From contig JAAYEC010000028.1 of assembly GCA_012728915.1 (NCBI GenBank), positions 1-64,000 of the forward strand: a stretch of 64,000 nucleotides of DNA, written 5' to 3'. Positions 1 to 64,000 of the stretch are shown here, one piece after another. The DNA is from Deltaproteobacteria bacterium. GTDB lineage: Bacteria; Desulfobacterota; Syntrophia; Syntrophales; UBA2192. Position numbers and translations under genes: made by a program. Below the pieces are notes generated by a model. That model did not search any database and was not told the origin of the DNA. It was given only the letters and a program-made list of their open reading frames with translations. Each line of letters opens with the position of its first letter. Positions within the stretch are counted from its first letter, which is position 1.

Positions 1-375
1 CGCGTTTGGTTCGCGGACTCATCGTCACGGCTCCCAGAGAAGGTCTCTCTCCCGGTAACATGAATTATGAGTCAACGACCACTATGCATCGTCACCTCCG
101 GTAACATTTATTGTGAGGCAATTCGCAGGGTCCTTTTTGGTTGACGAACCCATGAATTCCGTGTAGTTTTGCACTGTGACGGAGATGCGGCATGTCATAG
201 GGTCCGTCTGCTGCGGGATCCCGAGCTTCTGAAACAGAAGTGGTCGGCGCGTCCACCCGAAACGTCTCAATTAACTTCCATGCCTGCAAACTGAGAGCGA
301 ACTGGCCTGCCAGCACTTCGCGACGAAGACCGGACGTGAATGGCGGGGAGTGCGTCGTTCAAAGGGAGGTGCGTG
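1..375. other. Unassigned stretch before first clear gene
   Basis: I see no convincing gene here. The minus strand has a 62-codon frame (270 down to 82, TTG start, TAG stop) whose second half has some protein-like character and two cysteines, but no clear ribosome binding site or known motif; it could be the remnant of a degraded gene. A 10-base word, CCGGTAACAT, occurs twice (about 53 and 101). The composition is less GC-rich than the genes that follow. Confidence 0.4.
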
Positions 376-1005
376 ATGGCGAGCGAGATGGCCGACCAGA
401 TGAAGCCCCTGACCGAGTTCTACGCGAAGTGGTCCAAGGATGCTCTCGAGATGATGTCCAAGGGGTTGGGGATGTACGACAAGATGATCCGCGCCTGGAC
501 GGAAGTCGGCGGGCAGGCGCAGGCCGAGCAACCCGAGGATACGATCAAGAAGTGGGCGGATGCCTTCGGCGGCTCCTACAAGGATCTCTTCGAGATGTAC
601 ACGCAGCCCTTCAAGATGTTCGGCGCAGCCGGTGAAATTCCCGGGAAGGAAGCCTGGCAGGATGCCTTCTCGAAATGGCAGAAGATGTTCACCGCGATGC
701 CTTCCGGGTCGACGCCGACGTCCGGCGACGAGTTCATGAACTTCTCGAAACACTGGTTCGAGGGCTATTCGAAGGTCTGGCAGGCCTGGATGGAAAGTAT
801 GCAGACGATGGGCGAGGCCTGCAAGGCCGCCGTGTCGGAAGGCGAGAACCCCGATGCCGCCATGGGAGCCTTCACGGAGATCTCGGACAAGTTCATGCAG
901 CAGTGGGCCGCCTTCGTCACGGACCAGGCCCAGGCGTTCTTTTCCCTGTGGCGCTCCCGGCTGCCGGACGAGAAGACGGAACCGAAGCGGCCGAAGAAGG
1001 CATAG
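376..1005 (+). CDS. PhaE/phasin-like helical protein
   Basis: A 209-residue protein, all predicted helix, with regularly spaced tryptophans and aromatics (KWSKDALEMM, KKWADAF, HWFEGYSKVWQAWMESM). This pattern resembles the class III polyhydroxyalkanoate synthase subunit PhaE and phasin-like proteins, which coat PHA granules or assist PhaC. There is no signal peptide or membrane segment; the tail is basic (EPKRPKKA). The start at 376 is chosen because GGGAGG lies 5 bases upstream, whereas the in-frame ATG at 340 has none. No PHA synthase is in view, so the granule role is inference. A terminator hairpin follows 45 bases after the stop. Confidence 0.5.
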   Translation: MASEMADQMKPLTEFYAKWSKDALEMMSKGLGMYDKMIRAWTEVGGQAQAEQPEDTIKKWADAFGGSYKDLFEMYTQPFKMFGAAGEIPGKEAWQDAFSKWQKMFTAMPSGSTPTSGDEFMNFSKHWFEGYSKVWQAWMESMQTMGEACKAAVSEGENPDAAMGAFTEISDKFMQQWAAFVTDQAQAFFSLWRSRLPDEKTEPKRPKKA

Positions 1006-1047
1006 GCCCGGCGGGACGACAGTCGGCCGGACGGATGGTGATATGAA

Positions 1048-1074
1048 AAAGAGGCGCACGGTCTGCGCCTCTTT
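1048..1074. terminator. Bidirectional intrinsic terminator
   Basis: GAGGCGCA (1051-1058) pairs with TGCGCCTC (1064-1071) around a 5-base loop, flanked by an A-run on the left and TTT on the right, so it can terminate the plus-strand PhaE-like gene and the convergent minus-strand DUF192 gene. Its right arm abuts the stop codon of the DUF192 gene. Confidence 0.75.
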
Positions 1075-1583
1075 CATTTGACCGGATTGCCGCTGCGGTG
1101 CTGCAGCAGGTTGACCCTGTCGCCGGGCGCGATCCCGTGGCGGGCGAACCAGCCCTGGTTGGTCTCGATGACATACCTGGCTGCCCCGGCCGAACGGTAT
1201 AGGATGCTCTCGTCGAGGGGGCGCGCCTGGTGGATGTTGAGGATCACGCCATCGGCCCCGACGAAGACGATGTCAAGGGGGATGAGGGTGTTGCGCATCC
1301 AGAAGCTCATCTCGACGGGTTCCCTGTAGACGAAGAGCATCCCCTCGTTTTCCGGCAGGGAGCGGCGGAACATGAGGCCCCGCTCCTGCTTCTCGAGGGT
1401 GTCGGCCACCTCGACCCACAGGGGCGTCTTGCCCACGAGGATCTTCTTGAGCCCGGGCGTTTTAAGGTCCCTGGACCAGGCAATTCCCTGCGCGAACGCC
1501 AAGGAGGCCGCGATCAGGGTCACGACGAGGAGAACGGGGGTTCGCCTGTCGAGTAGCGCGCTCGTGACTCGCACGTTCTTCAT
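1074..1583 (-). CDS. DUF192 family exported protein
   Basis: A 169-residue protein with an N-terminal hydrophobic segment (about residues 16-36, PVLLVVTLIAASLAFAQG) that looks like a signal peptide or anchor, followed by a DUF192 domain. Family hallmarks seen are the EKQERGLMFRRSLPENEGMLFVY stretch (split here as EKQERGLMFR and NEGMLFVY), FWMRNTLIPLDIVFV and the closing WFARHGIAPGDRV. DUF192 proteins are small beta-rich, mostly periplasmic proteins of unknown biochemical role. The ATG overlaps the stop of the upstream phosphomannomutase gene by 4 bases, so the two are probably co-translated. The function remains unassigned. Confidence 0.85.
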   Translation of the reverse strand: MKNVRVTSALLDRRTPVLLVVTLIAASLAFAQGIAWSRDLKTPGLKKILVGKTPLWVEVADTLEKQERGLMFRRSLPENEGMLFVYREPVEMSFWMRNTLIPLDIVFVGADGVILNIHQARPLDESILYRSAGAARYVIETNQGWFARHGIAPGDRVNLLQHRSGNPVK

Positions 1584-2944
1584 GGTCTCCCGCGGTAGCG
1601 TGAAACGACCTTTTCCAACTCCGCCTCCGTGAGGGCACGGATCCGGCTGAGGGTTTCCGCCGTCGACGATTCAAAGCGCAGCACGAGGACGGGCTGGGTG
1701 TTCGAGGCCCGGATGAGACCCCAGCCGTCGGGAAAGAGGATCCTCACGCCGTCGGTGTCGATGATGCGATACTGCTTCCGGAACGCCTCGGTCACGTCCC
1801 GCACGACGTCGAACTTGATCTCGTCGGGACAGTCGACACGGATCTCGGGCGTCGTGACCGTCCTCGGGACATCGGCGAGGATGCCGCTGAGCTTCTCGTC
1901 CGTCCGGGAGAGGATCTCCAGGAGGCGAGCCGCCGCATAGATGGCGTCGTCATAGCCGAAGTAGCGGTCCGCGAAGAAGAGATGCCCGCTCATCTCCCCG
2001 GCGAGCACGGCCTTTTCCTCCTTCATCTTGCCCTTGATCAGCGAGTGGCCCGCCTTCCACATGATGGGCCTGCCGCCACGGGCCGCAATGTCGTCGTAGA
2101 GCCGCTGTGAGCACTTCACCTCGCCGATAACCGTCGCGCCGGGCCTGTCCTTCAGGATGAAGCGAGCGAAGAGCAGCAGCAATTCATCCCCCCAGAGAAT
2201 TTCCCCCTGGTCGGTGACCACCCCGATGCGGTCGGCGTCCCCGTCGAAGGCGAACCCCACGTCGGCCTTTCTCTGCCGGACCTGCACGATGAGGTCGCGC
2301 AGATTTTCGGGCACCGTCGGGTCCGGGTGATGGTTCGGAAAGCGGCCGTCCATTTCCAGGTTGAGACCGTGCAGCTCACAGCCGAACCGCTCGAAAAGGG
2401 GGACGGCGAAGTGCCCGCCCACACCGTTTCCACCGTCAAGGACGACCCGCAGACCGGGACGCACCGTCACATTTCCGTGGATCCAGTCGAGGTAGGCCTG
2501 CGAGATGTCCAGGTTCGAGCCCTTGCCGCTGCCGGCGCGAAAGGCCTCCATTTCGATGATCTCCCGCAGGGACTGGATCTCGTCGCCGTAAATCGTGTCG
2601 GGACCGACGCAGATCTTGAACCCGTTGAAGTCGGGCGGGTTGTGGCTTCCCGTGACCATGACGCCTCCTCCCGTCTTCAGGTGCCGGATGGAGAAGTACA
2701 GGATCGGCGTGGCGCAGGTTCCGATGTCGATGACGTCGATACCAGAGGCGAGGAGACCTTCCTTCAGGCTGGCCGAAAGGGCGGGGGAGCTGAGGCGGCA
2801 GTCCCGGCCGAGGGTCATCGTCCCGACCCCCCTATCCGAGGCGTAGGTGCCGACGGCGCGGCCGAGCTTCACGACGAGGTCTGGCTTCAGGTCCTGTTCG
2901 ACCAGCCCCCTGACGTCATATTCCCTGAAGATGGAGCGGTTCAT
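1580..2944 (-). CDS. Phosphomannomutase/phosphoglucomutase
   Basis: A 454-residue alpha-D-phosphohexomutase that interconverts hexose 1- and 6-phosphates for sugar-nucleotide supply (LPS, exopolysaccharide). All four active-site loops are visible: the phosphoserine loop VTGSHNPPDFNGFK, the metal loop FDGDADRIG, the sugar-binding loop GEMSGHLFF and the C-terminal phosphate loop ASNTQPVLVLR. The length matches the AlgC/ManB type. An upstream in-frame extension exists, but the start at 2944 is supported by GGAGGTGATC directly before ATG and by the typical N-terminus IFREYDVRG. It is translationally coupled to the DUF192 gene. Mannose versus glucose preference cannot be read from sequence. Confidence 0.95.
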   Translation of the reverse strand: MNRSIFREYDVRGLVEQDLKPDLVVKLGRAVGTYASDRGVGTMTLGRDCRLSSPALSASLKEGLLASGIDVIDIGTCATPILYFSIRHLKTGGGVMVTGSHNPPDFNGFKICVGPDTIYGDEIQSLREIIEMEAFRAGSGKGSNLDISQAYLDWIHGNVTVRPGLRVVLDGGNGVGGHFAVPLFERFGCELHGLNLEMDGRFPNHHPDPTVPENLRDLIVQVRQRKADVGFAFDGDADRIGVVTDQGEILWGDELLLLFARFILKDRPGATVIGEVKCSQRLYDDIAARGGRPIMWKAGHSLIKGKMKEEKAVLAGEMSGHLFFADRYFGYDDAIYAAARLLEILSRTDEKLSGILADVPRTVTTPEIRVDCPDEIKFDVVRDVTEAFRKQYRIIDTDGVRILFPDGWGLIRASNTQPVLVLRFESSTAETLSRIRALTEAELEKVVSRYRGRP

Positions 2945-3066
2945 GATCACCTCCGAACGAGGGATAATGTCTATCACAGATTGGGGATCCAGACAATCAC
3001 TGCGGCGGGATACGGCGCCGAAAAACCTCTCGGCAGGAACGCGGTGCGGTAAGGGGAAAAAAAGTG

Positions 3067-3096
3067 TTGACAGGCCCTGCCGCCATCGGGTAGAAG
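3067..3096 (+). promoter_or_regulatory. Promoter of Phe leader / liv operon
   Basis: A consensus -35 box TTGACA (3067-3072), an 18-base spacer and TAGAAG (3091-3096) as a weaker -10. Transcription would start near 3103, just before the leader-peptide ribosome binding site. The same -10 sequence with the same spacing is seen upstream of the mltD-like gene. Confidence 0.55.
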
Positions 3097-3116
3097 GCTT
3101 GAACAAGGGGTTTATG

Positions 3117-3194
3117 ATGTACAGGCACATCGACGCGGGCAGCTTTTTCGCTTTTTTTAGCTTTTTCGGCTTCTTTCGGGAGGTCTGCCCATAG
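3117..3194 (+). CDS. Phenylalanine-rich attenuator leader peptide
   Basis: A 25-codon frame with sequence MYRHIDAGS, then FFAFFSFFGFF, then REVCP and TAG. Eight of eleven consecutive codons (3144-3176) are Phe. An ATG immediately upstream (3114) is in the same frame; 3117 is preferred because AAGGGG (3105-3110) sits 6 bases before it. Its layout parallels the enteric PheL (pheA) and PheM (pheST) leader peptides. The Phe codons lie in the loop between pairing segments 1 and 2 of the downstream attenuator, and the stop codon lies just past segment 2, which is the geometry attenuation requires. The peptide itself probably has no function; its translation is the sensor of charged tRNA-Phe. Confidence 0.8.
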   Translation: MYRHIDAGSFFAFFSFFGFFREVCP

Positions 3195-3249
3195 CGCCTG
3201 ACTGCAGATGAACAACCGGGCCGTGGGCAGACCAAAGCTGCCCACGGCC
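3137..3249 (+). promoter_or_regulatory. Phe attenuator: competing RNA hairpins
   Basis: Four segments pair in the classical mutually exclusive way. Segment 1 GGGCAG (3137-3142) pairs with CTGCCC (3185-3190). Segment 2 GGTCTGCCC (3182-3190) pairs perfectly with segment 3 GGGCAGACC (3225-3233), forming the antiterminator. Segment 3 GGCCGTGGGCAG (3219-3230) pairs with segment 4 CTGCCCACGGCC (3238-3249), forming the terminator. A ribosome stalled on the Phe codons would mask segment 1 and free segment 2 to form the antiterminator; a ribosome reaching the stop codon at 3192 would cover segment 2 and allow termination. The pairings are read directly; the mechanism is inferred from trp/phe/his operon attenuation. 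Confidence 0.8.
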
Positions 3250-3256
3250 TTTTTTT
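3219..3256 (+). terminator. Attenuator terminator 1
   Basis: A perfect 12-bp stem, GGCCGTGGGCAG (3219-3230) with CTGCCCACGGCC (3238-3249), a 7-base loop and seven T (3250-3256). A strong intrinsic terminator placed between the leader peptide and the first structural gene. Confidence 0.9.
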
Positions 3257-3262
3257 GAACCG

Positions 3263-3287
3263 GGCCGTGATCGACACGGCCTTTTTT
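3263..3287 (+). terminator. Attenuator terminator 2 (tandem)
   Basis: A second intrinsic terminator: GGCCGTG (3263-3269), loop ATCGA, CACGGCC (3275-3281), six T (3282-3287). Its left arm is also complementary to CACGGCC (3243-3249) inside terminator 1. If terminator 1 is not formed, that arm can therefore be captured by an alternative 7-bp hairpin and terminator 2 would fail too. Confidence 0.8.
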
Positions 3288-3310
3288 CATTTCAAGGGGA
3301 GGAGAGCACG

Positions 3311-4516
3311 ATGAAGGGTTCGATCTCGAAAACCATGACGGGGCTCCTGGCGGCGGCGCTGCTGGCGATGCCCGCAACGTCCCCGGCGGCAGCGCCCGTG
3401 AAGGTGGGTGCGGCCATCAACCTCACCGGCCCGGCATCCACCTGGGGCCAGTACCACGCGAAGGGCACGCAGGATTACCTGCGATACGTCAACGAGGTCA
3501 AGGGAGGAGTCGGAGGGCGCACCGTCGATCTGATCCTCGTGGATACGGGCTACAAGGTACCCGAAGCCGTGGCGGCCGTCAAAAAGTTTGCCATCCAGGA
3601 CAGGGTCGACATGATTCTCACCTGGGGTGCGGGGGAGGGGCTGGCAGCCAAACCGCTCGTCCAGGGCTACAAGATCCCCACGATCAACTACTCGACCAGC
3701 TGGGAGCTTCTGGAGAAACCCGTCGACTACATGTACCTTCCCTTCGGGAGCTACCGACTCGACTGCGCCGCCATCCTCGAATACATCAAGTCCATCCACA
3801 AAGGAAGCGATCCGCCGAAGGTGGGCCTCCTGACCTACAACAACGCCTACGGGCGCTCCATCCACAAGCCGAGCCAGGAATACGCAAAGGCAAACGGGAT
3901 CAACATCGTATCCATCGAGGAGTTCCCGCCCAGGACCGTAGACCTGACGACGGAGCTTCTCCGCCTCAAGAAGAACGGCGCCGAGTACGTCTTCATGCAG
4001 ATGCTGCCGGCCACGATCGTGACGACCTTCAAGAGCGCAGACCGCATCCAGTACAGCCCCCAGTTTTTCGGCACCTGGACCTCGACAGACCCGGACTTCT
4101 TCAAGCTGGGCAAGGGGCTCATCCGCGACCGCCTGAAGATGCAGTTCCCCGGCGGCCTGCCGGGCGACAAGGGAGCCGGCGTCGAAACGCTCAAGGAACT
4201 CTGGAAGCGCTATAAGACGGTCACCCGCTTCGACACCGCCTACTGGGAAGGCGTCGTGGTGGGCATGATCGTGGAGCGCGCCGCCCTGCGGGCTCAACAG
4301 AAGCACGGGAAGGTGGACCGCGACACGATCAACAGGGCGATGGAGACGTTCGCGAACGAGGATTTCGGCGGAATCCTCCCTCCCGTGACGTACACGAAGA
4401 CCAGCCACGAGGCGTCCTTCCGGGGGCGGATCGTCCAGGTGCGCGAGGACGGCTCCTTCAGGCCGCTGACCGATTTCTACACGCCCGGCAAAGAGAAGAT
4501 CCGGCACCTCAAGTAG
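3311..4516 (+). CDS. livK: ABC importer periplasmic binding protein (LivK family)
   Basis: A 401-residue solute-binding protein with a Sec signal peptide (GLLAAALLAMPATSPAAA, cleavage near residue 28) and a type I periplasmic fold of the branched-chain amino acid/amide receptor family (VKVGAAINLTGPASTWGQ, then a second lobe with GLLTYNNAYGRS). It captures ligand in the periplasm for the permease and ATPases encoded downstream. The ribosome binding site GGGGAGGAG lies 9 bases before ATG. The family binds Leu/Ile/Val but also aromatic amino acids, amides, urea and aromatic acids. The Phe leader upstream and the CoA ligase in the operon make an aromatic or hydrophobic ligand likely, but the ligand is inference. 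Confidence 0.9.
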   Translation: MKGSISKTMTGLLAAALLAMPATSPAAAPVKVGAAINLTGPASTWGQYHAKGTQDYLRYVNEVKGGVGGRTVDLILVDTGYKVPEAVAAVKKFAIQDRVDMILTWGAGEGLAAKPLVQGYKIPTINYSTSWELLEKPVDYMYLPFGSYRLDCAAILEYIKSIHKGSDPPKVGLLTYNNAYGRSIHKPSQEYAKANGINIVSIEEFPPRTVDLTTELLRLKKNGAEYVFMQMLPATIVTTFKSADRIQYSPQFFGTWTSTDPDFFKLGKGLIRDRLKMQFPGGLPGDKGAGVETLKELWKRYKTVTRFDTAYWEGVVVGMIVERAALRAQQKHGKVDRDTINRAMETFANEDFGGILPPVTYTKTSHEASFRGRIVQVREDGSFRPLTDFYTPGKEKIRHLK

Positions 4517-4525
4517 GAGAGGGGC

Positions 4526-5386
4526 ATGAAGACTTACCGGGGGGAACCCTCCATCTTCGCCTCTAGACCTCCGCAGGAGCGGCAGGCGGAGCTCGTCGTC
4601 GAGCGCCTCACCCTGCGCTTCGGCGGCATCACGGCCGTCCACCGCGTGGACCTGAAGGTCTCGACGGGCGAGCTGGTTTCCGTCATCGGACCCAACGGGG
4701 CCGGGAAGACGAGCCTGCTGAACTGCATCACGGGCTACTACAAGGCTCAGGAAGGGCGGATCCTCTTCAACGGCAAGGATATCTCGAACCTCCACACCCA
4801 TCGGCATATCCGGCACGGGATCGGAAGGACCTTCCAGAACATCGAGCTGTTTCCGGGGATGACGGTCCTGGCGAATCTCCTGCTTGCACGCCACCTGCAC
4901 TGCCGCTACGGCCTTGCCTCGGCCGCCTGTTTCTCCCCGAAGGCGAGAAACGAGGAGATCCGGCAGCGGCGGCTCATCGAGGAGATCATCGATTTCCTCG
5001 AGATCCAGGCGATCCGCAAGAAGCTCGTGGGGTCTCTTCCCTACGGGATGCGCAAGCGCGTGGAGCTGGGGCGCGCGCTTGCCCTGGAGCCGCGGCTCCT
5101 CGTCCTGGATGAGCCCTTCGCCGGGATGAACCTGGAGGAAAAAGAGGACATGGTCCGGTTTCTCCTGGAGCTCTCCGAGTCGTGGGGGCAGACCATGATC
5201 CTCGTGGAGCACGACATGTCGATCGTCATGAGCATCTCGAAGCGGATCATGGTGCTCAACTTCGGCGAGAAACTCGCCGAGGGGACCCCGGATGAGATCC
5301 AGGCCGACCCCGAAGTCATCCGGGCCTACCTCGGGGACCGCGACGGTGCGGGAGACGACGCATCGAAGGCGGAGGGTGGCGGATGA
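4526..5386 (+). CDS. livG: ABC importer ATPase, LivG type
   Basis: A 286-residue ATP-binding subunit. It shows Walker A GPNGAGKTS (about residues 55-63), a signature region LPYGMRKRVELGRAL replacing the usual LSGGQ-like motif, Walker B LLVLDEP and the H-loop in ILVEHDMSIVM. The extended insert between Walker A and the signature (HRHIRHGIGRTFQNIELFPGMTV) and the closing GTPDEIQADPEVIRAYLG are typical of LivG. It energises uptake together with LivF. A 30-residue N-terminal extension precedes the domain. The start follows an AGGAG site. The end overlaps the next gene by ATGA, indicating translational coupling to the acyl-CoA ligase. Confidence 0.93.
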   Translation: MKTYRGEPSIFASRPPQERQAELVVERLTLRFGGITAVHRVDLKVSTGELVSVIGPNGAGKTSLLNCITGYYKAQEGRILFNGKDISNLHTHRHIRHGIGRTFQNIELFPGMTVLANLLLARHLHCRYGLASAACFSPKARNEEIRQRRLIEEIIDFLEIQAIRKKLVGSLPYGMRKRVELGRALALEPRLLVLDEPFAGMNLEEKEDMVRFLLELSESWGQTMILVEHDMSIVMSISKRIMVLNFGEKLAEGTPDEIQADPEVIRAYLGDRDGAGDDASKAEGGG

Positions 5387-7356
5387 GCGTGACGGAACGC
5401 AAGGGGCTGGTCAACGGCAACGGCCGGACGAGGCTCGATGCGGAGACGCTCGAGGCCTACGGCAGGCACACGCTTCCGCAGATCCTGAGCGAACAGGCCA
5501 GGCGCCTGAAAGCGAGCGACGTTGCGATACGGGAAAAAGCCTACGGCATCTGGCAGACGGTCAACTGGGAGGAGTACTTCAGCTACGTGCGGCGGACGGC
5601 TCTCGGTCTGATGGGCATCGGCGTGCGTCGGAGGGACAATGTGGCCATCGTGACGAACAACCACCCCGAATGGCTCTACAGCGAGCTCGGGGCGCAAGCC
5701 GTGGGCTGCGTGACGGTGAATCTCTTCACCTCGTCGATCGCCGACGAACTGGCCGAGGCGCTCAAGAGGTTCCAGCCGACGGTGGCCGTCGTGCAGGACC
5801 AGGAGCAGGTCGACAAGCTCCTTGAAACCCGCCCGAGGCTCGGCTTCATCAAGACCGTGGTCTACGTGGATCCCACGGGAATGCGCACCTACCGCGACAA
5901 CCCCTGGCTCATGAGCTTCCGGGAACTTCTCGAAAGGGGAGACGAGATCGAGAAGGAGAATCCGCAGCTTTTCCAGTCGGAGCTCTGGCGGGGAAAGCCC
6001 GACGACGTGGCCGTCATGATCCAGACTTCGGGGACGACGGGCCTGCCGAAGCTCGCCATGCTCACGCACCGGAATTTCACCGCCATGGCGCGCAAGTGGA
6101 TCGAGGCGACCCCCATCGGCATCGGGTCGAACTGGCTTTCCATCACTCCGCCCGCCTGGATCGTCGACCAGATCTGGGGCGTGGGCATCGCGCTCACGGG
6201 AGGCCTGACGATGAACTTCCCCGAGACGGCCGAGACGATCGAGACGGACTTCCGGGAGATCGGGCCCGACGTGATCGTGTCCTCGTCGAGGTTCTGGGAG
6301 GACCTCGCCTCGAAGATCCGCGTGAAGATGGCGGACGCCAGCGTCCTGAAACGCAGACTCTTCCAGACGGCCGAGAAGATCGGCAGGAGGGTTGTGGATG
6401 CCGAGGCCGAGAAGGCGCCCCTGACGGCCTCGATGCGCTGGATGCGCCGGATCGCCTCGTCGCTTGTCTTCCGGCCGCTCATGGACCGTGTGGGCTGCCT
6501 CGGCCTGACGACCGCCTACACGGGCGGGCATCCCATCAGTCCCGAGGTCATCCGGTTCTTCCGGGCCTGTGGTCTCAACCTCAAGCAGTGCTACGGCCTC
6601 ACCGAGGCGGGAGGCATCTTCCAGGTTCAGCCGGACGGCGAGGTGAAGCCCGAGACGGTGGGCAAGGCCCTGCCCGGGACGGAGGTGCGGATTGCCGAGG
6701 ATCAGGAAATCCTCGTCAAGAGCATCGCCAACTTCGCGGGCTACTACAAGGACTTCAAGTCTACCGAGAACGCCTTCCGGGACGGCTGGCTTCGCACGGG
6801 TGACGCGGGATACCTCGATGCCGACGGGCACCTCGTCATCATCGGGCGCAAGGAGGAGATCATCCGCAACAAGTCCGGCGCCGCCTTTTCCCCCGACTTC
6901 ATCGAGACACGGCTCAAGTTCAGCCCCTACATCAAGGAGGCCGTCGTCTTCGGCGAGGGCAGACCTTACATCTCGGCTTTCATCAACATCGACATGGGCA
7001 ACGTGGGCAACTGGGCCGAGGAGCGGATGATCCCCTACACGACCTACACGGACCTCTCCCAGCAGCCGAAGGTGGAGGAGCTGATCTTCGGGGAAATTCG
7101 GGCCGTCAACGAACGGCTCCCCGACTACATGAAGATCAGGAAGTTTCTCCTGCTGTACAAGCTGCTCGATGCCGACGACGAGGAGCTGACCCGGACGGGC
7201 AAGGTTCGGCGCCGCTTTGTCTACGGTCTGTACCTGAATCTCATCGAGGCCGTGTATAAGAACCTCAAGGAGCTGGAGGTGAAGAGCCAGGTTCGTTACC
7301 GCGACGGCCAGGTGGGGAAGATCGAGACGACGGTGAAAATACACGACGTTCCATAA
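5383..7356 (+). CDS. Long-chain-type acyl-CoA synthetase inside liv operon
   Basis: A 657-residue adenylate-forming ligase (ANL superfamily, long-chain acyl-CoA synthetase group) that would convert a carboxylic acid, ATP and CoA to acyl-CoA, AMP and PPi in the cytoplasm. Visible motifs are the P-loop TSGTTGLPKLAMLTHRN (near residue 217), YGLTEAGG (near 404), GWLRTGDAGYLDADGHL (near 468) and IIGRKEEIIRNKSGAAFSP. It lies between livG and livH, overlapping livG by 4 bases and 10 bases before livH. Ligases within Liv-type operons are known in several proteobacteria and suggest that the imported acid is activated on entry. The substrate (fatty, aryl or branched acid) is not determined by sequence. 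Confidence 0.9.
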   Translation: MSVTERKGLVNGNGRTRLDAETLEAYGRHTLPQILSEQARRLKASDVAIREKAYGIWQTVNWEEYFSYVRRTALGLMGIGVRRRDNVAIVTNNHPEWLYSELGAQAVGCVTVNLFTSSIADELAEALKRFQPTVAVVQDQEQVDKLLETRPRLGFIKTVVYVDPTGMRTYRDNPWLMSFRELLERGDEIEKENPQLFQSELWRGKPDDVAVMIQTSGTTGLPKLAMLTHRNFTAMARKWIEATPIGIGSNWLSITPPAWIVDQIWGVGIALTGGLTMNFPETAETIETDFREIGPDVIVSSSRFWEDLASKIRVKMADASVLKRRLFQTAEKIGRRVVDAEAEKAPLTASMRWMRRIASSLVFRPLMDRVGCLGLTTAYTGGHPISPEVIRFFRACGLNLKQCYGLTEAGGIFQVQPDGEVKPETVGKALPGTEVRIAEDQEILVKSIANFAGYYKDFKSTENAFRDGWLRTGDAGYLDADGHLVIIGRKEEIIRNKSGAAFSPDFIETRLKFSPYIKEAVVFGEGRPYISAFINIDMGNVGNWAEERMIPYTTYTDLSQQPKVEELIFGEIRAVNERLPDYMKIRKFLLLYKLLDADDEELTRTGKVRRRFVYGLYLNLIEAVYKNLKELEVKSQVRYRDGQVGKIETTVKIHDVP

Positions 7357-7366
7357 GGAGATTCAG

Positions 7367-8245
7367 ATGGACTTCTTTGTGCAGCTGCTGATCAACGGCG
7401 TGAGCATCGGGTTCCTCTACGGGCTGTCCGCCATGGGCTTCGTCATGATCTTCAAGTCCTCCAGCGTGCTCAATTTCGCCCACGGCGAGATCCTGGCATT
7501 CGGCGCCTTCCTGTTCCTGGCGCTCGCGACCTGGGCGCAGCTGCCCATCGCGCTCGCCTTCGTCGTGACGCTGGCCGGGGCCTTTGTCCTGGGATTCGTC
7601 ATCGAGCGGATCTTCCTCCGTCCCCTGATCGGCGAGCCCCTCATCCAGGTCATCATGCTCACCGTGGGGCTTGCCGCCATGTTCAAGGGTGGGATGCTGC
7701 TTCTCTGGGGAGGCAATCTCTACACCTACCCCGAGTTCCTTCCCGAGGGGCTGGGGATCCATTGGGGCATCGTCCAGGTTCCCCCCGTCTACGTGGCGGC
7801 CGTTCTCATCGGCAGTCTCTTCCTGCTGATGTTCGGCCTGTTCTTCAAGTTTTCCTCCCAGGGCATCTACATGCGTTCCGTGGCGGACAATCAACCGGCG
7901 GCGCTCTCCCTGGGCGTTCACGTCCGGCGGGTCTTCGCCCTGTCCTGGGCCATTGCGGCCATGGTGGCGGGCATCAGCGGGATCGTGCTCGGCATCATCA
8001 ACGGTATCAACGTCCACGAGCTCTCCTCGATCGGCCTGAAGGTCTTTCCCGTTGTCATCCTGGGGGGACTCGACTCGATCGGGGGGGCCATCATCGGCGG
8101 ACTGATCATCGGGCTGCTGGAGACCTTCACGGGCGGCTACCTCTCGCCGTCGCTGCGGGACATCGTGCCCTACATCGCACTGGTGTTCATCCTGCTCGTG
8201 AAACCCTACGGCCTCTTCGGCCTGGTCGAGATCGAGCGGGTGTAA
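7367..8245 (+). CDS. livH: ABC importer permease, LivH type
   Basis: A 292-residue integral membrane permease with about eight hydrophobic helices. It contains the LivH hallmark SSVLNFAHGEILAFGAF near residue 37 and the C-terminal GGLDSIGGAIIGGLIIGLLE loop (19 of those residues match the family pattern by eye). It forms the inner-membrane channel with LivM. An AAGGAG site precedes the start. It sits directly after the ligase gene and 18 bases before livM, within one operon. Confidence 0.93.
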   Translation: MDFFVQLLINGVSIGFLYGLSAMGFVMIFKSSSVLNFAHGEILAFGAFLFLALATWAQLPIALAFVVTLAGAFVLGFVIERIFLRPLIGEPLIQVIMLTVGLAAMFKGGMLLLWGGNLYTYPEFLPEGLGIHWGIVQVPPVYVAAVLIGSLFLLMFGLFFKFSSQGIYMRSVADNQPAALSLGVHVRRVFALSWAIAAMVAGISGIVLGIINGINVHELSSIGLKVFPVVILGGLDSIGGAIIGGLIIGLLETFTGGYLSPSLRDIVPYIALVFILLVKPYGLFGLVEIERV

Positions 8246-8263
8246 CAGGGAGGGACGACGAGC

Positions 8264-9334
8264 ATGAGGACCCTTCGCTTCCGCCCCTGCGGAAACTTCA
8301 AGACCCGGTACCGGGAGGAACTGGCCGTCTTCGAGACGGACTTCGGGAGGCTGTGGGCCGCTGCGGGTCTTGCAGCGCTCTTCGTCCTCACGCCCTGGGT
8401 CACCACCCCCTACCTGCTCTACGTGGTGAATCTCATCGGGATATCGGCGATTGCGGCCCTGGGGCTCAACATCCTCGTGGGATACACGGGCCTCATTTCC
8501 CTGGGTCACGGCGCCTTCTTCGGGGTGGGGGCCTACGCGGCGGGTATCCTGTCCGTCACGTACGGGGTGCCGTTCCTCGTGGTCGTTCCCCTGGCCGGGC
8601 TGGCGACAGCCGTCGTCGGGATGGTCTTCGGGATCCCCTCTGGAAGGCTGAAGGGGCTTTACCTGACGATCGCGACGCTGGCGGGCCAGTTCATCATCGA
8701 GTACGTTCTCGTTCACTGGGAGAGCGTAACGGGAGGGACCATGGGGATGACACTGCCCGCGCCCGTGCTCTTCGGGATTCCCCTGGCGGGAGACACAATG
8801 TTTTTCTACGCGATCTACAGCACGGCGGTCCTCATGGTCTTTGCCGCGGTAAATCTCATGCGGACGCGCTTCGGGCGAGCCTTCGTGGCCATCCGGGACA
8901 ACGACCGGGCCGCAGAGGGCATGGGGATCCCGATCTTTCCGTACAAGCTGCTCTCCTTCGCGGTGAGTTCCTTCTATGCCGGCGTGGCAGGCGCCCTCTG
9001 GGCCTACTACATGATCAGCATCACGGCGGAGCCCTTCAATCTGGGACTTTCCGTGGAATACATCGCCATGGTGATCATCGGGGGGCTCGGGAGTATTTCC
9101 GGGGCGATCTTCGGCACCGTGTTCATCACGCTGCTCAACGAGGGGCTGCGCTGGGTCACGGACACGATCATGAACATGGGCGGGGTCGCCGGCGTGGAGC
9201 TGACGCTTGCCCCCCTTCGGGAGTTTGTCTTCGGCCTGGCCATTGTGCTCTTCATTCTGTTCGAACCGAGAGGCCTGGCGGAAGTGTGGAGAATCATCAA
9301 GTCGAGCTTCAAGCTGTGGCCGTTCTCGTATTAA
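8264..9334 (+). CDS. livM: ABC importer permease, LivM type
   Basis: A 356-residue permease with multiple hydrophobic helices and the LivM signature GYTGLISLGHGAFFGVGAY near residue 75, plus the cytoplasmic coupling region TRFGRAFVAIRDNDRAAEGMG and GGLGSISGAIFGTVFI. The 30-residue hydrophilic N-terminal extension (TLRFRPCGNFKTRYREELAVF) is longer than in E. coli LivM but common in liv-like systems. It pairs with LivH to form the translocation path. Confidence 0.93.
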   Translation: MRTLRFRPCGNFKTRYREELAVFETDFGRLWAAAGLAALFVLTPWVTTPYLLYVVNLIGISAIAALGLNILVGYTGLISLGHGAFFGVGAYAAGILSVTYGVPFLVVVPLAGLATAVVGMVFGIPSGRLKGLYLTIATLAGQFIIEYVLVHWESVTGGTMGMTLPAPVLFGIPLAGDTMFFYAIYSTAVLMVFAAVNLMRTRFGRAFVAIRDNDRAAEGMGIPIFPYKLLSFAVSSFYAGVAGALWAYYMISITAEPFNLGLSVEYIAMVIIGGLGSISGAIFGTVFITLLNEGLRWVTDTIMNMGGVAGVELTLAPLREFVFGLAIVLFILFEPRGLAEVWRIIKSSFKLWPFSY

Positions 9335-9375
9335 GGAAAGGCGAATGGCGTAAGGCAAAGGCTAAAGGGAAGAAC
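9335..9375 (+). repeat. Purine-rich AAAGGC spacer tract
   Basis: The livM-livF spacer is built of imperfect units of the type AAAGGCGA / AAGGCAAAGGCTAAAGGG. A closely similar tract lies between the M28 peptidase and recJ genes (13772-13806). The shared core is GGC(A/T)AAAGG. The 3' end may also supply the livF ribosome binding site (AAAGGGAAG). Confidence 0.55.
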
Positions 9376-10176
9376 ATGGAGAGCAAGCAGCTCGTCATCA
9401 ACAATATCAGCGTCGTCTATTCCGACGTGATCCAGGTCCTCAAGGGGGTCTCGCTCTCTGTGGAGCAGGGGCAGATCGTCTCGCTGCTCGGCAGCAACGG
9501 CGCCGGCAAGACGACGACCCTCAAAGCCGTCTCGGGGCTCCTGAAACCCGAGAACGGGGAGGTCACCGAGGGGAGCATCCTGTTCGACGGGTTGCCGATT
9601 CACAATCAATCGCCCGAGACGATCACGCGGGCCGGGATCATCCAGGTCCTCGAGGGCCGCCAGCCGTTCAAGTACCTCACCATCGAGGAAAACCTCCGCG
9701 TCGGCACGGCCACTCGCTGGGGAAAGCCCTACCGGCAGGACCTCGACAAGGTCTACCATTATTTTCCGGCGCTGACAAAGCGCCGGAAGACGCTCGCCGG
9801 ATACTGCAGCGGGGGCGAGATGCAGATGCTCGTCATCGGGCGCGCGCTCATGGCCCACCCGAGGCTGCTTCTGCTGGACGAGCCGTCGCTGGGGCTGGCG
9901 CCTCTCATCGTAAAGGAGATCTTCCAGATCATCGAGCGCATCAACCGCGAGGACGGCACGACGATCGTACTCGTGGAGCAGAACGCCAACATGGCCCTCC
10001 AGATCGCGACCTACGGTTACGTCATGGAGAACGGAAAGATCGTCATGGAGGGCGGCGCCGGAGATCTGCGGGAGAATCCCGACGTCAAGGAGTTCTACCT
10101 CGGCATGGGGGCCGCCGGTACGGCCAAGTCATACAGGGACGTGAAGGCGTACAAGCGAAGGAAGAGGTGGCTCTGA
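9376..10176 (+). CDS. livF: ABC importer ATPase, LivF type
   Basis: A 266-residue second ATPase of the importer. It has Walker A GSNGAGKTTTLKAVSGL (near residue 42), the LivF-like signature CSGGEMQMLVIGRALM, Walker B LLLLDEPSLGLAP and the H-loop VLVEQNANMAL. A much longer open frame upstream in the same phase is a shadow of livH/livM; the start at 9376 is chosen from the family N-terminus and the AAAGGGAAG site just upstream. The C-terminus ends with a basic tail (AYKRRKRWL). Confidence 0.93.
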   Translation: MESKQLVINNISVVYSDVIQVLKGVSLSVEQGQIVSLLGSNGAGKTTTLKAVSGLLKPENGEVTEGSILFDGLPIHNQSPETITRAGIIQVLEGRQPFKYLTIEENLRVGTATRWGKPYRQDLDKVYHYFPALTKRRKTLAGYCSGGEMQMLVIGRALMAHPRLLLLDEPSLGLAPLIVKEIFQIIERINREDGTTIVLVEQNANMALQIATYGYVMENGKIVMEGGAGDLRENPDVKEFYLGMGAAGTAKSYRDVKAYKRRKRWL

Positions 10177-10283
10177 CGCGGGATCCCGGGCACAGGGGTG
10201 GAAGAGGATCCTTTCATGAGGGCGGATTCCGGGGATCGGGTATCCCGGGAAGGAAACGATGATCAGGTTACGGGAGGGAGAAG

Positions 10284-11552
10284 ATGGCGGTGAAGAAGAC
10301 GAGCCGGTATTTCGACGGGAAGGAGAGGCGGAGCCAGGAGCAGCGGCGGGCGGATCAGGCGGGAGAGCTGGCCGCGATGATGCGGCTCGCCGTGAGGAAG
10401 TCGCCGGCCGTCCGCAGGCTGATCGAGCCCTTCGGGATTGCGCCCACCAGGCGCAATGCCTTCGAGCTGCTCAAGGGGCTCCCCGTGATCTCGCGCGAGA
10501 GACTCGTCCAGATGGAAATCGAAGACCCGCCCTACGCGGGGCTGGGCAACCCCGATGCCATGGTGGACCGCATTTTCACGTCTCCGGGACCGGTCTACGA
10601 GCCCCACCTCTCCGAGGCGGAGCCGATCTGGGCGAGGGCCTACCGCGCCGCGGGATTCGGACCCGGTGACGTGGTCCTCAACGCCTTTTCCTACCATCTG
10701 GTCGCGGCGGGCCTGACCTTTCACAGCGGGCTTCGCCGTGTCGGCGCAACCGTCGTCCCCTCGGGCGCGTCGAGCACCGCCGTCCAGGTGCAGCTCATTC
10801 GCGACCTGAAGGTGACCGGGTACACGGGCACGCCGAGCTTTCTCAAGGCCGTCATCGGGAGGGCCGAAGAGGAGGGGCACGATTTTCGGAAGGACTTCAG
10901 GCTTCGCAGGGCGTCCTTCGCGGCCGAGCCGCTTCTTCCCTCGCTGCGGGCCGAGTTCGAGGGAACCTACGGGATCGACACCTACCAGATGTACGGTGCC
11001 ACCGAGGTGGGCGACGTGGCCTACGAGTGCCGGGAGAAAAACGGATGGCACCTTGGCGAGGAGGTCATCGTGGAGATCGTGGACCCCGAGACGGGACGCG
11101 AGGTCAAGCCCGGTGAGTTGGGCGAGGTGGTGGTCACGCGCATCAACACGATCCTTTTCCTTTTCCGGTTCGGGACGGGAGACCTCTCGAGACTGATCAC
11201 CGGGCGCTGCCCCTGCGGAAGGACAACGCCGAGGCTCGCGGGGATCGCGGGCCGGGTCGGGGAGGCCGTCAAGGTGCGCGGCCTCTTCGTCGCCCCCAGC
11301 CAGCTCCGAAAGATCGCCGAGAGCTTCCCGGGGCTGAAGTTCCAGGCCGTCGTCACCCGGGTCGACAACCGGGATTGCCTCACGGTCCGCATCGAAACGC
11401 AGGATGCGGAACGGGGCAAGGAAGCCCTTGCCCCGTTCCAAGAACATTTTGCGGAGATCTGCACGGTGCGAATCGACCGTTTCGAGGAAGTCCCGCCGGG
11501 GACTCTCCCCGAGGGCGGCAAGCCGATCGTGGACGGGCGCAGCTGGACGTAG
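10284..11552 (+). CDS. PaaK-like phenylacetate-CoA ligase family protein
   Basis: A 422-residue member of the phenylacetate-CoA ligase branch of the ANL superfamily. It shows YGATEVGDVAYEC (A5 region), RFGTGDLS (A7), a four-Cys-like CPCGRTTPRL segment, GRVGEAVKVRG (A8) and a terminal GGKPIVDGR that carries the usual catalytic lysine. The normal SSGTTG P-loop is replaced by FTSPGPVYEP, so ATP handling may differ from true PaaK. GGGAGGGAG precedes the ATG by 3 bases. It follows livF by 107 bases on the same strand with no obvious terminator, so it may be the last gene of the Phe-attenuated operon. Activation of an aryl or branched acid is the likely role; the substrate is unknown. Confidence 0.8.
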   Translation: MAVKKTSRYFDGKERRSQEQRRADQAGELAAMMRLAVRKSPAVRRLIEPFGIAPTRRNAFELLKGLPVISRERLVQMEIEDPPYAGLGNPDAMVDRIFTSPGPVYEPHLSEAEPIWARAYRAAGFGPGDVVLNAFSYHLVAAGLTFHSGLRRVGATVVPSGASSTAVQVQLIRDLKVTGYTGTPSFLKAVIGRAEEEGHDFRKDFRLRRASFAAEPLLPSLRAEFEGTYGIDTYQMYGATEVGDVAYECREKNGWHLGEEVIVEIVDPETGREVKPGELGEVVVTRINTILFLFRFGTGDLSRLITGRCPCGRTTPRLAGIAGRVGEAVKVRGLFVAPSQLRKIAESFPGLKFQAVVTRVDNRDCLTVRIETQDAERGKEALAPFQEHFAEICTVRIDRFEEVPPGTLPEGGKPIVDGRSWT

Positions 11553-11556
11553 CGGG

Positions 11557-12015
11557 TTACTTCTTCACGGCCGCCAGCACTTCCCGGATATCCGGGAGCT
11601 CGCGGACCGGGTAGACCTTGATCCAGGCAACCTTGCCCTTCTCGTCGAGGAGGATGTTGGCGCGCTCCGAGAAGCCCTCCTTGCGGAACAGCCCCAGGGA
11701 GGCGGCCACCTTCCCGTGGGGCCAGAAGTCGGCCAGAAGCCGTGTCTTCCTGATCTTCAGGGATTTCGCCCAGGCGGTCTTGCAGGGGACGCTGTCCACG
11801 CTCAGGCCGACGGCGACAGCCCCCGCCTTCTCGAAGACCTTCACGTTTTTCTCCAGGGCCTGCATCTGCTTTGCGCAGATCGAGGTCCAGGCCAGGGGGT
11901 GAAAGGAGAGGAGCACTTTCTTACCCTTGAACGCCGAGAGGGTGAAGTCCTGCCCGTTCTGGTCCTTGAGCGTAAAGTCCTTGACCCTCTTCCCTGCCGC
12001 AAGCGATACTGCCAT
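11557..12015 (-). CDS. Peroxiredoxin (AhpC/TSA family)
   Basis: A 152-residue thiol peroxidase that reduces hydrogen and organic peroxides. The active-site helix reads FHPLAWTSICAKQM, with the conserved Thr and peroxidatic Cys (about residue 47). A second Cys in VPCKTAWAK is in the place expected of a partner cysteine in atypical families. The length and fold order (DFTLKDQNGQDFTLSAFKGKK split by a short loop) fit the AhpC/TSA superfamily. It lies 62 bases downstream of rubrerythrin on the same strand, a usual oxidative-stress pairing in anaerobes. Confidence 0.88.
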   Translation of the reverse strand: MAVSLAAGKRVKDFTLKDQNGQDFTLSAFKGKKVLLSFHPLAWTSICAKQMQALEKNVKVFEKAGAVAVGLSVDSVPCKTAWAKSLKIRKTRLLADFWPHGKVAASLGLFRKEGFSERANILLDEKGKVAWIKVYPVRELPDIREVLAAVKK

Positions 12016-12077
12016 GGTTTCCTCCTTCCTGAAAACGATTACACCGGTGATGAAGCGTTATGCCGTCTTGCGGGGCC

Positions 12078-12602
12078 TCAGGCCCCGTCGATGCCGTGGT
12101 GCTCCTTCTTACGGAACCACCCTTCGGGGTCCGAGAAGTAGTCTTCGGTGTCCTTGAGAGACAGGTAGTGCTGGCGCTCCATCCTCGAGAGAAGCTCGAA
12201 GAAGGCCTTTTCCTTCGGGTCGGATGAGGCGTCGCGCAGCTGGGCATAAAATTTTTCCCCCTTGGCCTCGAAATCCAGGGCTGTCCGCACGGCCTCAAGG
12301 TCATCGTTGTCGCCGGGGGCGGCGGCTTCAGCCTTCAGGAGGAAATCCTTGAGGATGTCCTTCACGAGGGTCCCCTTGACCTTCACGGGCAGCGACTCCG
12401 GCCACTTCTGCTCTTTCGTCCAGCGGGCGTGGATCTCCTTGAGCCGTTCGTAATGCTCCAGCTCGTCGTCGGCGATCTGCCTGAACATGGATTTGCCCAG
12501 CGGATTGCGGCAGCGCTCGGCGTTCTTGAGGTAGAATTCTCGCTCCCTCGCTTCGTTGCTGAGGGCAATTTCGAGGGCATTCAGGCGGTCTTCCTTCTTC
12601 AT
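12078..12602 (-). CDS. Rubrerythrin-like diiron protein
   Basis: A 174-residue ferritin-like four-helix protein. Iron-ligand motifs are seen twice: EAREREFY and DDELEHY in the first helix pair, DFEAKGEKFY and MERQHY in the second. There is no C-terminal rubredoxin domain, so electrons must come from a separate partner. A peroxide-scavenging role is inferred from the family and from the peroxiredoxin gene immediately downstream. An extended -10 promoter lies about 40 bases upstream. Confidence 0.88.
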   Translation of the reverse strand: MKKEDRLNALEIALSNEAREREFYLKNAERCRNPLGKSMFRQIADDELEHYERLKEIHARWTKEQKWPESLPVKVKGTLVKDILKDFLLKAEAAAPGDNDDLEAVRTALDFEAKGEKFYAQLRDASSDPKEKAFFELLSRMERQHYLSLKDTEDYFSDPEGWFRKKEHHGIDGA

Positions 12603-12641
12603 TGATACACTCCTTGACGGGGATGATGTGCCTCGAGTGAG

Positions 12642-12650
12642 ATTATAGCA
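12642..12650 (-). promoter_or_regulatory. Extended -10 promoter for rubrerythrin/peroxiredoxin
   Basis: Read on the minus strand: TGC followed by a perfect TATAAT. The -35 position is poor, which is usual for TGn extended -10 promoters. The predicted start is near 12635, giving a 33-base leader. Confidence 0.55.
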
Positions 12651-12779
12651 GATCGCCCGGGTGACGAAAACGGATTATTTCGGCTTCCGGGGTTTTCCGC
12701 TGGCGGACGTCGTCTCGCTTGAAATCGACCGACCGCTGTGCAAAAATGGCGAGGCTGAATCGGGGAAACGGATCAGCCC

Positions 12780-13778
12780 ATGAGAAAAAAAATGATCTAC
12801 ACCCTGCTCATCCTTCTGTTCGGCCTTGCCGCCGTCCTCCTGTACCCGGTCGCCAAGATCAGACTATCCGCCCCGGTGATCCACCCCGAGACGCGATTCC
12901 TCCCCGCCTCGAACGAGGAGGCGCTCAGGAGCCACGTTCATGCCCTCAGCGTCGTCATCGGCTCGCGCAGCATCCGGGAGCCGGATAACCTCCGGGAAGC
13001 GGAACGCTATATCCGGCTGTTTCTCGAGAGCCAGGGGATCCCCTTCGAACTGCAGGGGTACGATTACGAGAAGATGCACCTCAACAATATCGTCGTGACC
13101 AGGAAGGGAACCTGTTTCCCCGATGAGTCGCTCATCGTCGGGGCGCATTACGATTCGGTGCAGGGCACACCCGGCGCCGACGACAACGCCAGCGCCGTGG
13201 CGGTGCTGCTCGAAATGTGCCGCGAGCTCAGGGATTACAGGCCCGACCGGACGCTGAAGATGGTCTTTTTCGTGCTCGAAGAGCCCCCGGCCTTCATGAC
13301 TCCCGCCATGGGGAGCTATTTCTTCGCCTCGCAGGCGAAGGAGCGCGGGGAGAACATCACGGGCATGATCGCCCTGGAGATGCTGGGATACTTCAGCGAC
13401 GCCGACGGCAGCCAGACGTTCCCCCTTCCCGGGATGCACTGGCTGTATCCCGATCGGGGCAACTTCATCGGGGTCATCGGCAACGTGCATTCGAGGGAAC
13501 TCACGCTGTCGGTTGCCGAAGCGCTCAAGGCCGGATCGGAAATTCCCGTGGAGCACCTCGTGGCCCTTCCCTTTATCTCCGGGGTCGGCCTCTCCGATCA
13601 CGGGCCGTTCTGGAAGTTCGGGTACCGTGCCGTCATGGTCACGGACACGGCGTTCTACCGCAACCCCAATTACCACACGGCCAGGGACACGATCGGGACG
13701 CTCCGGTTCGACAGGATGTCGCAGATCGTCCGCGGCATGGTTTCCGTCGTGGAGTTCCTGACAAGAGAAAGAGGCTAA
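12780..13778 (+). CDS. M28 family metallopeptidase, membrane-anchored
   Basis: A 332-residue zinc aminopeptidase-type protein. The N-terminus (IYTLLILLFGLAAVLLYPVA) is an uncleaved-type anchor or signal sequence. M28 zinc ligands appear in order: GAHYDS (His), GADDNASA (Asp), EEPP (catalytic Glu pair), EMLGYF (Glu), and a late SDHGPFW / YHTARDT His region. It would release N-terminal amino acids or process peptides in the periplasm. Upstream (12603-12779) is the divergent rubrerythrin promoter region. Confidence 0.87.
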   Translation: MRKKMIYTLLILLFGLAAVLLYPVAKIRLSAPVIHPETRFLPASNEEALRSHVHALSVVIGSRSIREPDNLREAERYIRLFLESQGIPFELQGYDYEKMHLNNIVVTRKGTCFPDESLIVGAHYDSVQGTPGADDNASAVAVLLEMCRELRDYRPDRTLKMVFFVLEEPPAFMTPAMGSYFFASQAKERGENITGMIALEMLGYFSDADGSQTFPLPGMHWLYPDRGNFIGVIGNVHSRELTLSVAEALKAGSEIPVEHLVALPFISGVGLSDHGPFWKFGYRAVMVTDTAFYRNPNYHTARDTIGTLRFDRMSQIVRGMVSVVEFLTRERG

Positions 13779-13806
13779 AGGCAAAGGGCGAAAGGCGAAA
13801 GGCAGG
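13772..13806. repeat. Purine-rich AAAGGC spacer tract
   Basis: Repeats of GAAAGGC / CAAAGGGC / TAAAGGC fill the gap between the convergent M28 and recJ genes. It is similar to the tract at 9335-9375, so it may be a dispersed low-complexity element in this genome rather than a chance sequence. No terminator hairpin is obvious in this gap. Confidence 0.5.
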
Positions 13807-13813
13807 ACGATTC

Positions 13814-15547
13814 CTAGCGGTCCTGCGGCGAGGTGGCGGCGATGTCGCGCACCTTCAGCTGGATGTTCGAAGAGCCGTTCCAGTAGTTGATCTGGGGGGT
13901 GAAGGCGATGTCCAGGCGCACTCCGCCGATATCCTGCGCGTAATCGCCGCGGTTGAACCATATGGAACTGCAGGAGACCCCGTCGCCGTGGACCCTCATC
14001 TTCAGGTGCCGGTTGCCCACGACGGTGGGGTAGGAGACCTGAACGTTGCGGGTGCAGATGATCGGTTCGGGGTTGCGGGTCCCGAAGGGGGCAAGCCGGT
14101 CGAACTGCGAAACGAGATCGTGGGTGATCCGGTTGAGGGCGCACTGGGCGTCGATGTGCGTTTCCTGGATGAGTTCCTGGATGACCAGTCCCTCCTTGAC
14201 GATGTCCCCGAGCACCTCGCTCAACGTCTCGATGTCACTTTCCTTCACCGAGATCCCGGCCGCATAGCGGTGCCCCCCGTAGGAGAGAAGCAGCGGGTCG
14301 CAGAGCTTGAGCCCCTCGTAAAGGTTGAACTCCGCGATGCTCCTTCCGGAACCCTTTCCGATGCCGTCCTTGAGGCTGATGAGGATCGTGGGCCGGTAGA
14401 AGCGGTCGACGACCCTAGAGGCGACGATCCCGATCACGCCGGGGTGCCACTCCGGTGAGGCCAGGACGAGGGCGCCCTTTTCCTTCGCGTCGCCCATGGA
14501 ATGGATACGGGCGATGATCTCGTCGAAGATCGCCTTTTCCAGGCGCTGCCGCTCCCGGTTGCACGAATCCAGCCGGCCCGCGATCTTCTGCGCCTCGGCC
14601 GGGTCTTCCGTCAGGAGCAGTCTCACGGCATCGTCGGGGGTGCCGATCCGGCCGGCTGCGTTGATCCGGGGGATGAGGGCGAAGGAGGCAACGCCGGAGT
14701 CGATGACCGTGTTGCCGAGGCCCGCCGTGTCGCGCAGGGCCTTCAGGCCCACGCGCCGGTCCTCGTTGAGAAGCTCGAGGCCGATGCGGGCGAAGATCCG
14801 GTTTTCGTCCACCAGGGGGGACAGGTCGCCGATCGTCCCGAGGGCCACGAGATCGAGGTAGTCGCGAAGGTTCGGATAGGCGCGGTTTGCCCAGAAGCCG
14901 ATGTTGCGCAACCCGCCTCTCAGGGCGATCAGGAAGTTGAAGACGATTCCGACGCCGGCAAGATGCTTGAAGGGGAAGGGGCAGTCGCTGCGATTGGGGT
15001 TGATGACGGCCGCCGCAGCGGGCAGCGCCGACGGCACCTCGTGATGGTCCAGGACGATCGTGTCGATGCCCTGTGTGCGGGCGTATTCGATTTCCTCCCG
15101 GTCCGACACCCCGCAGTCGACCGTGACGATCAGCCCGACCTCCCCGGCCTTGAGCCGGTCGATGGCCGCGCGGTTCAGGCTGTATCCCTCGTCCACCCTG
15201 TCGGGAATGTAGTACATCACGCGATCGTGGATCCCGCGCAGAAACCGGTACAGGATCGCCAGGGCGGTGATTCCGTCGGCATCGTAATCGCCGTAGATCG
15301 CAATCGTTTCCTTCCCCTGGATCGCGCGGATCATGCGCGCAACGCCCTCCTTCATGTCCTTCATGAGGAAAGGGCTGTGCAGGTCGTGCAGCGAGGGGTT
15401 CAGGAATCTCCGGGCGGTCGGGAGATCGGTGATGCCGCGGTTGACGAGAATCTGGGAAACGATGGGGTCGAGCTTGAATTCTTCCACGAAAAGGGACTGG
15501 ACGTCCGCATTCGCTTCAGAGAGTTTCCATCGTGTAATCGGCAGCAT
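13814..15547 (-). CDS. recJ: Single-stranded-DNA-specific exonuclease RecJ
   Basis: A 577-residue 5'-3' ssDNA exonuclease used in recombination and mismatch repair. The DHH-family motifs are present: YGDYDADGITALAIL (motif I), VDCGVSDREEIEYA (motif II) and VLDHHEVP (motif III, the DHH itself), then the DHHA1 region with SYGGHRYAAGIS. The start at 15547 matches the family N-terminus (ITRWKLSEAN) and length; a weaker in-frame extension of 90 codons upstream has no family resemblance. No strong ribosome binding site is visible, so the exact start is moderately sure. Confidence 0.95.
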   Translation of the reverse strand: MLPITRWKLSEANADVQSLFVEEFKLDPIVSQILVNRGITDLPTARRFLNPSLHDLHSPFLMKDMKEGVARMIRAIQGKETIAIYGDYDADGITALAILYRFLRGIHDRVMYYIPDRVDEGYSLNRAAIDRLKAGEVGLIVTVDCGVSDREEIEYARTQGIDTIVLDHHEVPSALPAAAAVINPNRSDCPFPFKHLAGVGIVFNFLIALRGGLRNIGFWANRAYPNLRDYLDLVALGTIGDLSPLVDENRIFARIGLELLNEDRRVGLKALRDTAGLGNTVIDSGVASFALIPRINAAGRIGTPDDAVRLLLTEDPAEAQKIAGRLDSCNRERQRLEKAIFDEIIARIHSMGDAKEKGALVLASPEWHPGVIGIVASRVVDRFYRPTILISLKDGIGKGSGRSIAEFNLYEGLKLCDPLLLSYGGHRYAAGISVKESDIETLSEVLGDIVKEGLVIQELIQETHIDAQCALNRITHDLVSQFDRLAPFGTRNPEPIICTRNVQVSYPTVVGNRHLKMRVHGDGVSCSSIWFNRGDYAQDIGGVRLDIAFTPQINYWNGSSNIQLKVRDIAATSPQDR

Positions 15548-15725
15548 AGAACCGTATTCATCCGCGTGACCTGATCGCAGGCCTGAGTGGGAGGAGACCG
15601 GCGTGTTGACTCCGCCTATATTAGCAGCGTCGGGCTCCCTGTCAAGAGAAGAATTATTCCCGTTGATCTTTGATGAGGCCGATGTTACGGATATTGAGGA
15701 AAATCCGCTCGGAGGGACCGGGGCC

Positions 15726-16541
15726 GTGGAGACGCGAGGCGCCCCGGCCCATGGGGAGATGCTGCTCAACACGCACACCCTGCTGCTCAGGGAATATGCC
15801 GGCGGCCGCCTAGGGCAGGACAACCTCGACGTCCTGATCTACAACGTGATGCCGGACATTCTGCCCATCCACCCGGATATCACGCCCGAGATGACCCACC
15901 GCCTGGAGCGGCTCCGCAGCGTGCCGCCGGGGCGCGAGAAGGCCCGGTTCATCCAGTTTCACCTGCTCGTCGACGACCTGTCCCACTACGGTCGCATCAC
16001 CCGTCGAGGTCATGATCGTTCGGAGAACGAAACGGGGGGCTACGCCTTCCGGAAGGCAGAGGCGCTTTCCGGGGAAATGGGGAGCCTGCACGGCCGGCTC
16101 GGCTTGGCGATCGATGCCGGCGAGGCGCTCTACCGATCCCACCTCATCGTTGAAATGGCCGTGGATCTGGTGATTCACAGGCGTCAGCCGGGGGTCGTCG
16201 ACCTGTTCTCGAGGGCCGTTGAAGCGACTCTCGGGGAGCGTGTCGACGGGCTTGTCAGCACGCTCGGCTGGGCCTATGCGATGCCGGAGTGGCTGGTGCG
16301 GGATGCGGTCATGCAGGGGATGGCCGCCTACCGTGACGAGATCCTGCGGCGGTCGGTGAGCCTCGAGGGTCGAGTCGAACTGTTCCTCAGGAAGTTTTTC
16401 GGGGGGCTTGCCGGGGACCCGGAACGGAGGGGTGTGCGGGCTCTCGTGGAGCAAGGGATCGAAAGCGTTGCCGACCACGAAGACTTCCTGCAGACAACGC
16501 TCCGGGAGATCTCGGCGTCGGGGTTCGAGGGCGGCCTATAG
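15726..16541 (+). CDS. Uncharacterised His/Asp-rich protein (phospholipase C-like?)
   Basis: A 271-residue soluble protein of unknown function. Conserved-looking clusters are LLNTHTLL near the N-terminus, [28 protein letters not shown] and [16 protein letters not shown], suggesting a helical metal-binding protein; the pattern recalls zinc-dependent phospholipase C / nuclease folds, but I cannot confirm this. The GTG at 15726 is chosen because GGAGGG (15711-15716) lies 9 bases before it; a longer frame from GTG 15603 and a shorter one from ATG 15759 are alternatives. It is divergent from recJ, and its stop overlaps the convergent rpmB stop by 6 bases. Confidence 0.6.
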
Positions 16542-16730
16542 CGCCTTGCGCACGGAGCCCGATCGCAGGCAGCGCGTGCAGACCTTCATCCGCTTTACGG
16601 ACCCTCTGCTGTCCACGACCTGGAGCTTCTGGAGATTGGGATACCAGACCCTCTTCGTTTTGTTGTTGGCGTGGCTGACGTTGTGACCCACGACCGGGCC
16701 CTTGCCGCACACGTCGCAGACTCTTGCCAT
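16536..16730 (-). CDS. rpmB: 50S ribosomal protein L28
   Basis: A 64-residue ribosomal protein. It has the L28 N-terminus [19 protein letters not shown] and [10 protein letters not shown] near the end; the CxxC pairs (CDVC, CTRC) indicate the zinc-binding form. The start at 16730 is supported by GAGGTG about 6 bases upstream; the frame extends further but without family similarity. Its 3' end overlaps the convergent gene by 6 bases. Confidence 0.96.
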
Positions 16731-16763
16731 GACGGACACCTCTCGGAAAGAAATCAATTCGTT

Positions 16764-16792
16764 TTTCTAAACCAACGGCGGGAATAATGCAA
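16764..16792 (-). promoter_or_regulatory. Probable rpmB promoter
   Basis: Minus strand: TTGCAT (16792-16787), a 17-base spacer, TAGAAA (16769-16764). Both boxes match consensus at four positions, and the place, just before rpmB and after the PFK gene, is appropriate. Confidence 0.4.
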
Positions 16793-16800
16793 GTGTTTTT

Positions 16801-18108
16801 TCAGTTCTTCATCGAAAGGGGCTGACCCGTCGATTCGAGGACGAGCATCCAGATGTTGCCCTTCGGGTCGATCGTCTTTCGCTGGGCGGCGACGGCCTGG
16901 AAGGGCAGGTGGACGTAAGTGTCGTTGACAAGGCCCACGAGCATGCCCGTCTTTCCCGACATGCCCGCGTGGACCGCATACTGGGCAAGCACCCCGCAGA
17001 GGATGCTGTCGCTGGCGTTGGCGGGCACGCTGCGGATGGTGTAGCTCGGGTCGATGTATTTCAGGTTGATGTCGATCTTTTTCTTCCGGAAGTACTCCTC
17101 GATCCGGTCCTTCAGAAAGACCCCGATGTCGTTGAGCCGGATGTTGCCCGACGCGTCTCGCCTGATCGGGCCTTTCCGGGCGAAGAGGTTCTGCCCCGCT
17201 CCCTCGGCCACGATGATGACGGCGTGATGCCTGGCCATCATCCGCTTTTCGAGTTGCCGGAGGAACCCCCTCTCCCCGCCGAGGTCGAAGGGCTCCTCGG
17301 GGATGAGGACAAAATTCGCATCACCCTGCGCCAGGGCCGCCGACGCGGCGATGTGGCCGGACTGGCGCCCCATGAGCTTCACGAGGCCGATCCCCATGGG
17401 ACCCCCTTTCGCTTCGACGTGGGCGCACTGGATCGTCTTGACGGCCTCGGAGATCGCCGTGTCGAATCCGAAGCTCTTCTGGATCAGGACAAGGTCGTTG
17501 TCGATCGTCTTGGGGATCCCGATGACGCCGATCTTGAGCTTCCGGTGCGCGGTTTCCTCCGTGATCAGCTGGGCGGCCTTCATCGTGCCGTCCCCGCCGA
17601 TGACGAAGAAGAGGTTGATGTTCATCCGCTCCAGGGCGTCGACCATTTCCCCGATATCCTGGCTGCCCCGTGAGGAGGACAGGATGCTGCCCCCGAGCCC
17701 CTGGATGTCCTTGACGCCTTCGGGGGCCAGTTCAAAGAACTCGTGCCCGTATCGCGGGATCAGACCCTGGAAGCCGTACTTGACCCCGATGATGTTCCGG
17801 ACGCCGTAGCGGAAATGAAGCTCCATGACCAGGGCGCGGATCACATCGTTGATGCCGGGACAGAGGCCTCCGCAGGAGACCACGGCGGCCTTGACCTTCC
17901 GGGGTTCGAAGTAGATCCTCTCACGGGGCCCTGCCACCTCCAGGGACACGGACCGCAGGCGGTCTGCGGGAAAGGGCTTGCGGACATCGATGCTGATGTC
18001 GGACAGGATCCGCTCGTCATCGCGCTTGAAATAGCCCACCGTGAGCGGCGAGGGGATCTTGCACGTGCCGAGGCTTCTGATCGCGAAGTCGCGCTGCTTC
18101 TTTTTCAT
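16801..18108 (-). CDS. 6-phosphofructokinase, group with plant/trypanosome-type features
   Basis: A 435-residue phosphofructokinase that phosphorylates fructose 6-phosphate in glycolysis. Motifs are SCGGLCPGIND (phosphate loop), GGDGT (residues 171-175), PKTIDND (199-205) and MGRQSGHIA. The glycine in GGDGT is the residue linked to ATP use, whereas PPi enzymes carry GGDD; PKTIDND with GGDGT is typical of the longer plant/trypanosomatid ATP-dependent type. The 70-residue N-terminal extension fits that group. Its ATG overlaps the stop of the FAD oxidoreductase gene by 4 bases. ATP dependence is inference from motif only. Confidence 0.9.
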   Translation of the reverse strand: MKKKQRDFAIRSLGTCKIPSPLTVGYFKRDDERILSDISIDVRKPFPADRLRSVSLEVAGPRERIYFEPRKVKAAVVSCGGLCPGINDVIRALVMELHFRYGVRNIIGVKYGFQGLIPRYGHEFFELAPEGVKDIQGLGGSILSSSRGSQDIGEMVDALERMNINLFFVIGGDGTMKAAQLITEETAHRKLKIGVIGIPKTIDNDLVLIQKSFGFDTAISEAVKTIQCAHVEAKGGPMGIGLVKLMGRQSGHIAASAALAQGDANFVLIPEEPFDLGGERGFLRQLEKRMMARHHAVIIVAEGAGQNLFARKGPIRRDASGNIRLNDIGVFLKDRIEEYFRKKKIDINLKYIDPSYTIRSVPANASDSILCGVLAQYAVHAGMSGKTGMLVGLVNDTYVHLPFQAVAAQRKTIDPKGNIWMLVLESTGQPLSMKN

Positions 18109-19562
18109 CGTACCACATCTCCCGCTGCGAGGAACCCCGCCTTCATGCCCGACAGCACCTCTCCCTCGAAGCCCAGGCTTGCAAAGTTTATTCCCCCGGT
18201 CAGCAGGACATTCGCAAGGGGCGTGCGGATCGGGAGGGTCATCAAGCCGGGCAGGCGGTGTCCCGGGAACCGGTACCGCGGATTCAGGACCTGCTGGTAG
18301 CGGCGGGACACGTCCATGGAGAAGGCAAGATCCATGAAATCGATGTTCTCCCTGAGAAAGGGCAGGAACCCTTCCAGGGACCGCATCATGCCGTCCGCGG
18401 CGATTTCGAGCTCGTTGTCCGCCAGTTGGACCGGGGACCGGGGAAGCAGGGCCGTGAGGGCGAGCGTCCTCCTTCCGCGGGGTGCCGCGTCCGCGTCCTC
18501 GGACACGCTCGATTCAAGGTAGAGAAAGGAGCCCAGCGGCGCCGGCGCGTTGCCTTCCGGTCCCGGAGCGTGGATGACGTGCTCGCCCATGCGTTCGGGA
18601 AGCCCGCGGTTGTCCACGCCGAGGTGAAGCGTGAACGGGTAGCCGAGTGTCTCGACCCGGCGGAGCCTTCGGGCCAGCCTCGAGAGCTTCCTCTCCGACG
18701 ACAGGAGCTTTCCCAGGGCCGGTGCCTTGGCGCTGATCACGAGTCGCTGCCCCATGGGGCGGATCGTCTTGTCGCCCACCCGGACGTCTACCTCGATGCG
18801 GTTTCCTGCCCGGACGGCTTCGACGGCGGCATCCGTCATCGTCTCGCCGCGAAGGTCTTCGAAGCGCCTGCGGAGCTGTCCGAGCAGGAGGTGCTTGCCG
18901 CCGAAGTGGTAGTACAGTCCCCGCCAGGGAAGCGACAGCAGGTAGGCCGAGGAGAGGGGCTTGGCGTGGTTGACGTGGAGATTCGACAGAAGGGTGAGCT
19001 CTGAATCGAAGACCGCGCCCAAGGATGCCCGCTTCCCGGCGGACCGGAGCCTCTGCTCGAACCTCCAGATCCCGCCCAGGAAAAAGGGCGTGTCAAGGCA
19101 GCTCTTCAGGATGTCCGCGATGGACCGATCACGCGACTCGAGAGTATCGCGGACGGTACGGTCGAGGGTCTCGCCCGCCGTGACGACGGCCTGATACAGG
19201 GAGTGGATCAGGCTTTGCTCGTCGGGGTACTCGCGGACGAGGTCGCGGACGGTGGCGTCCCGGTCAATGAAAAAATCGATGCGGTGCCCCGGGAGGATGA
19301 CCTGCAGGGCCGGATTGAGCGGCGAGACACGCGAGGTCTCCGGCAGGGGGATGTTGACCTCGGAGAGCAGTCTCGAGAACACCTGTCCCACGCCGAAGCC
19401 GCTCCAGGGGAAGGGGTCGACGTTGAAGGTGTAGCCGGATCGGGCAAGGCCGTCATCGAGTCCGCTCTCGGCCAGGAGCAGGACCTTCCGGCCGTAACGG
19501 GAGGCCAGCAGCGCGGCGATGAGGGAGCTGAGATCACTGCCGATAACGATCACATCGAACAT
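18105..19562 (-). CDS. FAD-dependent oxidoreductase, phytoene-desaturase-like
   Basis: A 485-residue flavoprotein. The N-terminal Rossmann motif is FDVIVIGSDLSSLIAALLASRYGRKVLLLAE, cited here in parts as VIVIGSDLSSLIAALLAS and GRKVLLLAE, with the glycine pattern GxDxxS rather than the usual GxGxxG. The C-terminal GGINFASLGFEGEVLSGMKAG matches the closing FAD-binding loop of the phytoene dehydrogenase/amine oxidase superfamily. The substrate is unknown; no carotenoid genes are in view. The start at 19562 is preferred for the Rossmann N-terminus and a GAGGAT site. It is co-translated with phosphofructokinase, an unusual partner. Confidence 0.75.
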   Translation of the reverse strand: MFDVIVIGSDLSSLIAALLASRYGRKVLLLAESGLDDGLARSGYTFNVDPFPWSGFGVGQVFSRLLSEVNIPLPETSRVSPLNPALQVILPGHRIDFFIDRDATVRDLVREYPDEQSLIHSLYQAVVTAGETLDRTVRDTLESRDRSIADILKSCLDTPFFLGGIWRFEQRLRSAGKRASLGAVFDSELTLLSNLHVNHAKPLSSAYLLSLPWRGLYYHFGGKHLLLGQLRRRFEDLRGETMTDAAVEAVRAGNRIEVDVRVGDKTIRPMGQRLVISAKAPALGKLLSSERKLSRLARRLRRVETLGYPFTLHLGVDNRGLPERMGEHVIHAPGPEGNAPAPLGSFLYLESSVSEDADAAPRGRRTLALTALLPRSPVQLADNELEIAADGMMRSLEGFLPFLRENIDFMDLAFSMDVSRRYQQVLNPRYRFPGHRLPGLMTLPIRTPLANVLLTGGINFASLGFEGEVLSGMKAGFLAAGDVVR

Positions 19563-19610
19563 GATGAGCCATCCTCGGGCACCCTCCGGGAACCCTGCCG
19601 GTGACAATTG

Positions 19611-19639
19611 ATTTTCCGAAAAGCGGCTTCCCCTGTCAA
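19611..19639 (-). promoter_or_regulatory. Promoter of oxidoreductase-PFK operon
   Basis: Minus strand: consensus TTGACA (19639-19634), 17-base spacer, GAAAAT (19616-19611). The predicted start near 19604 gives a leader of about 42 bases. Confidence 0.6.
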
Positions 19640-19646
19640 ATGCGGG

Positions 19647-19679
19647 CCTTGCCCGGCCGCGGCCGGGGGTCGGGCAAGG
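19647..19679 (-). terminator. GC-rich hairpin after purMN
   Basis: CCTTGCCCG (19647-19655) pairs with CGGGCAAGG (19671-19679), with a further GC-rich inner stem. It lies just downstream of the purN stop on the minus strand and upstream of the next promoter. There is no T-run, so termination may need Rho or be incomplete. Confidence 0.4.
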
Positions 19680-19704
19680 TCGGGCGCCGCGCCGGATCAG
19701 TTTC

Positions 19705-20370
19705 TCAGAAATCCGTGACGGGGGGGTTGTGCCGTGGACTGTCTTCCGGCAGCGGGTGGTCCAGGATGCGGACCTTCCGCCCCTCGACGAGCAGTTTCCC
19801 CTCGGCGTAGAGCTTGATCGCTTCCGGGTAGATCCTGTGCTCCTCCTTGAGGATACGCCGGGAGAGGGTTTCCTCGGTGTCCGTGTCGCAAACGGGGACG
19901 ACGGCCTGGATGATGATGGGGCCCGTGTCCACCCCCTCGTCGACGAAGTGGACCGTGCAACCGGAGAACTTCACCCCGTAGTCGAAGGCCTTTTTCTGGC
20001 CGTGCGTGCCGGGAAACGAGGGAAGCAGGGCCGGGTGGATGTTCATGACGCGCATCGGGAAGGAACGCAGGAAGTAGGCCGAGAGAACCCGCATGAATCC
20101 GGCCAGCACCACCAGCTCCACACCGCGGTCGTTCAAGGCGTCGACGATCCTCCGGTCGTAGTCCTCCCGGCGGGCGAAGCCGCCGTGCTCGATCACGGCC
20201 GTCGGGATCCCGTGCTTCTTCGCCCGCTCCAGGGCGAAGGCGGAGGGGTTGTTGCTGACGAGGACGCGGATTGCCGCGGGCAGGGCCCCTTTCTCGATGT
20301 TGTCGATGAGGGACTGTAAATTGGAGCCGCTCCCCGACGCGAGGACGCCCAGGTTCACGATTCTCGTCAT
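19705..20370 (-). CDS. purN: Phosphoribosylglycinamide formyltransferase (GART)
   Basis: A 221-residue enzyme for the third step of purine synthesis, using 10-formyl-THF to formylate GAR. Catalytic residues are visible in MNIHPALLPSFPGTHG (Asn and His) and DEGVDTGPIIIQ (Asp). The N-terminus NLGVLASGSGSNLQSLID is the phosphoribosyl-binding loop. It lies 23 bases downstream of purM on the same strand, forming a purMN operon. Confidence 0.96.
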   Translation of the reverse strand: MTRIVNLGVLASGSGSNLQSLIDNIEKGALPAAIRVLVSNNPSAFALERAKKHGIPTAVIEHGGFARREDYDRRIVDALNDRGVELVVLAGFMRVLSAYFLRSFPMRVMNIHPALLPSFPGTHGQKKAFDYGVKFSGCTVHFVDEGVDTGPIIIQAVVPVCDTDTEETLSRRILKEEHRIYPEAIKLYAEGKLLVEGRKVRILDHPLPEDSPRHNPPVTDF

Positions 20371-20393
20371 GGATGGACTCAGGCCCTCCCGAT

Positions 20394-21443
20394 TCAGGCA
20401 ATGATGACGGATGGCGCGTCCTGCCGTCTCTTCTCGATCGAGCCGATCAGGTACGCCTTTTCCCCCAGGGCCCCGAGCCGCTCGATCAATTCCGGGGTCG
20501 TTTCGCTATCCGCGATGATCATCATCCCGATCCCCATGTTGAAGACTCGGAACATCTCGGCATCATCGACACCGCCCTGTTTCCGGATGGTCTGAAAGAC
20601 GGGTAGCTCGGGCCAGCTCCCCCGGTGGATCAGGGCCGAGCAGCGCTCGGGGAGGATTCTCGGAATATTGTCGTAGAAGCCGCCGCCGGTGATGTGGACG
20701 AGCCCCTTGAGGTTGAAGTTCTTGAGCAGGTTCAGGACGCTCTTGACGTAGATCCGGGTGGGGGTGAGCAGCTCCTCGCCCACGGGCAGGAGCAGGCCCT
20801 CGACCGGATCCTTTGCCTGCAGGCCGCAGCGGTCGAAGAAGACCTTTCGGGCCAGTGAAAGCCCGTTGCTGTGGATGCCGCTGGAAGCCAGGCCGATGAT
20901 CTTGTCCCCGATGCCGACCCGGGAGCCGTCGATGAGCTTGTCCGCCTCGACGATCCCGACGCAGAACCCCACGAGCTCGTAATCCCCCTTTCCGTAGAAC
21001 CCGGGCATCTCGGCCGTCTCGCCCCCGAGAAGGGCGCATCCCGCGTCCTTGCATCCCTTCACGACTCCCTCGATCAGCTGCCTGCCGACTTCGATGTCGA
21101 TGGAGCCCGAGGCAATGTAGTCGAGGAAAAACAGGGGTTCGGCGCCCTGCACGAGCACGTCGTTTACGGACATGGCAACCAGGTCGATGCCGATCGTATT
21201 GTAGCGGTTCATCATGCGGGCGACATTGAGCTTGGTGCCCACGCCGTCGGTGGATGCCACGAGGATGGGGTCCTTGTACTTCACCTTGTCGAGGTGAAAA
21301 AGCCCGCCGAACGCGCCGATGCCCCCCATGACCTCCTTGCGGAAGGTGGTCTTCACCAACGGCTTGATCACATCGACGAACCGGTTGCCCTTGTCGATGT
21401 CGACCCCGGAGTCTTTGTACGAGATATCCCCCCCCATATGCAC
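20394..21443 (-). CDS. purM: Phosphoribosylformylglycinamidine cyclo-ligase (AIRS)
   Basis: A 349-residue ATP-dependent enzyme that closes the imidazole ring in purine synthesis. Family motifs include YKDSGVDIDKGNRFVD, FGGLFHLDKVKYKDPILVAS (cited partly), STDGVGTKL, GGETAEMPGFY and HITGGGFYDNIPR. It is first in a purMN operon with a good promoter 60-90 bases upstream, divergent from recG. Confidence 0.96.
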   Translation of the reverse strand: MHMGGDISYKDSGVDIDKGNRFVDVIKPLVKTTFRKEVMGGIGAFGGLFHLDKVKYKDPILVASTDGVGTKLNVARMMNRYNTIGIDLVAMSVNDVLVQGAEPLFFLDYIASGSIDIEVGRQLIEGVVKGCKDAGCALLGGETAEMPGFYGKGDYELVGFCVGIVEADKLIDGSRVGIGDKIIGLASSGIHSNGLSLARKVFFDRCGLQAKDPVEGLLLPVGEELLTPTRIYVKSVLNLLKNFNLKGLVHITGGGFYDNIPRILPERCSALIHRGSWPELPVFQTIRKQGGVDDAEMFRVFNMGIGMMIIADSETTPELIERLGALGEKAYLIGSIEKRRQDAPSVIIA

Positions 21444-21508
21444 CCCTCGGATGTCTGGAAAAATGGCAGAACGTATGGAATGATCCCATTCGGCGGACAG
21501 TCGAGGGC

Positions 21509-21537
21509 ACCATATCCGAAAGTTACGGAATTGTCAA
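21509..21537 (-). promoter_or_regulatory. purMN promoter
   Basis: Minus strand: consensus TTGACA (21537-21532), 17-base spacer, TATGGT (21514-21509). The predicted transcription start near 21502 gives a leader of about 60 bases. Confidence 0.65.
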
Positions 21538-21662
21538 TTCGTTCCTGTGCCGTCGTGCCAACCAGGCCTTGAGAAAAGAAAGGAATTTTGATAACCATAT
21601 CGACAGCTTCCGCGGACAGAAGAACGGTAAAGAACCGCGGCGACGGGCAGGAAAAGGGGGCC

Positions 21663-24137
21663 ATGGAGACACTTAGAGAAGCCCTGGGGAAACTGGAAGC
21701 GCCCCTGCGCTTTTCCTCGGGGAATGAATTCAGGAACCTGGCCCTCCTGCGCGACCTCGAAGAGCCTTTCCGGAAGAAAATCACGGCGCTGCGGGAGATG
21801 GTCCTTCTGAGGGTGAGAGACGCCGGGCTGTCGGGCCGCATCGACCGCCTCCTGGCGGAGCTGGACGCCCTTGCCGCCGGCTTCGACCGGGCATCCCCGG
21901 AAGAGAGGAAGAGGCGGGTCTCGGAGGGACTGGCCAGGGTGGAGGCCATCCGGGCCGAGTTCTTCCGGGAGGGCGGCCCCGGTGAGCGGCCGGTTCCGAA
22001 GGGCCTTCCCCGGGAGGCCCTCCTGTCGCTCGAGGAAGCCGTTGAGAAGCTGGCGCAGCCCGTCCAGTTCGTCAAGGGGGTGGGCCCCAAGGTGGGGCAG
22101 TTGCTTGCCCGGAAGGGCTTGAAAACCGTGGAGGACCTCCTGTTTTTCCTCCCCCGGAAATACGAGGACCGACGCGTCGTCAAACCCATTGCCCGCATCG
22201 AGGCAGGCCGCAGGGAGACCGTCGTGGGCAAGGTCGTCCGGGCGGAGATTCACCCGTACAAGAAGAGGAGGGTCTTCGAGGCGCTGATCCGCGATGACAC
22301 GGCGACCCTGGAAGCCAAGTGGTTCAAGGGCAGTTTCGCCTACATGCGAAACGCGTTCAAGCCGGGTTGCCGGGTCATCCTCACGGGGGAGGTGAAGATC
22401 TTCCAGCTTCATCCGGAAATGGTCCACCCGGACTTCGAAATCCTCGAGGAGGGAGAGGACAGCGGACTGCACTTCCGGCGGATCGTGCCGATCTACTCCG
22501 AGACGGAGGGGCTGGGCCAGAGGCACCTCCGCCGCATTCTCCTGCGAGCCGTCGAGGATTACGCGCGCTGCGTCCCGGGGCCCATCCCCCGGGACATCTG
22601 CGAACGCCTGGGGCTGATGGATATCATCGAGGCGGTGCGCGGCGTGCATTTTCCCGGGCCCTCCGGGGACATGGAGCTCCTCAACGGCATGCGGTCCGAG
22701 GCCCACCGGCGCCTCATCTTCGACGAGCTGTTCTACTTCGAGCTCGCCATGGCCCTGAAGCACGCGGGCAACGTCCTCGACGAGGGGATCGCCTTTCGGA
22801 CCGGCGGGGAGCTCTCGGGCCGGTTTCCGGCCATCCTGCCCTTCACGCTCACGGCGGCCCAGGAACGCGTGATCGGTGAGATCCGCGCGGACATGGCAAG
22901 ACCTTCCCCCATGCACCGCCTGCTGCAGGGCGACGTGGGAAGCGGCAAGACGGTGGTCTGCATGGCGGCCATGCTGACAGCCTGCGAGAACGGCTACCAG
23001 GCGGCCCTCATGGCGCCGACGGAAATTCTCGCGGAGCAGCACCACCGCAACATCGAGCGGTGGGCCGAGGCCCTGGGACTCCGGACGGCCCTGCTGCTGG
23101 GGGGCATGCGCAGCCCGGAGAAGAGGGAGATGGCCCACCGGATCGAGACCGGCGAGGTCCAGATGGTCGTGGGCACCCACGCGCTCATCCAGGAAGGGGT
23201 GGATTTTCACAGGTTGGGACTCGTCGTCGTCGACGAGCAACACCGCTTCGGCGTCGTGCAGCGCGCAACGCTGCGCGCGAAGGGAACCAACCCGGACGTC
23301 CTGGTGATGACGGCCACCCCCATCCCGAGGACGCTCGCTATGACCGTCTACGGGGATCTGGACATCTCGGTCATCGACGAAAGGCCCCCCGGCAAGAAGC
23401 CGGTCAGGACGAAGGTCTTCTACGAGCGGGAGCGCCCCCGCGTCTACGAGATCATCCGCAGGGAAACCGCCAGGTCGAACCAGGTCTTCATCGTCTATCC
23501 CCTCGTCACGGAATCCGAGGCCCTCGATCTCAAGGATGCCACGCGCATGGCCGAGCACCTGCAGCGGGACGTGTTCCCGGAGCTGCGCCTCGGGCTGATC
23601 CACGGCCGCATGAGGGGGCCCGAGAAGGAGGAGATCATGAAGGCCTTCAACCGCCGGGACCTCGATATCCTCGTGGCCACAACGGTCATCGAGGTGGGGA
23701 TCGACATCCCGCAGGCCTCGCTCATGGTGATCGAGCACGCCGAGCGGTTCGGGCTTGCCCAGCTTCACCAGCTGCGGGGGCGCGTGGGCCGAGGCGACAT
23801 CCCGTCCTACTGCGTCCTGATGGCGGGATCCGGGGGCTCCGTGAACGCCCGCAAGAGGCTGGGCATCATGGAGCAGACCGGTGACGGATTCCGGATCGCC
23901 GAGGCGGACCTCGAGATCCGCGGCCCCGGCGAGTTGATGGGTACGCGCCAGTCGGGGATTCCCGATTTCCGGGTGTCGGACATCCTGCGCGACGGCAGGC
24001 TGCTGGGGCAGGCGCGTACGGAGGCGTTCGCCCTGGCCAGGAAAGACCCCCGTCTCGAAAAGCCGGAGCACGCGGTGCTGAGGGAGGTCCTGCTGTGGAA
24101 GTGGCAAGGGCGCCTCGACCTGGCCCGGACCGGCTGA
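21663..24137 (+). CDS. recG: ATP-dependent DNA helicase RecG
   Basis: An 824-residue branch-migration helicase that remodels stalled forks and recombination intermediates. It has an N-terminal helical extension of about 120 residues, the wedge/OB domain (VGPKVGQLLARKGLKTVEDL, FLPRKYEDRR), Walker A GDVGSGKTVV, the DEQH box in VVVDEQHRFGV, and the helicase C motifs VATTVIEVGIDIP and QLRGRVGRG. ATG 21663 has AAGGGGG just upstream; a TTG at 21588 with AAGGAA could give a 25-residue longer protein. No terminator is seen before the hom promoter. Confidence 0.96.
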   Translation: METLREALGKLEAPLRFSSGNEFRNLALLRDLEEPFRKKITALREMVLLRVRDAGLSGRIDRLLAELDALAAGFDRASPEERKRRVSEGLARVEAIRAEFFREGGPGERPVPKGLPREALLSLEEAVEKLAQPVQFVKGVGPKVGQLLARKGLKTVEDLLFFLPRKYEDRRVVKPIARIEAGRRETVVGKVVRAEIHPYKKRRVFEALIRDDTATLEAKWFKGSFAYMRNAFKPGCRVILTGEVKIFQLHPEMVHPDFEILEEGEDSGLHFRRIVPIYSETEGLGQRHLRRILLRAVEDYARCVPGPIPRDICERLGLMDIIEAVRGVHFPGPSGDMELLNGMRSEAHRRLIFDELFYFELAMALKHAGNVLDEGIAFRTGGELSGRFPAILPFTLTAAQERVIGEIRADMARPSPMHRLLQGDVGSGKTVVCMAAMLTACENGYQAALMAPTEILAEQHHRNIERWAEALGLRTALLLGGMRSPEKREMAHRIETGEVQMVVGTHALIQEGVDFHRLGLVVVDEQHRFGVVQRATLRAKGTNPDVLVMTATPIPRTLAMTVYGDLDISVIDERPPGKKPVRTKVFYERERPRVYEIIRRETARSNQVFIVYPLVTESEALDLKDATRMAEHLQRDVFPELRLGLIHGRMRGPEKEEIMKAFNRRDLDILVATTVIEVGIDIPQASLMVIEHAERFGLAQLHQLRGRVGRGDIPSYCVLMAGSGGSVNARKRLGIMEQTGDGFRIAEADLEIRGPGELMGTRQSGIPDFRVSDILRDGRLLGQARTEAFALARKDPRLEKPEHAVLREVLLWKWQGRLDLARTG

Positions 24138-24153
24138 CGCGCTTGGATTTCTT

Positions 24154-24181
24154 TTGACAAAGCAGCGGTTTTCACTATAAT
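24154..24181 (+). promoter_or_regulatory. Perfect-consensus promoter of hom operon
   Basis: TTGACA (24154-24159), 16-base spacer and TATAAT (24176-24181): both hexamers match the sigma-70 consensus exactly. Transcription would begin near 24188, leaving a 67-base leader with a strong hairpin. Confidence 0.85.
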
Positions 24182-24208
24182 CAACACCTTCGAACGTCGT
24201 CAACCCCC

Positions 24209-24232
24209 GGCCTGCGGACCGTGCCGCAGGCC
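24209..24232 (+). promoter_or_regulatory. Leader stem-loop before hom
   Basis: A perfect 9-bp stem, GGCCTGCGG (24209-24217) with CCGCAGGCC (24224-24232), loop ACCGTG, ending 9 bases before the hom ribosome binding site AGGAG. No T-run follows, so it is not an intrinsic terminator; it may tune translation or mRNA stability. Confidence 0.45.
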
Positions 24233-24254
24233 CATGGAAACAGGAGCGTGGCCG

Positions 24255-25574
24255 ATGAAAATCATCAAGGCCGGACTGATCGGGTTCGGCAATATCGGCT
24301 CGGGCACCGTGAAGCTGCTCATGGAAAGCGGCGGCCTCATCGAGAAGCGCATCGGGGCGAAGATCGTCATCTCGCGGATCGCCGATCTCGACCTGAAGAC
24401 CCCCCGCCCGGTCGCCGTGGACCGGAAGCTGCTCACCCGGGATGCAAAGGCCATCCTGAACGACCCCGAGATCTCGATCGTCATCGAGCTGATGGGCGGC
24501 TGCGAACCGGCCAGAAGCTTTATCCTCGAGGCGATCCGGCAGGGCAAGCACGTGGTGACGGCCAACAAGGCGCTGCTGGCCACCCACGGCGACGAAATCT
24601 TCAGGGCCGCCGAACGCGGGGGGGTCGACATCGGATTCGAGGCGAGCGTCGGCGGTACCATTCCCGTCATCAAGACGCTCCGGGAGAGCCTCGCCGCGAA
24701 CCGGATCCGTTCCATCTTCAGCATCCTCAACGGGACGACGAACTACATCCTCTCCAAGATGAGCGACGAGGGGAAAAATTACAAGACCGTGCTCCGGGAG
24801 GCGCAGGCGCTCGGGTTCGCCGAGGCCGACCCCACCTTCGACGTCGAGGGGATCGACACGGCGCACAAGCTCGGGATCATGCTGTCGCTCTCCTACGGCA
24901 AGCGGGTCAGCCTGGACGAGATCTATCGGGAGGGCATCACCGGGGTCAGCCAGCAGGACATCGAGTTCGGCAAGGAGCTGGGGTACAAGATCAAACTGCT
25001 GGCCATCGCCATCCAGCGCGGCGACGCCGTCGAGGCGAGGATTCATCCTACCCTGATTCCTTTCGATCACCTTCTGGCCAGCGTGAACGGCAACTACAAC
25101 GCCCTGCACATCCGCGGCGACGCCTCGGGTCCCGTGTTCCTCTACGGGCAGGGCTCCGGCATGATGCCCACGGCGAGCGCCGTTGCGGCCGACCTGATCG
25201 ATATCGCGAGGGATCTCCAGAAAGGCATCTCCCGGCGCGTCCCGTCGCGCTCGCTCACGGAGGACGGCATCGAGGAGATCGACCTGATGCCCATGGACGA
25301 GATCGCGACGAACTACTACTTCCGGTTCTCCGCCCTTGACCGGCCGGGCGTGCTGTCGAGAATCTCCGGGATCCTCGGCAAATACAACATCAGCATTGCC
25401 TCCGTCATCCAGAAGGGAAGGGCGCCGGACAAGGCGGGCTCCGTGCCTGTCGTCATGACGACGCACGAGTCGCGCGAGAAGGACGTCCGGGCGGCCCTGA
25501 AGGAAATCGACCGCCTCGCCGTCCTGAAGGGCAAAACGGTGAGGATCCGCATCGAGGACGACAGACTGAAATGA
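24255..25574 (+). CDS. hom: Homoserine dehydrogenase
   Basis: A 439-residue NAD(P)-dependent enzyme reducing aspartate semialdehyde to homoserine for Thr/Met synthesis. It has a Rossmann motif GFGNIGSGTVKLL, the catalytic region FEASVGGTIPVIKTLRES, SILNGTTNYILSKM, and a C-terminal ACT domain (FSALDRPGVLSRISGIL) that usually gives allosteric control by Thr. The ATG at 24255 follows AGGAG by 8 bases; an in-frame ATG at 24234 lies in the leader. The stop overlaps the next ATG by 4 bases. Confidence 0.96.
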   Translation: MKIIKAGLIGFGNIGSGTVKLLMESGGLIEKRIGAKIVISRIADLDLKTPRPVAVDRKLLTRDAKAILNDPEISIVIELMGGCEPARSFILEAIRQGKHVVTANKALLATHGDEIFRAAERGGVDIGFEASVGGTIPVIKTLRESLAANRIRSIFSILNGTTNYILSKMSDEGKNYKTVLREAQALGFAEADPTFDVEGIDTAHKLGIMLSLSYGKRVSLDEIYREGITGVSQQDIEFGKELGYKIKLLAIAIQRGDAVEARIHPTLIPFDHLLASVNGNYNALHIRGDASGPVFLYGQGSGMMPTASAVAADLIDIARDLQKGISRRVPSRSLTEDGIEEIDLMPMDEIATNYYFRFSALDRPGVLSRISGILGKYNISIASVIQKGRAPDKAGSVPVVMTTHESREKDVRAALKEIDRLAVLKGKTVRIRIEDDRLK

Positions 25575-26800
25575 AATACGCAGTGCTGCTCGGCGACGGC
25601 ATGGCCGACTGGGCCGTCGACAGCCTGGGCGGGAAAACCCCGCTGGCCAGCGCGAGGATCCCCAACATGGACCGGATCGCGCGCGAGGGGACCCTCGGGC
25701 TCATCGACACGGTCCCCAGGGGCCTGAAGCCCGGAAGCGACGTGGCCATCCTCTCCGTTCTCGGCTACGACCCCCTGAGCTGCTATACGGGGCGCGGGCC
25801 CCTCGAGGCGGCCAGCATGGGGGTTCAGCTCGACCCCGGGGACCTGGCCTTCCGATGCAACCTCGTCACCCTGGACGACGGGCCGGACCTCGTCATGGCC
25901 GACTTCACGGCGGATCACATCTCCTCGGACGAGGCGCGGGAGATCCTCCTGGAGCTCGACCGCAGGCTGGGGACATCCACCCTGAAGTTCTACCCGGGCG
26001 TGGGGTACCGCCATCTGCTCGTCTGGAAGGGAGGCGGTCCCGACGTGGAGACCACCCCCCCCCATGACATCACCGGACAGCCCACGACGGGATACCTGCC
26101 GAAGGGCAAAGGGGCGCAGGACGTGATCGACGTCATGCTGCGCTCCCGGGAGGTGCTCAGGGGCCACCCCGTCAATCGCCGGAGGGCCGGAGCCGGGAAA
26201 AAAGAGGCCACCTCCGTGTGGCTCTGGGGACAGGGAGGCAAGCCCGCCATGGAGCCGCTGTCGGAGAAATACGGTCTGCGCGGGGGCATGATCTCCGCGG
26301 TGGATCTCCTCAACGGCCTCGCGGTCTACGCGGGTCTCGAGATCCTCAGGGTGGAGGGGGCCACGGGATACATCGACACGAACTTCGCCGGAAAGGCCGA
26401 GAAGGCCCTCGAGGCGCTCGAGCGCAAGGACTTCGTCTTCGTGCACGTGGAGGCGCCCGACGAGATGGGCCACGAGGGGAACGCCCCGGGGAAGGTGAAG
26501 GCCATCGAGGATTTCGATGGGAAGGTCGTAGGGCCGGTATTGGAGGGGATCGCGCGCTACGGCGAGCACAGGGTCCTCGTCTTGAGCGATCACCCGACAC
26601 CGGTCGCGAAGAAGACGCACACGGCCGAGCCGAGCCCCTTCGCGGTCCTGAGCTCGAGACCGGGGGACAACGTGAAGGGCGCCGCCGCCTTCAGCGAGGA
26701 AGAGGCCGTTGCGGGCCGCATCGTCGTGTCACCGGGCTGGCAGCTCATGGAGGGGTTCATCGGCGACTGGAGAAGGTTCATTGAAGACAGGCGTCGTTAG
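25571..26800 (+). CDS. apgM: ApgM-type phosphoglycerate mutase, possible homoserine kinase analog
   Basis: A 409-residue member of the alkaline-phosphatase superfamily, archaeal-type cofactor-independent phosphoglycerate mutase group. Metal-binding and catalytic regions are seen at the start (YAVLLGDGMADW), GSDVAILSVLGYDP (catalytic Ser), HVEAPDEMGHEG and VLSDHPTPVAKKTH. It overlaps hom by 4 bases. In several deltaproteobacteria and other taxa, ApgM-like genes beside hom or thrC have been proposed to replace homoserine kinase (ThrB). No thrB is seen here, so that role is plausible, but glycolytic mutase activity cannot be excluded from sequence. Confidence 0.85.
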   Translation: MKYAVLLGDGMADWAVDSLGGKTPLASARIPNMDRIAREGTLGLIDTVPRGLKPGSDVAILSVLGYDPLSCYTGRGPLEAASMGVQLDPGDLAFRCNLVTLDDGPDLVMADFTADHISSDEAREILLELDRRLGTSTLKFYPGVGYRHLLVWKGGGPDVETTPPHDITGQPTTGYLPKGKGAQDVIDVMLRSREVLRGHPVNRRRAGAGKKEATSVWLWGQGGKPAMEPLSEKYGLRGGMISAVDLLNGLAVYAGLEILRVEGATGYIDTNFAGKAEKALEALERKDFVFVHVEAPDEMGHEGNAPGKVKAIEDFDGKVVGPVLEGIARYGEHRVLVLSDHPTPVAKKTHTAEPSPFAVLSSRPGDNVKGAAAFSEEEAVAGRIVVSPGWQLMEGFIGDWRRFIEDRRR

Positions 26801-27209
26801 GATCCGTGTCATCTACGCCGACACGGACGCGATGGGGATCGTCTACCACACGAACTACATCCGCTGGTTCGAGATCGGCCGCACGGAACTGATGCGGGAG
26901 GCGGGCGTCGTGTACGACGAGATGGAGAAGGAAGGATTCTTCCTCCCCCTGACGGAGCTCGCGTGCCACTATCTCTACCCGGCGCGCTACGATGAGATCG
27001 TGCTTGTCGAGACCCGCGTCGAGTATTTCCGGCGGGCCAGCGTGAAGTTCGCCTACGAGATCTGGGACGAGAAGAGGGAAAAACTGCTCGTCGAAGGCTC
27101 CACGCTCCACGCCTTCCTGAATCGGGAAGGCAGGATCGTTCGCGCACCGGTCGCCGCGGCAGAGGTCTTCAAGGCCCTGCAGGGCGGGCAGCCGGTCGTC
27201 GGCGGGTGA
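26781..27209 (+). CDS. ybgC: YbgC-type acyl-CoA thioesterase
   Basis: A 142-residue hotdog-fold thioesterase of the 4-hydroxybenzoyl-CoA thioesterase/YbgC family. The catalytic Asp is in YADTDAMGIVYHTNYIRWFE, followed by the helix GRTELMREAG. It hydrolyses short or aryl acyl-CoAs. No ATG is available; TTG at 26781 is preferred because GGAGAAGG lies 4 bases upstream and the family N-terminus begins there. It overlaps the apgM 3' end by 20 bases. An intrinsic terminator follows 37 bases after the stop. Confidence 0.85.
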   Translation: MKTGVVRIRVIYADTDAMGIVYHTNYIRWFEIGRTELMREAGVVYDEMEKEGFFLPLTELACHYLYPARYDEIVLVETRVEYFRRASVKFAYEIWDEKREKLLVEGSTLHAFLNREGRIVRAPVAAAEVFKALQGGQPVVGG

Positions 27210-27245
27210 TCCCGTCCCCTTTACGACGGGTTCGGGGAAGAAGGA

Positions 27246-27271
27246 TTCGGGCGGAGGCCCGAACATTTTTT
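27246..27271 (+). terminator. Intrinsic terminator after ybgC
   Basis: TTCGGGC (27246-27252), loop GGAG, GCCCGAA (27257-27263), then CA and six T (27266-27271). It sits only 22 bases before the ATG of the next same-strand gene, with no room for a promoter after it. Downstream expression must come from readthrough or from a promoter lying inside or before the hairpin. Confidence 0.7.
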
Positions 27272-27293
27272 ATCGGTTCCGGAGAACAGGATC

Positions 27294-27983
27294 ATGGCCG
27301 CAGCAAAAATGGACAAGAGGGACCTGGAGCGGCCCGACGCCTTCCAGGAGGCGATGGGCAAGGCCGTGGCGTTTGCCGCGGAGAACAGGCAGAAGCTTTA
27401 CGCCGCGGCGGGTGCGCTCGTTATCGTGATCGCCCTGACGGGGGGGTACTTCTTCTACTCCGCATCCCGGGAGAAGGACGCGGATCGGCTCTACTTCGAC
27501 GCCCGGGTCAGGGCCCTGAAGGCCGACCCCATGGGGACGGGCTCGGCCGCTCCGGAAATCGCCGGGGCCTTTGCCGAGGTCGTGGAGAGGTATCCCTCGA
27601 GCGATGCGGCCCAGAGCGCCCGCTACCAGCTGGGGAGTCTTACCTTCAACGCAGGGGACTACGACCGGTCGATCCAGCTATACCGGGAGTTCATCGACAA
27701 AGCGGGCGGGAAGGACATCCGGACGATCTACGCCTGGTTCGGGATCGGGTACGCCTACGAGGCCAAGAAGGAGTACGAGAAGGCCCTGGAGGCCTTCAAC
27801 CGGGTCGCCGCGATGCAGCCGGGGGACGTGCACGAAGGCATCGGCTACCGGAACATCGCCCGCATCCACGAGGAAATGAACGACCGCGGCAAGGCGCTGG
27901 AGTACTACAGGAAGGCCCTCGAGAAGACGAAGGATCCCTCGGCGTCGACGATCCTCAAGCGCAAGATCGCACAGCTCGGGTAA
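27294..27983 (+). CDS. Membrane-anchored TPR protein (YfgM/BamD-like)
   Basis: A 229-residue protein with a basic cytoplasmic N-terminus, one membrane helix (about residues 38-60, KLYAAAGALVIVIALTGGYFF) and about four tetratricopeptide units outside (for example SARYQLGSLTFNAGDYDRS, GYAYEAKKEYEKALEAF, IARIHEEMNDRGKALEYY). This layout resembles YfgM-like periplasmic TPR proteins that work with Sec and chaperones; the exact partner is unknown. It is followed 19 bases later by iorA. Confidence 0.75.
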   Translation: MAAAKMDKRDLERPDAFQEAMGKAVAFAAENRQKLYAAAGALVIVIALTGGYFFYSASREKDADRLYFDARVRALKADPMGTGSAAPEIAGAFAEVVERYPSSDAAQSARYQLGSLTFNAGDYDRSIQLYREFIDKAGGKDIRTIYAWFGIGYAYEAKKEYEKALEAFNRVAAMQPGDVHEGIGYRNIARIHEEMNDRGKALEYYRKALEKTKDPSASTILKRKIAQLG

Positions 27984-28002
27984 AGGAGTACGGAGAAGAG
28001 CC

Positions 28003-29790
28003 ATGCAGGAACTCATGTCGGGAAACGAGGCCATTGCCCGCGGAGCCTGGGAGTGCGGCGCCGCCTTCGGCGCGGGATACCCCGGGACGCCGAGCACGGA
28101 AATCCTGGAGTCCTTCGCCCAGTACGAGGGCGTCTACGCCGAGTGGTCCCCCAACGAGAAGGTCGGGCTCGAGGTGGCGATCGGAGCCGCCTTTGCAGGG
28201 GCCCGGGCCATGGCCGTGATGAAGCACGTGGGGGTCAACGTGGCGGCCGACCCGCTGTTCACCGTCAGCTACACGGGCACCAACGGGGCGCTCGTGATCA
28301 TCACGGCCGACGACCCCTCGCTGCACAGCTCGCAGAACGAGCAGGACAACCGCAACTACGCCAAGTTCGCCAAGATCCCCATGCTGGAGCCGTCCGACAG
28401 TCAGGAGGCGAAGGACTTCATCAAGCTCGCCTTCGATCTGTCCGAGAAGTTCGACACGCCCGTCTTCCTGAGGACGACGACGCGCGTGTCCCACTCCAAG
28501 AGCGTCGTGCGACTCGAACCGAAGGCAACCATCGAGGACCGGACGGACATCAGGCACCTTCCCCTGAAGTACGTCATGGTGCCCGTCAACGCGAGGGCGC
28601 GGCGCCTCGAGGTGGAAAAGCGCATGCAGGCCCTCCAGGAGTGGGCGGAAACCTTCCCGGGTAACCGCGTGGAGCTGAACTCGGCCGAGGCAGGCATCAT
28701 CACGGCGGGCATGCCCTACAACTACGCAAAAGACGCCTTCCCGGGCTACTCCTGCCTGAAGCTGGGAATGGTCCACCCGTTGCCGGAGAGGCTGATCCGG
28801 GACTTCGCCTCGAAGGTGAAGAAACTCTACGTCGTCGAGGAGCTGGACCCCTTCATCGAGGAGCAGGTCAAGGCCATGGGCATCGAGGTGACGGGAAAGG
28901 CCGTCTTTCCCTACACCAACGAGTTCGATCCCGGCGTCGTCGAGAAGGCCGTCACCGGGAAATCGTCGGCACCGATCGTCGAACTGCCGACCATCCCGCC
29001 CCGGCCGCCGAACCTCTGCCCGGGGTGCCCGCACCGCGCCCTGTTCTATGCGCTGAACAAGACGAAGGCCTTCGTGTCGGGCGACATCGGCTGCTACACG
29101 CTGTCCTACATGAAGCCCCTCTCGGGGATGGACAGTTGCGTCTGCATGGGCGCGAGCATCGGGATCGCCCACGGCATGAGCAAGGCGCTGGGCCCGAAAG
29201 GGAAGGGGAAGGTCGTTGGCGTCATCGGCGATTCCACGTTCATTCACTCGGGAATCACGCCTCTGCTCAACGCGGCCTACAACCGCAGTAACGCCGTCTT
29301 CATCATCGCCGACAACCGGACAACGGCCATGACGGGGATGCAGGAACACCCGGCGACGGGGCAGACCCTCCAGGGAGAGAAGACGAAGGAGCTCGACTTC
29401 GCGGCCCTGGGGAAGGTCCTGGGCGTCGAGCGCGTCGAGGTCATCGACCCGCTGCAGTTCAAGAACACGGCGGAGGTCCTGAAGAGGGAACTCGGGAAGG
29501 AAGGCCCGTCGCTGATCATCTCCCGGTCGCCCTGCGTGCTGCTGATGAGTCGGAAGGCCGCCCATGCCGGCCACTTTTATGCGGATCCGGACAAGTGCAT
29601 CGGCTGCAAGGTCTGCCTGAGCTGCGGCTGCCCGGCCATTTCGTGGAAGGACTTCGAGAAGGCGGGCATGCCCCCGAGACCGGACAGGAAGAAGCAGAAG
29701 GGGATCGCCGTCATCGACGCCTCGCTCTGCACGGGCTGCACGCTTTGCGCGCAGCTCTGCCGACAGGAAGCCATCATGCGGGAGGGATGA
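28003..29790 (+). CDS. iorA: Indolepyruvate:ferredoxin oxidoreductase, alpha subunit
   Basis: A 595-residue thiamine-diphosphate enzyme subunit that oxidises aryl pyruvates (from Trp, Phe, Tyr transamination) to aryl-acetyl-CoA and reduces ferredoxin. It has an N-terminal pyrimidine-binding domain (SGNEAIARGAWECGAAFGAG), a ThDP-binding half with CPGCPHRALFYAL, GDIGCYTL and GDSTFIHSGI, and two C-terminal iron-sulfur motifs (CIGCKVCLSCGCP and CTGCTLCAQLCRQ). In anaerobes it is used for amino acid fermentation, or in reverse to make arylpyruvates. It precedes iorB by 7 bases. Confidence 0.95.
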   Translation: MQELMSGNEAIARGAWECGAAFGAGYPGTPSTEILESFAQYEGVYAEWSPNEKVGLEVAIGAAFAGARAMAVMKHVGVNVAADPLFTVSYTGTNGALVIITADDPSLHSSQNEQDNRNYAKFAKIPMLEPSDSQEAKDFIKLAFDLSEKFDTPVFLRTTTRVSHSKSVVRLEPKATIEDRTDIRHLPLKYVMVPVNARARRLEVEKRMQALQEWAETFPGNRVELNSAEAGIITAGMPYNYAKDAFPGYSCLKLGMVHPLPERLIRDFASKVKKLYVVEELDPFIEEQVKAMGIEVTGKAVFPYTNEFDPGVVEKAVTGKSSAPIVELPTIPPRPPNLCPGCPHRALFYALNKTKAFVSGDIGCYTLSYMKPLSGMDSCVCMGASIGIAHGMSKALGPKGKGKVVGVIGDSTFIHSGITPLLNAAYNRSNAVFIIADNRTTAMTGMQEHPATGQTLQGEKTKELDFAALGKVLGVERVEVIDPLQFKNTAEVLKRELGKEGPSLIISRSPCVLLMSRKAAHAGHFYADPDKCIGCKVCLSCGCPAISWKDFEKAGMPPRPDRKKQKGIAVIDASLCTGCTLCAQLCRQEAIMREG

Positions 29791-29797
29791 CAGGGAC

Positions 29798-30385
29798 ATG
29801 GAAGACAGGGTAAAGAGCCTGCTGCTTGCCGGCGTCGGGGGCCAGGGAATCCTGCTCGCGAGCGACATTATCTGCAAGGTCATGATGGGGAAGGGCTACG
29901 ACGTGAAGAAGAGCGAGGTCCACGGCATGGCCCAGCGCGGCGGCTGCGTGACAAGCCACGTTCGCTTCGGCCGAAAGGTTTACTCGCCGCTGGCCCGGAA
30001 AGGGGACGTCGACATCATCGTCTCCTTCGAGAAGCTCGAGTCGCTGCGCTACCTGGATTATCTCAAGCCGGGCGGGATGGTGCTCGTCAACGACGAGGAG
30101 ATCTACCCGCCTTCCGTGAACCTGGGAGAGGCCGATTATCCGGTGGGGATCTACGAGAGCCTCCGCTCCCGGATCGGGGCGGAGAACGTCAAGGTGGTCA
30201 CCGGTCCGGAACTTGCCGCGAGGGCCGGAAACCGGCGGGCCGTCAACACGGTCATGCTGGGGGCCATCTCCCGGTACATTCCCGGGATCGGCGTCGATGA
30301 GTGGAAGAACGTCCTCGCCGCGTCGCTGCCCGAAAAGATCATCGAGGCGAACCTCAAAGCCTTCGACCTGGGGCGTGCGGCCTGA
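29798..30385 (+). CDS. iorB: Indolepyruvate:ferredoxin oxidoreductase, beta subunit
   Basis: A 195-residue gamma-type subunit of the 2-oxoacid:ferredoxin oxidoreductase family, with GVGGQGILLASDIICKV near the N-terminus, EVHGMAQRGGCVTSHVRFG and a C-terminal helical part. It binds CoA and completes the IorAB complex. It is co-transcribed with iorA and followed by a promoter for the DnaJ-like gene. Confidence 0.94.
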   Translation: MEDRVKSLLLAGVGGQGILLASDIICKVMMGKGYDVKKSEVHGMAQRGGCVTSHVRFGRKVYSPLARKGDVDIIVSFEKLESLRYLDYLKPGGMVLVNDEEIYPPSVNLGEADYPVGIYESLRSRIGAENVKVVTGPELAARAGNRRAVNTVMLGAISRYIPGIGVDEWKNVLAASLPEKIIEANLKAFDLGRAA

Positions 30386-30404
30386 GAAAAACGGGCGGGG
30401 GTGA

Positions 30405-30433
30405 TTGACGGAACGGCGTCCGATCGTTATCTT
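30405..30433 (+). promoter_or_regulatory. Promoter of dnaJ-like gene
   Basis: TTGACG (30405-30410, five of six), 17-base spacer, TATCTT (30428-30433, four of six). The transcript would begin near 30440, about 32 bases before the ATG. Confidence 0.6.
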
Positions 30434-30471
30434 AGGGACCGAAAAGATCCTGCTTTGCTTGGCGACTGCTC

Positions 30472-31431
30472 ATGGCCGAAGATTATTACAAGGTGCTGGG
30501 CCTCGAAAAGGGGGCCGATCTGGACGAGATCAAGAAGGCATACCGCAAGCTTGCCCTGAAGTACCACCCCGACCGCAACCCCACCGACAAGAAGCGGTCC
30601 GAAGAGAAATTCAAGAAAATCAGCGAAGCTTACGCGGTCCTCAGCGACCCTGAAAAGCGTAAGCAATACGACGAGTTCGGAACCGATGCCTTCCGGCAGA
30701 AGTACACACAGGAAGATATCTTCCGTAATTTCGACATCAACGATATCCTGCGGGGCTTCGGGTTCGGCAATCTAGGCGGGGGATTCACCTGGTACGGCGG
30801 TGCCGGCAGTGGCGGGGGCAAGAGAAGGGCCTATACGCAGCGGCGAATGGATCCTTATGGTGACATCTTCGGGGAGCAGGTCTACGGACAGCGGGAACAG
30901 GTCCAGGCCAGAGAGCAGGATATCGAATACAACCTATCGATTACGTTGGAAGAATCAGTTCTCGGCGCGGAAAAGAAACTTTCCCTTAAGAAGGGCGACG
31001 TCGCCGAGGAGGTCAATGTGAAGATCCCGGCCGGGATCTCCTCGGGTAAAAAGCTGCGGCTAGCTGGAAAAGGGCTCGGAGGGATATTCGGCGGACCGGC
31101 GGGGGATCTGTACCTCAATATACAGGTGCTGCCGCATCCCCTGTTCACCAGGGACGGGGATGACCTCTACGTGGAGAGGGTCGTCAGTTTTTCCCAGGCC
31201 TGTCTCGGTGCCACGATCGATGTCCCCACACTCGGAGGCCCTTCCAAGCGCATGAAGGTTCCCCCCGGGACGCAGAGCAACACAAAAATCCGCATGAAGG
31301 GCTTTGGCGTGCCTCATCTGAAGGGTGATGGACGAGGCGATCAGTACGTCCGTATCTTTGTCGATGTGCCGAAGAAGCTCAACGCCCGGCAGGCGGACCT
31401 GGTCCGGCGACTCTCCGACGAAGGTCTATGA
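30472..31431 (+). CDS. Class B J-domain co-chaperone (CbpA-like)
   Basis: A 319-residue DnaJ-family protein. It has an N-terminal J domain with the HPD motif ([11 protein letters not shown]), a Gly/Phe-rich linker ([15 protein letters not shown] and GAGSGGGK) and two C-terminal substrate-binding domains ([36 protein letters not shown]). The CxxCxGxG zinc domain is absent, so it is of the CbpA/DnaJ class B type, stimulating a DnaK ATPase. No dnaK or cbpM is adjacent. It is less GC-rich than its neighbours and ends at an AT-rich gap. Confidence 0.92.
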
Positions 31432-31948
31432 AGAGTCGCCGTCCGCCCTGAGTTTTTCCCGTCTGTATCATAGATTGTAAGCATCGTATAAATCAATACA
31501 AACAGTTACGCACGATTCATAATATGAATTCTAAAATTCTATAAACTCGATTCTGTAATTCATGGGTAAGCATCGGATATTGAACCTATTGATAGACTCC
31601 ATATATGTTGAACCGGTTAGAAAGAAGCGCTGTTCTATGTGGACACGTAGACGAAATTATTTCAGATAATTAATCCGTTACAAGAGAAACATAAAATAAT
31701 AGATAAGCGATCATGCCGGCCCCCTGGCCAGGCCGGAGAAGCACGCGAGAAAGTGAGGAAACGCTCAGGTGACCACGGGACTTTTGGCCAGAAAAAAGTA
31801 AATGTCTGATAAGAAATGTTATGTAAACTCTCTGAGCCATACAAACACTTACTCGTAAATCAGCCGGATATCTGCATCATCCTTCCCTTTTCCTGTGTTG
31901 CCTGGTCCTGAATGCATGTCTCACGGACCGCCCTTATCCCTGCGAGTG
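31432..31948. other. AT-rich convergent intergenic gap with GC-rich island
   Basis: This 517-base stretch separates the dnaJ-like gene from the convergent UPF0280 gene. By eye it is strongly AT-rich (31480-31710 and 31795-31860) against a GC-rich window, with no credible coding frame. An island at about 31714-31793 is GC-rich and contains a hairpin CCGGCC (31716-31721) with GGCCGG (31731-31736) and two TGGCCA palindromes about 60 bases apart. It could hold a structured RNA or a relic of a mobile element; neither is identified. Confidence 0.5.
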
Positions 31949-32680
31949 TCATCGGGTCTCCGCCAGTTCCATGGCTCCCTGCACGGCCAGGGTGTCTCCC
32001 GCGACGATCAAAACACCCAGGACGCCCTCAATGGACATGGCGCGCGCAATCCCCTTTCCCACGTCCGCCCTGGTCCTGATCAGGTTGCCGACGGCGGTAG
32101 CAGCCGCATCGGCAAGGGCCGTGGACTTCGACTTGATGCAGACGGCATCGGCGGTCCCGAAGCTCAGTGAATGGCCTACCGTGCCGGATGACGTACAGAC
32201 GCCGACAGGCGTCTCTGCAGCCGAGATGCGCAGGGCGATCCTGCCGCTGAGCGAAGACGGGCCGGCAAATATGCCAACGGTAATATTCTCTTTTGTATTC
32301 AGATAGATATCGCCCCCATTTTCAACCACTACATTGGAAGTGTGCGGCAGGAGGGCCCGACCGACCTGCTCGGCGATCGCTCCCGCCACGGTAGCCATGG
32401 GTCCCACACCGGCCGCACCGGAGGCGGCGATCATCTCCCTGACAACCGGTGGCGCCAGGGGGTCGTTGAGCAGAGGGACGAGAGAGGTGCGGAATTCGGG
32501 ATGTATCCGGATGTATTCCTCGATCTGGGAGCGAAACTGGTGAGCCGATTCCAGGGCGAGCGTTTTCAAGTCGGAGTCGGCCAGGACATAGAGGTCCGTT
32601 TCGCTGATCTTCACGGAAAATCGCGAGAAACTACGGGATGATGAAATATCCCGGTAGGTTCTTTGGACGTAACTGGACAA
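31949..32680 (-). CDS. UPF0280 (ApbE-like) family protein
   Basis: A 243-residue protein of the UPF0280 family, distantly related to the FAD-transferase ApbE. It shows YVQRTYRD at the start, VREMIAASGAAGVGPMATVAGAIAE (cited in part), VVVENGGDIYLN and the late ADAAATAVGN segment. Its biochemical role is not established. The only upstream starts are weak; TTG at 32680 fits the family N-terminus. It is the last gene of a minus-strand run led by dnaE and ends at the AT-rich gap. Confidence 0.85.
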   Translation of the reverse strand: MSSYVQRTYRDISSSRSFSRFSVKISETDLYVLADSDLKTLALESAHQFRSQIEEYIRIHPEFRTSLVPLLNDPLAPPVVREMIAASGAAGVGPMATVAGAIAEQVGRALLPHTSNVVVENGGDIYLNTKENITVGIFAGPSSLSGRIALRISAAETPVGVCTSSGTVGHSLSFGTADAVCIKSKSTALADAAATAVGNLIRTRADVGKGIARAMSIEGVLGVLIVAGDTLAVQGAMELAETR

Positions 32681-32745
32681 GGACTCACCCGGTCGGCGTC
32701 GCGGCGGCCTCTTGGCAGGAAGAACCCGTTCCGCATAGGATTCGT

Positions 32746-35700
32746 CTATTGGAAACGGGTCGATCCGGGACCGAGAAGACGCTCCACATCAACTTTCAAG
32801 GGCTGCGAGATGCTGACTCTCGACGAATGGCCGAGGTAGACGACCGTTTCACTCTGGTTGGGAAGCAGGATGTGCAGGAAGCAGTTATGCTTTCCCGGGT
32901 GTCTGCGGCAAATGTCGCGGAGCTGCTCCAGGTGGTCGTTGTCCATTCGTCCCGCATCAAACGAGACGTGGATCGAGGTGAAACTCACCCCGTTGTACTC
33001 CGTCAACCGGTGCACATCGGAGACGATCAGGCGAATACTCTCCTCGGTGACATCCAGGGAGCCCTTGAAGAGGAGAGGCTCGTCGGAATCCAGCAATTCC
33101 CTATAATTCCTGTACACGTCGGAAAAAACGATGCCCGTGTAAGAGCCCTTCAGATCCTCGATGGTCACGTAGGCCATCAGATCCTTTCTCTTCGTAGGGA
33201 CTTCACGCTTGTGGCTGACGATTCCCGCCACGGTCACGGTATCCTTGTCCCTCAGTTCGGACATCCGCTCGGAGTCCGCATCCGTGATGAGTGCCAACCT
33301 GTCCGCGAACCGAAGCAGCGGATGCCCCGTGATGTAGAACCCGAGGGTCTCCTTTTCGTGGAGGAGCACGTCGCCGTGGTCCCACTCCTCGAGCGGAGGA
33401 AGGAGGTCTTTTTCGGAGAGCATGGGCCCTGCCTCATCGTGTTCCGGGCCGTCGAAGAGGCCGGCCTGGTCACTCCGCTTCTGGTCCTGGAGCCTCTGCC
33501 CGGCATCCATGACCCGCTCGAAGCCTTCCATCAATTGCCGTCTGCCGTATTTCAAGGAGTCGAAGGCGCCGCATTTTATAAGGCTCTCCACGACGCGCTT
33601 GTTGATCTTGCGGAGATCCACTCGCGTACAAAAGTCGAGAAACGACTTGAAAGGTCCTTCGCGATCTCTTGATTCAACGATGGATTCGATGGCGCTTTCA
33701 CCGACGTTCTTCACGGCGGCAAGACCGAATCGGATGTTGCCGCCATCGACGCTGAAATCGAGCGCCGACTGATTGATGTCCGGTGGAAGGACATGGATCC
33801 CCATTTCCTTGCAGACGCTGATGTGCTTGATGACCTTGTCGCGGTTGCCCTTTTCGCTCGTCAGCAGGGCCGCCATGAACTCCACCGGGTAGTGGGTCTT
33901 CAGATAGGCCGTCTGGTAGGAGATCATCGCGTAGGCAGCGCTGTGCGACTTGTTGAACCCGTATCCGGCGAAGGTCTCCATCTGATCGAAGATCTTCTTC
34001 GCCTTGGCCTCCGGGATCCTGTTCTTCAGGGCGCCTGCCATGAACTTCGGCTTTTCCTTCTCCATTTCGGCGGAGTTCTTCTTGCTCATGGCCTTGCGGA
34101 AGGTGTCCGCCTCGCCCATGGTGTAGCTCGCCAGGGCGCTGGCGATCTGCATCACCTGCTCCTGGTAGAGGATGACCCCGTAGGTCTCCTTGAGGATGGG
34201 CTCGAGCGCAGGGACCTCATAGGTACTCTTCGTCTTGCCCTGTTTTCGGGCGATGAATTCCTGTACCATTCCGCTTTTGAGAGGGCCCGGGCGATACAGG
34301 GCGATGAGGGCGATGATGTCCTCGAAGCAGTCGGGCTTCATGCCCACGAGGATTTCCTTCATCCCCCGGCTTTCCAGTTGGAAGACGCCGTCCGTTTCCC
34401 CTTTCGACAGAAGCTGGAAGGTCTTCCGGTCCTCCAGCGGGATATCGGAGATGTCCACGTGGAGGCCCCTTCCCTTCTCGATGAATTTCAGGGTATCTCG
34501 GATGACGGTCAGCGTCTTGAGACCGAGGAAGTCGAACTTGGTGAGTCCCGCCGCCGAGATGTCGTTCATCGAAAACTGGGTCACCACGTCCTCGTTCGGG
34601 CCCCTGCAGAGGGGGACGCGCTCGACGAGCGGCTTGTCGGAGATAACGACCCCCGCGGCGTGTGTCGACGAGTGGCGGTTGAGCCCTTCCAGCGAGCGCG
34701 ACAGGGCCAGCAGGCGGCGGACTTTCTCGCTCTTCTTCTGCTCCTCCTGGAGCCGCGGCTCCTGCTTGACGGCTTCCTCGAGCGTGATGTTGAGAACGTT
34801 GGGGACGAGCTTCGCGATCCGGTCGACTTCCCCGTAGGGCATGTTCAGGGCGCGCCCCACGTCACGGATGACGGCCTTCGCCTGCATCTTCCCGAAGGTG
34901 ATGATCTGCGCCACGCGGTCGCTGCCGTATTTCGCCGAGACGTAGCGGATGACCTCGTCGCGGCCTTCCATGCAGAAATCGGTGTCGATGTCGGGCATGC
35001 TCTTGCGATCGGGGTTCAGAAATCGTTCGAAGAACAGGCCGTAGCGGATCGGGTCGATCTCGGTGATCCCGATGGAGTAGGCCACGAGGCTGCCCGCCGC
35101 GGAGCCGCGTCCGGGTCCCACTGGAATGTTCCGGCTTTTCGCATAGTTGATGAAATCCGAGACGATCAGGAAGTAACCCGCAAACCCCATGGAGCGGATG
35201 ATGTCGAGCTCCCGGGCCAGGCGCTTCTGATACGCCTGCCGCAGGGCCGGATCCCGGTCCTTCAGGATCTTCGGCATGAGCCGCTCAAGCCCCGCGATGG
35301 CCATCCCCTCGAGGTGTTCGTCCAGGGACTTGCCCTGGCCGATCTCGAAATGCGGCAGGTAGACCCGCTTGAAGTCGAGAGCGAGGTTGCACTTCTCCGC
35401 GATGACCATCGTGTTGGAGACCGCTTCGGGGCAGTACGAGAAGAGCTGTTTCATCTCGTCGGGCGACTTGACGTAGAAGGCATCTGTGGCGAACTTCATT
35501 CGCCCGGGATCTTCCATGGTCTTTCCCGTCTGGATGCACAGCAGGACTTCGTGGGCCTCATGGTCGGCCCGTTCGAGATAATGGCAGTCGTTGGTCGCCA
35601 CGAGCGGTATGGACAATTCCTTGGAGATTTCCATTAGTTCCCCGTTGACCGTCCTCTGTTCGGGGATACCGTTTTCCATCATCTCGAGATAGTAGTTTCC

Positions 35701-36213
35701 CTCCCCGAAGATCTCCCGGTATTCCCGGGCCGAGGCTCTGGCCCTTTCCATGTCTCCCCTGAGGATCCAGTGGGCCAACTCGCCGTGCAGGCATGCGCTC
35801 GTGGCGATCAGGCCTTCGCTGTGGGCGGCCAGGTACTCCTTGTCGATCCGGGGGCGGTAGTAGAAGCCCTCGAGGAAGCCCGCTGAGGTGAGCTTCATCA
35901 GATTCCGGTAGCCCTGGAGATTCTTGACCAGGACGATGAGATGGTGCGCCGTCTCTCCCGGCCCTTCCGATGTCTTGTCGAACCGGCTTTTCGGGGCCAC
36001 GTAGAGTTCGCAGCCGATGATGGGCTTGATTCCCGCCTTGTAGGCCTGCTGGTAGAAATCGACGGCGCCGTACATGTTTCCGTGGTCGGTGATGGCCACG
36101 GCGGGCATCCGGTATTCCCTGGCCTTCTTGAACAGGTCGCCGAGGCGGATCGTGCCGTCAAGGAGGCTGTACTGGGTGTGAAGATGGAGATGAACGAAAT
36201 CGACGTGCTTCAT
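32746..36213 (-). CDS. dnaE: DNA polymerase III alpha subunit
   Basis: An 1155-residue replicative polymerase. It has an N-terminal PHP domain (FVHLHLHTQYSLLDG), the catalytic palm with MPDIDTDFCMEGRDEVI containing the metal-binding Asp pair, GYGFNKSHSAAYAMISYQTAY (cited in part) in the fingers, a helix-hairpin-helix region and the C-terminal OB domain (VTVAGIVSHKREVPTKRKD). The PDIDTDF motif has Thr where PDIDIDF is common. No strong ribosome binding site is seen before ATG 36213. It lies downstream of the guaB terminator on the same strand. Confidence 0.97.
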   Translation of the reverse strand: MKHVDFVHLHLHTQYSLLDGTIRLGDLFKKAREYRMPAVAITDHGNMYGAVDFYQQAYKAGIKPIIGCELYVAPKSRFDKTSEGPGETAHHLIVLVKNLQGYRNLMKLTSAGFLEGFYYRPRIDKEYLAAHSEGLIATSACLHGELAHWILRGDMERARASAREYREIFGEGNYYLEMMENGIPEQRTVNGELMEISKELSIPLVATNDCHYLERADHEAHEVLLCIQTGKTMEDPGRMKFATDAFYVKSPDEMKQLFSYCPEAVSNTMVIAEKCNLALDFKRVYLPHFEIGQGKSLDEHLEGMAIAGLERLMPKILKDRDPALRQAYQKRLARELDIIRSMGFAGYFLIVSDFINYAKSRNIPVGPGRGSAAGSLVAYSIGITEIDPIRYGLFFERFLNPDRKSMPDIDTDFCMEGRDEVIRYVSAKYGSDRVAQIITFGKMQAKAVIRDVGRALNMPYGEVDRIAKLVPNVLNITLEEAVKQEPRLQEEQKKSEKVRRLLALSRSLEGLNRHSSTHAAGVVISDKPLVERVPLCRGPNEDVVTQFSMNDISAAGLTKFDFLGLKTLTVIRDTLKFIEKGRGLHVDISDIPLEDRKTFQLLSKGETDGVFQLESRGMKEILVGMKPDCFEDIIALIALYRPGPLKSGMVQEFIARKQGKTKSTYEVPALEPILKETYGVILYQEQVMQIASALASYTMGEADTFRKAMSKKNSAEMEKEKPKFMAGALKNRIPEAKAKKIFDQMETFAGYGFNKSHSAAYAMISYQTAYLKTHYPVEFMAALLTSEKGNRDKVIKHISVCKEMGIHVLPPDINQSALDFSVDGGNIRFGLAAVKNVGESAIESIVESRDREGPFKSFLDFCTRVDLRKINKRVVESLIKCGAFDSLKYGRRQLMEGFERVMDAGQRLQDQKRSDQAGLFDGPEHDEAGPMLSEKDLLPPLEEWDHGDVLLHEKETLGFYITGHPLLRFADRLALITDADSERMSELRDKDTVTVAGIVSHKREVPTKRKDLMAYVTIEDLKGSYTGIVFSDVYRNYRELLDSDEPLLFKGSLDVTEESIRLIVSDVHRLTEYNGVSFTSIHVSFDAGRMDNDHLEQLRDICRRHPGKHNCFLHILLPNQSETVVYLGHSSRVSISQPLKVDVERLLGPGSTRFQ

Positions 36214-36248
36214 GAAATCATGCGTGACGGTTTCAATGGGGTATCGTC

Positions 36249-36282
36249 AAAAAGTCCGACGGCCGCATGTGACGGGCCGTCG
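36249..36282 (-). terminator. Intrinsic terminator after guaB
   Basis: Minus strand: CGACGGCC (36282-36275) pairs with GGCCGTCG (36264-36257), then GAC and five T (36253-36249). It begins immediately after the guaB stop codon and separates guaB from dnaE. Confidence 0.75.
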
Positions 36283-36283
36283 A

Positions 36284-38286
<2,003 letters not shown>

Positions 38287-38299
38287 CGATATCCGTCTC

Positions 38300-38743
38300 T
38301 CATCGCCGGCTGTCGAGGAGGATTGTCACGGGTCCGTCGTTGACCAGACTCACCTTCATCATAGCCCGGAACCGACCCTCGCCGACCCGGGGCAGCTTCT
38401 CCCTTGCCCTGGCCAGCACGTAGCCGTACAGCCTCTCGGCCTCCGACGGCTCCGCGGCATCCGCGAAGGAGGGCCTCCGTCCTTTGCGGCAGTCCGCCAG
38501 CAGCGTAAACTGCGACACGACGAGAAGTTCGCCTGCGATGTCGGCCAGGGAACGGTTCATTTTCCCGTCGCTGTCCTCAAAGATGCGCAGGTGGATGATC
38601 TTGTCGAGTAGAAAATCCGCATCCCTTTCGTCGTCGCCCCGTTCGACCCCGAGCAGGACGAGCAACCCCGCGCCGATGCGGGACATTTCGTGTCCGTCGA
38701 CGCTCACCGAGGCGCTGTCGACTCGCTGGATGACGGCTTTCAT
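38300..38743 (-). CDS. dtd: D-aminoacyl-tRNA deacylase
   Basis: A 147-residue proofreading enzyme that removes D-amino acids (and Gly mischarged on tRNA-Ala) from tRNAs. It has the family N-terminus [16 protein letters not shown], the Ser-Gln motif in [19 protein letters not shown], and the Gly-cisPro-like end [16 protein letters not shown]. The start at 38743 fits the family; the frame continues upstream without similarity. It is the first gene of the dtd-DUF1285-guaB run. Confidence 0.95.
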
Positions 38744-38854
38744 AAGACCGCACGGCGGAAGGCTTCGGCCGTTCGGGACCCCCTGTCGGTCGTTGTGGCA
38801 TGGTAGCAATTATCCGTTCCCCCTTCAAGCCTTTTCTGGAAAATCCGGCAGTCC

Positions 38855-38883
38855 TTGCCCGTCTGGGCGGCGCCTGCTATACT
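38855..38883 (+). promoter_or_regulatory. Promoter of B12-radical SAM gene
   Basis: TTGCCC (38855-38860), 17-base spacer ending in TGC, then TATACT (38878-38883). The TGn extension and five-of-six -10 box make this a credible extended -10 promoter; the start would be near 38890. Confidence 0.6.
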
Positions 38884-38908
38884 CGCGCCGCCGGGACGGA
38901 GTCGACGA

Positions 38909-40267
38909 ATGGCCCGCAGGACGCTGCTCCTCGTAAACCCATGGATTCATGATTTTGCCGCCTATGATTTCTGGGTGAGGCCGCTGGGTCTCCTTGTCCT
39001 GGCGTCCCTCTTGAGAGAGTCCGGCTGCGGGGTCCGCCTGATCGACTGCCTCGACTACGGAGGGGATGCCGTGCGGCAGGCACCGAGGCGGGGCGAGTGG
39101 GGGCAGGGAAAGTTCTTCAGCGAAGGGATCCCGAAGCCCGACGCCCTCCGGCACGTCCTGAGGCGTTTCCGGCGCTACGGGATGCCGCCGGTTCTGTTCC
39201 GGGAGATGCTTGCGGCATCGCCGAGGCCCGATGCCGTCCTGGTCGGTTCCATGATGACCTACTGGTACCCCGGGGTCGTCGAAGCCATCCGGGACATCCG
39301 GTCCGCATGGCCGGGCGTGCCGGTGATCCTGGGCGGCAACTACGCGACCCTGTGCGAACGCCACGCGCAGGCCGTATCCGGCGCCGATTTCGTGCTGACC
39401 GGCGACGGCGAGACGGCCCTGCCGCCCGTCCTCGAAGGCCTTCTGGGCGAGAGGGTCGATTTCGGCATCGACACGGGAGACCTTGACAGCTACCCCTATC
39501 CCGCCCTGGAGCTTGCGGTTCGGATGGAATCGGCGCCGATCCGCACGTCCCGGGGCTGCCCGTTCCAGTGCACCTACTGTGCGTCTGGCCTTTTGAATCC
39601 GCGCTTCCTGGCAAGAGACCCGATCCGCGTCGTTGACGAGATCGAGCACTGGCACCGCCGCCGCGGGGTCCTCGACATGGCGTTCTATGACGATGCCCTG
39701 CTGGTCGATCCGACCCGTCGGGCCATCCCGATGCTCGAGGAGATCCTGCGGCGCGGCCTCGAGTGCCGGTTCCACTGCCCAAACGGGCTGCACCTGCGGG
39801 AGATCTCGCCCCGGCTGGCGAGGCTCATGCACCGGGCAGGGTTTCGCACGATCCGCTTCGGCTTCGAAACAGCCTCTGTCGAAAGGCAGGATGCCACCGG
39901 CGGCAAGGTCACGACGGACGAACTGCGGCAGGCCGTCGCCTACCTGCGCGAGGCGGGGTACCGGGCCCGGGACATCGGGGTCTACCTTCTCTGCGGGCTC
40001 CCCGGGCAGGACGCTCGGGAGATGGCGGACGGCATCGACCTGGTCGCGGCGACGGGGGCGCGTCCGATCCTGGCCGAATACTCCCCGATTCCCGGCACGG
40101 CCCAGTGGCAGGAGGCCCTGCGGCATTCCCGCTACGACCTTGCCGACGAGCCTCTCTTTCACAATAATTCCCTGCTGCCCTGCCTGGACCGCCGGCTGTC
40201 TCCCGGCGACTTCCAGGCCTTGAAGAACCGGGCCAGGCTTGCCGTCGAGGACGAGGGGAACCGCTGA
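38909..40267 (+). CDS. B12-binding-domain radical SAM protein
   Basis: A 452-residue protein with an N-terminal cobalamin-binding-like Rossmann domain (LLLVNPWIHDFAAYDFWVRPLG, cited in part as LLLVNPWIHDF; AVLVGSMMTYWYPGV; PVILGGNYATL) and a radical SAM core with CPFQCTYC (CxxxCxxC) and FGFETASVERQDATGG. The closing half has the LCGLPGQDAREM loop. The DGD-E motif TGDGETALPPVLEG is typical of the B12-binding radical SAM class that includes methyltransferases and methylthiotransferases. The substrate is unknown. ATG 38909 is preferred over upstream codons because the family N-terminus starts there. Confidence 0.85.
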   Translation: MARRTLLLVNPWIHDFAAYDFWVRPLGLLVLASLLRESGCGVRLIDCLDYGGDAVRQAPRRGEWGQGKFFSEGIPKPDALRHVLRRFRRYGMPPVLFREMLAASPRPDAVLVGSMMTYWYPGVVEAIRDIRSAWPGVPVILGGNYATLCERHAQAVSGADFVLTGDGETALPPVLEGLLGERVDFGIDTGDLDSYPYPALELAVRMESAPIRTSRGCPFQCTYCASGLLNPRFLARDPIRVVDEIEHWHRRRGVLDMAFYDDALLVDPTRRAIPMLEEILRRGLECRFHCPNGLHLREISPRLARLMHRAGFRTIRFGFETASVERQDATGGKVTTDELRQAVAYLREAGYRARDIGVYLLCGLPGQDAREMADGIDLVAATGARPILAEYSPIPGTAQWQEALRHSRYDLADEPLFHNNSLLPCLDRRLSPGDFQALKNRARLAVEDEGNR

Positions 40268-40273
40268 AAAGGA

Positions 40274-40302
40274 TTGAATTATCCCGTTTGATTCGTCATA
40301 AT
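40274..40302 (+). promoter_or_regulatory. Promoter of membrane protein-M16 operon
   Basis: TTGAAT (40274-40279), 17-base spacer, CATAAT (40297-40302). Because the ATG at 40301 falls inside the -10 box, this also argues that the downstream protein starts at 40370. Confidence 0.55.
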
Positions 40303-40369
40303 GTCCGCACTGCCGATCCCCGCACCTGCGGGGAGGCGCAGAGAAACCGTTTTCCCGGCGCGACGGTCC

Positions 40370-40597
40370 ATGAACCTGCTGCTGTGTTTCAGAGAAATCC
40401 TCATCGGCCTGCTGTCGGCTTTTTTCCTCTGCTGGGGGATCTCCCTCCTCATTGGCGCCTACAGCATGAATAACCCCGCGGAGTTCGTCATGGTTTTTTT
40501 CGCGTCCAATTTCATCGTCCTGATCAGCGGCGCCGGCATTCTTTTTGCGGCTTTTCGCTTCTGGAGAATTTGGAAGGAGACCTATCGCCCGTCATGA
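40370..40597 (+). CDS. Small two-helix membrane protein
   Basis: A 75-residue protein with two predicted membrane helices (EILIGLLSAFFLCWGISLLI and FIVLISGAGILFAAFRFW), a short Asn-rich loop between them and a charged tail. I do not recognise a family. The start at 40370 is inferred from the promoter position. Its stop overlaps the ATG of the first M16 peptidase (ATGA), so it is probably made together with the exported proteases and may help anchor or regulate them; this is inference from context only. Confidence 0.6.
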   Translation: MNLLLCFREILIGLLSAFFLCWGISLLIGAYSMNNPAEFVMVFFASNFIVLISGAGILFAAFRFWRIWKETYRPS

Positions 40598-42123
40598 GAC
40601 CATCCGGAAAGCGGCAGAAACGCATCGCCGCGCAGGCCGTCGCCGCTGCAGCCCTGGCGGCAGTCCTCGTCGCGCTGGCGCCCGTCACGACCCCGGCCTA
40701 CAGCCTGGAAGACCGTGTCCAGCGGGTCGTCCTGGAGAACGGCCTGAGAGTCCTGCTCGTGGAGAGGCACACGAGTCCGACCGTCTCGTTCTACATCCGT
40801 CACCTCGTGGGTGCCGTCGACGAGGCCGAGGGGCAGACCGGGACGGCCCATCTCCTCGAGCACATGCTCTTCAAGGGCACCCGCACGATCGGCACGAAGA
40901 ATTTCAAGGAGGAGGCGCGTGTGCTGAAACGGGTCCGGGCCTCCGGCGCGGCGCTTGACCGTGAGCGGATGAAGGGGGCCCGGGCAGACGAGGCGGAGCT
41001 CAGGCGCCTTGCGCAGGACCTGAAGGAGCTGCAGAACGAGGCCAAGGAATGGGCGGTCGAGAACGAGATCGACCGGCTCTACACGGAAAACGGATCGGTG
41101 GACCTCAACGCCTCGACGGGGCAGGACGTGACCACCTACAAGGTGAGCCTGCCCTCGAACCGTATCGAACTCTGGGCCCGGATCGAGGCCGACCGGATGA
41201 CGAACCCCGTCCTGCGGGAATTCTACACGGAGCGGGATGTCGTCATGGAGGAGCGCCGGCAGACCTACGAGTCCGTTCCCGCCCGCAAGCTCTCGGAGCT
41301 CTTCCTCGCGACGGCCTTCACGGCGAGCCCCTACCGCCGGCCCGTCATCGGCTGGCCGTCGGACATCGCCTACCTGTCGCCGGATACCCTCGAGGCCTTT
41401 TTCAAGCAGTACCATTCCCCGGCTAACACGGTTATCGCCATCGTGGGGGATATCCATGCGGGCAAGACGCTTGAGCTGGTGAAGACGTATTTCGGGAGGA
41501 TCCCCGCCCATCCCCCGAAGGTGCGCCGAGTGACGGAAGAGCCGCCCCAGAACGGCCAGAAACGGATCGAACTCGTCGCCGACGCCAGCCCCAGCCTGAT
41601 CATCGGCTGGCACAAGCCCACCCTGCCCTCCTTCGAGGATTACGTCTTCGACGTCATCGAGGCCTTGCTGTCGAAGGGTCGCACCTCCCGGCTACACCGG
41701 GCCGTCGTCCAGGGCAAGCAGATCGCCGAGGAGGTCAGTGCCGTCAACGGCATGCCCGGCGCGCGATACGCCAACCTCTTCATGATCACGGGGACGCCCC
41801 GCCACCCCCATGGCGCGGATGAACTGGAAGAAGCCGTTTACGGGGAGCTGGAAAAGCTCAAGAAGGAACCCGTGAAGAAGCAGGAACTCGAGAAGATCGT
41901 CAACCAGCTCCGGGCTGAGTTCATACGCGAGCTCAACTCGAATGCCGGCCTTGCCAGCCGGCTCTCCTACTACGAGATCATCGCCGGCGACTACCGGTAC
42001 ATGACCCGCTATATCGAGATGATCGAGAAGGTCACCCCGAAGGACATCATGGAGGCGGCAAAGAAATATCTGATCGAGGAAAACCGTACCGTGGCCGTTC
42101 TCCGGAAGAAGGTAATGCCGTGA
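40594..42123 (+). CDS. M16 zinc peptidase, catalytic subunit
   Basis: A 509-residue exported M16 (pitrilysin/processing-peptidase) protein. After a signal or anchor segment (about residues 14-35) it carries the inverted zinc motif HLLEH (residues 86-90) and the distal Glu in WARIEADRM (about 198). A helical insertion of about 30 charged residues separates the two zinc-binding parts. The second half repeats the M16 fold (LIIGWHKPTLPSFEDYV). It overlaps the small membrane protein upstream and the partner M16 gene downstream, each by 4 bases. Confidence 0.9.
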   Translation: MRPSGKRQKRIAAQAVAAAALAAVLVALAPVTTPAYSLEDRVQRVVLENGLRVLLVERHTSPTVSFYIRHLVGAVDEAEGQTGTAHLLEHMLFKGTRTIGTKNFKEEARVLKRVRASGAALDRERMKGARADEAELRRLAQDLKELQNEAKEWAVENEIDRLYTENGSVDLNASTGQDVTTYKVSLPSNRIELWARIEADRMTNPVLREFYTERDVVMEERRQTYESVPARKLSELFLATAFTASPYRRPVIGWPSDIAYLSPDTLEAFFKQYHSPANTVIAIVGDIHAGKTLELVKTYFGRIPAHPPKVRRVTEEPPQNGQKRIELVADASPSLIIGWHKPTLPSFEDYVFDVIEALLSKGRTSRLHRAVVQGKQIAEEVSAVNGMPGARYANLFMITGTPRHPHGADELEEAVYGELEKLKKEPVKKQELEKIVNQLRAEFIRELNSNAGLASRLSYYEIIAGDYRYMTRYIEMIEKVTPKDIMEAAKKYLIEENRTVAVLRKKVMP

Positions 42124-43538
42124 AACGATCCCTCGCCCTCAGCCTCGTTTTTGTCCTTTTTTCAGCCGGTGCCTGTCCCGCCGAGACCGGAGTGAGCCCG
42201 GCCCCGGCATGGCCCGACCCCGACCGGATCCCCCACGGTGAAATGCGGTTCTCCCCGCCCAAGCCCGAGCGGGTCGTGCTCGAAAACGGTCTCACGGTCT
42301 ACTATCTGGAGGACCGGGAGCTTCCTCTGGTGCAGGTCTCCTTCATCGTCGGGGCGGGTGCCGTGTTCGAGCCGGACGGCAAGGCGGGCCTCGCGGAGCT
42401 GACGGGCGACGCGATGCGGACCGGCGGCGCCGGGAAGCTCGCCGGGGACCTGGTCGACGAACAGCTCGAATACCTGGCGGCGTCGATCTCCGTCGCCATC
42501 GGCATGGAGTACGGGACGGGGAGCCTCTCGGTCCTGAAAAAGGACCTGGGCAGGGCCTTTGCGATTTTTGCCGACATCCTCCGCAGGCCCGCCTTCGAGG
42601 AGGCGAAGATCGAGCAGGTGAAGAACCTCAAGATCGAGGAGCTCCGCCGTGTCTTCGACAAGCCCCAGAGGCTGGCGTTCCGGGAATACCGGCGCGCGCT
42701 TTACGCGGGCAACCCCCGCGGGAGGCTGCCGGAGATCAAAACGATCGAGGCCATCGGGCGGGAGGACGTAGCCGGGTTTCACAGGGCGCACTTCTTCCCG
42801 CGCAACCTGAGGATCGCGGTCACGGGTGACCTTTCGAAGCAGGAGACCCTGGAACTGGTCGGCGCCCACTTCGGCGACTGGGAGGACGAGGGGGATTTCG
42901 GCAGCGTGCCGCTTCCCAGGGCGCAGGAACAGTCGCCGATCGTCTATTACGAGAAGAAGGCCCCCCAGTCGACGGTGATCATCGGCACGATCGGGCCCGG
43001 GAAGGAAAATCCCGATTTCTACCCCTTCACGGTTCTCGACCACATCCTCGGCAGCGGGGGGTTCCGCTCCAGGATCTTCCAGGAGGTCCGGAGCAACCGG
43101 GGCCTGGCGTACAGCGCGGGGAGCTTCTACGAGGGCCGGCAGGGCTATGGGACGTTTGGGGCCTATGCCATGACGAAGACGGAATCCACCGGACAGGTCC
43201 TCTCCCTCATGCAGGGCATTCTCAAGGACGTCCGGGAAGCCCGGGTGCCGGCCCAGGACGTTCACCTGGCGAAGCGCTCCCTCGTGAACAGCTACATCTT
43301 CTCCTTCACGTCGTCCCACATGATCGCCTTCCAGCACATGGCGCTCGAGTTCCAGGGGCTGCCCGTGAAATTCCTGACGGAGTACCCCGCGAAGATCGAC
43401 GCGGTGACCCGGGAAGACGTGCTGAAGGCGGCCGAGAAGTACCTGGACCCGGAACGCAGGACCGTCTTTGTCCTCGGCGACGAGGGCAAGTTCGACGAGC
43501 CGCTCAAGTCCTTCGGGACCGTGAAGCGGGTAAAGTGA
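42120..43538 (+). CDS. M16 peptidase-like partner lacking the zinc motif
   Basis: A 472-residue exported M16 homolog. The position of the HxxEH zinc motif reads GLAELTGDAM, so it cannot bind zinc there, but the C-terminal substrate-binding Arg/Tyr-type segment SRIFQEVRSNRGLAYS is intact. This division of labour (one zinc subunit, one R/Y subunit) is known for heterodimeric M16 peptidases such as mitochondrial MPP and several bacterial pairs. The N-terminus is a Sec signal peptide (LALSLVFVLFSAGACPAE; a lipobox-like SAGAC is present, so it could be a lipoprotein). Confidence 0.9.
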   Translation: MKRSLALSLVFVLFSAGACPAETGVSPAPAWPDPDRIPHGEMRFSPPKPERVVLENGLTVYYLEDRELPLVQVSFIVGAGAVFEPDGKAGLAELTGDAMRTGGAGKLAGDLVDEQLEYLAASISVAIGMEYGTGSLSVLKKDLGRAFAIFADILRRPAFEEAKIEQVKNLKIEELRRVFDKPQRLAFREYRRALYAGNPRGRLPEIKTIEAIGREDVAGFHRAHFFPRNLRIAVTGDLSKQETLELVGAHFGDWEDEGDFGSVPLPRAQEQSPIVYYEKKAPQSTVIIGTIGPGKENPDFYPFTVLDHILGSGGFRSRIFQEVRSNRGLAYSAGSFYEGRQGYGTFGAYAMTKTESTGQVLSLMQGILKDVREARVPAQDVHLAKRSLVNSYIFSFTSSHMIAFQHMALEFQGLPVKFLTEYPAKIDAVTREDVLKAAEKYLDPERRTVFVLGDEGKFDEPLKSFGTVKRVK

Positions 43539-43547
43539 CGGCATGAG

Positions 43548-44789
43548 ATGATCGACGGCAAGGTGTTCGAACGGATTCGGAAGCGGATCGAGGGGTATGA
43601 GCCCGACATGATCCGGCTGCAGGCCGGCCTCACGGCCATCCCGGCGCTGGCCCCGGAAAACGGGGGAGACGGCGAGATGAAGAAAGCGGCCTTTCTCGTC
43701 GAGGCGCTCCGGGAGATGGGCTTCCCCGCGCCGGAGTTCTGTAACGCGCCCGACGACAGGGTCTCAGACGGCGCGAGGCCCAACGTCGCCGTGCGGGTTC
43801 CGGGCCGGAGGGCCGACCGGACGGTCTGGGTCATGACGCACACGGACGTCGTGCCGCCCGGCGAAATGAGACTCTGGGAGCACGACCCCTACGAGTGCCG
43901 GGTCCGTGACGGCAGGGTCTACGGACGCGGCACCGAGGACAACCAGCAGGACCTCGTGGCCTCGGTCTTTGCGCTCAAGGCCTTCCTCGACGAGGGGATC
44001 GTGCCCGAGTCGACAGCGGGGATCCTCCTGGCCGCCGACGAGGAGACCGGGAGCGGGTACGGCCTCGATTATGTCCTCGAGAACCGGCGTGACTGGTTCC
44101 GCAGGGACGACCTCATCGTGGTGCCCGACGCGGGCAACGAGGAGGGATCCATGATCGAGGTGGCGGAGAAGAGCGTCCTGTGGCTGCGGGTCCAGGTCTC
44201 GGGCAAACAGTGCCACGCCAGCCGCCCCGCGCTGGGGAAAAACGCCTTCCGCGCGGCTTCGCATCTCGTGGTCCGTCTGGACGGCCTGGCCGGGGTCTTC
44301 GATGCCCGGGATCCCCTCTACGATCCCCCCGAGAGCACCTTCGAGCCGACGAAAAAGGAGGCCAACGTCCCCAACGTGAACACGATCCCCGGCGAAGACG
44401 TGTTTTTTCTGGACTGCCGGATCCTGCCGCTCTACCCCGTCGATGACGTCCTGAAGACGATCAGCGGCATAGCCGACGAAATCGCCAGGACCTTCGGCGT
44501 GGCCGTCGATCTCTCGCCGGTCCAGAAGTACGATGCCCCGCCAGCCACGGCACACGACGCCCCGGTCGTGCGGGCCCTTGAGGAGGCGGTCCGGGACGTC
44601 TATGGAGTCCGCGCCCAGCCCCGGGGGGTCGGCGGGGGAACCGTGGCCGCCGTCTTCCGCAAATACGGCTATCCGGCCGCCGTGTGGTCGCGGTACTGTC
44701 ATATGGCCCACCAGCCCAACGAGTACTGCCTCGTCGAGAACATGGTCGGCAACGCGAAGGTCTACGCGCACCTGTTCCTGCAGAAATGA
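43548..44789 (+). CDS. M20 family metallopeptidase
   Basis: A 413-residue zinc amidohydrolase of the M20 family (ArgE/DapE/carboxypeptidase group). Metal ligands are in WVMTHTDVVPPGE (His), YGRGTEDNQQD (Asp), AADEETGSGYGLDYV (Glu pair) and CHMAHQPNEYC (His). A dimerisation/lid domain lies between about residues 195 and 310 (KQCHASRPALGKNAF at its start). The substrate cannot be assigned; the order of motifs resembles archaeal-type M20 carboxypeptidases. It starts 9 bases after the M16 partner gene and is likely in the same operon. Confidence 0.88.
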   Translation: MIDGKVFERIRKRIEGYEPDMIRLQAGLTAIPALAPENGGDGEMKKAAFLVEALREMGFPAPEFCNAPDDRVSDGARPNVAVRVPGRRADRTVWVMTHTDVVPPGEMRLWEHDPYECRVRDGRVYGRGTEDNQQDLVASVFALKAFLDEGIVPESTAGILLAADEETGSGYGLDYVLENRRDWFRRDDLIVVPDAGNEEGSMIEVAEKSVLWLRVQVSGKQCHASRPALGKNAFRAASHLVVRLDGLAGVFDARDPLYDPPESTFEPTKKEANVPNVNTIPGEDVFFLDCRILPLYPVDDVLKTISGIADEIARTFGVAVDLSPVQKYDAPPATAHDAPVVRALEEAVRDVYGVRAQPRGVGGGTVAAVFRKYGYPAAVWSRYCHMAHQPNEYCLVENMVGNAKVYAHLFLQK

Positions 44790-44823
44790 AGAGGGCAAGA
44801 CCGCGAGAAGGCGAGACGGTCGG

Positions 44824-45843
44824 ATGGAGAAGAACGAAACCAGCAAGCAGCTCATCTTCCACGACGCCGGCGCCTTCAGGACCCTTCTCGGGGGCGAGGA
44901 CCGGAACCTTCGGCTCCTCGAGAAGCTGGAGCCGGTCCGCATCACGGCCCGGGGCGACAGGATCACGCTGGCCGGCGAACCCGGCTCCGTCGATCTCGTG
45001 GAAACCCTCCTGGGCCAGCTCTACCAGCTGATCCAGAAGGGGTTTCCCGTTTACTCCACCGATGTCGGTTTCGCCCACCGCATTCTCTCCGAGAGCCGCT
45101 CCGTCCGACTCGAGGAGATCTTCCTCGACAAGGTCTACATCACCTCGAAGAAGAGGGTGATCACGCCCAAGAGTATCGCGCAGAAGCAGTACATCGACGC
45201 GATCCGCAGAAACGACATGGTCTTCGGCATCGGCCCGGCGGGCACGGGGAAGACCTATCTGGCCATGGCCATGGCCGTTTCGTACCTCATGGACCGCCGT
45301 GTCAACCGGATCGTGCTGACCCGGCCGGCCGTCGAGGCGGGGGAAAAGCTCGGGTTCCTTCCCGGTGACCTGGCGGAAAAGGTCAACCCCTACCTCCGCC
45401 CCGTCTACGACGCCCTCTACGACATGATGGAATTCGACAAGGCGCAGGCCCTGATCGAGAAGGGCATCATCGAGGTGGCGCCGCTGGCCTTCATGCGCGG
45501 GCGAACGCTCAATGACTCCTTCATCATCCTCGACGAGGCGCAAAACACGACGCCGGAGCAGATGAAGATGTTCGTCACCCGCCTCGGGTGGGGATCACGG
45601 GCGGTGGTCACGGGGGATGTGACCCAGATCGATCTGCCTGCGGGCAAGACATCCGGCCTTGTGGAGGCAGGGCAGACCCTGGACGGCATCGAGGGCATCC
45701 GCTTCGTCCTTTTCTCCGAGATCGACGTGGTGCGGCATCCCCTCGTCTCGGAGATCATCAAGGCCTACAACCACCTGGCCCGGAAAAAGACGGACGACAG
45801 GGCCGATTCAGGCGGGGTTCAGGAGACGAAGAAGACGACATGA
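44824..45843 (+). CDS. phoH: PhoH-like ATPase (YbeZ)
   Basis: A 339-residue PhoH-family P-loop ATPase with an N-terminal KH-like region, the linker [17 protein letters not shown], Walker [34 protein letters not shown], Walker [20 protein letters not shown] and the closing [18 protein letters not shown]. It acts in RNA metabolism together with the endonuclease YbeY, whose ATG overlaps its stop by 4 bases. The open frame extends about 97 codons upstream over the M20 gene but only as a shadow. The upstream spacer (44790-44823) is purine-rich. Confidence 0.93.
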
Positions 45844-46331
45844 AAACCGGATCGAAGTCAGGAGGGTGCAGGGTCCTGATCGAAAACCGCCAGAGGCAGG
45901 TTAGGCTGGACCGGGCGGCCATCCGCCGCGATGCGCACAGGCTCCTGGCCATTCTGGGCATTCCGGACCGGGAGCTGAGCCTCCTGTTCGTGGACGACCC
46001 GGGGATCCGGGCGCTCAACCGCGACTGGCTGCGGCGCGACCGAGTAACCAACGTCATCGCCTTCCCACAGTCCGTGGGCGATTACGGAGGGCTCAACCCC
46101 TCTCTGCTGGGCGACGTGGCGGTCTCCGTGGAGGCGGCTCGCCGCGAGGCTCAGGCCGCGGGGATTCCCCTCGAGGACGCCCTTTTCTATCTCGTGCTGC
46201 ACGGGGTCCTCCACCTGGCGGGTTACGAGCACGAAGGGCCCGGGAACCGGGCCCGGGCCCGCCTGATGTCCGCCGTGCAGGAAACCGTGTTTTCCGAAAT
46301 CCGGGGCTACCGGCTTGATTTCAGCCTCTAG
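45840..46331 (+). CDS. ybeY: Endoribonuclease YbeY
   Basis: A 163-residue zinc-dependent endoribonuclease for 16S rRNA 3'-end maturation and 70S quality control. The zinc motif reads HGVLHLAGYEHEG (HxxxHxxxxxH). FVDDPGIRALNRDWLRRD and TNVIAFPQ are conserved upstream elements. It is co-translated with phoH (ATGA overlap). The C-terminus converges on the mltD-like gene 40 bases later. Confidence 0.94.
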   Translation: MKTGSKSGGCRVLIENRQRQVRLDRAAIRRDAHRLLAILGIPDRELSLLFVDDPGIRALNRDWLRRDRVTNVIAFPQSVGDYGGLNPSLLGDVAVSVEAARREAQAAGIPLEDALFYLVLHGVLHLAGYEHEGPGNRARARLMSAVQETVFSEIRGYRLDFSL

Positions 46332-46371
46332 TCGGGCTGCTGGAAGCGCTTGTCCGCACCCGGTCCGGTTC

Positions 46372-48147
46372 TCAACCGCCGGCCTGGGGGTGGGGGCCGC
46401 GGATCTTGAGCACCTGCCCGCTCTTGAGCCGGGTAGTCTGGAGCTCGTTCATCCTCTGGATCTCGGCAGGCGTCATCCCGTAGCGTTTCGCGATCTGGGT
46501 CAGCGTTTCCCCCTTCTTCACCGTGTGCCTGACCACGGCCGTCGCGGCTGCCTTCTTGGACTTTCCCTTCTTGCCCGCTGCGACCGCCGTTCCCCTGTCC
46601 TTCGGCTTGACCGGGATTTTCAGGATCCTGCCCGTCGTCAGCGGCCCCTCGTTTTTCATCCCGTTGGCAGCCATGAGCGACCTGGAGGAAAGGCCGAACT
46701 TCTTCGAGACCGAGGCGACGGAGTCCCCCTGCTTCACCCTGTACTTGACGATCTTTGCCTTCCGCTCCCGTTCCGGCGGCGCCGGCGGCTTCGACTCCCT
46801 GATCTGGTCCGCGACCAGGGCATACTGCGGCCCCAGCCCCTGTGGAATTTTGAGCTCGTAGGGGCGGTCCGGCGTGATCTGGTGACGGAGCTCGGGGTTG
46901 AGCATGACGAGGGTGTCCGTCGATATGCCCATCTGGCAGGCGATATCGAAGAGCTTCATGCTACGGAACGTCCTGACCGTCTCGAAGGCGATGGGTTTGG
47001 CGTAGGGATCGGGGAGGTTCATCCCGAATTTTTTCGGGTTTTTGACGATATGCAGCGTGGCGAGGAACCTTGGCACGTACCGGGCCGTCTCGTAGGGGAG
47101 CTGGCGGTAGAGATCCCAGAAGTGGTCGAGGTAGTCGCTCTGCTGGCGAGAGATGACTTTCAGGACGCGGCCCTCCCCGCAGTTGTAGGCTGCCAGGGCG
47201 GTCAGCCAATCGCCGAAGAGGCTGTGAAGGTCGGTCAGGTAGGCGATGGCGGCCTGCGTCGACTTCTCGACGTTCATGCGCTCGTCGATGTAGAGGTCCC
47301 GGTTGAGGCCGTACTTGTATCCCGTCGACGGGATGAACTGCCAGGGCCCGAGCGCGCGGGCCTTGGAGAGGGCGTGAACCTGGAAGCCGCTCTCCACAAG
47401 GGGAAGCCAGGCCAGTTCCTCGGGGATGCCCGCCTGCCGCAGGTGCTGCTTCATGATGGGGAGATAGTAGCCTGCCCTCTCGTAGGATCGCTCGAAGAAA
47501 TTTCTCTCCACCGTCTGGAAGCTCCGGATCTCTTTTTCCACATCGGCGTTCATGATGAGCGGGATCTCGCTCTGCCGGCCGACGGTGGATACCCGCTTGC
47601 CGGTGTAGATGTCGAGGATCTTGCGCGCGATCAGGAGTCTCAGGTCGTCCTTCTGGCGGATGACGGTGGAGTTGCTCTCCTCCTCTCCGAGCAGGATCCC
47701 GTAGGCCTTGTCCAGGGACTTCAGGGCGCTGTCCATGTCCCCCTTGTCCCGGTAGGCCTGCGCCAGCCTGAGCAGCTCCACGATTTCGTCGATTTCCTCG
47801 TCGATGTCGGGGTCCCCGTTTTCCGACCCGTTGGCGCCAGCAGCCCTGGCGGTCTGTCCTGCGGCGAGCGTTCCGGGCTCCGTCCCGGGCGGGCAGTCTG
47901 CCGGCGGCCTGACGGAGGGGTCCACGCCGGAAAAACCCGGCCCGAGTCCCTGGGGCTTCGTCTCCGTTCCCCGCGGCAGCGATGCCGGCGCGCCGTCAGC
48001 TCTGCCGTTCTTCGCATTCTTCCCGACCGGCGGCCGGTCCGACGGGGAGATCCTCCCCTGTGGATCGGTCTGGAGCTGCGCCGTCGTCGAGCAGGCACAG
48101 ATGAAAAAAAGGACGAGGAGGCCGCAGCCCCATTTGAATGACGGCAT
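46372..48147 (-). CDS. mltD: MltD-like lytic transglycosylase with two LysM domains
   Basis: A 591-residue outer-membrane-lipoprotein-type murein hydrolase. It has a lipobox (LVLFFICACS), a low-complexity linker, then an SLT domain with catalytic Glu in WLPLVESGFQ, GPWQFIPSTG and LAAYNCGEGRV, a helical extension, and LysM domains near residues 465-510 (KYRVKQGDSVASVSKKF) and 535-580 (RHTVKKGETLTQIAKRYG). It cleaves peptidoglycan between MurNAc and GlcNAc with anhydro-MurNAc formation. It has its own promoter (48196-48225). Confidence 0.93.
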   Translation of the reverse strand: MPSFKWGCGLLVLFFICACSTTAQLQTDPQGRISPSDRPPVGKNAKNGRADGAPASLPRGTETKPQGLGPGFSGVDPSVRPPADCPPGTEPGTLAAGQTARAAGANGSENGDPDIDEEIDEIVELLRLAQAYRDKGDMDSALKSLDKAYGILLGEEESNSTVIRQKDDLRLLIARKILDIYTGKRVSTVGRQSEIPLIMNADVEKEIRSFQTVERNFFERSYERAGYYLPIMKQHLRQAGIPEELAWLPLVESGFQVHALSKARALGPWQFIPSTGYKYGLNRDLYIDERMNVEKSTQAAIAYLTDLHSLFGDWLTALAAYNCGEGRVLKVISRQQSDYLDHFWDLYRQLPYETARYVPRFLATLHIVKNPKKFGMNLPDPYAKPIAFETVRTFRSMKLFDIACQMGISTDTLVMLNPELRHQITPDRPYELKIPQGLGPQYALVADQIRESKPPAPPERERKAKIVKYRVKQGDSVASVSKKFGLSSRSLMAANGMKNEGPLTTGRILKIPVKPKDRGTAVAAGKKGKSKKAAATAVVRHTVKKGETLTQIAKRYGMTPAEIQRMNELQTTRLKSGQVLKIRGPHPQAGG

Positions 48148-48195
48148 AGGCTTGATCCTTTCACGGCTGCCCGTGCGCGGAGGCAGTCCTTACGG

Positions 48196-48225
48196 CTTCT
48201 AACAGACATTCTTTCCGGCTGTCAA
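48196..48225 (-). promoter_or_regulatory. Promoter of mltD-like gene
   Basis: Minus strand: consensus TTGACA (48225-48220), 18-base spacer, TAGAAG (48201-48196). The spacing and -10 are identical to the promoter of the Phe leader at 3067-3096. Confidence 0.55.
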
Positions 48226-48283
48226 CGGGGAAATCCCCCTGCAGCCCGTCAATGCGATTCCCTTGCAATTTCCGGGTCATTTC

Positions 48284-49391
48284 TCATGATGACGGCTGCG
48301 CGACGGCGATCAGGTAGGCCTCGATGAACTCGTCGAGGTCCCCGTCGAGAATCTTCTGGACGTTGCCGGTTTCGAGATTGGTCCGGTGATCCTTGATCAG
48401 TTTGTAGGGATGGAGCACGTAGGAGCGGATCTGGCTTCCCCAGGCGATCTCCTTCTTGCTCTTGTGGAGTTCTTCCATCCTGGCGCTCTGCTCCTCAAGC
48501 TTGATCTCGTAGAGGCGCGACCGGAGGACCTTCAGGGCCATCGCCCTGTTCTTGTGCTGTGAGCGCTCGTTCTGGCACTGCACGACGATTCCCGTGGGCA
48601 GGTGAGTGATCCGGACGGCGGAGTCTGTCTTGTTGACGTGCTGGCCTCCCTTTCCGGAGGATCGGTACGTGTCGACCTTCAGGTCCTTTTCGTCGATGTC
48701 AATGACGATCTCGTCGCCCACCTCGGGATAGACGAAGACCGAGGCGAATGAGGTGTGGCGCCTGGCGGCGGCATCAAAAGGCGAAATCCGGACGAGCCGG
48801 TGGATCCCCGATTCCGCCTTGGTGTACCCGAAGGCGTAGTCCCCCTCGATTTCCACCGTGGCGCTCTTGAGTCCCGCCTCCTCACCGGGCTGAAAGTCCA
48901 GGATCTGGGTCCTGAAGGCCCTCTTCTCCGCCCACCGCAGGTACATGCGCAGGAGGATCTCTGCCCAGTCCTGCGCCTCCGTTCCTCCGGCCCCGGCATG
49001 AATCGTGAGAATCGCGTTCAGCCGGTCCTCATCCCTGCCCAGCATGCGGCGGACCTCCTCTCCCCGAACGGCCGCTTCCAGGCGTTCCAGCCCTGCCCTG
49101 ACCTCCCCGAATGTCGCTTCGTCCTGCGCCTCGCGGGCCAGCTCGAAGAGCACATCGAGGTCCTTCAGCTCCCCGTCGATTCCCGACCAGGTTTTCACGA
49201 TGGACTCGAGCCGGTTCTTTTCTCTCAGGACGAGCTTCGCCCGTTCCGGGTCGTCCCAGAGAGTCGCCTTGCCGGCCTCCTTTTCGATCTCGACCAGTTT
49301 CCTGCCCAGTCCGTCGATGTCAAAGGCGACCTCGGAGGGTTTCCGCCCGTTTCCGGAGATCAGCCATCATTTCCTGGATTTCTTCAACCAT
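48284..49391 (-). CDS. prfB: Peptide chain release factor 2 (programmed frameshift)
   Basis: Release factor for UAA and UGA codons, made by programmed +1 frameshifting. The first 23 codons run from ATG 49391 to CTT (49325-49323); an in-frame TGA (49322-49320) follows, and decoding resumes one base later at GAC (49321) to give a 368-residue product. Domains: N-terminal helices, the codon-recognition region, and the peptidyl-hydrolysis GGQ in YRSSGKGGQHVNKTDSAVR (one residue cited short). The ribosome binding site GGAGGAAGGAG is strong. The gene start overlaps the end of lnt. Confidence 0.96.
49319..49333 (-). promoter_or_regulatory. prfB autoregulatory +1 frameshift site
   Basis: Minus strand: GAGG, three bases, CTT TGA C. 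The slippery CTT, the poor-context UGAC stop and a Shine-Dalgarno-like GAGG just upstream are the known elements that let low RF2 levels favour frameshifting. The E. coli site has a stronger AGGGGG element. Confidence 0.9.
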
Positions 49392-50857
49392 GGTCTCCTT
49401 CCTCCCGGTCTGTAGAATAGCGCGAGCAGGGCGATCACGCATGCGAAGACAAACGTGTCGCCGTAGGCCGTGTAAAAGGTCCCGATCCGCTGCATCTTCA
49501 GGGGAGCCGTCAGCTGCGTCCGCTCAAAGAGGCCCGTCCGGGCCGTGATCCGGCCCGTCGCGTCGATCACGGCGCTCACACCCGTGTTGGCCGCCCTCGC
49601 CACGTAGAGCCGATTTTCCACGGCCCTGAACACCGTCATCGACAGGTGCTGGAACGGTGCAGAGGTCATGCCAAACCAGGCGTCGTTCGTGAGGTTGACG
49701 AGCAGCGAGGCCCCGCTGCGCCCGTAAGCCCTGCCGATCTCGGCAAAGATCCCCTCATAGCAGATCAGGAAACCGACCCGGGCCCCTGCCGCCTCGACGG
49801 GCTCGAATCCCGAGCCGGGCAGGAAGTCGCCTACACCGACGGCGAGCTTTTCGATGAAGGGAAACAGGGGCCTGAGCGGCACGTATTCCCCGTAAGGGAC
49901 GAGGTGGACCTTGCTGTACGCGCCGGCGATCTCGCCCGCGGGGGACAGTACGACGGCGCTGTTCTGGAAACGGAGGGTTCCCTCGTGGCGCGTATAGCTC
50001 GGAGTCCCGAAAAGCAGCCAGGCCCCGGTCGCCTTCGCGACGCCGACGACGGCGTCATGGAGCTCGTCGCGGTTCTGGAACATGAAGGGCGTTGCCGTCT
50101 CGGGCCAGATGAGGACGCGGGCGCCGCCGCGGACGGCCTCGAAGGAAAGGTCGCGGTAGATCCGCAGCGTCTCTCTCTGGTACGACGGGTCCCACTTGAT
50201 GCTCTGGTCGATATTGCCCTGGATGAGCGCCACGTACTGCTCGGGCGCCGGCTCGAAGCGGGCCGTCACATCCGACAGGCGCCAGAGGCCGTAGCCCGTG
50301 GCGAGGCTGACGAGCAGCGCCGCGGCGGCAGCACCGGCAAGTGCCTTCCGCATCCCCTCCCGGTTTGCCCCGATGAAGGCGGCCAGCGCGGCGTTGACGA
50401 GCACGAGGAGAAAGCTCACCCCGTAGCTGCCCGTGACGTCAGCCATCTGGATGATGGGCAGGTTGAGGTACTGGGAATGGGCGAGGTTTTCCCAGGGGAA
50501 CCCCGTGAGCAGCATCGATTTGGCGTACTCCAGAGCCGTCCAGAGAAGCGGGGCGGAAGCAACGGCCGGGATGCCCCGCATCCGGAACAAGACGGTCCCT
50601 CCCGCGAAAAGCCCCGTGTAGAGGCTCAGGTAGAGGGCAAGCAGCATCATGACGGGGACCCCGACAACCAGGGGGAGCTTCCCGTAGTGGACGACCACGT
50701 GGGTCACCCAGTACAGCAGGCCCACGTGCTGGATGAACCCGGCGAGGATGCCCGCGAGAACCGCCGGCAGGACGGGGAGAGCGCGCAGGGCGCACAGCAG
50801 CGGAACGAGGGCGGCCCAGGCGACAGCCCCGTGCCCGAATTTCGGGAAGGACAGCAC
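49367..50857 (-). CDS. lnt: Apolipoprotein N-acyltransferase (start unresolved)
   Basis: An integral inner-membrane enzyme that N-acylates lipoproteins, with about seven membrane helices and a periplasmic nitrilase domain. The catalytic triad is visible: LIWPETATPF (Glu), KVHLVPYGEYVPL (Lys) and GFLICYEGIF (Cys). The homologous frame begins upstream of 50857 (LAALSGILLVLSFPKFG belongs to helix 1), but between 50857 and the CBS gene stop there is no ATG, GTG or TTG in frame; 50857 (GTG) is the nearest standard start and would truncate helix 1. A non-standard start near 50959 or a base error is possible. The 3' end overlaps prfB. Confidence 0.8.
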   Translation of the reverse strand: MLSFPKFGHGAVAWAALVPLLCALRALPVLPAVLAGILAGFIQHVGLLYWVTHVVVHYGKLPLVVGVPVMMLLALYLSLYTGLFAGGTVLFRMRGIPAVASAPLLWTALEYAKSMLLTGFPWENLAHSQYLNLPIIQMADVTGSYGVSFLLVLVNAALAAFIGANREGMRKALAGAAAAALLVSLATGYGLWRLSDVTARFEPAPEQYVALIQGNIDQSIKWDPSYQRETLRIYRDLSFEAVRGGARVLIWPETATPFMFQNRDELHDAVVGVAKATGAWLLFGTPSYTRHEGTLRFQNSAVVLSPAGEIAGAYSKVHLVPYGEYVPLRPLFPFIEKLAVGVGDFLPGSGFEPVEAAGARVGFLICYEGIFAEIGRAYGRSGASLLVNLTNDAWFGMTSAPFQHLSMTVFRAVENRLYVARAANTGVSAVIDATGRITARTGLFERTQLTAPLKMQRIGTFYTAYGDTFVFACVIALLALFYRPGGRRPWLKKSRK

Positions 50858-50946
50858 GAGGAGGATCCCCGAAAGGGCGGCCAGTCCGGCGGGGACCGCG
50901 GGAAGTCCCGTGGCCCGTGCGGCGCGGAGTCCCGGGCGAGGGTTCG

Positions 50947-51804
50947 TTAGCGTGTTGATGACGGCGTCTCTCCCGATTTCCGGATTTTGACCTTCTTGAT
51001 GCTTCGCTCGTCGGCCGAGGCGATGACCATGTCCAGCTCCCCGTGGCGGATCGTGTCGCCCGTGAGGGGGATCTTCCGGATCAGGTGCAGAATGAAGCCG
51101 GCCAGGGTTTCGTACTTCCCTTCCGGGATCGTGATGCCGAAACGGTCCTCGATCTTTTCGATTTCGACGCGGCTGTCCACGAGGATGGACCCGTCGGGGA
51201 GTTCGGTGAAATCCGCCTCCTCGACGTCCCGCTCGTCGTGGATCTCGCCGACGATCTCCTCGACGAGATCCTCGAGGGTGACCAGGCCCGCCGTTCCGCC
51301 ATACTCGTCGATCACGACGGCCATGTGCTGCCTGAGGTCCTTGAGTTCGTGAAGCAGCATGTGGATGTTCTTTGTCTCGGGGATGAAATAGGGTTTCCTC
51401 AGCAGCGGCCGGATGTCGGCCTCCCCGATCGGCTTGGACCACAGGCGGATCAGGTCCTTGACATTGAGGACACCGATGATGTTGTCCACGCTGCCCTCGT
51501 AGACGGGCATCCGGGTGTAGCCGTGCCGGTTGACCTGGTCGATGATCTCCGCAACCGGGGCATCGCTCGGCACGGCGACGATCTCCGTGCGCGGCACCAT
51601 CACCTCGCGGGCCACCGTGTCACGGAATTCCAGGATGCTCTGGATCATCTCGCCCGACTTTTCGTCGATGAGGCCCCTCTCCTCCCCCTCGTCGATGATG
51701 GACTGGATTTCCTCCTCGAGACGGGACTGCTCCTCCTCCTTTCCGGCGCCGAGAAGGGCCTTCAGCCGCGTCCAAACGTGCTGGATGGCGGAGGGACGGC
51801 TCAT
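50947..51804 (-). CDS. CorC/YbeX-like CBS-domain protein
   Basis: A 285-residue cytoplasmic protein with an acidic helical N-terminus (GAGKEEEQSRLEEEIQ), two CBS domains (about residues 68-125 and 130-185; VMVPRTEIVAVPSD begins the first) and a C-terminal transporter-associated CorC/HlyC domain (LVDSRVEIEKIEDRFG). YbeX-type proteins are linked to ribosome metabolism and magnesium/cobalt efflux. It lies directly upstream of lnt, the same order as ybeX-lnt in E. coli, whereas phoH-ybeY is here on the opposite strand 5 kb away. Confidence 0.9.
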   Translation of the reverse strand: MSRPSAIQHVWTRLKALLGAGKEEEQSRLEEEIQSIIDEGEERGLIDEKSGEMIQSILEFRDTVAREVMVPRTEIVAVPSDAPVAEIIDQVNRHGYTRMPVYEGSVDNIIGVLNVKDLIRLWSKPIGEADIRPLLRKPYFIPETKNIHMLLHELKDLRQHMAVVIDEYGGTAGLVTLEDLVEEIVGEIHDERDVEEADFTELPDGSILVDSRVEIEKIEDRFGITIPEGKYETLAGFILHLIRKIPLTGDTIRHGELDMVIASADERSIKKVKIRKSGETPSSTR

Positions 51805-52680
51805 TTACAGACCCCGCATGGATTCGGGCCGCAGCAGGGAGGGGTCGTTCGACTGAACGACCTGGCCGATGAGGCGGAGGACCTTTTCGCGATCCTGAGG
51901 CATCCTGGCACGGATGGGAAGATAATTCGAGGCGTGGTTGGCCGTGAAAAAGCAGTTGCTGAAGCGTGCCTGCGACACGATAATGCCCAGTTCCCCGAGC
52001 AGTTCGAAGTTGCCGGGCAGAACGAACGCCCCCGTCCGGGCTTCCTCGTACAGGGGTGTACCCGGCACGACCATCACGGTCAGCACCCCGGCGAAGTCCG
52101 GGTCGACGTCGGTGAGGATGCGTGCCGTGTCCCGGGCGTGTTCCGTGCTGTTCTGCGCGCCGCCGATACCGAGCATCACCGTCACGGAGAGGGTGATCCC
52201 CGCATCCTTGACCTTCCGGGCCGCCTCCACGATCCGCTCATAGGTGGCGCCCTTCCGGATTCTCCTGAGGATCTCTTCGTTGCCGGACTCGATGCCGAGG
52301 TAGACGATCCCGAGACCCCGTTCCCTGAGTTCGCGGAGCTCCGCGGCGGTCTTCTTCCGGATGCTCTTCGCGTTTGCGTAGGTCCCGATGCGCCTCACGC
52401 CGGGCAGATGGGCGCGGACCGCCTCCAGGATTTCGACCAGGCGGGGCTGGGGGATGATGAGGGCGTCACCGTCACACAGAAAGAGACGCTCCGCCTGCCG
52501 GAACCGGCGGGCGGCGTACTCCAGGTCTTCCACGATCTCGTCGATTCCCTTGATGCGGAAGCGCTTGCCCTTGAAGCTGGGGCAGAAGGTGCAGCGGTTG
52601 TGCGAGCAGCCGACGGTCACCTGCAGCAACAGGCTGAAGGCCTCGCTGGGAGGCCTGATGATGTCGCCCTCGTACTTCAT
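51805..52680 (-). CDS. Radical SAM protein, coproporphyrinogen-oxidase-like/Elp3-like fold
   Basis: A 291-residue radical SAM enzyme with the cluster-binding segment GCSHNRCTFCPSFKGKRF; the three Cys are in a C-x4-C-x2-C arrangement used by some subfamilies instead of CxxxCxxC. SAM-binding features include FLCDGDALIIPQ, YLGIESGNEEILRRI and LSVTVMLGIGG. There is no added C-terminal domain. The substrate is unknown. The ATG at 52680 overlaps the stop of the zinc-ribbon mini-protein by 4 bases, so the two probably work together; the family is often called YgiQ/HemN-like without known function. Confidence 0.82.
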   Translation of the reverse strand: MKYEGDIIRPPSEAFSLLLQVTVGCSHNRCTFCPSFKGKRFRIKGIDEIVEDLEYAARRFRQAERLFLCDGDALIIPQPRLVEILEAVRAHLPGVRRIGTYANAKSIRKKTAAELRELRERGLGIVYLGIESGNEEILRRIRKGATYERIVEAARKVKDAGITLSVTVMLGIGGAQNSTEHARDTARILTDVDPDFAGVLTVMVVPGTPLYEEARTGAFVLPGNFELLGELGIIVSQARFSNCFFTANHASNYLPIRARMPQDREKVLRLIGQVVQSNDPSLLRPESMRGL

Positions 52681-52892
52681 CACTCTCCGTGATCCCCGCC
52701 GTAGGGATTGATGACGGGGTTTGCATGACAGGCGGCGCAGAAGGACTTGGTATCGACATGGCCGCAGCCGTACCCCCAGAGGTCCCAGCGCCGGCAGTCC
52801 GTGCAGAGGTGGATGGCGCAGCCGTCGCAGAGGACGACGGACTTTTTTTCCCGGCAGACCTGACAGAACTCCTTGCCGTCGGTGACGATCAT
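52680..52892 (-). CDS. Zinc-ribbon mini-protein
   Basis: A 70-residue cysteine-rich protein with CxxC pairs CQVC, CDGC, CTDC and CAAC plus His residues (HLCTDC, CGHVD), arranged like two treble-clef or B-box-type zinc sites. There is no signal peptide. It is translationally coupled to the radical SAM gene (ATGA overlap), suggesting an accessory or metal/substrate-delivery role. I do not recognise a named family. Confidence 0.7.
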   Translation of the reverse strand: MIVTDGKEFCQVCREKKSVVLCDGCAIHLCTDCRRWDLWGYGCGHVDTKSFCAACHANPVINPYGGDHGE

Positions 52893-52990
52893 GGGAAATG
52901 ATTTCCTCGATGGTCAAACGTAGGCGCTACTGTAGCCGATGAGACACAAAAAGGCAAGCCTTCAGCCCCGACGGGATGTCCGGCGTCGTT

Positions 52991-53004
52991 GACGTGGGCA
53001 CGTC
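52991..53004. promoter_or_regulatory. Palindromic putative activator site
   Basis: GACGTG, GG, CACGTC: a perfect 6+2+6 inverted repeat, centred about 110 bases upstream of the sigma-54-type promoter. That is the usual distance for an enhancer-binding protein site. Confidence 0.45.
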
Positions 53005-53100
53005 GTGAAACACCCTGGCAGAGCGCCTCTCGGGACATCCTCCTCCAGTACGGCAGGCGAAGAGGGCGCGACGCGAGGGGGGTGTCCTGAAAGCAAGTCG

Positions 53101-53116
53101 TGGCAAGCATTTTGCA
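53101..53116 (+). promoter_or_regulatory. Sigma-54-type promoter of kamA operon
   Basis: TGGCAAG, four bases, TTGCA: matches the -24/-12 consensus TGGCACG-N4-TTGCW except one base, and the invariant GG (53102-53103) and GC (53114-53115) are exactly 12 positions apart. Transcription would start near 53127. In Bacillus thuringiensis the kamA gene is also controlled by sigma-54 (with KamR), which is independent support for the type of control. Confidence 0.65.
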
Positions 53117-53187
53117 GTACCGACTGATGTGCGCGGATTTCCATCGGAATAATTTTGCGGAAAAAGCGCTTTTTTTGCAAAAAACAC

Positions 53188-53215
53188 TTGACATTAAAAT
53201 ATTCTTCCGTACAAA
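53188..53215 (+). promoter_or_regulatory. Secondary sigma-70-like promoter of kamA
   Basis: TTGACA (53188-53193), 16-base spacer, TACAAA (53210-53215). The transcript would have a leader of about 140 bases before the kamA ATG. Confidence 0.45.
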
Positions 53216-53363
53216 GGAACCAGGCACGATCTCGTTTTCAGGGCCGTTTTTTTGAATGCGCCACGCCCGCGGCCGGCGGAAGAGACGATCGCGACAGGAA
53301 CGACACTTGAAAGCGCGACAGCGGACGGCACATCGTCAGGAACAGACAGCAGGAGGGCAGCGG

Positions 53364-54698
53364 ATGGAAGAAAACGTCTGTCTGAGCCAGGAGGCGGAGC
53401 CTCCGGGTCAGCATGCCGGTCTGACCGGTTTAGCTCTGGATGAGCTATTTCAAAACTCCCTTGCCGTACCCGCCGTGACACCCGTCACGAAAGCGATCGC
53501 GAGTCGCGTGTTCATCATGCCCTCGCGGGGGGCTGCCGCCTGCAAGCCGAGCCCCCGGTCCCAATCCTTCCGGAAACAGTACTTCCCCGACGCCTCCGCA
53601 GCCGACTGGAACGACTGGCGCTGGCAGATCCGCAATCGGATCACGGGCGCCGGGATGCTCTCGCGCATGCTCTGGCTGTCGGCCGGGGAGGAGACGGCTA
53701 TCCAGGCCCGGGGAGGCGCCATTCCGCTCAACATCACGCCGTATTACACCAGTCTGCTCGACCCGATGGACCCCGATCAGTCCCTGCGCAGGATGGTCGT
53801 CCCGGTGAGCGCCGAATTCGAACGCTCCCGCGATGAATCGGATGATCCTCTCGGCGAGGACCACGACAGTCCCGTACCGGGCCTGGTCCATCGGTATCCG
53901 GACCGCGCGCTCTTCCTGGTCACCGGGTTCTGTTCCACCCACTGCCGCTACTGCACCCGTTCCCGGATGGTCGGAAAACATGAGGAAACCCTTGCCGACC
54001 GCGATCGCTGGGAGCGTGCGATCGCCTACATCGAAAACACGCCGGCCGTCCGAGACGTTCTGCTTTCCGGGGGTGACCCGCTGACCCTGCCCGACGAAGC
54101 CCTCGACTGGCTGCTCTCGAGACTTCGGGCCATCCCTCATGTCGAGCTGATCCGGATCGGGACGAAGGTCCCCGTCGTGCTTCCCCAGCGGATCACATCG
54201 GGCCTGTGCCACACCCTGAAGCGTCATCACCCCCTCTGGATGAGTATCCATTTCGCCCATCCGGACGAGTTGACCTTCGAGGTGAGCCAGGCCTGCAACC
54301 GGCTTGCGGACGCGGGAATCCCGCTGGGCAGCCAGACGGTGCTCCTTGCCGGCGTCAACGACAGCGTCGAGACGATGAAACGCCTGGTCCATGCCCTCGT
54401 GATGAACCGCGTGCGACCCTACTATCTCTACCAGTGCGACCCCATCACCGGCTCGGCGCATTTCCGCACCCCCGTCGCGAAGGGAATCGAGATCATTGAA
54501 GGTCTCCGGGGGCACACGACAGGATACGCCGTACCCACCTACGTGATCGACGCCCCCGGAGGCGGCGGGAAGATTCCCCTGCTGCCCGGGTATGTCCTCG
54601 GCCACGACGACCAGTACATCAGGCTCCGCAACTACCAGGGCCGGACGTTCCGGTACCCGGACCTGGCTGCCGTCACCGACAGCGAGGCACGGGTCTGA
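53364..54698 (+). CDS. kamA: Lysine 2,3-aminomutase (KamA family)
   Basis: A 444-residue radical SAM/PLP enzyme that converts L-alpha-lysine to beta-lysine. The cluster motif is CSTHCRYC (C190, C194, C197); the PLP lysine is in APGGGGK (K403). The two aspartates that hold the lysine side-chain amine in clostridial enzyme (Asp293 and Asp330) are both present, D359 in YQCD and D396 in IDAPGG, at the identical 37-residue spacing; glutamate 2,3-aminomutase has Lys and Asn there. The N-terminus is about 65 residues longer and the C-terminus about 38 shorter than clostridial KamA. ATG 53364 has AGGAGGG 6 bases upstream. Confidence 0.9.
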   Translation: MEENVCLSQEAEPPGQHAGLTGLALDELFQNSLAVPAVTPVTKAIASRVFIMPSRGAAACKPSPRSQSFRKQYFPDASAADWNDWRWQIRNRITGAGMLSRMLWLSAGEETAIQARGGAIPLNITPYYTSLLDPMDPDQSLRRMVVPVSAEFERSRDESDDPLGEDHDSPVPGLVHRYPDRALFLVTGFCSTHCRYCTRSRMVGKHEETLADRDRWERAIAYIENTPAVRDVLLSGGDPLTLPDEALDWLLSRLRAIPHVELIRIGTKVPVVLPQRITSGLCHTLKRHHPLWMSIHFAHPDELTFEVSQACNRLADAGIPLGSQTVLLAGVNDSVETMKRLVHALVMNRVRPYYLYQCDPITGSAHFRTPVAKGIEIIEGLRGHTTGYAVPTYVIDAPGGGGKIPLLPGYVLGHDDQYIRLRNYQGRTFRYPDLAAVTDSEARV

Positions 54699-54732
54699 CC
54701 CTGTCGTCAAGCCGACGGAAGAACCGAAGAGA

Positions 54733-54758
54733 AACCCCGCCGCCCAATCGGCGGGGTT
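54733..54758 (+). terminator. Hairpin between kamA and ligase genes
   Basis: AACCCCGCCG (54733-54742), loop CCCAAT, CGGCGGGGTT (54749-54758): a perfect 10-bp stem followed by only CTTT. It probably attenuates rather than fully stops transcription, lowering expression of the three downstream genes relative to kamA, or protects the kamA mRNA 3' end. Confidence 0.6.
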
Positions 54759-54788
54759 CTTTGAATGAAGACAAAGAAGGTGACGCCC

Positions 54789-55775
54789 ATGACGCTCGTC
54801 GGGATGACCTATGACCTGCGCACCGATTACATCCGGGAAGGGTACTCGGAGGAGGAAACCGCCGAGTTCGACCAGCCCGCGACCATCGACGCCATCGAGG
54901 AGACCCTGCAGTCCCTCGGGTACCGGACGGACCGCATCGGTCACGTGCGGGCCCTGGCCAGGCGCCTCGTGGCGGGCGAGCGCTGGGATCTCGTCTTCAA
55001 CATCGCCGAAGGGTTGAAGGGCTTCGGGCGCGAAGCCCAGGTTCCCTGCCTGCTCGACGCCTACGGGGTCCCCTACGTTTTTTCGGACCCTCTGTCGCTC
55101 TCGCTGACGCTCCACAAGGCGATGGCCAAGCGCGTCGTCCGCGACCTGGGGATCCTCACGCCCGACTTTGCCGTGGTGGAGGATGCCGACGACATCGCCG
55201 CGGTCGTTCTCCCCTTTCCCCTCTTTGTCAAGCCCGTCTCGGAGGGAACGGGCAAGGGCATCGACGGAAGGTCGATCGTCCGCGACAGGGCCGAACTCGA
55301 TCGGCAGTGCCGGTCGCTGCTCGCGTCCTTTGCGCAGCCCGTTCTCGTGGAGACCTATCTTTCCGGACGGGAATTCACCGTGGGGGTTGTCGGGACAGGA
55401 CGCAGGGCTCGCGTCATCGCCGTCATGGAGGTTCTGCTGCGGGAATCGGCGGAGAAGGGCGTCTACTCCCTGTTCAACAAGGAATACTGCGAGGAGCACG
55501 TGCGCTACACGCTCGTCAAGGGAGCGGAAGCCGAACAGGTCTCGGCGGTCGCCCTGGCGGCCTGGAGAGGCCTGGAATGCCGGGACGGGGGCCGTCTCGA
55601 CATCCGGGCCGATGCCGCGGGAAGGCCCCACTTCCTCGAGGTCAACCCCCTGGCGGGGCTGCATCCCACGCACTCGGATCTTCCGATCCTGTCGACCCTT
55701 GCAGGGATCTCCTACCGCGACCTTCTCCGCATGATCATGACATCCGCGGAGGAGCGGCTCGTTCGCGGGCGGTGA
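54789..55775 (+). CDS. Ddl-like ATP-grasp ligase 1
   Basis: A 328-residue ATP-grasp carboxylate-amine ligase related to D-alanine-D-alanine ligase. Seen: WDLVFNIAEGLKGFGREAQ (Ddl-like N-domain), FPLFVKPVSEGTGKGI (ATP-grasp lid), VLVETYLSGREFTVGVVG, and DIRADAAGRPHFLEVNPLAG with the metal-binding Glu/Asn. The GGxSxER entry motif of true Ddl is missing, so a cell-wall role is unlikely; activation of an amino acid carboxylate and coupling to an amine is predicted. ATG 54789 is preferred (AGAAGG upstream) over ATG 54765, which lies 6 bases after the hairpin. Confidence 0.8.
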   Translation: MTLVGMTYDLRTDYIREGYSEEETAEFDQPATIDAIEETLQSLGYRTDRIGHVRALARRLVAGERWDLVFNIAEGLKGFGREAQVPCLLDAYGVPYVFSDPLSLSLTLHKAMAKRVVRDLGILTPDFAVVEDADDIAAVVLPFPLFVKPVSEGTGKGIDGRSIVRDRAELDRQCRSLLASFAQPVLVETYLSGREFTVGVVGTGRRARVIAVMEVLLRESAEKGVYSLFNKEYCEEHVRYTLVKGAEAEQVSAVALAAWRGLECRDGGRLDIRADAAGRPHFLEVNPLAGLHPTHSDLPILSTLAGISYRDLLRMIMTSAEERLVRGR

Positions 55776-55782
55776 GCGAGTC

Positions 55783-56775
55783 ATGAAGGTGGTCATTCTC
55801 CACAGCGAAATCGGAGACTGCGCCTCGGTGGACGAGCAGGACGTGCTCGTGCAGGTCGATGCCGTGAAGGGAGCCCTGCTCGCCCTGGGCCACGAAGTGC
55901 AGGCACTTCCCTTCTGCCTCGATCTCGTCTCCATGGCCAGCCGGCTGAGGCGGGCGTCCTGCGATGTCGTCTTCAACCTCGTCGAGACCTGCGGCGGGCA
56001 GGGCCGCCTGATCCACATGGCCCCGGCGCTGCTCGATTTCCTGGGGATTCCGTACACGGGGGCCGGAACGGAGGCGACGTTCCTGAGCTCCAACAAGCTG
56101 GTCGCAAAGAGGATCCTGCGCGCGAACCGGCTCCGTACGCCGGACTGGGTCGACCTGGCGGGGGGAAGCGTGAAAGGCCCCTTCCCTGCCGGTTCCCGGT
56201 TCATCGTCAAATCCGTCTGGGAGCACGCCTCGGTCGGGCTCGAAGAAGGTTCCGTGGTCTCGCCCCGCAATCGGGAGGAGCTTCGAGGAGAAATCCGGGG
56301 ACGCCTCGACGCGCTCGGCGGCTCGGCCTATGCAGAGCGCTATGTCGACGGACGCGAGTTCAACCTGTCCGTCCTGGCCGGCCGCCGCGGGCCCGAGGTC
56401 CTTCCGCCCGCGGAGATCGAGTTCGTGGGCTACGGGGACGGCCGCTTGCGCATCGTCGGGTATCGGGCCAAGTGGGACGAAAAGGCCTACGAGTACCATC
56501 ACACCCCCCGCCGCTTCGATTTCGGACCGGGCGACCGCGAACTGCTGCGGTCCCTGGAGAGAACGGCCCTGCGGTGCTGGGATCTCTTCGGCCTGCGCGG
56601 TTACGCGCGTGTCGATTACCGGGTGGGGCGCGACGGGACCCCGTGGATCCTGGAGATCAATTCGAATCCGTGCCTGTCCCCCGACAGTGGCTTCACGGCT
56701 GCCGCCGAACGGGCCGGTCTCCGCTACGGGGACGTGATCGGCCGGATCATCGGCGACGCGCCGGGAGAGGGATGA
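55783..56775 (+). CDS. Ddl-like ATP-grasp ligase 2
   Basis: A 330-residue second ATP-grasp ligase, homologous to its neighbour. It shares CDVVFNLVETCGGQGRLIHM, LDFLGIPYTGAGTEATFLSS with NKLVAKRIL, FIVKSVWEHASVGLE, YVDGREFNLSVL and DYRVGRDGTPWILEINSNP. The lid motif (WEHASVG) is closer to true Ddl (EGSSVG) than that of ligase 1. It starts 7 bases after ligase 1 and abuts the GNAT gene. Two consecutive ligases suggest two sequential amide bonds or two different acceptors; the specificity is not readable. Confidence 0.8.
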   Translation: MKVVILHSEIGDCASVDEQDVLVQVDAVKGALLALGHEVQALPFCLDLVSMASRLRRASCDVVFNLVETCGGQGRLIHMAPALLDFLGIPYTGAGTEATFLSSNKLVAKRILRANRLRTPDWVDLAGGSVKGPFPAGSRFIVKSVWEHASVGLEEGSVVSPRNREELRGEIRGRLDALGGSAYAERYVDGREFNLSVLAGRRGPEVLPPAEIEFVGYGDGRLRIVGYRAKWDEKAYEYHHTPRRFDFGPGDRELLRSLERTALRCWDLFGLRGYARVDYRVGRDGTPWILEINSNPCLSPDSGFTAAAERAGLRYGDVIGRIIGDAPGEG

Positions 56776-57339
56776 ATGAAGGGGACAGCGGGGAAAACAC
56801 GGACCGTCGATCGGGGAGAGCCGCCGTCCCTGACTCTCCGGACGGACGTCGTGCAGGGGGACCGAATCGCCGTCCGGGACATCGTGGCCTCGACGGGGCT
56901 TTTCAGGCCCGAGGAGATCGGGATCGCCGTGGAACTCGTCGAGGAGCGGCTCCGGGTCGGGCCGGCAAGCGGGTATCATTTCATCTTCGCCGAGCAGGAC
57001 GGCCGCGTTCTTGGTTACAGCTGCTACGGGCCCATTCCCCTCACCCTTCAGAGCTACGATCTGTACTGGATCGCCGTCCGTAAAGAGCGCCACGGGGCGG
57101 GGATCGGCAGGATGCTTCTGGAACGGTCCGAGGCGGCCATCTCCGGGCTCGGCGGCCTGCGTGTCTACATTGAAACCTCGTCGAAGGCAAGCTACCGGGA
57201 TACCCGCCGTTTCTACGAACGCCGCGGGTACCGGGCGGAGGCCACCCTCCGGGAGTTCTACTCCCCGGGGGATCACAAGGTGATCTACGTAAAGGCCCTC
57301 GGAAAAATTGATGCAGAAGGGGAGAAGGAAAGAAGGTAA
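56776..57339 (+). CDS. GNAT family N-acetyltransferase
   Basis: A 187-residue acetyltransferase using acetyl-CoA. The fold is visible: an N-terminal helix pair, FIFAEQDGRVLGYSCYG (beta 2-4), LYWIAVRKERHGAGIGRMLLE with the acetyl-CoA P-loop (RHGAGIG), and a C-terminal ETSSKASYRDTRRFYERRGY. A GAGAGGG site ends 4 bases before ATG, which itself follows the previous stop directly. In methanogens KamA and a GNAT enzyme (AblAB) make N-epsilon-acetyl-beta-lysine; here the enzyme is smaller than AblB and accompanied by two ligases, so it may acetylate a ligated product instead. Confidence 0.8.
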   Translation: MKGTAGKTRTVDRGEPPSLTLRTDVVQGDRIAVRDIVASTGLFRPEEIGIAVELVEERLRVGPASGYHFIFAEQDGRVLGYSCYGPIPLTLQSYDLYWIAVRKERHGAGIGRMLLERSEAAISGLGGLRVYIETSSKASYRDTRRFYERRGYRAEATLREFYSPGDHKVIYVKALGKIDAEGEKERR

Positions 57340-57415
57340 GAAGGTGGGAGAAACACAGGGCAAAGGGCGGCGTGAAGACTCTCCAGGCCTCTTCCCTGCC
57401 TGTGCTCTCAACCTC

Positions 57416-57907
57416 TTATTGAGGGTTGGCTCCCCGGGTAAACCTCAGTACACCCCTTCCCCCGTCGTAGAACAGCCGGAGCTCTCTGCCGTCCGCTTCA
57501 TGGCGCGAGACACGGCTGAGTTCTTCCAGGAAGCGGTGCTCCTGGATCATCACCGGGACTGGGCAAGCCATCTTCGTGGATCCCGTGCGCCAGATGCGCA
57601 GGACACCCGGCTCCCCTTCCACGAAGCCCCAGCCGCCTGAATACCGGTTGCACCCGCCGGAGCCGCTGACCTTGCCCTCCGGCATGAACTCCACGTAGAC
57701 GCGGGTGTCGGGCAGGACGGGGACAGGGGTACCCACCGGTCCGTATTCAGCCAGATCCCATCGCCCTTCCAGGGCCGGGGGCTCCGGGGCCGGGTCGCGT
57801 GTGAGCACCTGCCTTGTTTGCGCACATCCCCAGAAAACCAGGAGGGTGACGAAAATCCCGAGGGCCGCGAGGGCCGGCAGACGCCGCCATTCCTTCATCA
57901 TCGTCAT
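57416..57907 (-). CDS. META-domain lipoprotein
   Basis: A 163-residue lipoprotein with a signal peptide and lipobox (FVTLLVFWGC), then a META/HslJ-type domain: WDLAEYGPVGTPVPV, VYVEFMPEGKVSGSGGCNRYSGGW, cited partly, and RTGSTKMACP. META domains are found in stress-related outer-membrane proteins (HslJ) and secreted proteins; the function is unknown. GGAGGAAGGG stands immediately before the ATG. The frame extends upstream to 57979 without support. It converges on the GNAT gene with a purine-rich spacer between. Confidence 0.8.
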   Translation of the reverse strand: MTMMKEWRRLPALAALGIFVTLLVFWGCAQTRQVLTRDPAPEPPALEGRWDLAEYGPVGTPVPVLPDTRVYVEFMPEGKVSGSGGCNRYSGGWGFVEGEPGVLRIWRTGSTKMACPVPVMIQEHRFLEELSRVSRHEADGRELRLFYDGGRGVLRFTRGANPQ

Positions 57908-58013
57908 CCCTTCCTCCATGAGCGCCCCGATTGCGAAACGTCCGGAGGGCGCGGCTGCGCGGTTCCATGGCAGGAACACGAATGGCCGCCGCTGCGGAGC
58001 GTCGCGGCGGGTG

Positions 58014-58044
58014 AAAAAAGGGGCTAACCGTTTCGGTTAGCCCC
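58014..58044 (-). terminator. Intrinsic terminator of tRNA operon
   Basis: Minus strand: GGGGCTAACCG (58044-58034), loop AAA, CGGTTAGCCCC (58030-58020), then six T (58019-58014). A perfect 11-bp stem lying 10 bases beyond the tRNA-Asp 3' end. Confidence 0.9.
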
Positions 58045-58053
58045 TTCGTTTAC

Positions 58054-58131
58054 TGGCGGGGCCGATGGGATTTGAACCCACGCCCTCCGACGTGACAGGC
58101 CGGCGTTATAACCAAGCTTAACTACGACCCC
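58054..58131 (-). tRNA. tRNA-Asp (GTC)
   Basis: A full cloverleaf can be drawn on the minus strand: acceptor GGGGTCG with CGGCCCC, D-stem GTTA with TAAC, anticodon stem CCGGC with GTCGG around loop CTGTCAC (anticodon GTC), T-arm GTGGG-TTCAAAT-CCCAT, discriminator G and an encoded CCA (58056-58054). Confidence 0.95.
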
Positions 58132-58146
58132 GCATTGTGACCGCTA

Positions 58147-58222
58147 TGGTAGGCGGAACAGGACTTGAACCTGTGACATCCACGGTGTAAGCGTGGCGCT
58201 CTCCCGACTGAGCTATCCGCCC
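58147..58222 (-). tRNA. tRNA-Val (TAC)
   Basis: Minus strand, 76 bases: acceptor GGGCGGA with TCCGCCT, D-arm AGCTCAGTCGGGAGAGC, anticodon stem CCACG with CGTGG around CTTACAC (anticodon TAC), T-arm ACAGG-TTCAAGT-CCTGT, discriminator A and encoded CCA. It is co-transcribed with tRNA-Asp, 15 bases apart. Confidence 0.96.
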
Positions 58223-58238
58223 GTTCCGTCGGGCCGAT

Positions 58239-58267
58239 ACTGTACGACAACGACCCATCGTTGTCAA
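58239..58267 (-). promoter_or_regulatory. Promoter of tRNA-Val/tRNA-Asp operon
   Basis: Minus strand: consensus TTGACA (58267-58262), 17-base spacer, TACAGT (58244-58239), placing the start about 10 bases before the tRNA-Val 5' end. Confidence 0.7.
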
Positions 58268-58271
58268 GGGC

Positions 58272-58297
58272 GAAAATCACGTTTTTCCCGTGATATT
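58272..58297 (-). terminator. Probable lon terminator
   Basis: Minus strand: AATATCACG and CGTGATTTTCG form a 6- to 7-bp stem around GGAAAAA, followed by a short T-run (TTTTC). It lies 18 bases after the lon stop. Confidence 0.5.
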
Positions 58298-58314
58298 GTG
58301 CTCTTCCGGGCTCT

Positions 58315-60747
<2,433 letters not shown>

Positions 60748-60764
60748 TCTGGGATGACGTCTCC

Positions 60765-62027
60765 TTACGCCGTCTCCGTCTTCGACTCGAAGAGCAGGAT
60801 GGGCTTCTCGCCCTTCTTGACGACGTCTTCGTTGATGACGACTTCCTTCACGTCGCGTCGCGACGGGATGTCGTACATGATATCCAGCATGGTGTTCTCG
60901 AGGATGGCCCTGAGGCCCCGGGCGCCCGCCTTGCGGTTCACGGCAAGCCGGGAAACGGCCCGCAGGGCCCCGTCGGTGAATTTGAGCTTCACGTTCTCGA
61001 GTTCCAGGATCTTCTGGTACTGCTTGCTGATGGAGTCCTTGGGCTCCACGAGCACCCGCATGAGGTCGTTCTCGTCGAGTTCCTCGAGCGTGGCGATGAC
61101 GGGCAGACGCCCGATGAACTCGGGGATCAGGCCGTACTTGAGCAGGTCCTCGGGCTGCACCGCGGCGAGCAGCTCGCCGAGCCTGCGCTCCTTCCTGCCC
61201 TTGATATCCGCCCCGAACCCGACGGAGCTCGCGCCGATGCGCTTCTGGATGATATCCTCGAGGCCCACGAAGGCCCCGCCGCAGATGAAGAGGATGTTCG
61301 TCGTGTCGACCTGGATGAACTCCTGCTGAGGATGCTTGCGGCCGCCCTTGGGCGGAATGTTCGCCAGGGTGCCCTCGATGATCTTGAGCAGGGCCTGCTG
61401 TACCCCTTCGCCCGAGACGTCCCGGGTGATGGAGGGGCTGCCCGACTTGCGGGAGATCTTGTCGATCTCGTCGATGTAGACGATGCCCTTGGTGGCGCGC
61501 TCCACGTCGTAGTCGGCATTCTGCAGAAGGCTCAGGATGATGTTTTCCACGTCCTCGCCCACGTAGCCCGCCTCGGTGAGCGACGTGGCATCCGCGATGG
61601 CGAAAGGCACGTTGAGCATCTTGGCCAGCGTGCGAGCCAGGAGCGTCTTGCCGGAGCCCGTGGGCCCGATGAGCAGGATGTTGCTCTTCTGCAGCTCCAC
61701 TCCGCCCAGGTCCGCCTCGGTGAAGAGCCGCTTGTAATGATTGTACACGGCCACGGAGAGGATCTTCTTCGGGCGCTCCTGGCCGATGACGTAGGAGTCC
61801 AGAAACTTCTTGATATCCTTGGGTTCGGGGATCTTTCTGCGGCTCTCGTCGATGCTCTGGACTTCCGCCTCCTCCTGGATGATGCAGCGGCACAGCTCGA
61901 TGCACTCGTCGCAGATGTATGCGGAAGGCCCGGCCACGAGCTTTTTCACCTCGTTCTGGGTCTTCCCGCAGAAGGAGCAGAACAGAATGCCCCCGCCACC
62001 CTCGTTTTCACGCTGTTTCCTCGGCAT
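60765..62027 (-). CDS. clpX: Clp protease ATP-binding subunit ClpX
   Basis: A 420-residue AAA+ unfoldase. It has the N-terminal zinc domain (CSFCGKTQ ... CDECIELC), Walker [12 protein letters not shown], Walker [11 protein letters not shown], the sensor and the IGF-type loop region that docks ClpP ([15 protein letters not shown] surrounds it). It is 17 bases upstream of lon and 9 bases downstream of clpP on the same strand. Confidence 0.97.
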
Positions 62028-62036
62028 GTCTCCCTC

Positions 62037-62636
62037 TTATTTCTTGATGGCAGCCGGCCGCTTCTGGATCACGGCGTCGATGAGCCCGTACTCGTGCGCC
62101 TGTCCCCCGGACATGTAGTAATCACGATCGGTGTCGCGTTCGATCCGCTCGATCGGCTGCCCGGTGTGCCGGGCCAGGATCTGGTTGAGCTCCTCTTTCA
62201 GCCGCAGGATCTCCCGGGCCTGGATCTCCACGTCCGTGGCCTGTCCGGAGAACCCTCCCATGGGCTGGTGGATCAGGATCCGAGAATGGGGAAGCGCATG
62301 GCGCTTGCCTTTCTCCCCGGCCGCCAGCAGGATGGCCGCCATGCTGGCCGCCTGCCCCATGCAGTAGGTGGACACGGGCGCCTTGATGTACTGCATCGTG
62401 TCGTAGATGGCGAGCCCCGCGCTCACGAGCCCCCCGGGTGAGTTGATGTAGAAGTGGATCTCCTTGTCGGGGTCCTCCGACTCCAGGTAAAGAAGCTGGG
62501 CGATGACGAGATTGGCCACGTCATCATCGATGCCGACTCCTAGAAAGACAATCCGGTCTTTCAGGAGCCTCGAATAGATGTCGAAGGCCCTTTCGCCCCT
62601 TCCATCCTGTTCAATGACGATCGGGATCAACGCCAT
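62037..62636 (-). CDS. clpP: ATP-dependent Clp protease proteolytic subunit
   Basis: A 199-residue serine protease that forms the barrel of ClpXP. Catalytic Ser is in [15 protein letters not shown], His in [14 protein letters not shown] and Asp in the following DTDRDYYMS region. The start at 62636 follows AAAGGA and fits family length; the frame extends further upstream without similarity. It lies 31 bases downstream of tig. Confidence 0.97.
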
Positions 62637-62667
62637 GTTCAATCCTTTTTGAACGTCCGCCGTTCTT

Positions 62668-63963
62668 TTATGTAATATTAGCCCGCGACTCGATAAAATC
62701 AAGTGTTTTTTCTTCAAGTATTTGATCTTTCAAGTGTTCTTTCAAATTATCGGTCTCGTGCGACGCCTTCACGGTCCCGAAGTCCCGCCCGTGACGCCCT
62801 GCAATTTCGCGCAGCCGCGCGTCGACATCCACGTCGTCGACGGCGATGGCTTCCTTTTCCGCGATCTTCCGCAGGAGGATGCCCGCCCGGACGAGGCGGG
62901 CGGCTTCGTCCCGGAACTGGTCGTGCAAATTCGCGGCCACCTTCGCCGCATTGTCGGGATCCATCCCGTTGATCACCATGCGACGCTGGTATTCGATCAT
63001 CATCCCCAGGATCTGCCGCTCGATGAAGGCCTCGGGGACCTCGAAGGGGTTGGCTTCGAGGAGCCGGTCGTTGACGGCCTTCCGGAGAGCATCCCTGGCC
63101 CGGACGCTCTTTTCCTCTTCCAGGGATTTTCGAAGGTCTGCCCTGAGCGCCTCGAGGCTTTCGTAGCGCTCGAAGTTCTTGATGAATTGATCGTCCAGGG
63201 CCGGCAGTACCTTCACCCTGACGTCCCTGACGGTCGCGTGGAACGTGATGTCCTGCGAGGCGAAGTCCCTGATGTGGTAATCCTCGGGGAATCGCACGGT
63301 GAATTCCTTCGATTCGCCCTTCCGCATGCCCACCAGGGCATCCTCGAAGCCGGGAACCAGGCGTTTCGAGCCCACCTCGATCCGGAATCCCGTCTCCGTA
63401 AGCTCCTTCCGTGGCTCACTCCCCAGTTTTCCCTCGAAGTCGATGAGGAGGAAATCCCCGTTCTGGACAGGGCGGTCGCCCTCCACGTCCTCCAGGCTGC
63501 TGTACATGTGGCGGAGCTCCTCGAGCCGCTCCTCGACATCCCGGTCCGTCACGGAGGCGTCCTCGCGCCTGAGTTCCATTCCGATGTATCCTCGGGGTTC
63601 CACGACGGGCTCCACCTCGAGCGTTGCACTGTAGGTAAAGCTCTTCTCCGGCTGGATGCCGCTCTGGTCGATCTCGGGCCTTGCAACGGGCTGGAGGCTG
63701 TTGGCCTGCACGGCCTCCTCAAAGGAGCGCTGCACGAGGTTCGAGACGGCCTCCCCCTCGGCATCTTCCCTGAAGTAGGTCTCCAGGATGTGACGCGGAG
63801 TCTTCCCGGGCCTGAACCCCTTGACCCGCGCTTTCTTTCCTACCGTCCGGTAGGCGGCGTCGAGTTCCCTCTTTACCTCTTCCCAGGGGATCTCGACGGA
63901 AATCTTCTTCTTGACGGGATTGATCTCCTCGATCTTGATGGTTGCACCGGTTCCGCTAGTCAC
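62668..63963 (-). CDS. tig: Trigger factor
   Basis: A 431-residue ribosome-bound chaperone with peptidyl-prolyl isomerase domain. The ribosome-docking signature is [15 protein letters not shown] near residue 50; the PPIase domain covers about 150-240 ([35 protein letters not shown]), and the helical arms follow. The start is GTG 63963, with AAGGAG 7 bases upstream; GTG 63981 further up lacks a site. It is the first gene of the tig-clpP-clpX-lon series; its promoter lies beyond the window edge. Confidence 0.95.
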
Positions 63964-64000
63964 GCTCGAGCTCCTTTGCACGGTTGAAATGGTGCGAGAG

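Follow-up and report, generated by a model that had tools for sequence, protein, structure and literature searches.

A predicted phenylalanine attenuator with two tandem terminators precedes a Liv-type importer and acyl-CoA ligase operon in Syntrophales

Introduction

An operon for a branched-chain (Liv)-type importer in a Syntrophales genome carries an acyl-CoA ligase gene among its transporter genes and stands behind a leader that resembles a phenylalanine attenuator. What does such an operon bring into the cell, and why would its expression follow the supply of phenylalanine? We addressed this question in one stretch of 64,000 nucleotides, here called the window (contig JAAYEC010000028.1, positions 1 to 64,000, forward strand), from a genome of 2.79 Mb in 81 contigs, and in related genomes, the named ones being Syntrophales metagenome-assembled genomes and Smithella sp. 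D17. As in the enteric trp, pheA and pheST attenuators, the first gene is preceded by a leader peptide with many residues of the regulated amino acid, by competing 2:3 and 3:4 pairings and by an intrinsic terminator. Unlike in those systems, a Liv-type importer and an acyl-CoA ligase are controlled rather than a biosynthetic or tRNA-synthetase operon, no 1:2 helix is conserved in fixed register, and a second terminator has arms matching those of the first. The mechanism is of the classic trp/phe type, and its target, an importer and CoA-ligase operon, is new: our searches of the open-access literature turned up neither a transporter or importer operon nor ior genes under a Phe attenuator. In a 2013 survey, the Rfam attenuators listed were those for His, Leu, Thr and Trp alone, and a gamma-proteobacterial origin of amino acid attenuators, followed by few transfers, was put forward as a possibility (PMC3766115).

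Results

Promoter and leader peptide

The promoter read by the first-pass annotation of this DNA lies at 3067-3096 on the forward strand, with a -35 element TTGACA (3067-3072), an 18-bp spacer and a -10-like hexamer TAGAAG (3091-3096); the gene upstream is divergent. TTGAC is enriched in front of the leaders of orthologs, found no more than 110 nt upstream from the leader at 67 of 72 orthologous loci compared with 6 of 72 shuffled ones, and 49 of the 72 loci have it together with a -10-like hexamer. An A+G-rich stretch separates the promoter from the leader peptide gene (3117-3194, forward strand), which encodes 25 residues, MYRHIDAGSFFAFFSFFGFFREVCP* (asterisk, stop), from the second of two tandem ATG codons to the TAG at 3192-3194; the first ATG, at 3114, is an alternative start. 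Eight Phe codons fall within 11 (3144-3149, 3153-3158, 3162-3167 and 3171-3176), as the annotation had also read. No other short ORF on either strand of the 64 kb has at least five Phe in 11 residues, and eight Phe were reached by none of 2000 shuffles of the leader's upstream region.

This Phe richness is kept among relatives. At least five Phe in 11 residues are found at 64 of 77 named orthologous loci, compared with 2.6% of shuffles. In 34 leaders, the Phe codons stay TTT or TTC, and T-to-C changes fall mainly at third codon positions, as selection on the codons predicts. A LivK ortholog is present in 42 of 60 related genomes, with the attenuator directly upstream in 39 of the 42. The three without a Phe leader (G019, G035 and G047; loci L067, L070 and L069) all come from a single family, f13, in which the attenuator was apparently lost or replaced locally. 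A second group of leaders falls into a different order of the same phylum; there, the end of the peptide differs or is lost (M...NFFFFD*; for example MAVEDITISSTNFFFFD*) and the Phe codons, 2:3 and 3:4 are kept, indicating that constraint acts on RNA pairing and Phe codons and not on the peptide tail. At 3182-3194, the leader of the window's own genus ends in ...VCP*, three codons before the ...VCLxxS* of other families, with segment 2 nearly unchanged.

Mutually exclusive pairings downstream of the Phe codons

The leader region of the window folds more stably than expected (z = -4.6), with none of 200 shuffles equally stable. RNAalifold on the whole alignment recovered 3:4 and did not recover the alternative pairings, so we counted each pairing by name. 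The hub of the structure is segment 3 (GGCCGTGGGCAGACC, 3219-3233), which can pair with either segment 2 or segment 4. Its core GGCCGTGGGCAG (3219-3230) forms a perfect 12-bp hairpin, terminator 1, with segment 4 (CTGCCCACGGCC, 3238-3249), which together with seven T at 3250-3256 makes up CTGCCCACGGCCTTTTTTT (3238-3256). Its other face, GGGCAGACC (3225-3233), is complementary over 9 bp to segment 2 (GGTCTGCCC, 3182-3190), the 5' arm of the antiterminator, which overlaps the end of the leader ORF. A distal helix, missing from the list in the first-pass annotation, extends the antiterminator through GCCT (3196-3199) paired with 3218-3221.

Both alternatives are conserved. The 3:4 helix is paired in 96.4% of cells, and both sides have changed in 25 cells, a number matched by none of 500 shuffles. 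The 2:3 pairing is kept in 96.0% of cells including the distal helix and in 98.1% for the 9-bp helix alone; the distal helix itself is paired in 91.4%, and its pair 68-97 has changed on both sides in 10 sequences. Among 64 loci, where segment 3 has T in place of C, 11 loci carry the corresponding A in segment 4 and six carry it in segment 2. A single change followed by both partners is expected if the two pairings exclude each other. The calculated energies of the two helices are near balance, at -28.9 kcal/mol for 2:3 versus -27.4 kcal/mol for 3:4. Comparative data thus bear out, at the level of sequence, the leader, its Phe codons, the 2:3 and 3:4 pairings and the conservation of the operon behind them, and with them the annotation's 9-bp antiterminator and 12-bp terminator with seven T, both kept with compensatory changes in orthologs.

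The annotation's third pairing fared differently. GGGCAG (segment 1, 3137-3142) can pair with CTGCCC (3185-3190), and these letters are present, so that 1:2 can be drawn in the window. As a helix in fixed register it is paired in only 41.7% of cells across the orthologs, no better than shuffles. With the register left variable, 14 of 34 leaders reach p <= 0.05, and the 6 bp of the window itself give p = 0.11, which makes a 1:2 helix a weak candidate. Alignment of orthologous leaders, the check that the annotation had proposed, bore out the Phe codons and both the 2:3 and the 3:4 pairing, but for the most part not 1:2.

A second terminator and a possible six-segment relay

Terminator 1 is followed by a second one at 3263-3287, formed by segment 5 (GGCCGTG, 3263-3269), a loop ATCGA, segment 6 (CACGGCC, 3275-3281) and six T (3282-3287). 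Under Phe lack, 2:3 alone would leave this terminator free to halt transcription. However, the 3' arm of terminator 1, segment 4, is also complementary to the 5' arm of terminator 2, segment 5. The 4:5 pairing is possible in 94.6% of cells and 5:6 in 94.1%, and at two loci (L040 and L041) segment 5 has changed along with segment 4, at the cost of one 5:6 pair. Changes on both sides of 4:5 were counted in 3 cells only, and 12 of 500 shuffles reach that number. The calculated energies are -13.4 kcal/mol for 4:5 versus -14.3 kcal/mol for 5:6, so that the two states total about -42.3 (2:3 + 4:5) and about -41.7 kcal/mol (3:4 + 5:6). We considered whether the likeness of the two terminators is a chance product of a genome-wide terminator style and rejected this, since none of the other terminators found in the window shares their arms.

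Together, these features suggest the following mode of action. With enough phenylalanine, the ribosome would reach the stop codon and cover segment 2, so that both 3:4 and 5:6 form. When charged tRNA-Phe is short, it would stall at the first Phe codons, 2:3 would pair and block terminator 1, and the freed segment 4 would pair with segment 5, blocking terminator 2 and allowing the operon to be transcribed. The evidence for this relay of six segments, with 2:3 and 4:5 formed together, is moderate, and we regard it as a plausible mechanism. If real, it is a compact way for one leader peptide to control two terminators. The tandem attenuators of Salmonella mgtCBR likewise combine a leader ORF rich in codons for an amino acid, on a transporter operon, with more than one attenuating element; they differ in having two leader ORFs for two signals, ATP and proline (PMC3641672), where here one leader ORF faces two terminators.

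The operon encodes an importer and an acyl-CoA ligase

All genes of the operon lie on the forward strand. The first encodes a LivK-type periplasmic binding protein (3311-4516; Peripla_BP_6), followed by family matches to the LivG ATPase (4526-5386), the embedded acyl-CoA ligase with a canonical TSGTTG P-loop (5383-7356), and the LivH (7367-8245) and LivM (8264-9334) permeases. A LivF-type ATPase (9376-10176), assigned from its position, sequence and the conserved gene order, with a computationally set start, completes the transporter. Next to it lies a gene for a PaaK-like protein (10284-11552) whose P-loop reads SPGPVYEPH. The order livK-livG-ligase-livH-livM-livF is identical, with the acyl-CoA ligase inside, in every related locus long enough for testing, and the PaaK-like gene adjoins livF in 17 related loci. 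These orthologs, with the attenuator at 39 of 42 livK loci and compensatory changes in its helices, support the annotation's central claim of a trp/phe-type attenuator in front of a Liv-type importer and CoA-ligase operon; the response to phenylalanine is the one expected of such an architecture.

Which of the two ligase-like proteins would activate an imported acid? The embedded ligase keeps TSGTTG in 39 orthologs; its best matches are fatty-acid ligase models, far below their cut-offs. The PaaK-like protein scores 160.8 bits against a cut-off of 646.3 for phenylacetate-CoA ligase, and its altered P-loop, kept in 17 orthologs, raises the possibility that it is inactive as a ligase; a protein with this replaced motif possibly has a new function. 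The embedded ligase therefore appears to be the better candidate for acid activation.

Neither fold nor family models settled the substrate. The closest solved structure to LivK, the valine-bound 3lkb, has 24% identity, and the many Liv-type proteins matched by the AlphaFold model (pLDDT 85.6) hold valine, urea, aromatic acids or a fatty acid, ligands of several kinds between which the fold does not decide. The Liv-type aromatic-acid importers of Rhodopseudomonas palustris are, to our knowledge, not under amino acid attenuation. Their binding proteins (4dqd, 4evq and 4f8j) share LivK's fold family at only 16-18% identity. As a guide to the substrate we also discarded the ligase family models, since the embedded ligase and a ligase behind a related leader (L137) match generic or fatty-acid models only, below cut-off.

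Further downstream, the window encodes both subunits of an indolepyruvate ferredoxin oxidoreductase on the forward strand, iorA (alpha; 28003-29790; TIGR03336, 702.8 bits against a cut-off of 650.9) and iorB (beta; 29798-30385; NF005322, 241.9 bits against 237). They lie behind a homoserine dehydrogenase gene in a group of their own, 16 kb downstream of the liv operon and outside its transcript. In 14 genomes livK and iorA share a contig at a distance of about 16-31 kb, a linkage that may reflect general synteny.

Related leaders stand before other aromatic operons

Sibling leaders were found with a covariance model of the Phe leader. In the same order, leaders rich in Phe, Tyr or Trp precede aroF-type operons with aroB and pheA, and Trp-rich ones precede trpE-like genes, as read from their translations. 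The window's own genome has such an attenuated aro operon, with a confirmed pheA. Four Phe-rich leaders (L133-L136) precede a lone class I acyl-CoA ligase, which in L133 passes only a broad subfamily model, and a fifth (L137, in G027, a genome lacking the liv ortholog) precedes a sodium/solute symporter and then a CoA ligase.

Trp-rich leaders offer a parallel. Among 20 iorA regions read, 10 have a Trp-rich leader directly upstream of iorA. Two loci (L289 and L290) have a Trp leader followed by iorA, iorB, livH, livMG, PaaK and livK, so that one Trp attenuator precedes genes for IOR, an importer and a CoA ligase together; the PaaK proteins there score about 405 bits, and a canonical P-loop was read in that of L289. 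At another (L293), the Trp leader and iorA-iorB are followed by a TRAP importer, DctP-DctQ-DctM, and L294 is alike judging by ORF sizes. These gene orders point to the Trp-leader iorAB operons as attenuated indoleacetate-to-Trp salvage operons.

Discussion

We infer that this operon serves to rebuild phenylalanine from a precursor acid. An attenuator of this kind is expected to be on at Phe shortage, so the operon's products should supply phenylalanine. They would take up an aromatic acid, with phenylacetate the likeliest, and convert it to its CoA ester; IorAB would then carboxylate phenylacetyl-CoA to phenylpyruvate, from which a transaminase would make phenylalanine. Such salvage would be optional, given the genome's own pheA and attenuated aro operon. 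The strongest support for phenylacetate comes from the Trp-leader iorAB-liv-paaK operons, by analogy with which the Phe-attenuated operon would import and activate phenylacetate. A route from aryl acids over aryl-CoA and, by indolepyruvate oxidoreductase, arylpyruvate to aromatic amino acids by transamination is known from Methanococcus maripaludis (PMC4162585, PMC3462420); that route is archaeal and, in these papers, not linked to attenuation, and the one proposed here is bacterial and tied to importer operons. We consider the whole chain, from the sensing of charged tRNA-Phe through phenylacetate import and activation to carboxylation by IorAB and on to phenylalanine, probable.

The first-pass annotation had instead predicted an importer of phenylalanine. 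The Phe-type attenuator on a Liv operon with an embedded acyl-CoA ligase, from which it argued, stands; the import of phenylalanine itself is not well supported. Phe attenuation would suit any importer that supplies phenylalanine, amino acids are common ligands of Liv-type binding proteins, and the nearest solved one holds valine, so the same attenuator could govern the uptake of phenylalanine or aromatic amino acids, with the ligases serving another purpose. But phenylalanine needs no CoA ligase, and its plain import leaves unexplained the acyl-CoA ligase found within the operon at every locus long enough. Phe-rich leaders also precede CoA ligases without a Liv importer, and iorAB stands with Liv or TRAP importers behind Trp-rich leaders. 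We thus regard amino acid import as unlikely and a precursor acid, phenylacetate, as the better fit.

Improbable, in our judgement, is that phenylalanine is made from another aromatic acid, such as phenylpyruvate or phenylpropionate, or that the operon degrades aromatic compounds with the attenuator as a brake. Liv-type proteins with bound phenylpyruvate exist (4dqd), and Desulfococcus multivorans uses CoA ligases and IOR in phenylacetate and phenylpyruvate degradation (PMC5109826), but phenylpyruvate requires no CoA ligase, and switching on at Phe lack is the wrong sense for degradation. That there is no regulator at all, the hairpins marking where an upstream gene ends or belonging to a small RNA, and the Phe codons being a chance U-rich stretch, is hardly credible given a divergent upstream gene and conserved Phe codons and pairings, the weak shape match of both hairpins to the small RNAs SorX and SorY staying below gathering scores. 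SorX was the best Rfam match, and no amino acid leader family was among the matches up to E = 10.

More broadly, and only tentatively, we propose that the phylum may hold a so far overlooked group of operons for aryl-acid salvage, with Phe-rich leaders on importer and CoA-ligase operons and Trp-rich ones on iorAB with Liv or TRAP importers, and that the relay may dissolve two tandem terminators at once. A Phe-leader attenuator family is widespread here in a phylum other than the gamma-proteobacterial home proposed for amino acid attenuators (PMC3766115). The leader of an attenuated operon tells what the operon ultimately makes, and this offers a function for a large class of Liv-type importer and CoA-ligase operons whose annotation in uncultured anaerobes is vague. 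Such leaders also suggest that the rebuilding of Phe and Trp from aryl acids, a route examined mostly in methanogens, is under regulation as a trait of bacteria.

Several further leaders were observed. A Trp-codon pattern search in 20 genomes proved too loose, several matches looking like coding sequence, and was set aside. The Trp-rich leaders with attenuator hairpins 5' of iorA are L269, L270, L271, L272, L274-L277, L283 and L287, and the arrangement at L291 is similar to that at L289 and L290, judged by ORF sizes. Attenuators of the same design, rich in Phe, Tyr or Trp, stand before aroF-type, aroB and pheA operons at L131 (G000:C5:2557-2697) and L139-L149; in these, the arms of the two terminators often share CCATGG instead of CCGTGG. 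In other orders, Phe/Tyr-rich leaders precede proteins resembling, by eye, archaeal-type shikimate entry enzymes (L119-L122, L125 and L130) and genes that look like shikimate kinase or chorismate synthase (L114, L126 and L127). Finally, a Trp-rich leader, MMAGQARIHSIGWWWAGSSSRVCPS*, with an attenuator hairpin (L132:755-1090, in G000:C42) precedes a gene for a secreted protein of ~300 residues, by its look a putative outer-membrane channel.
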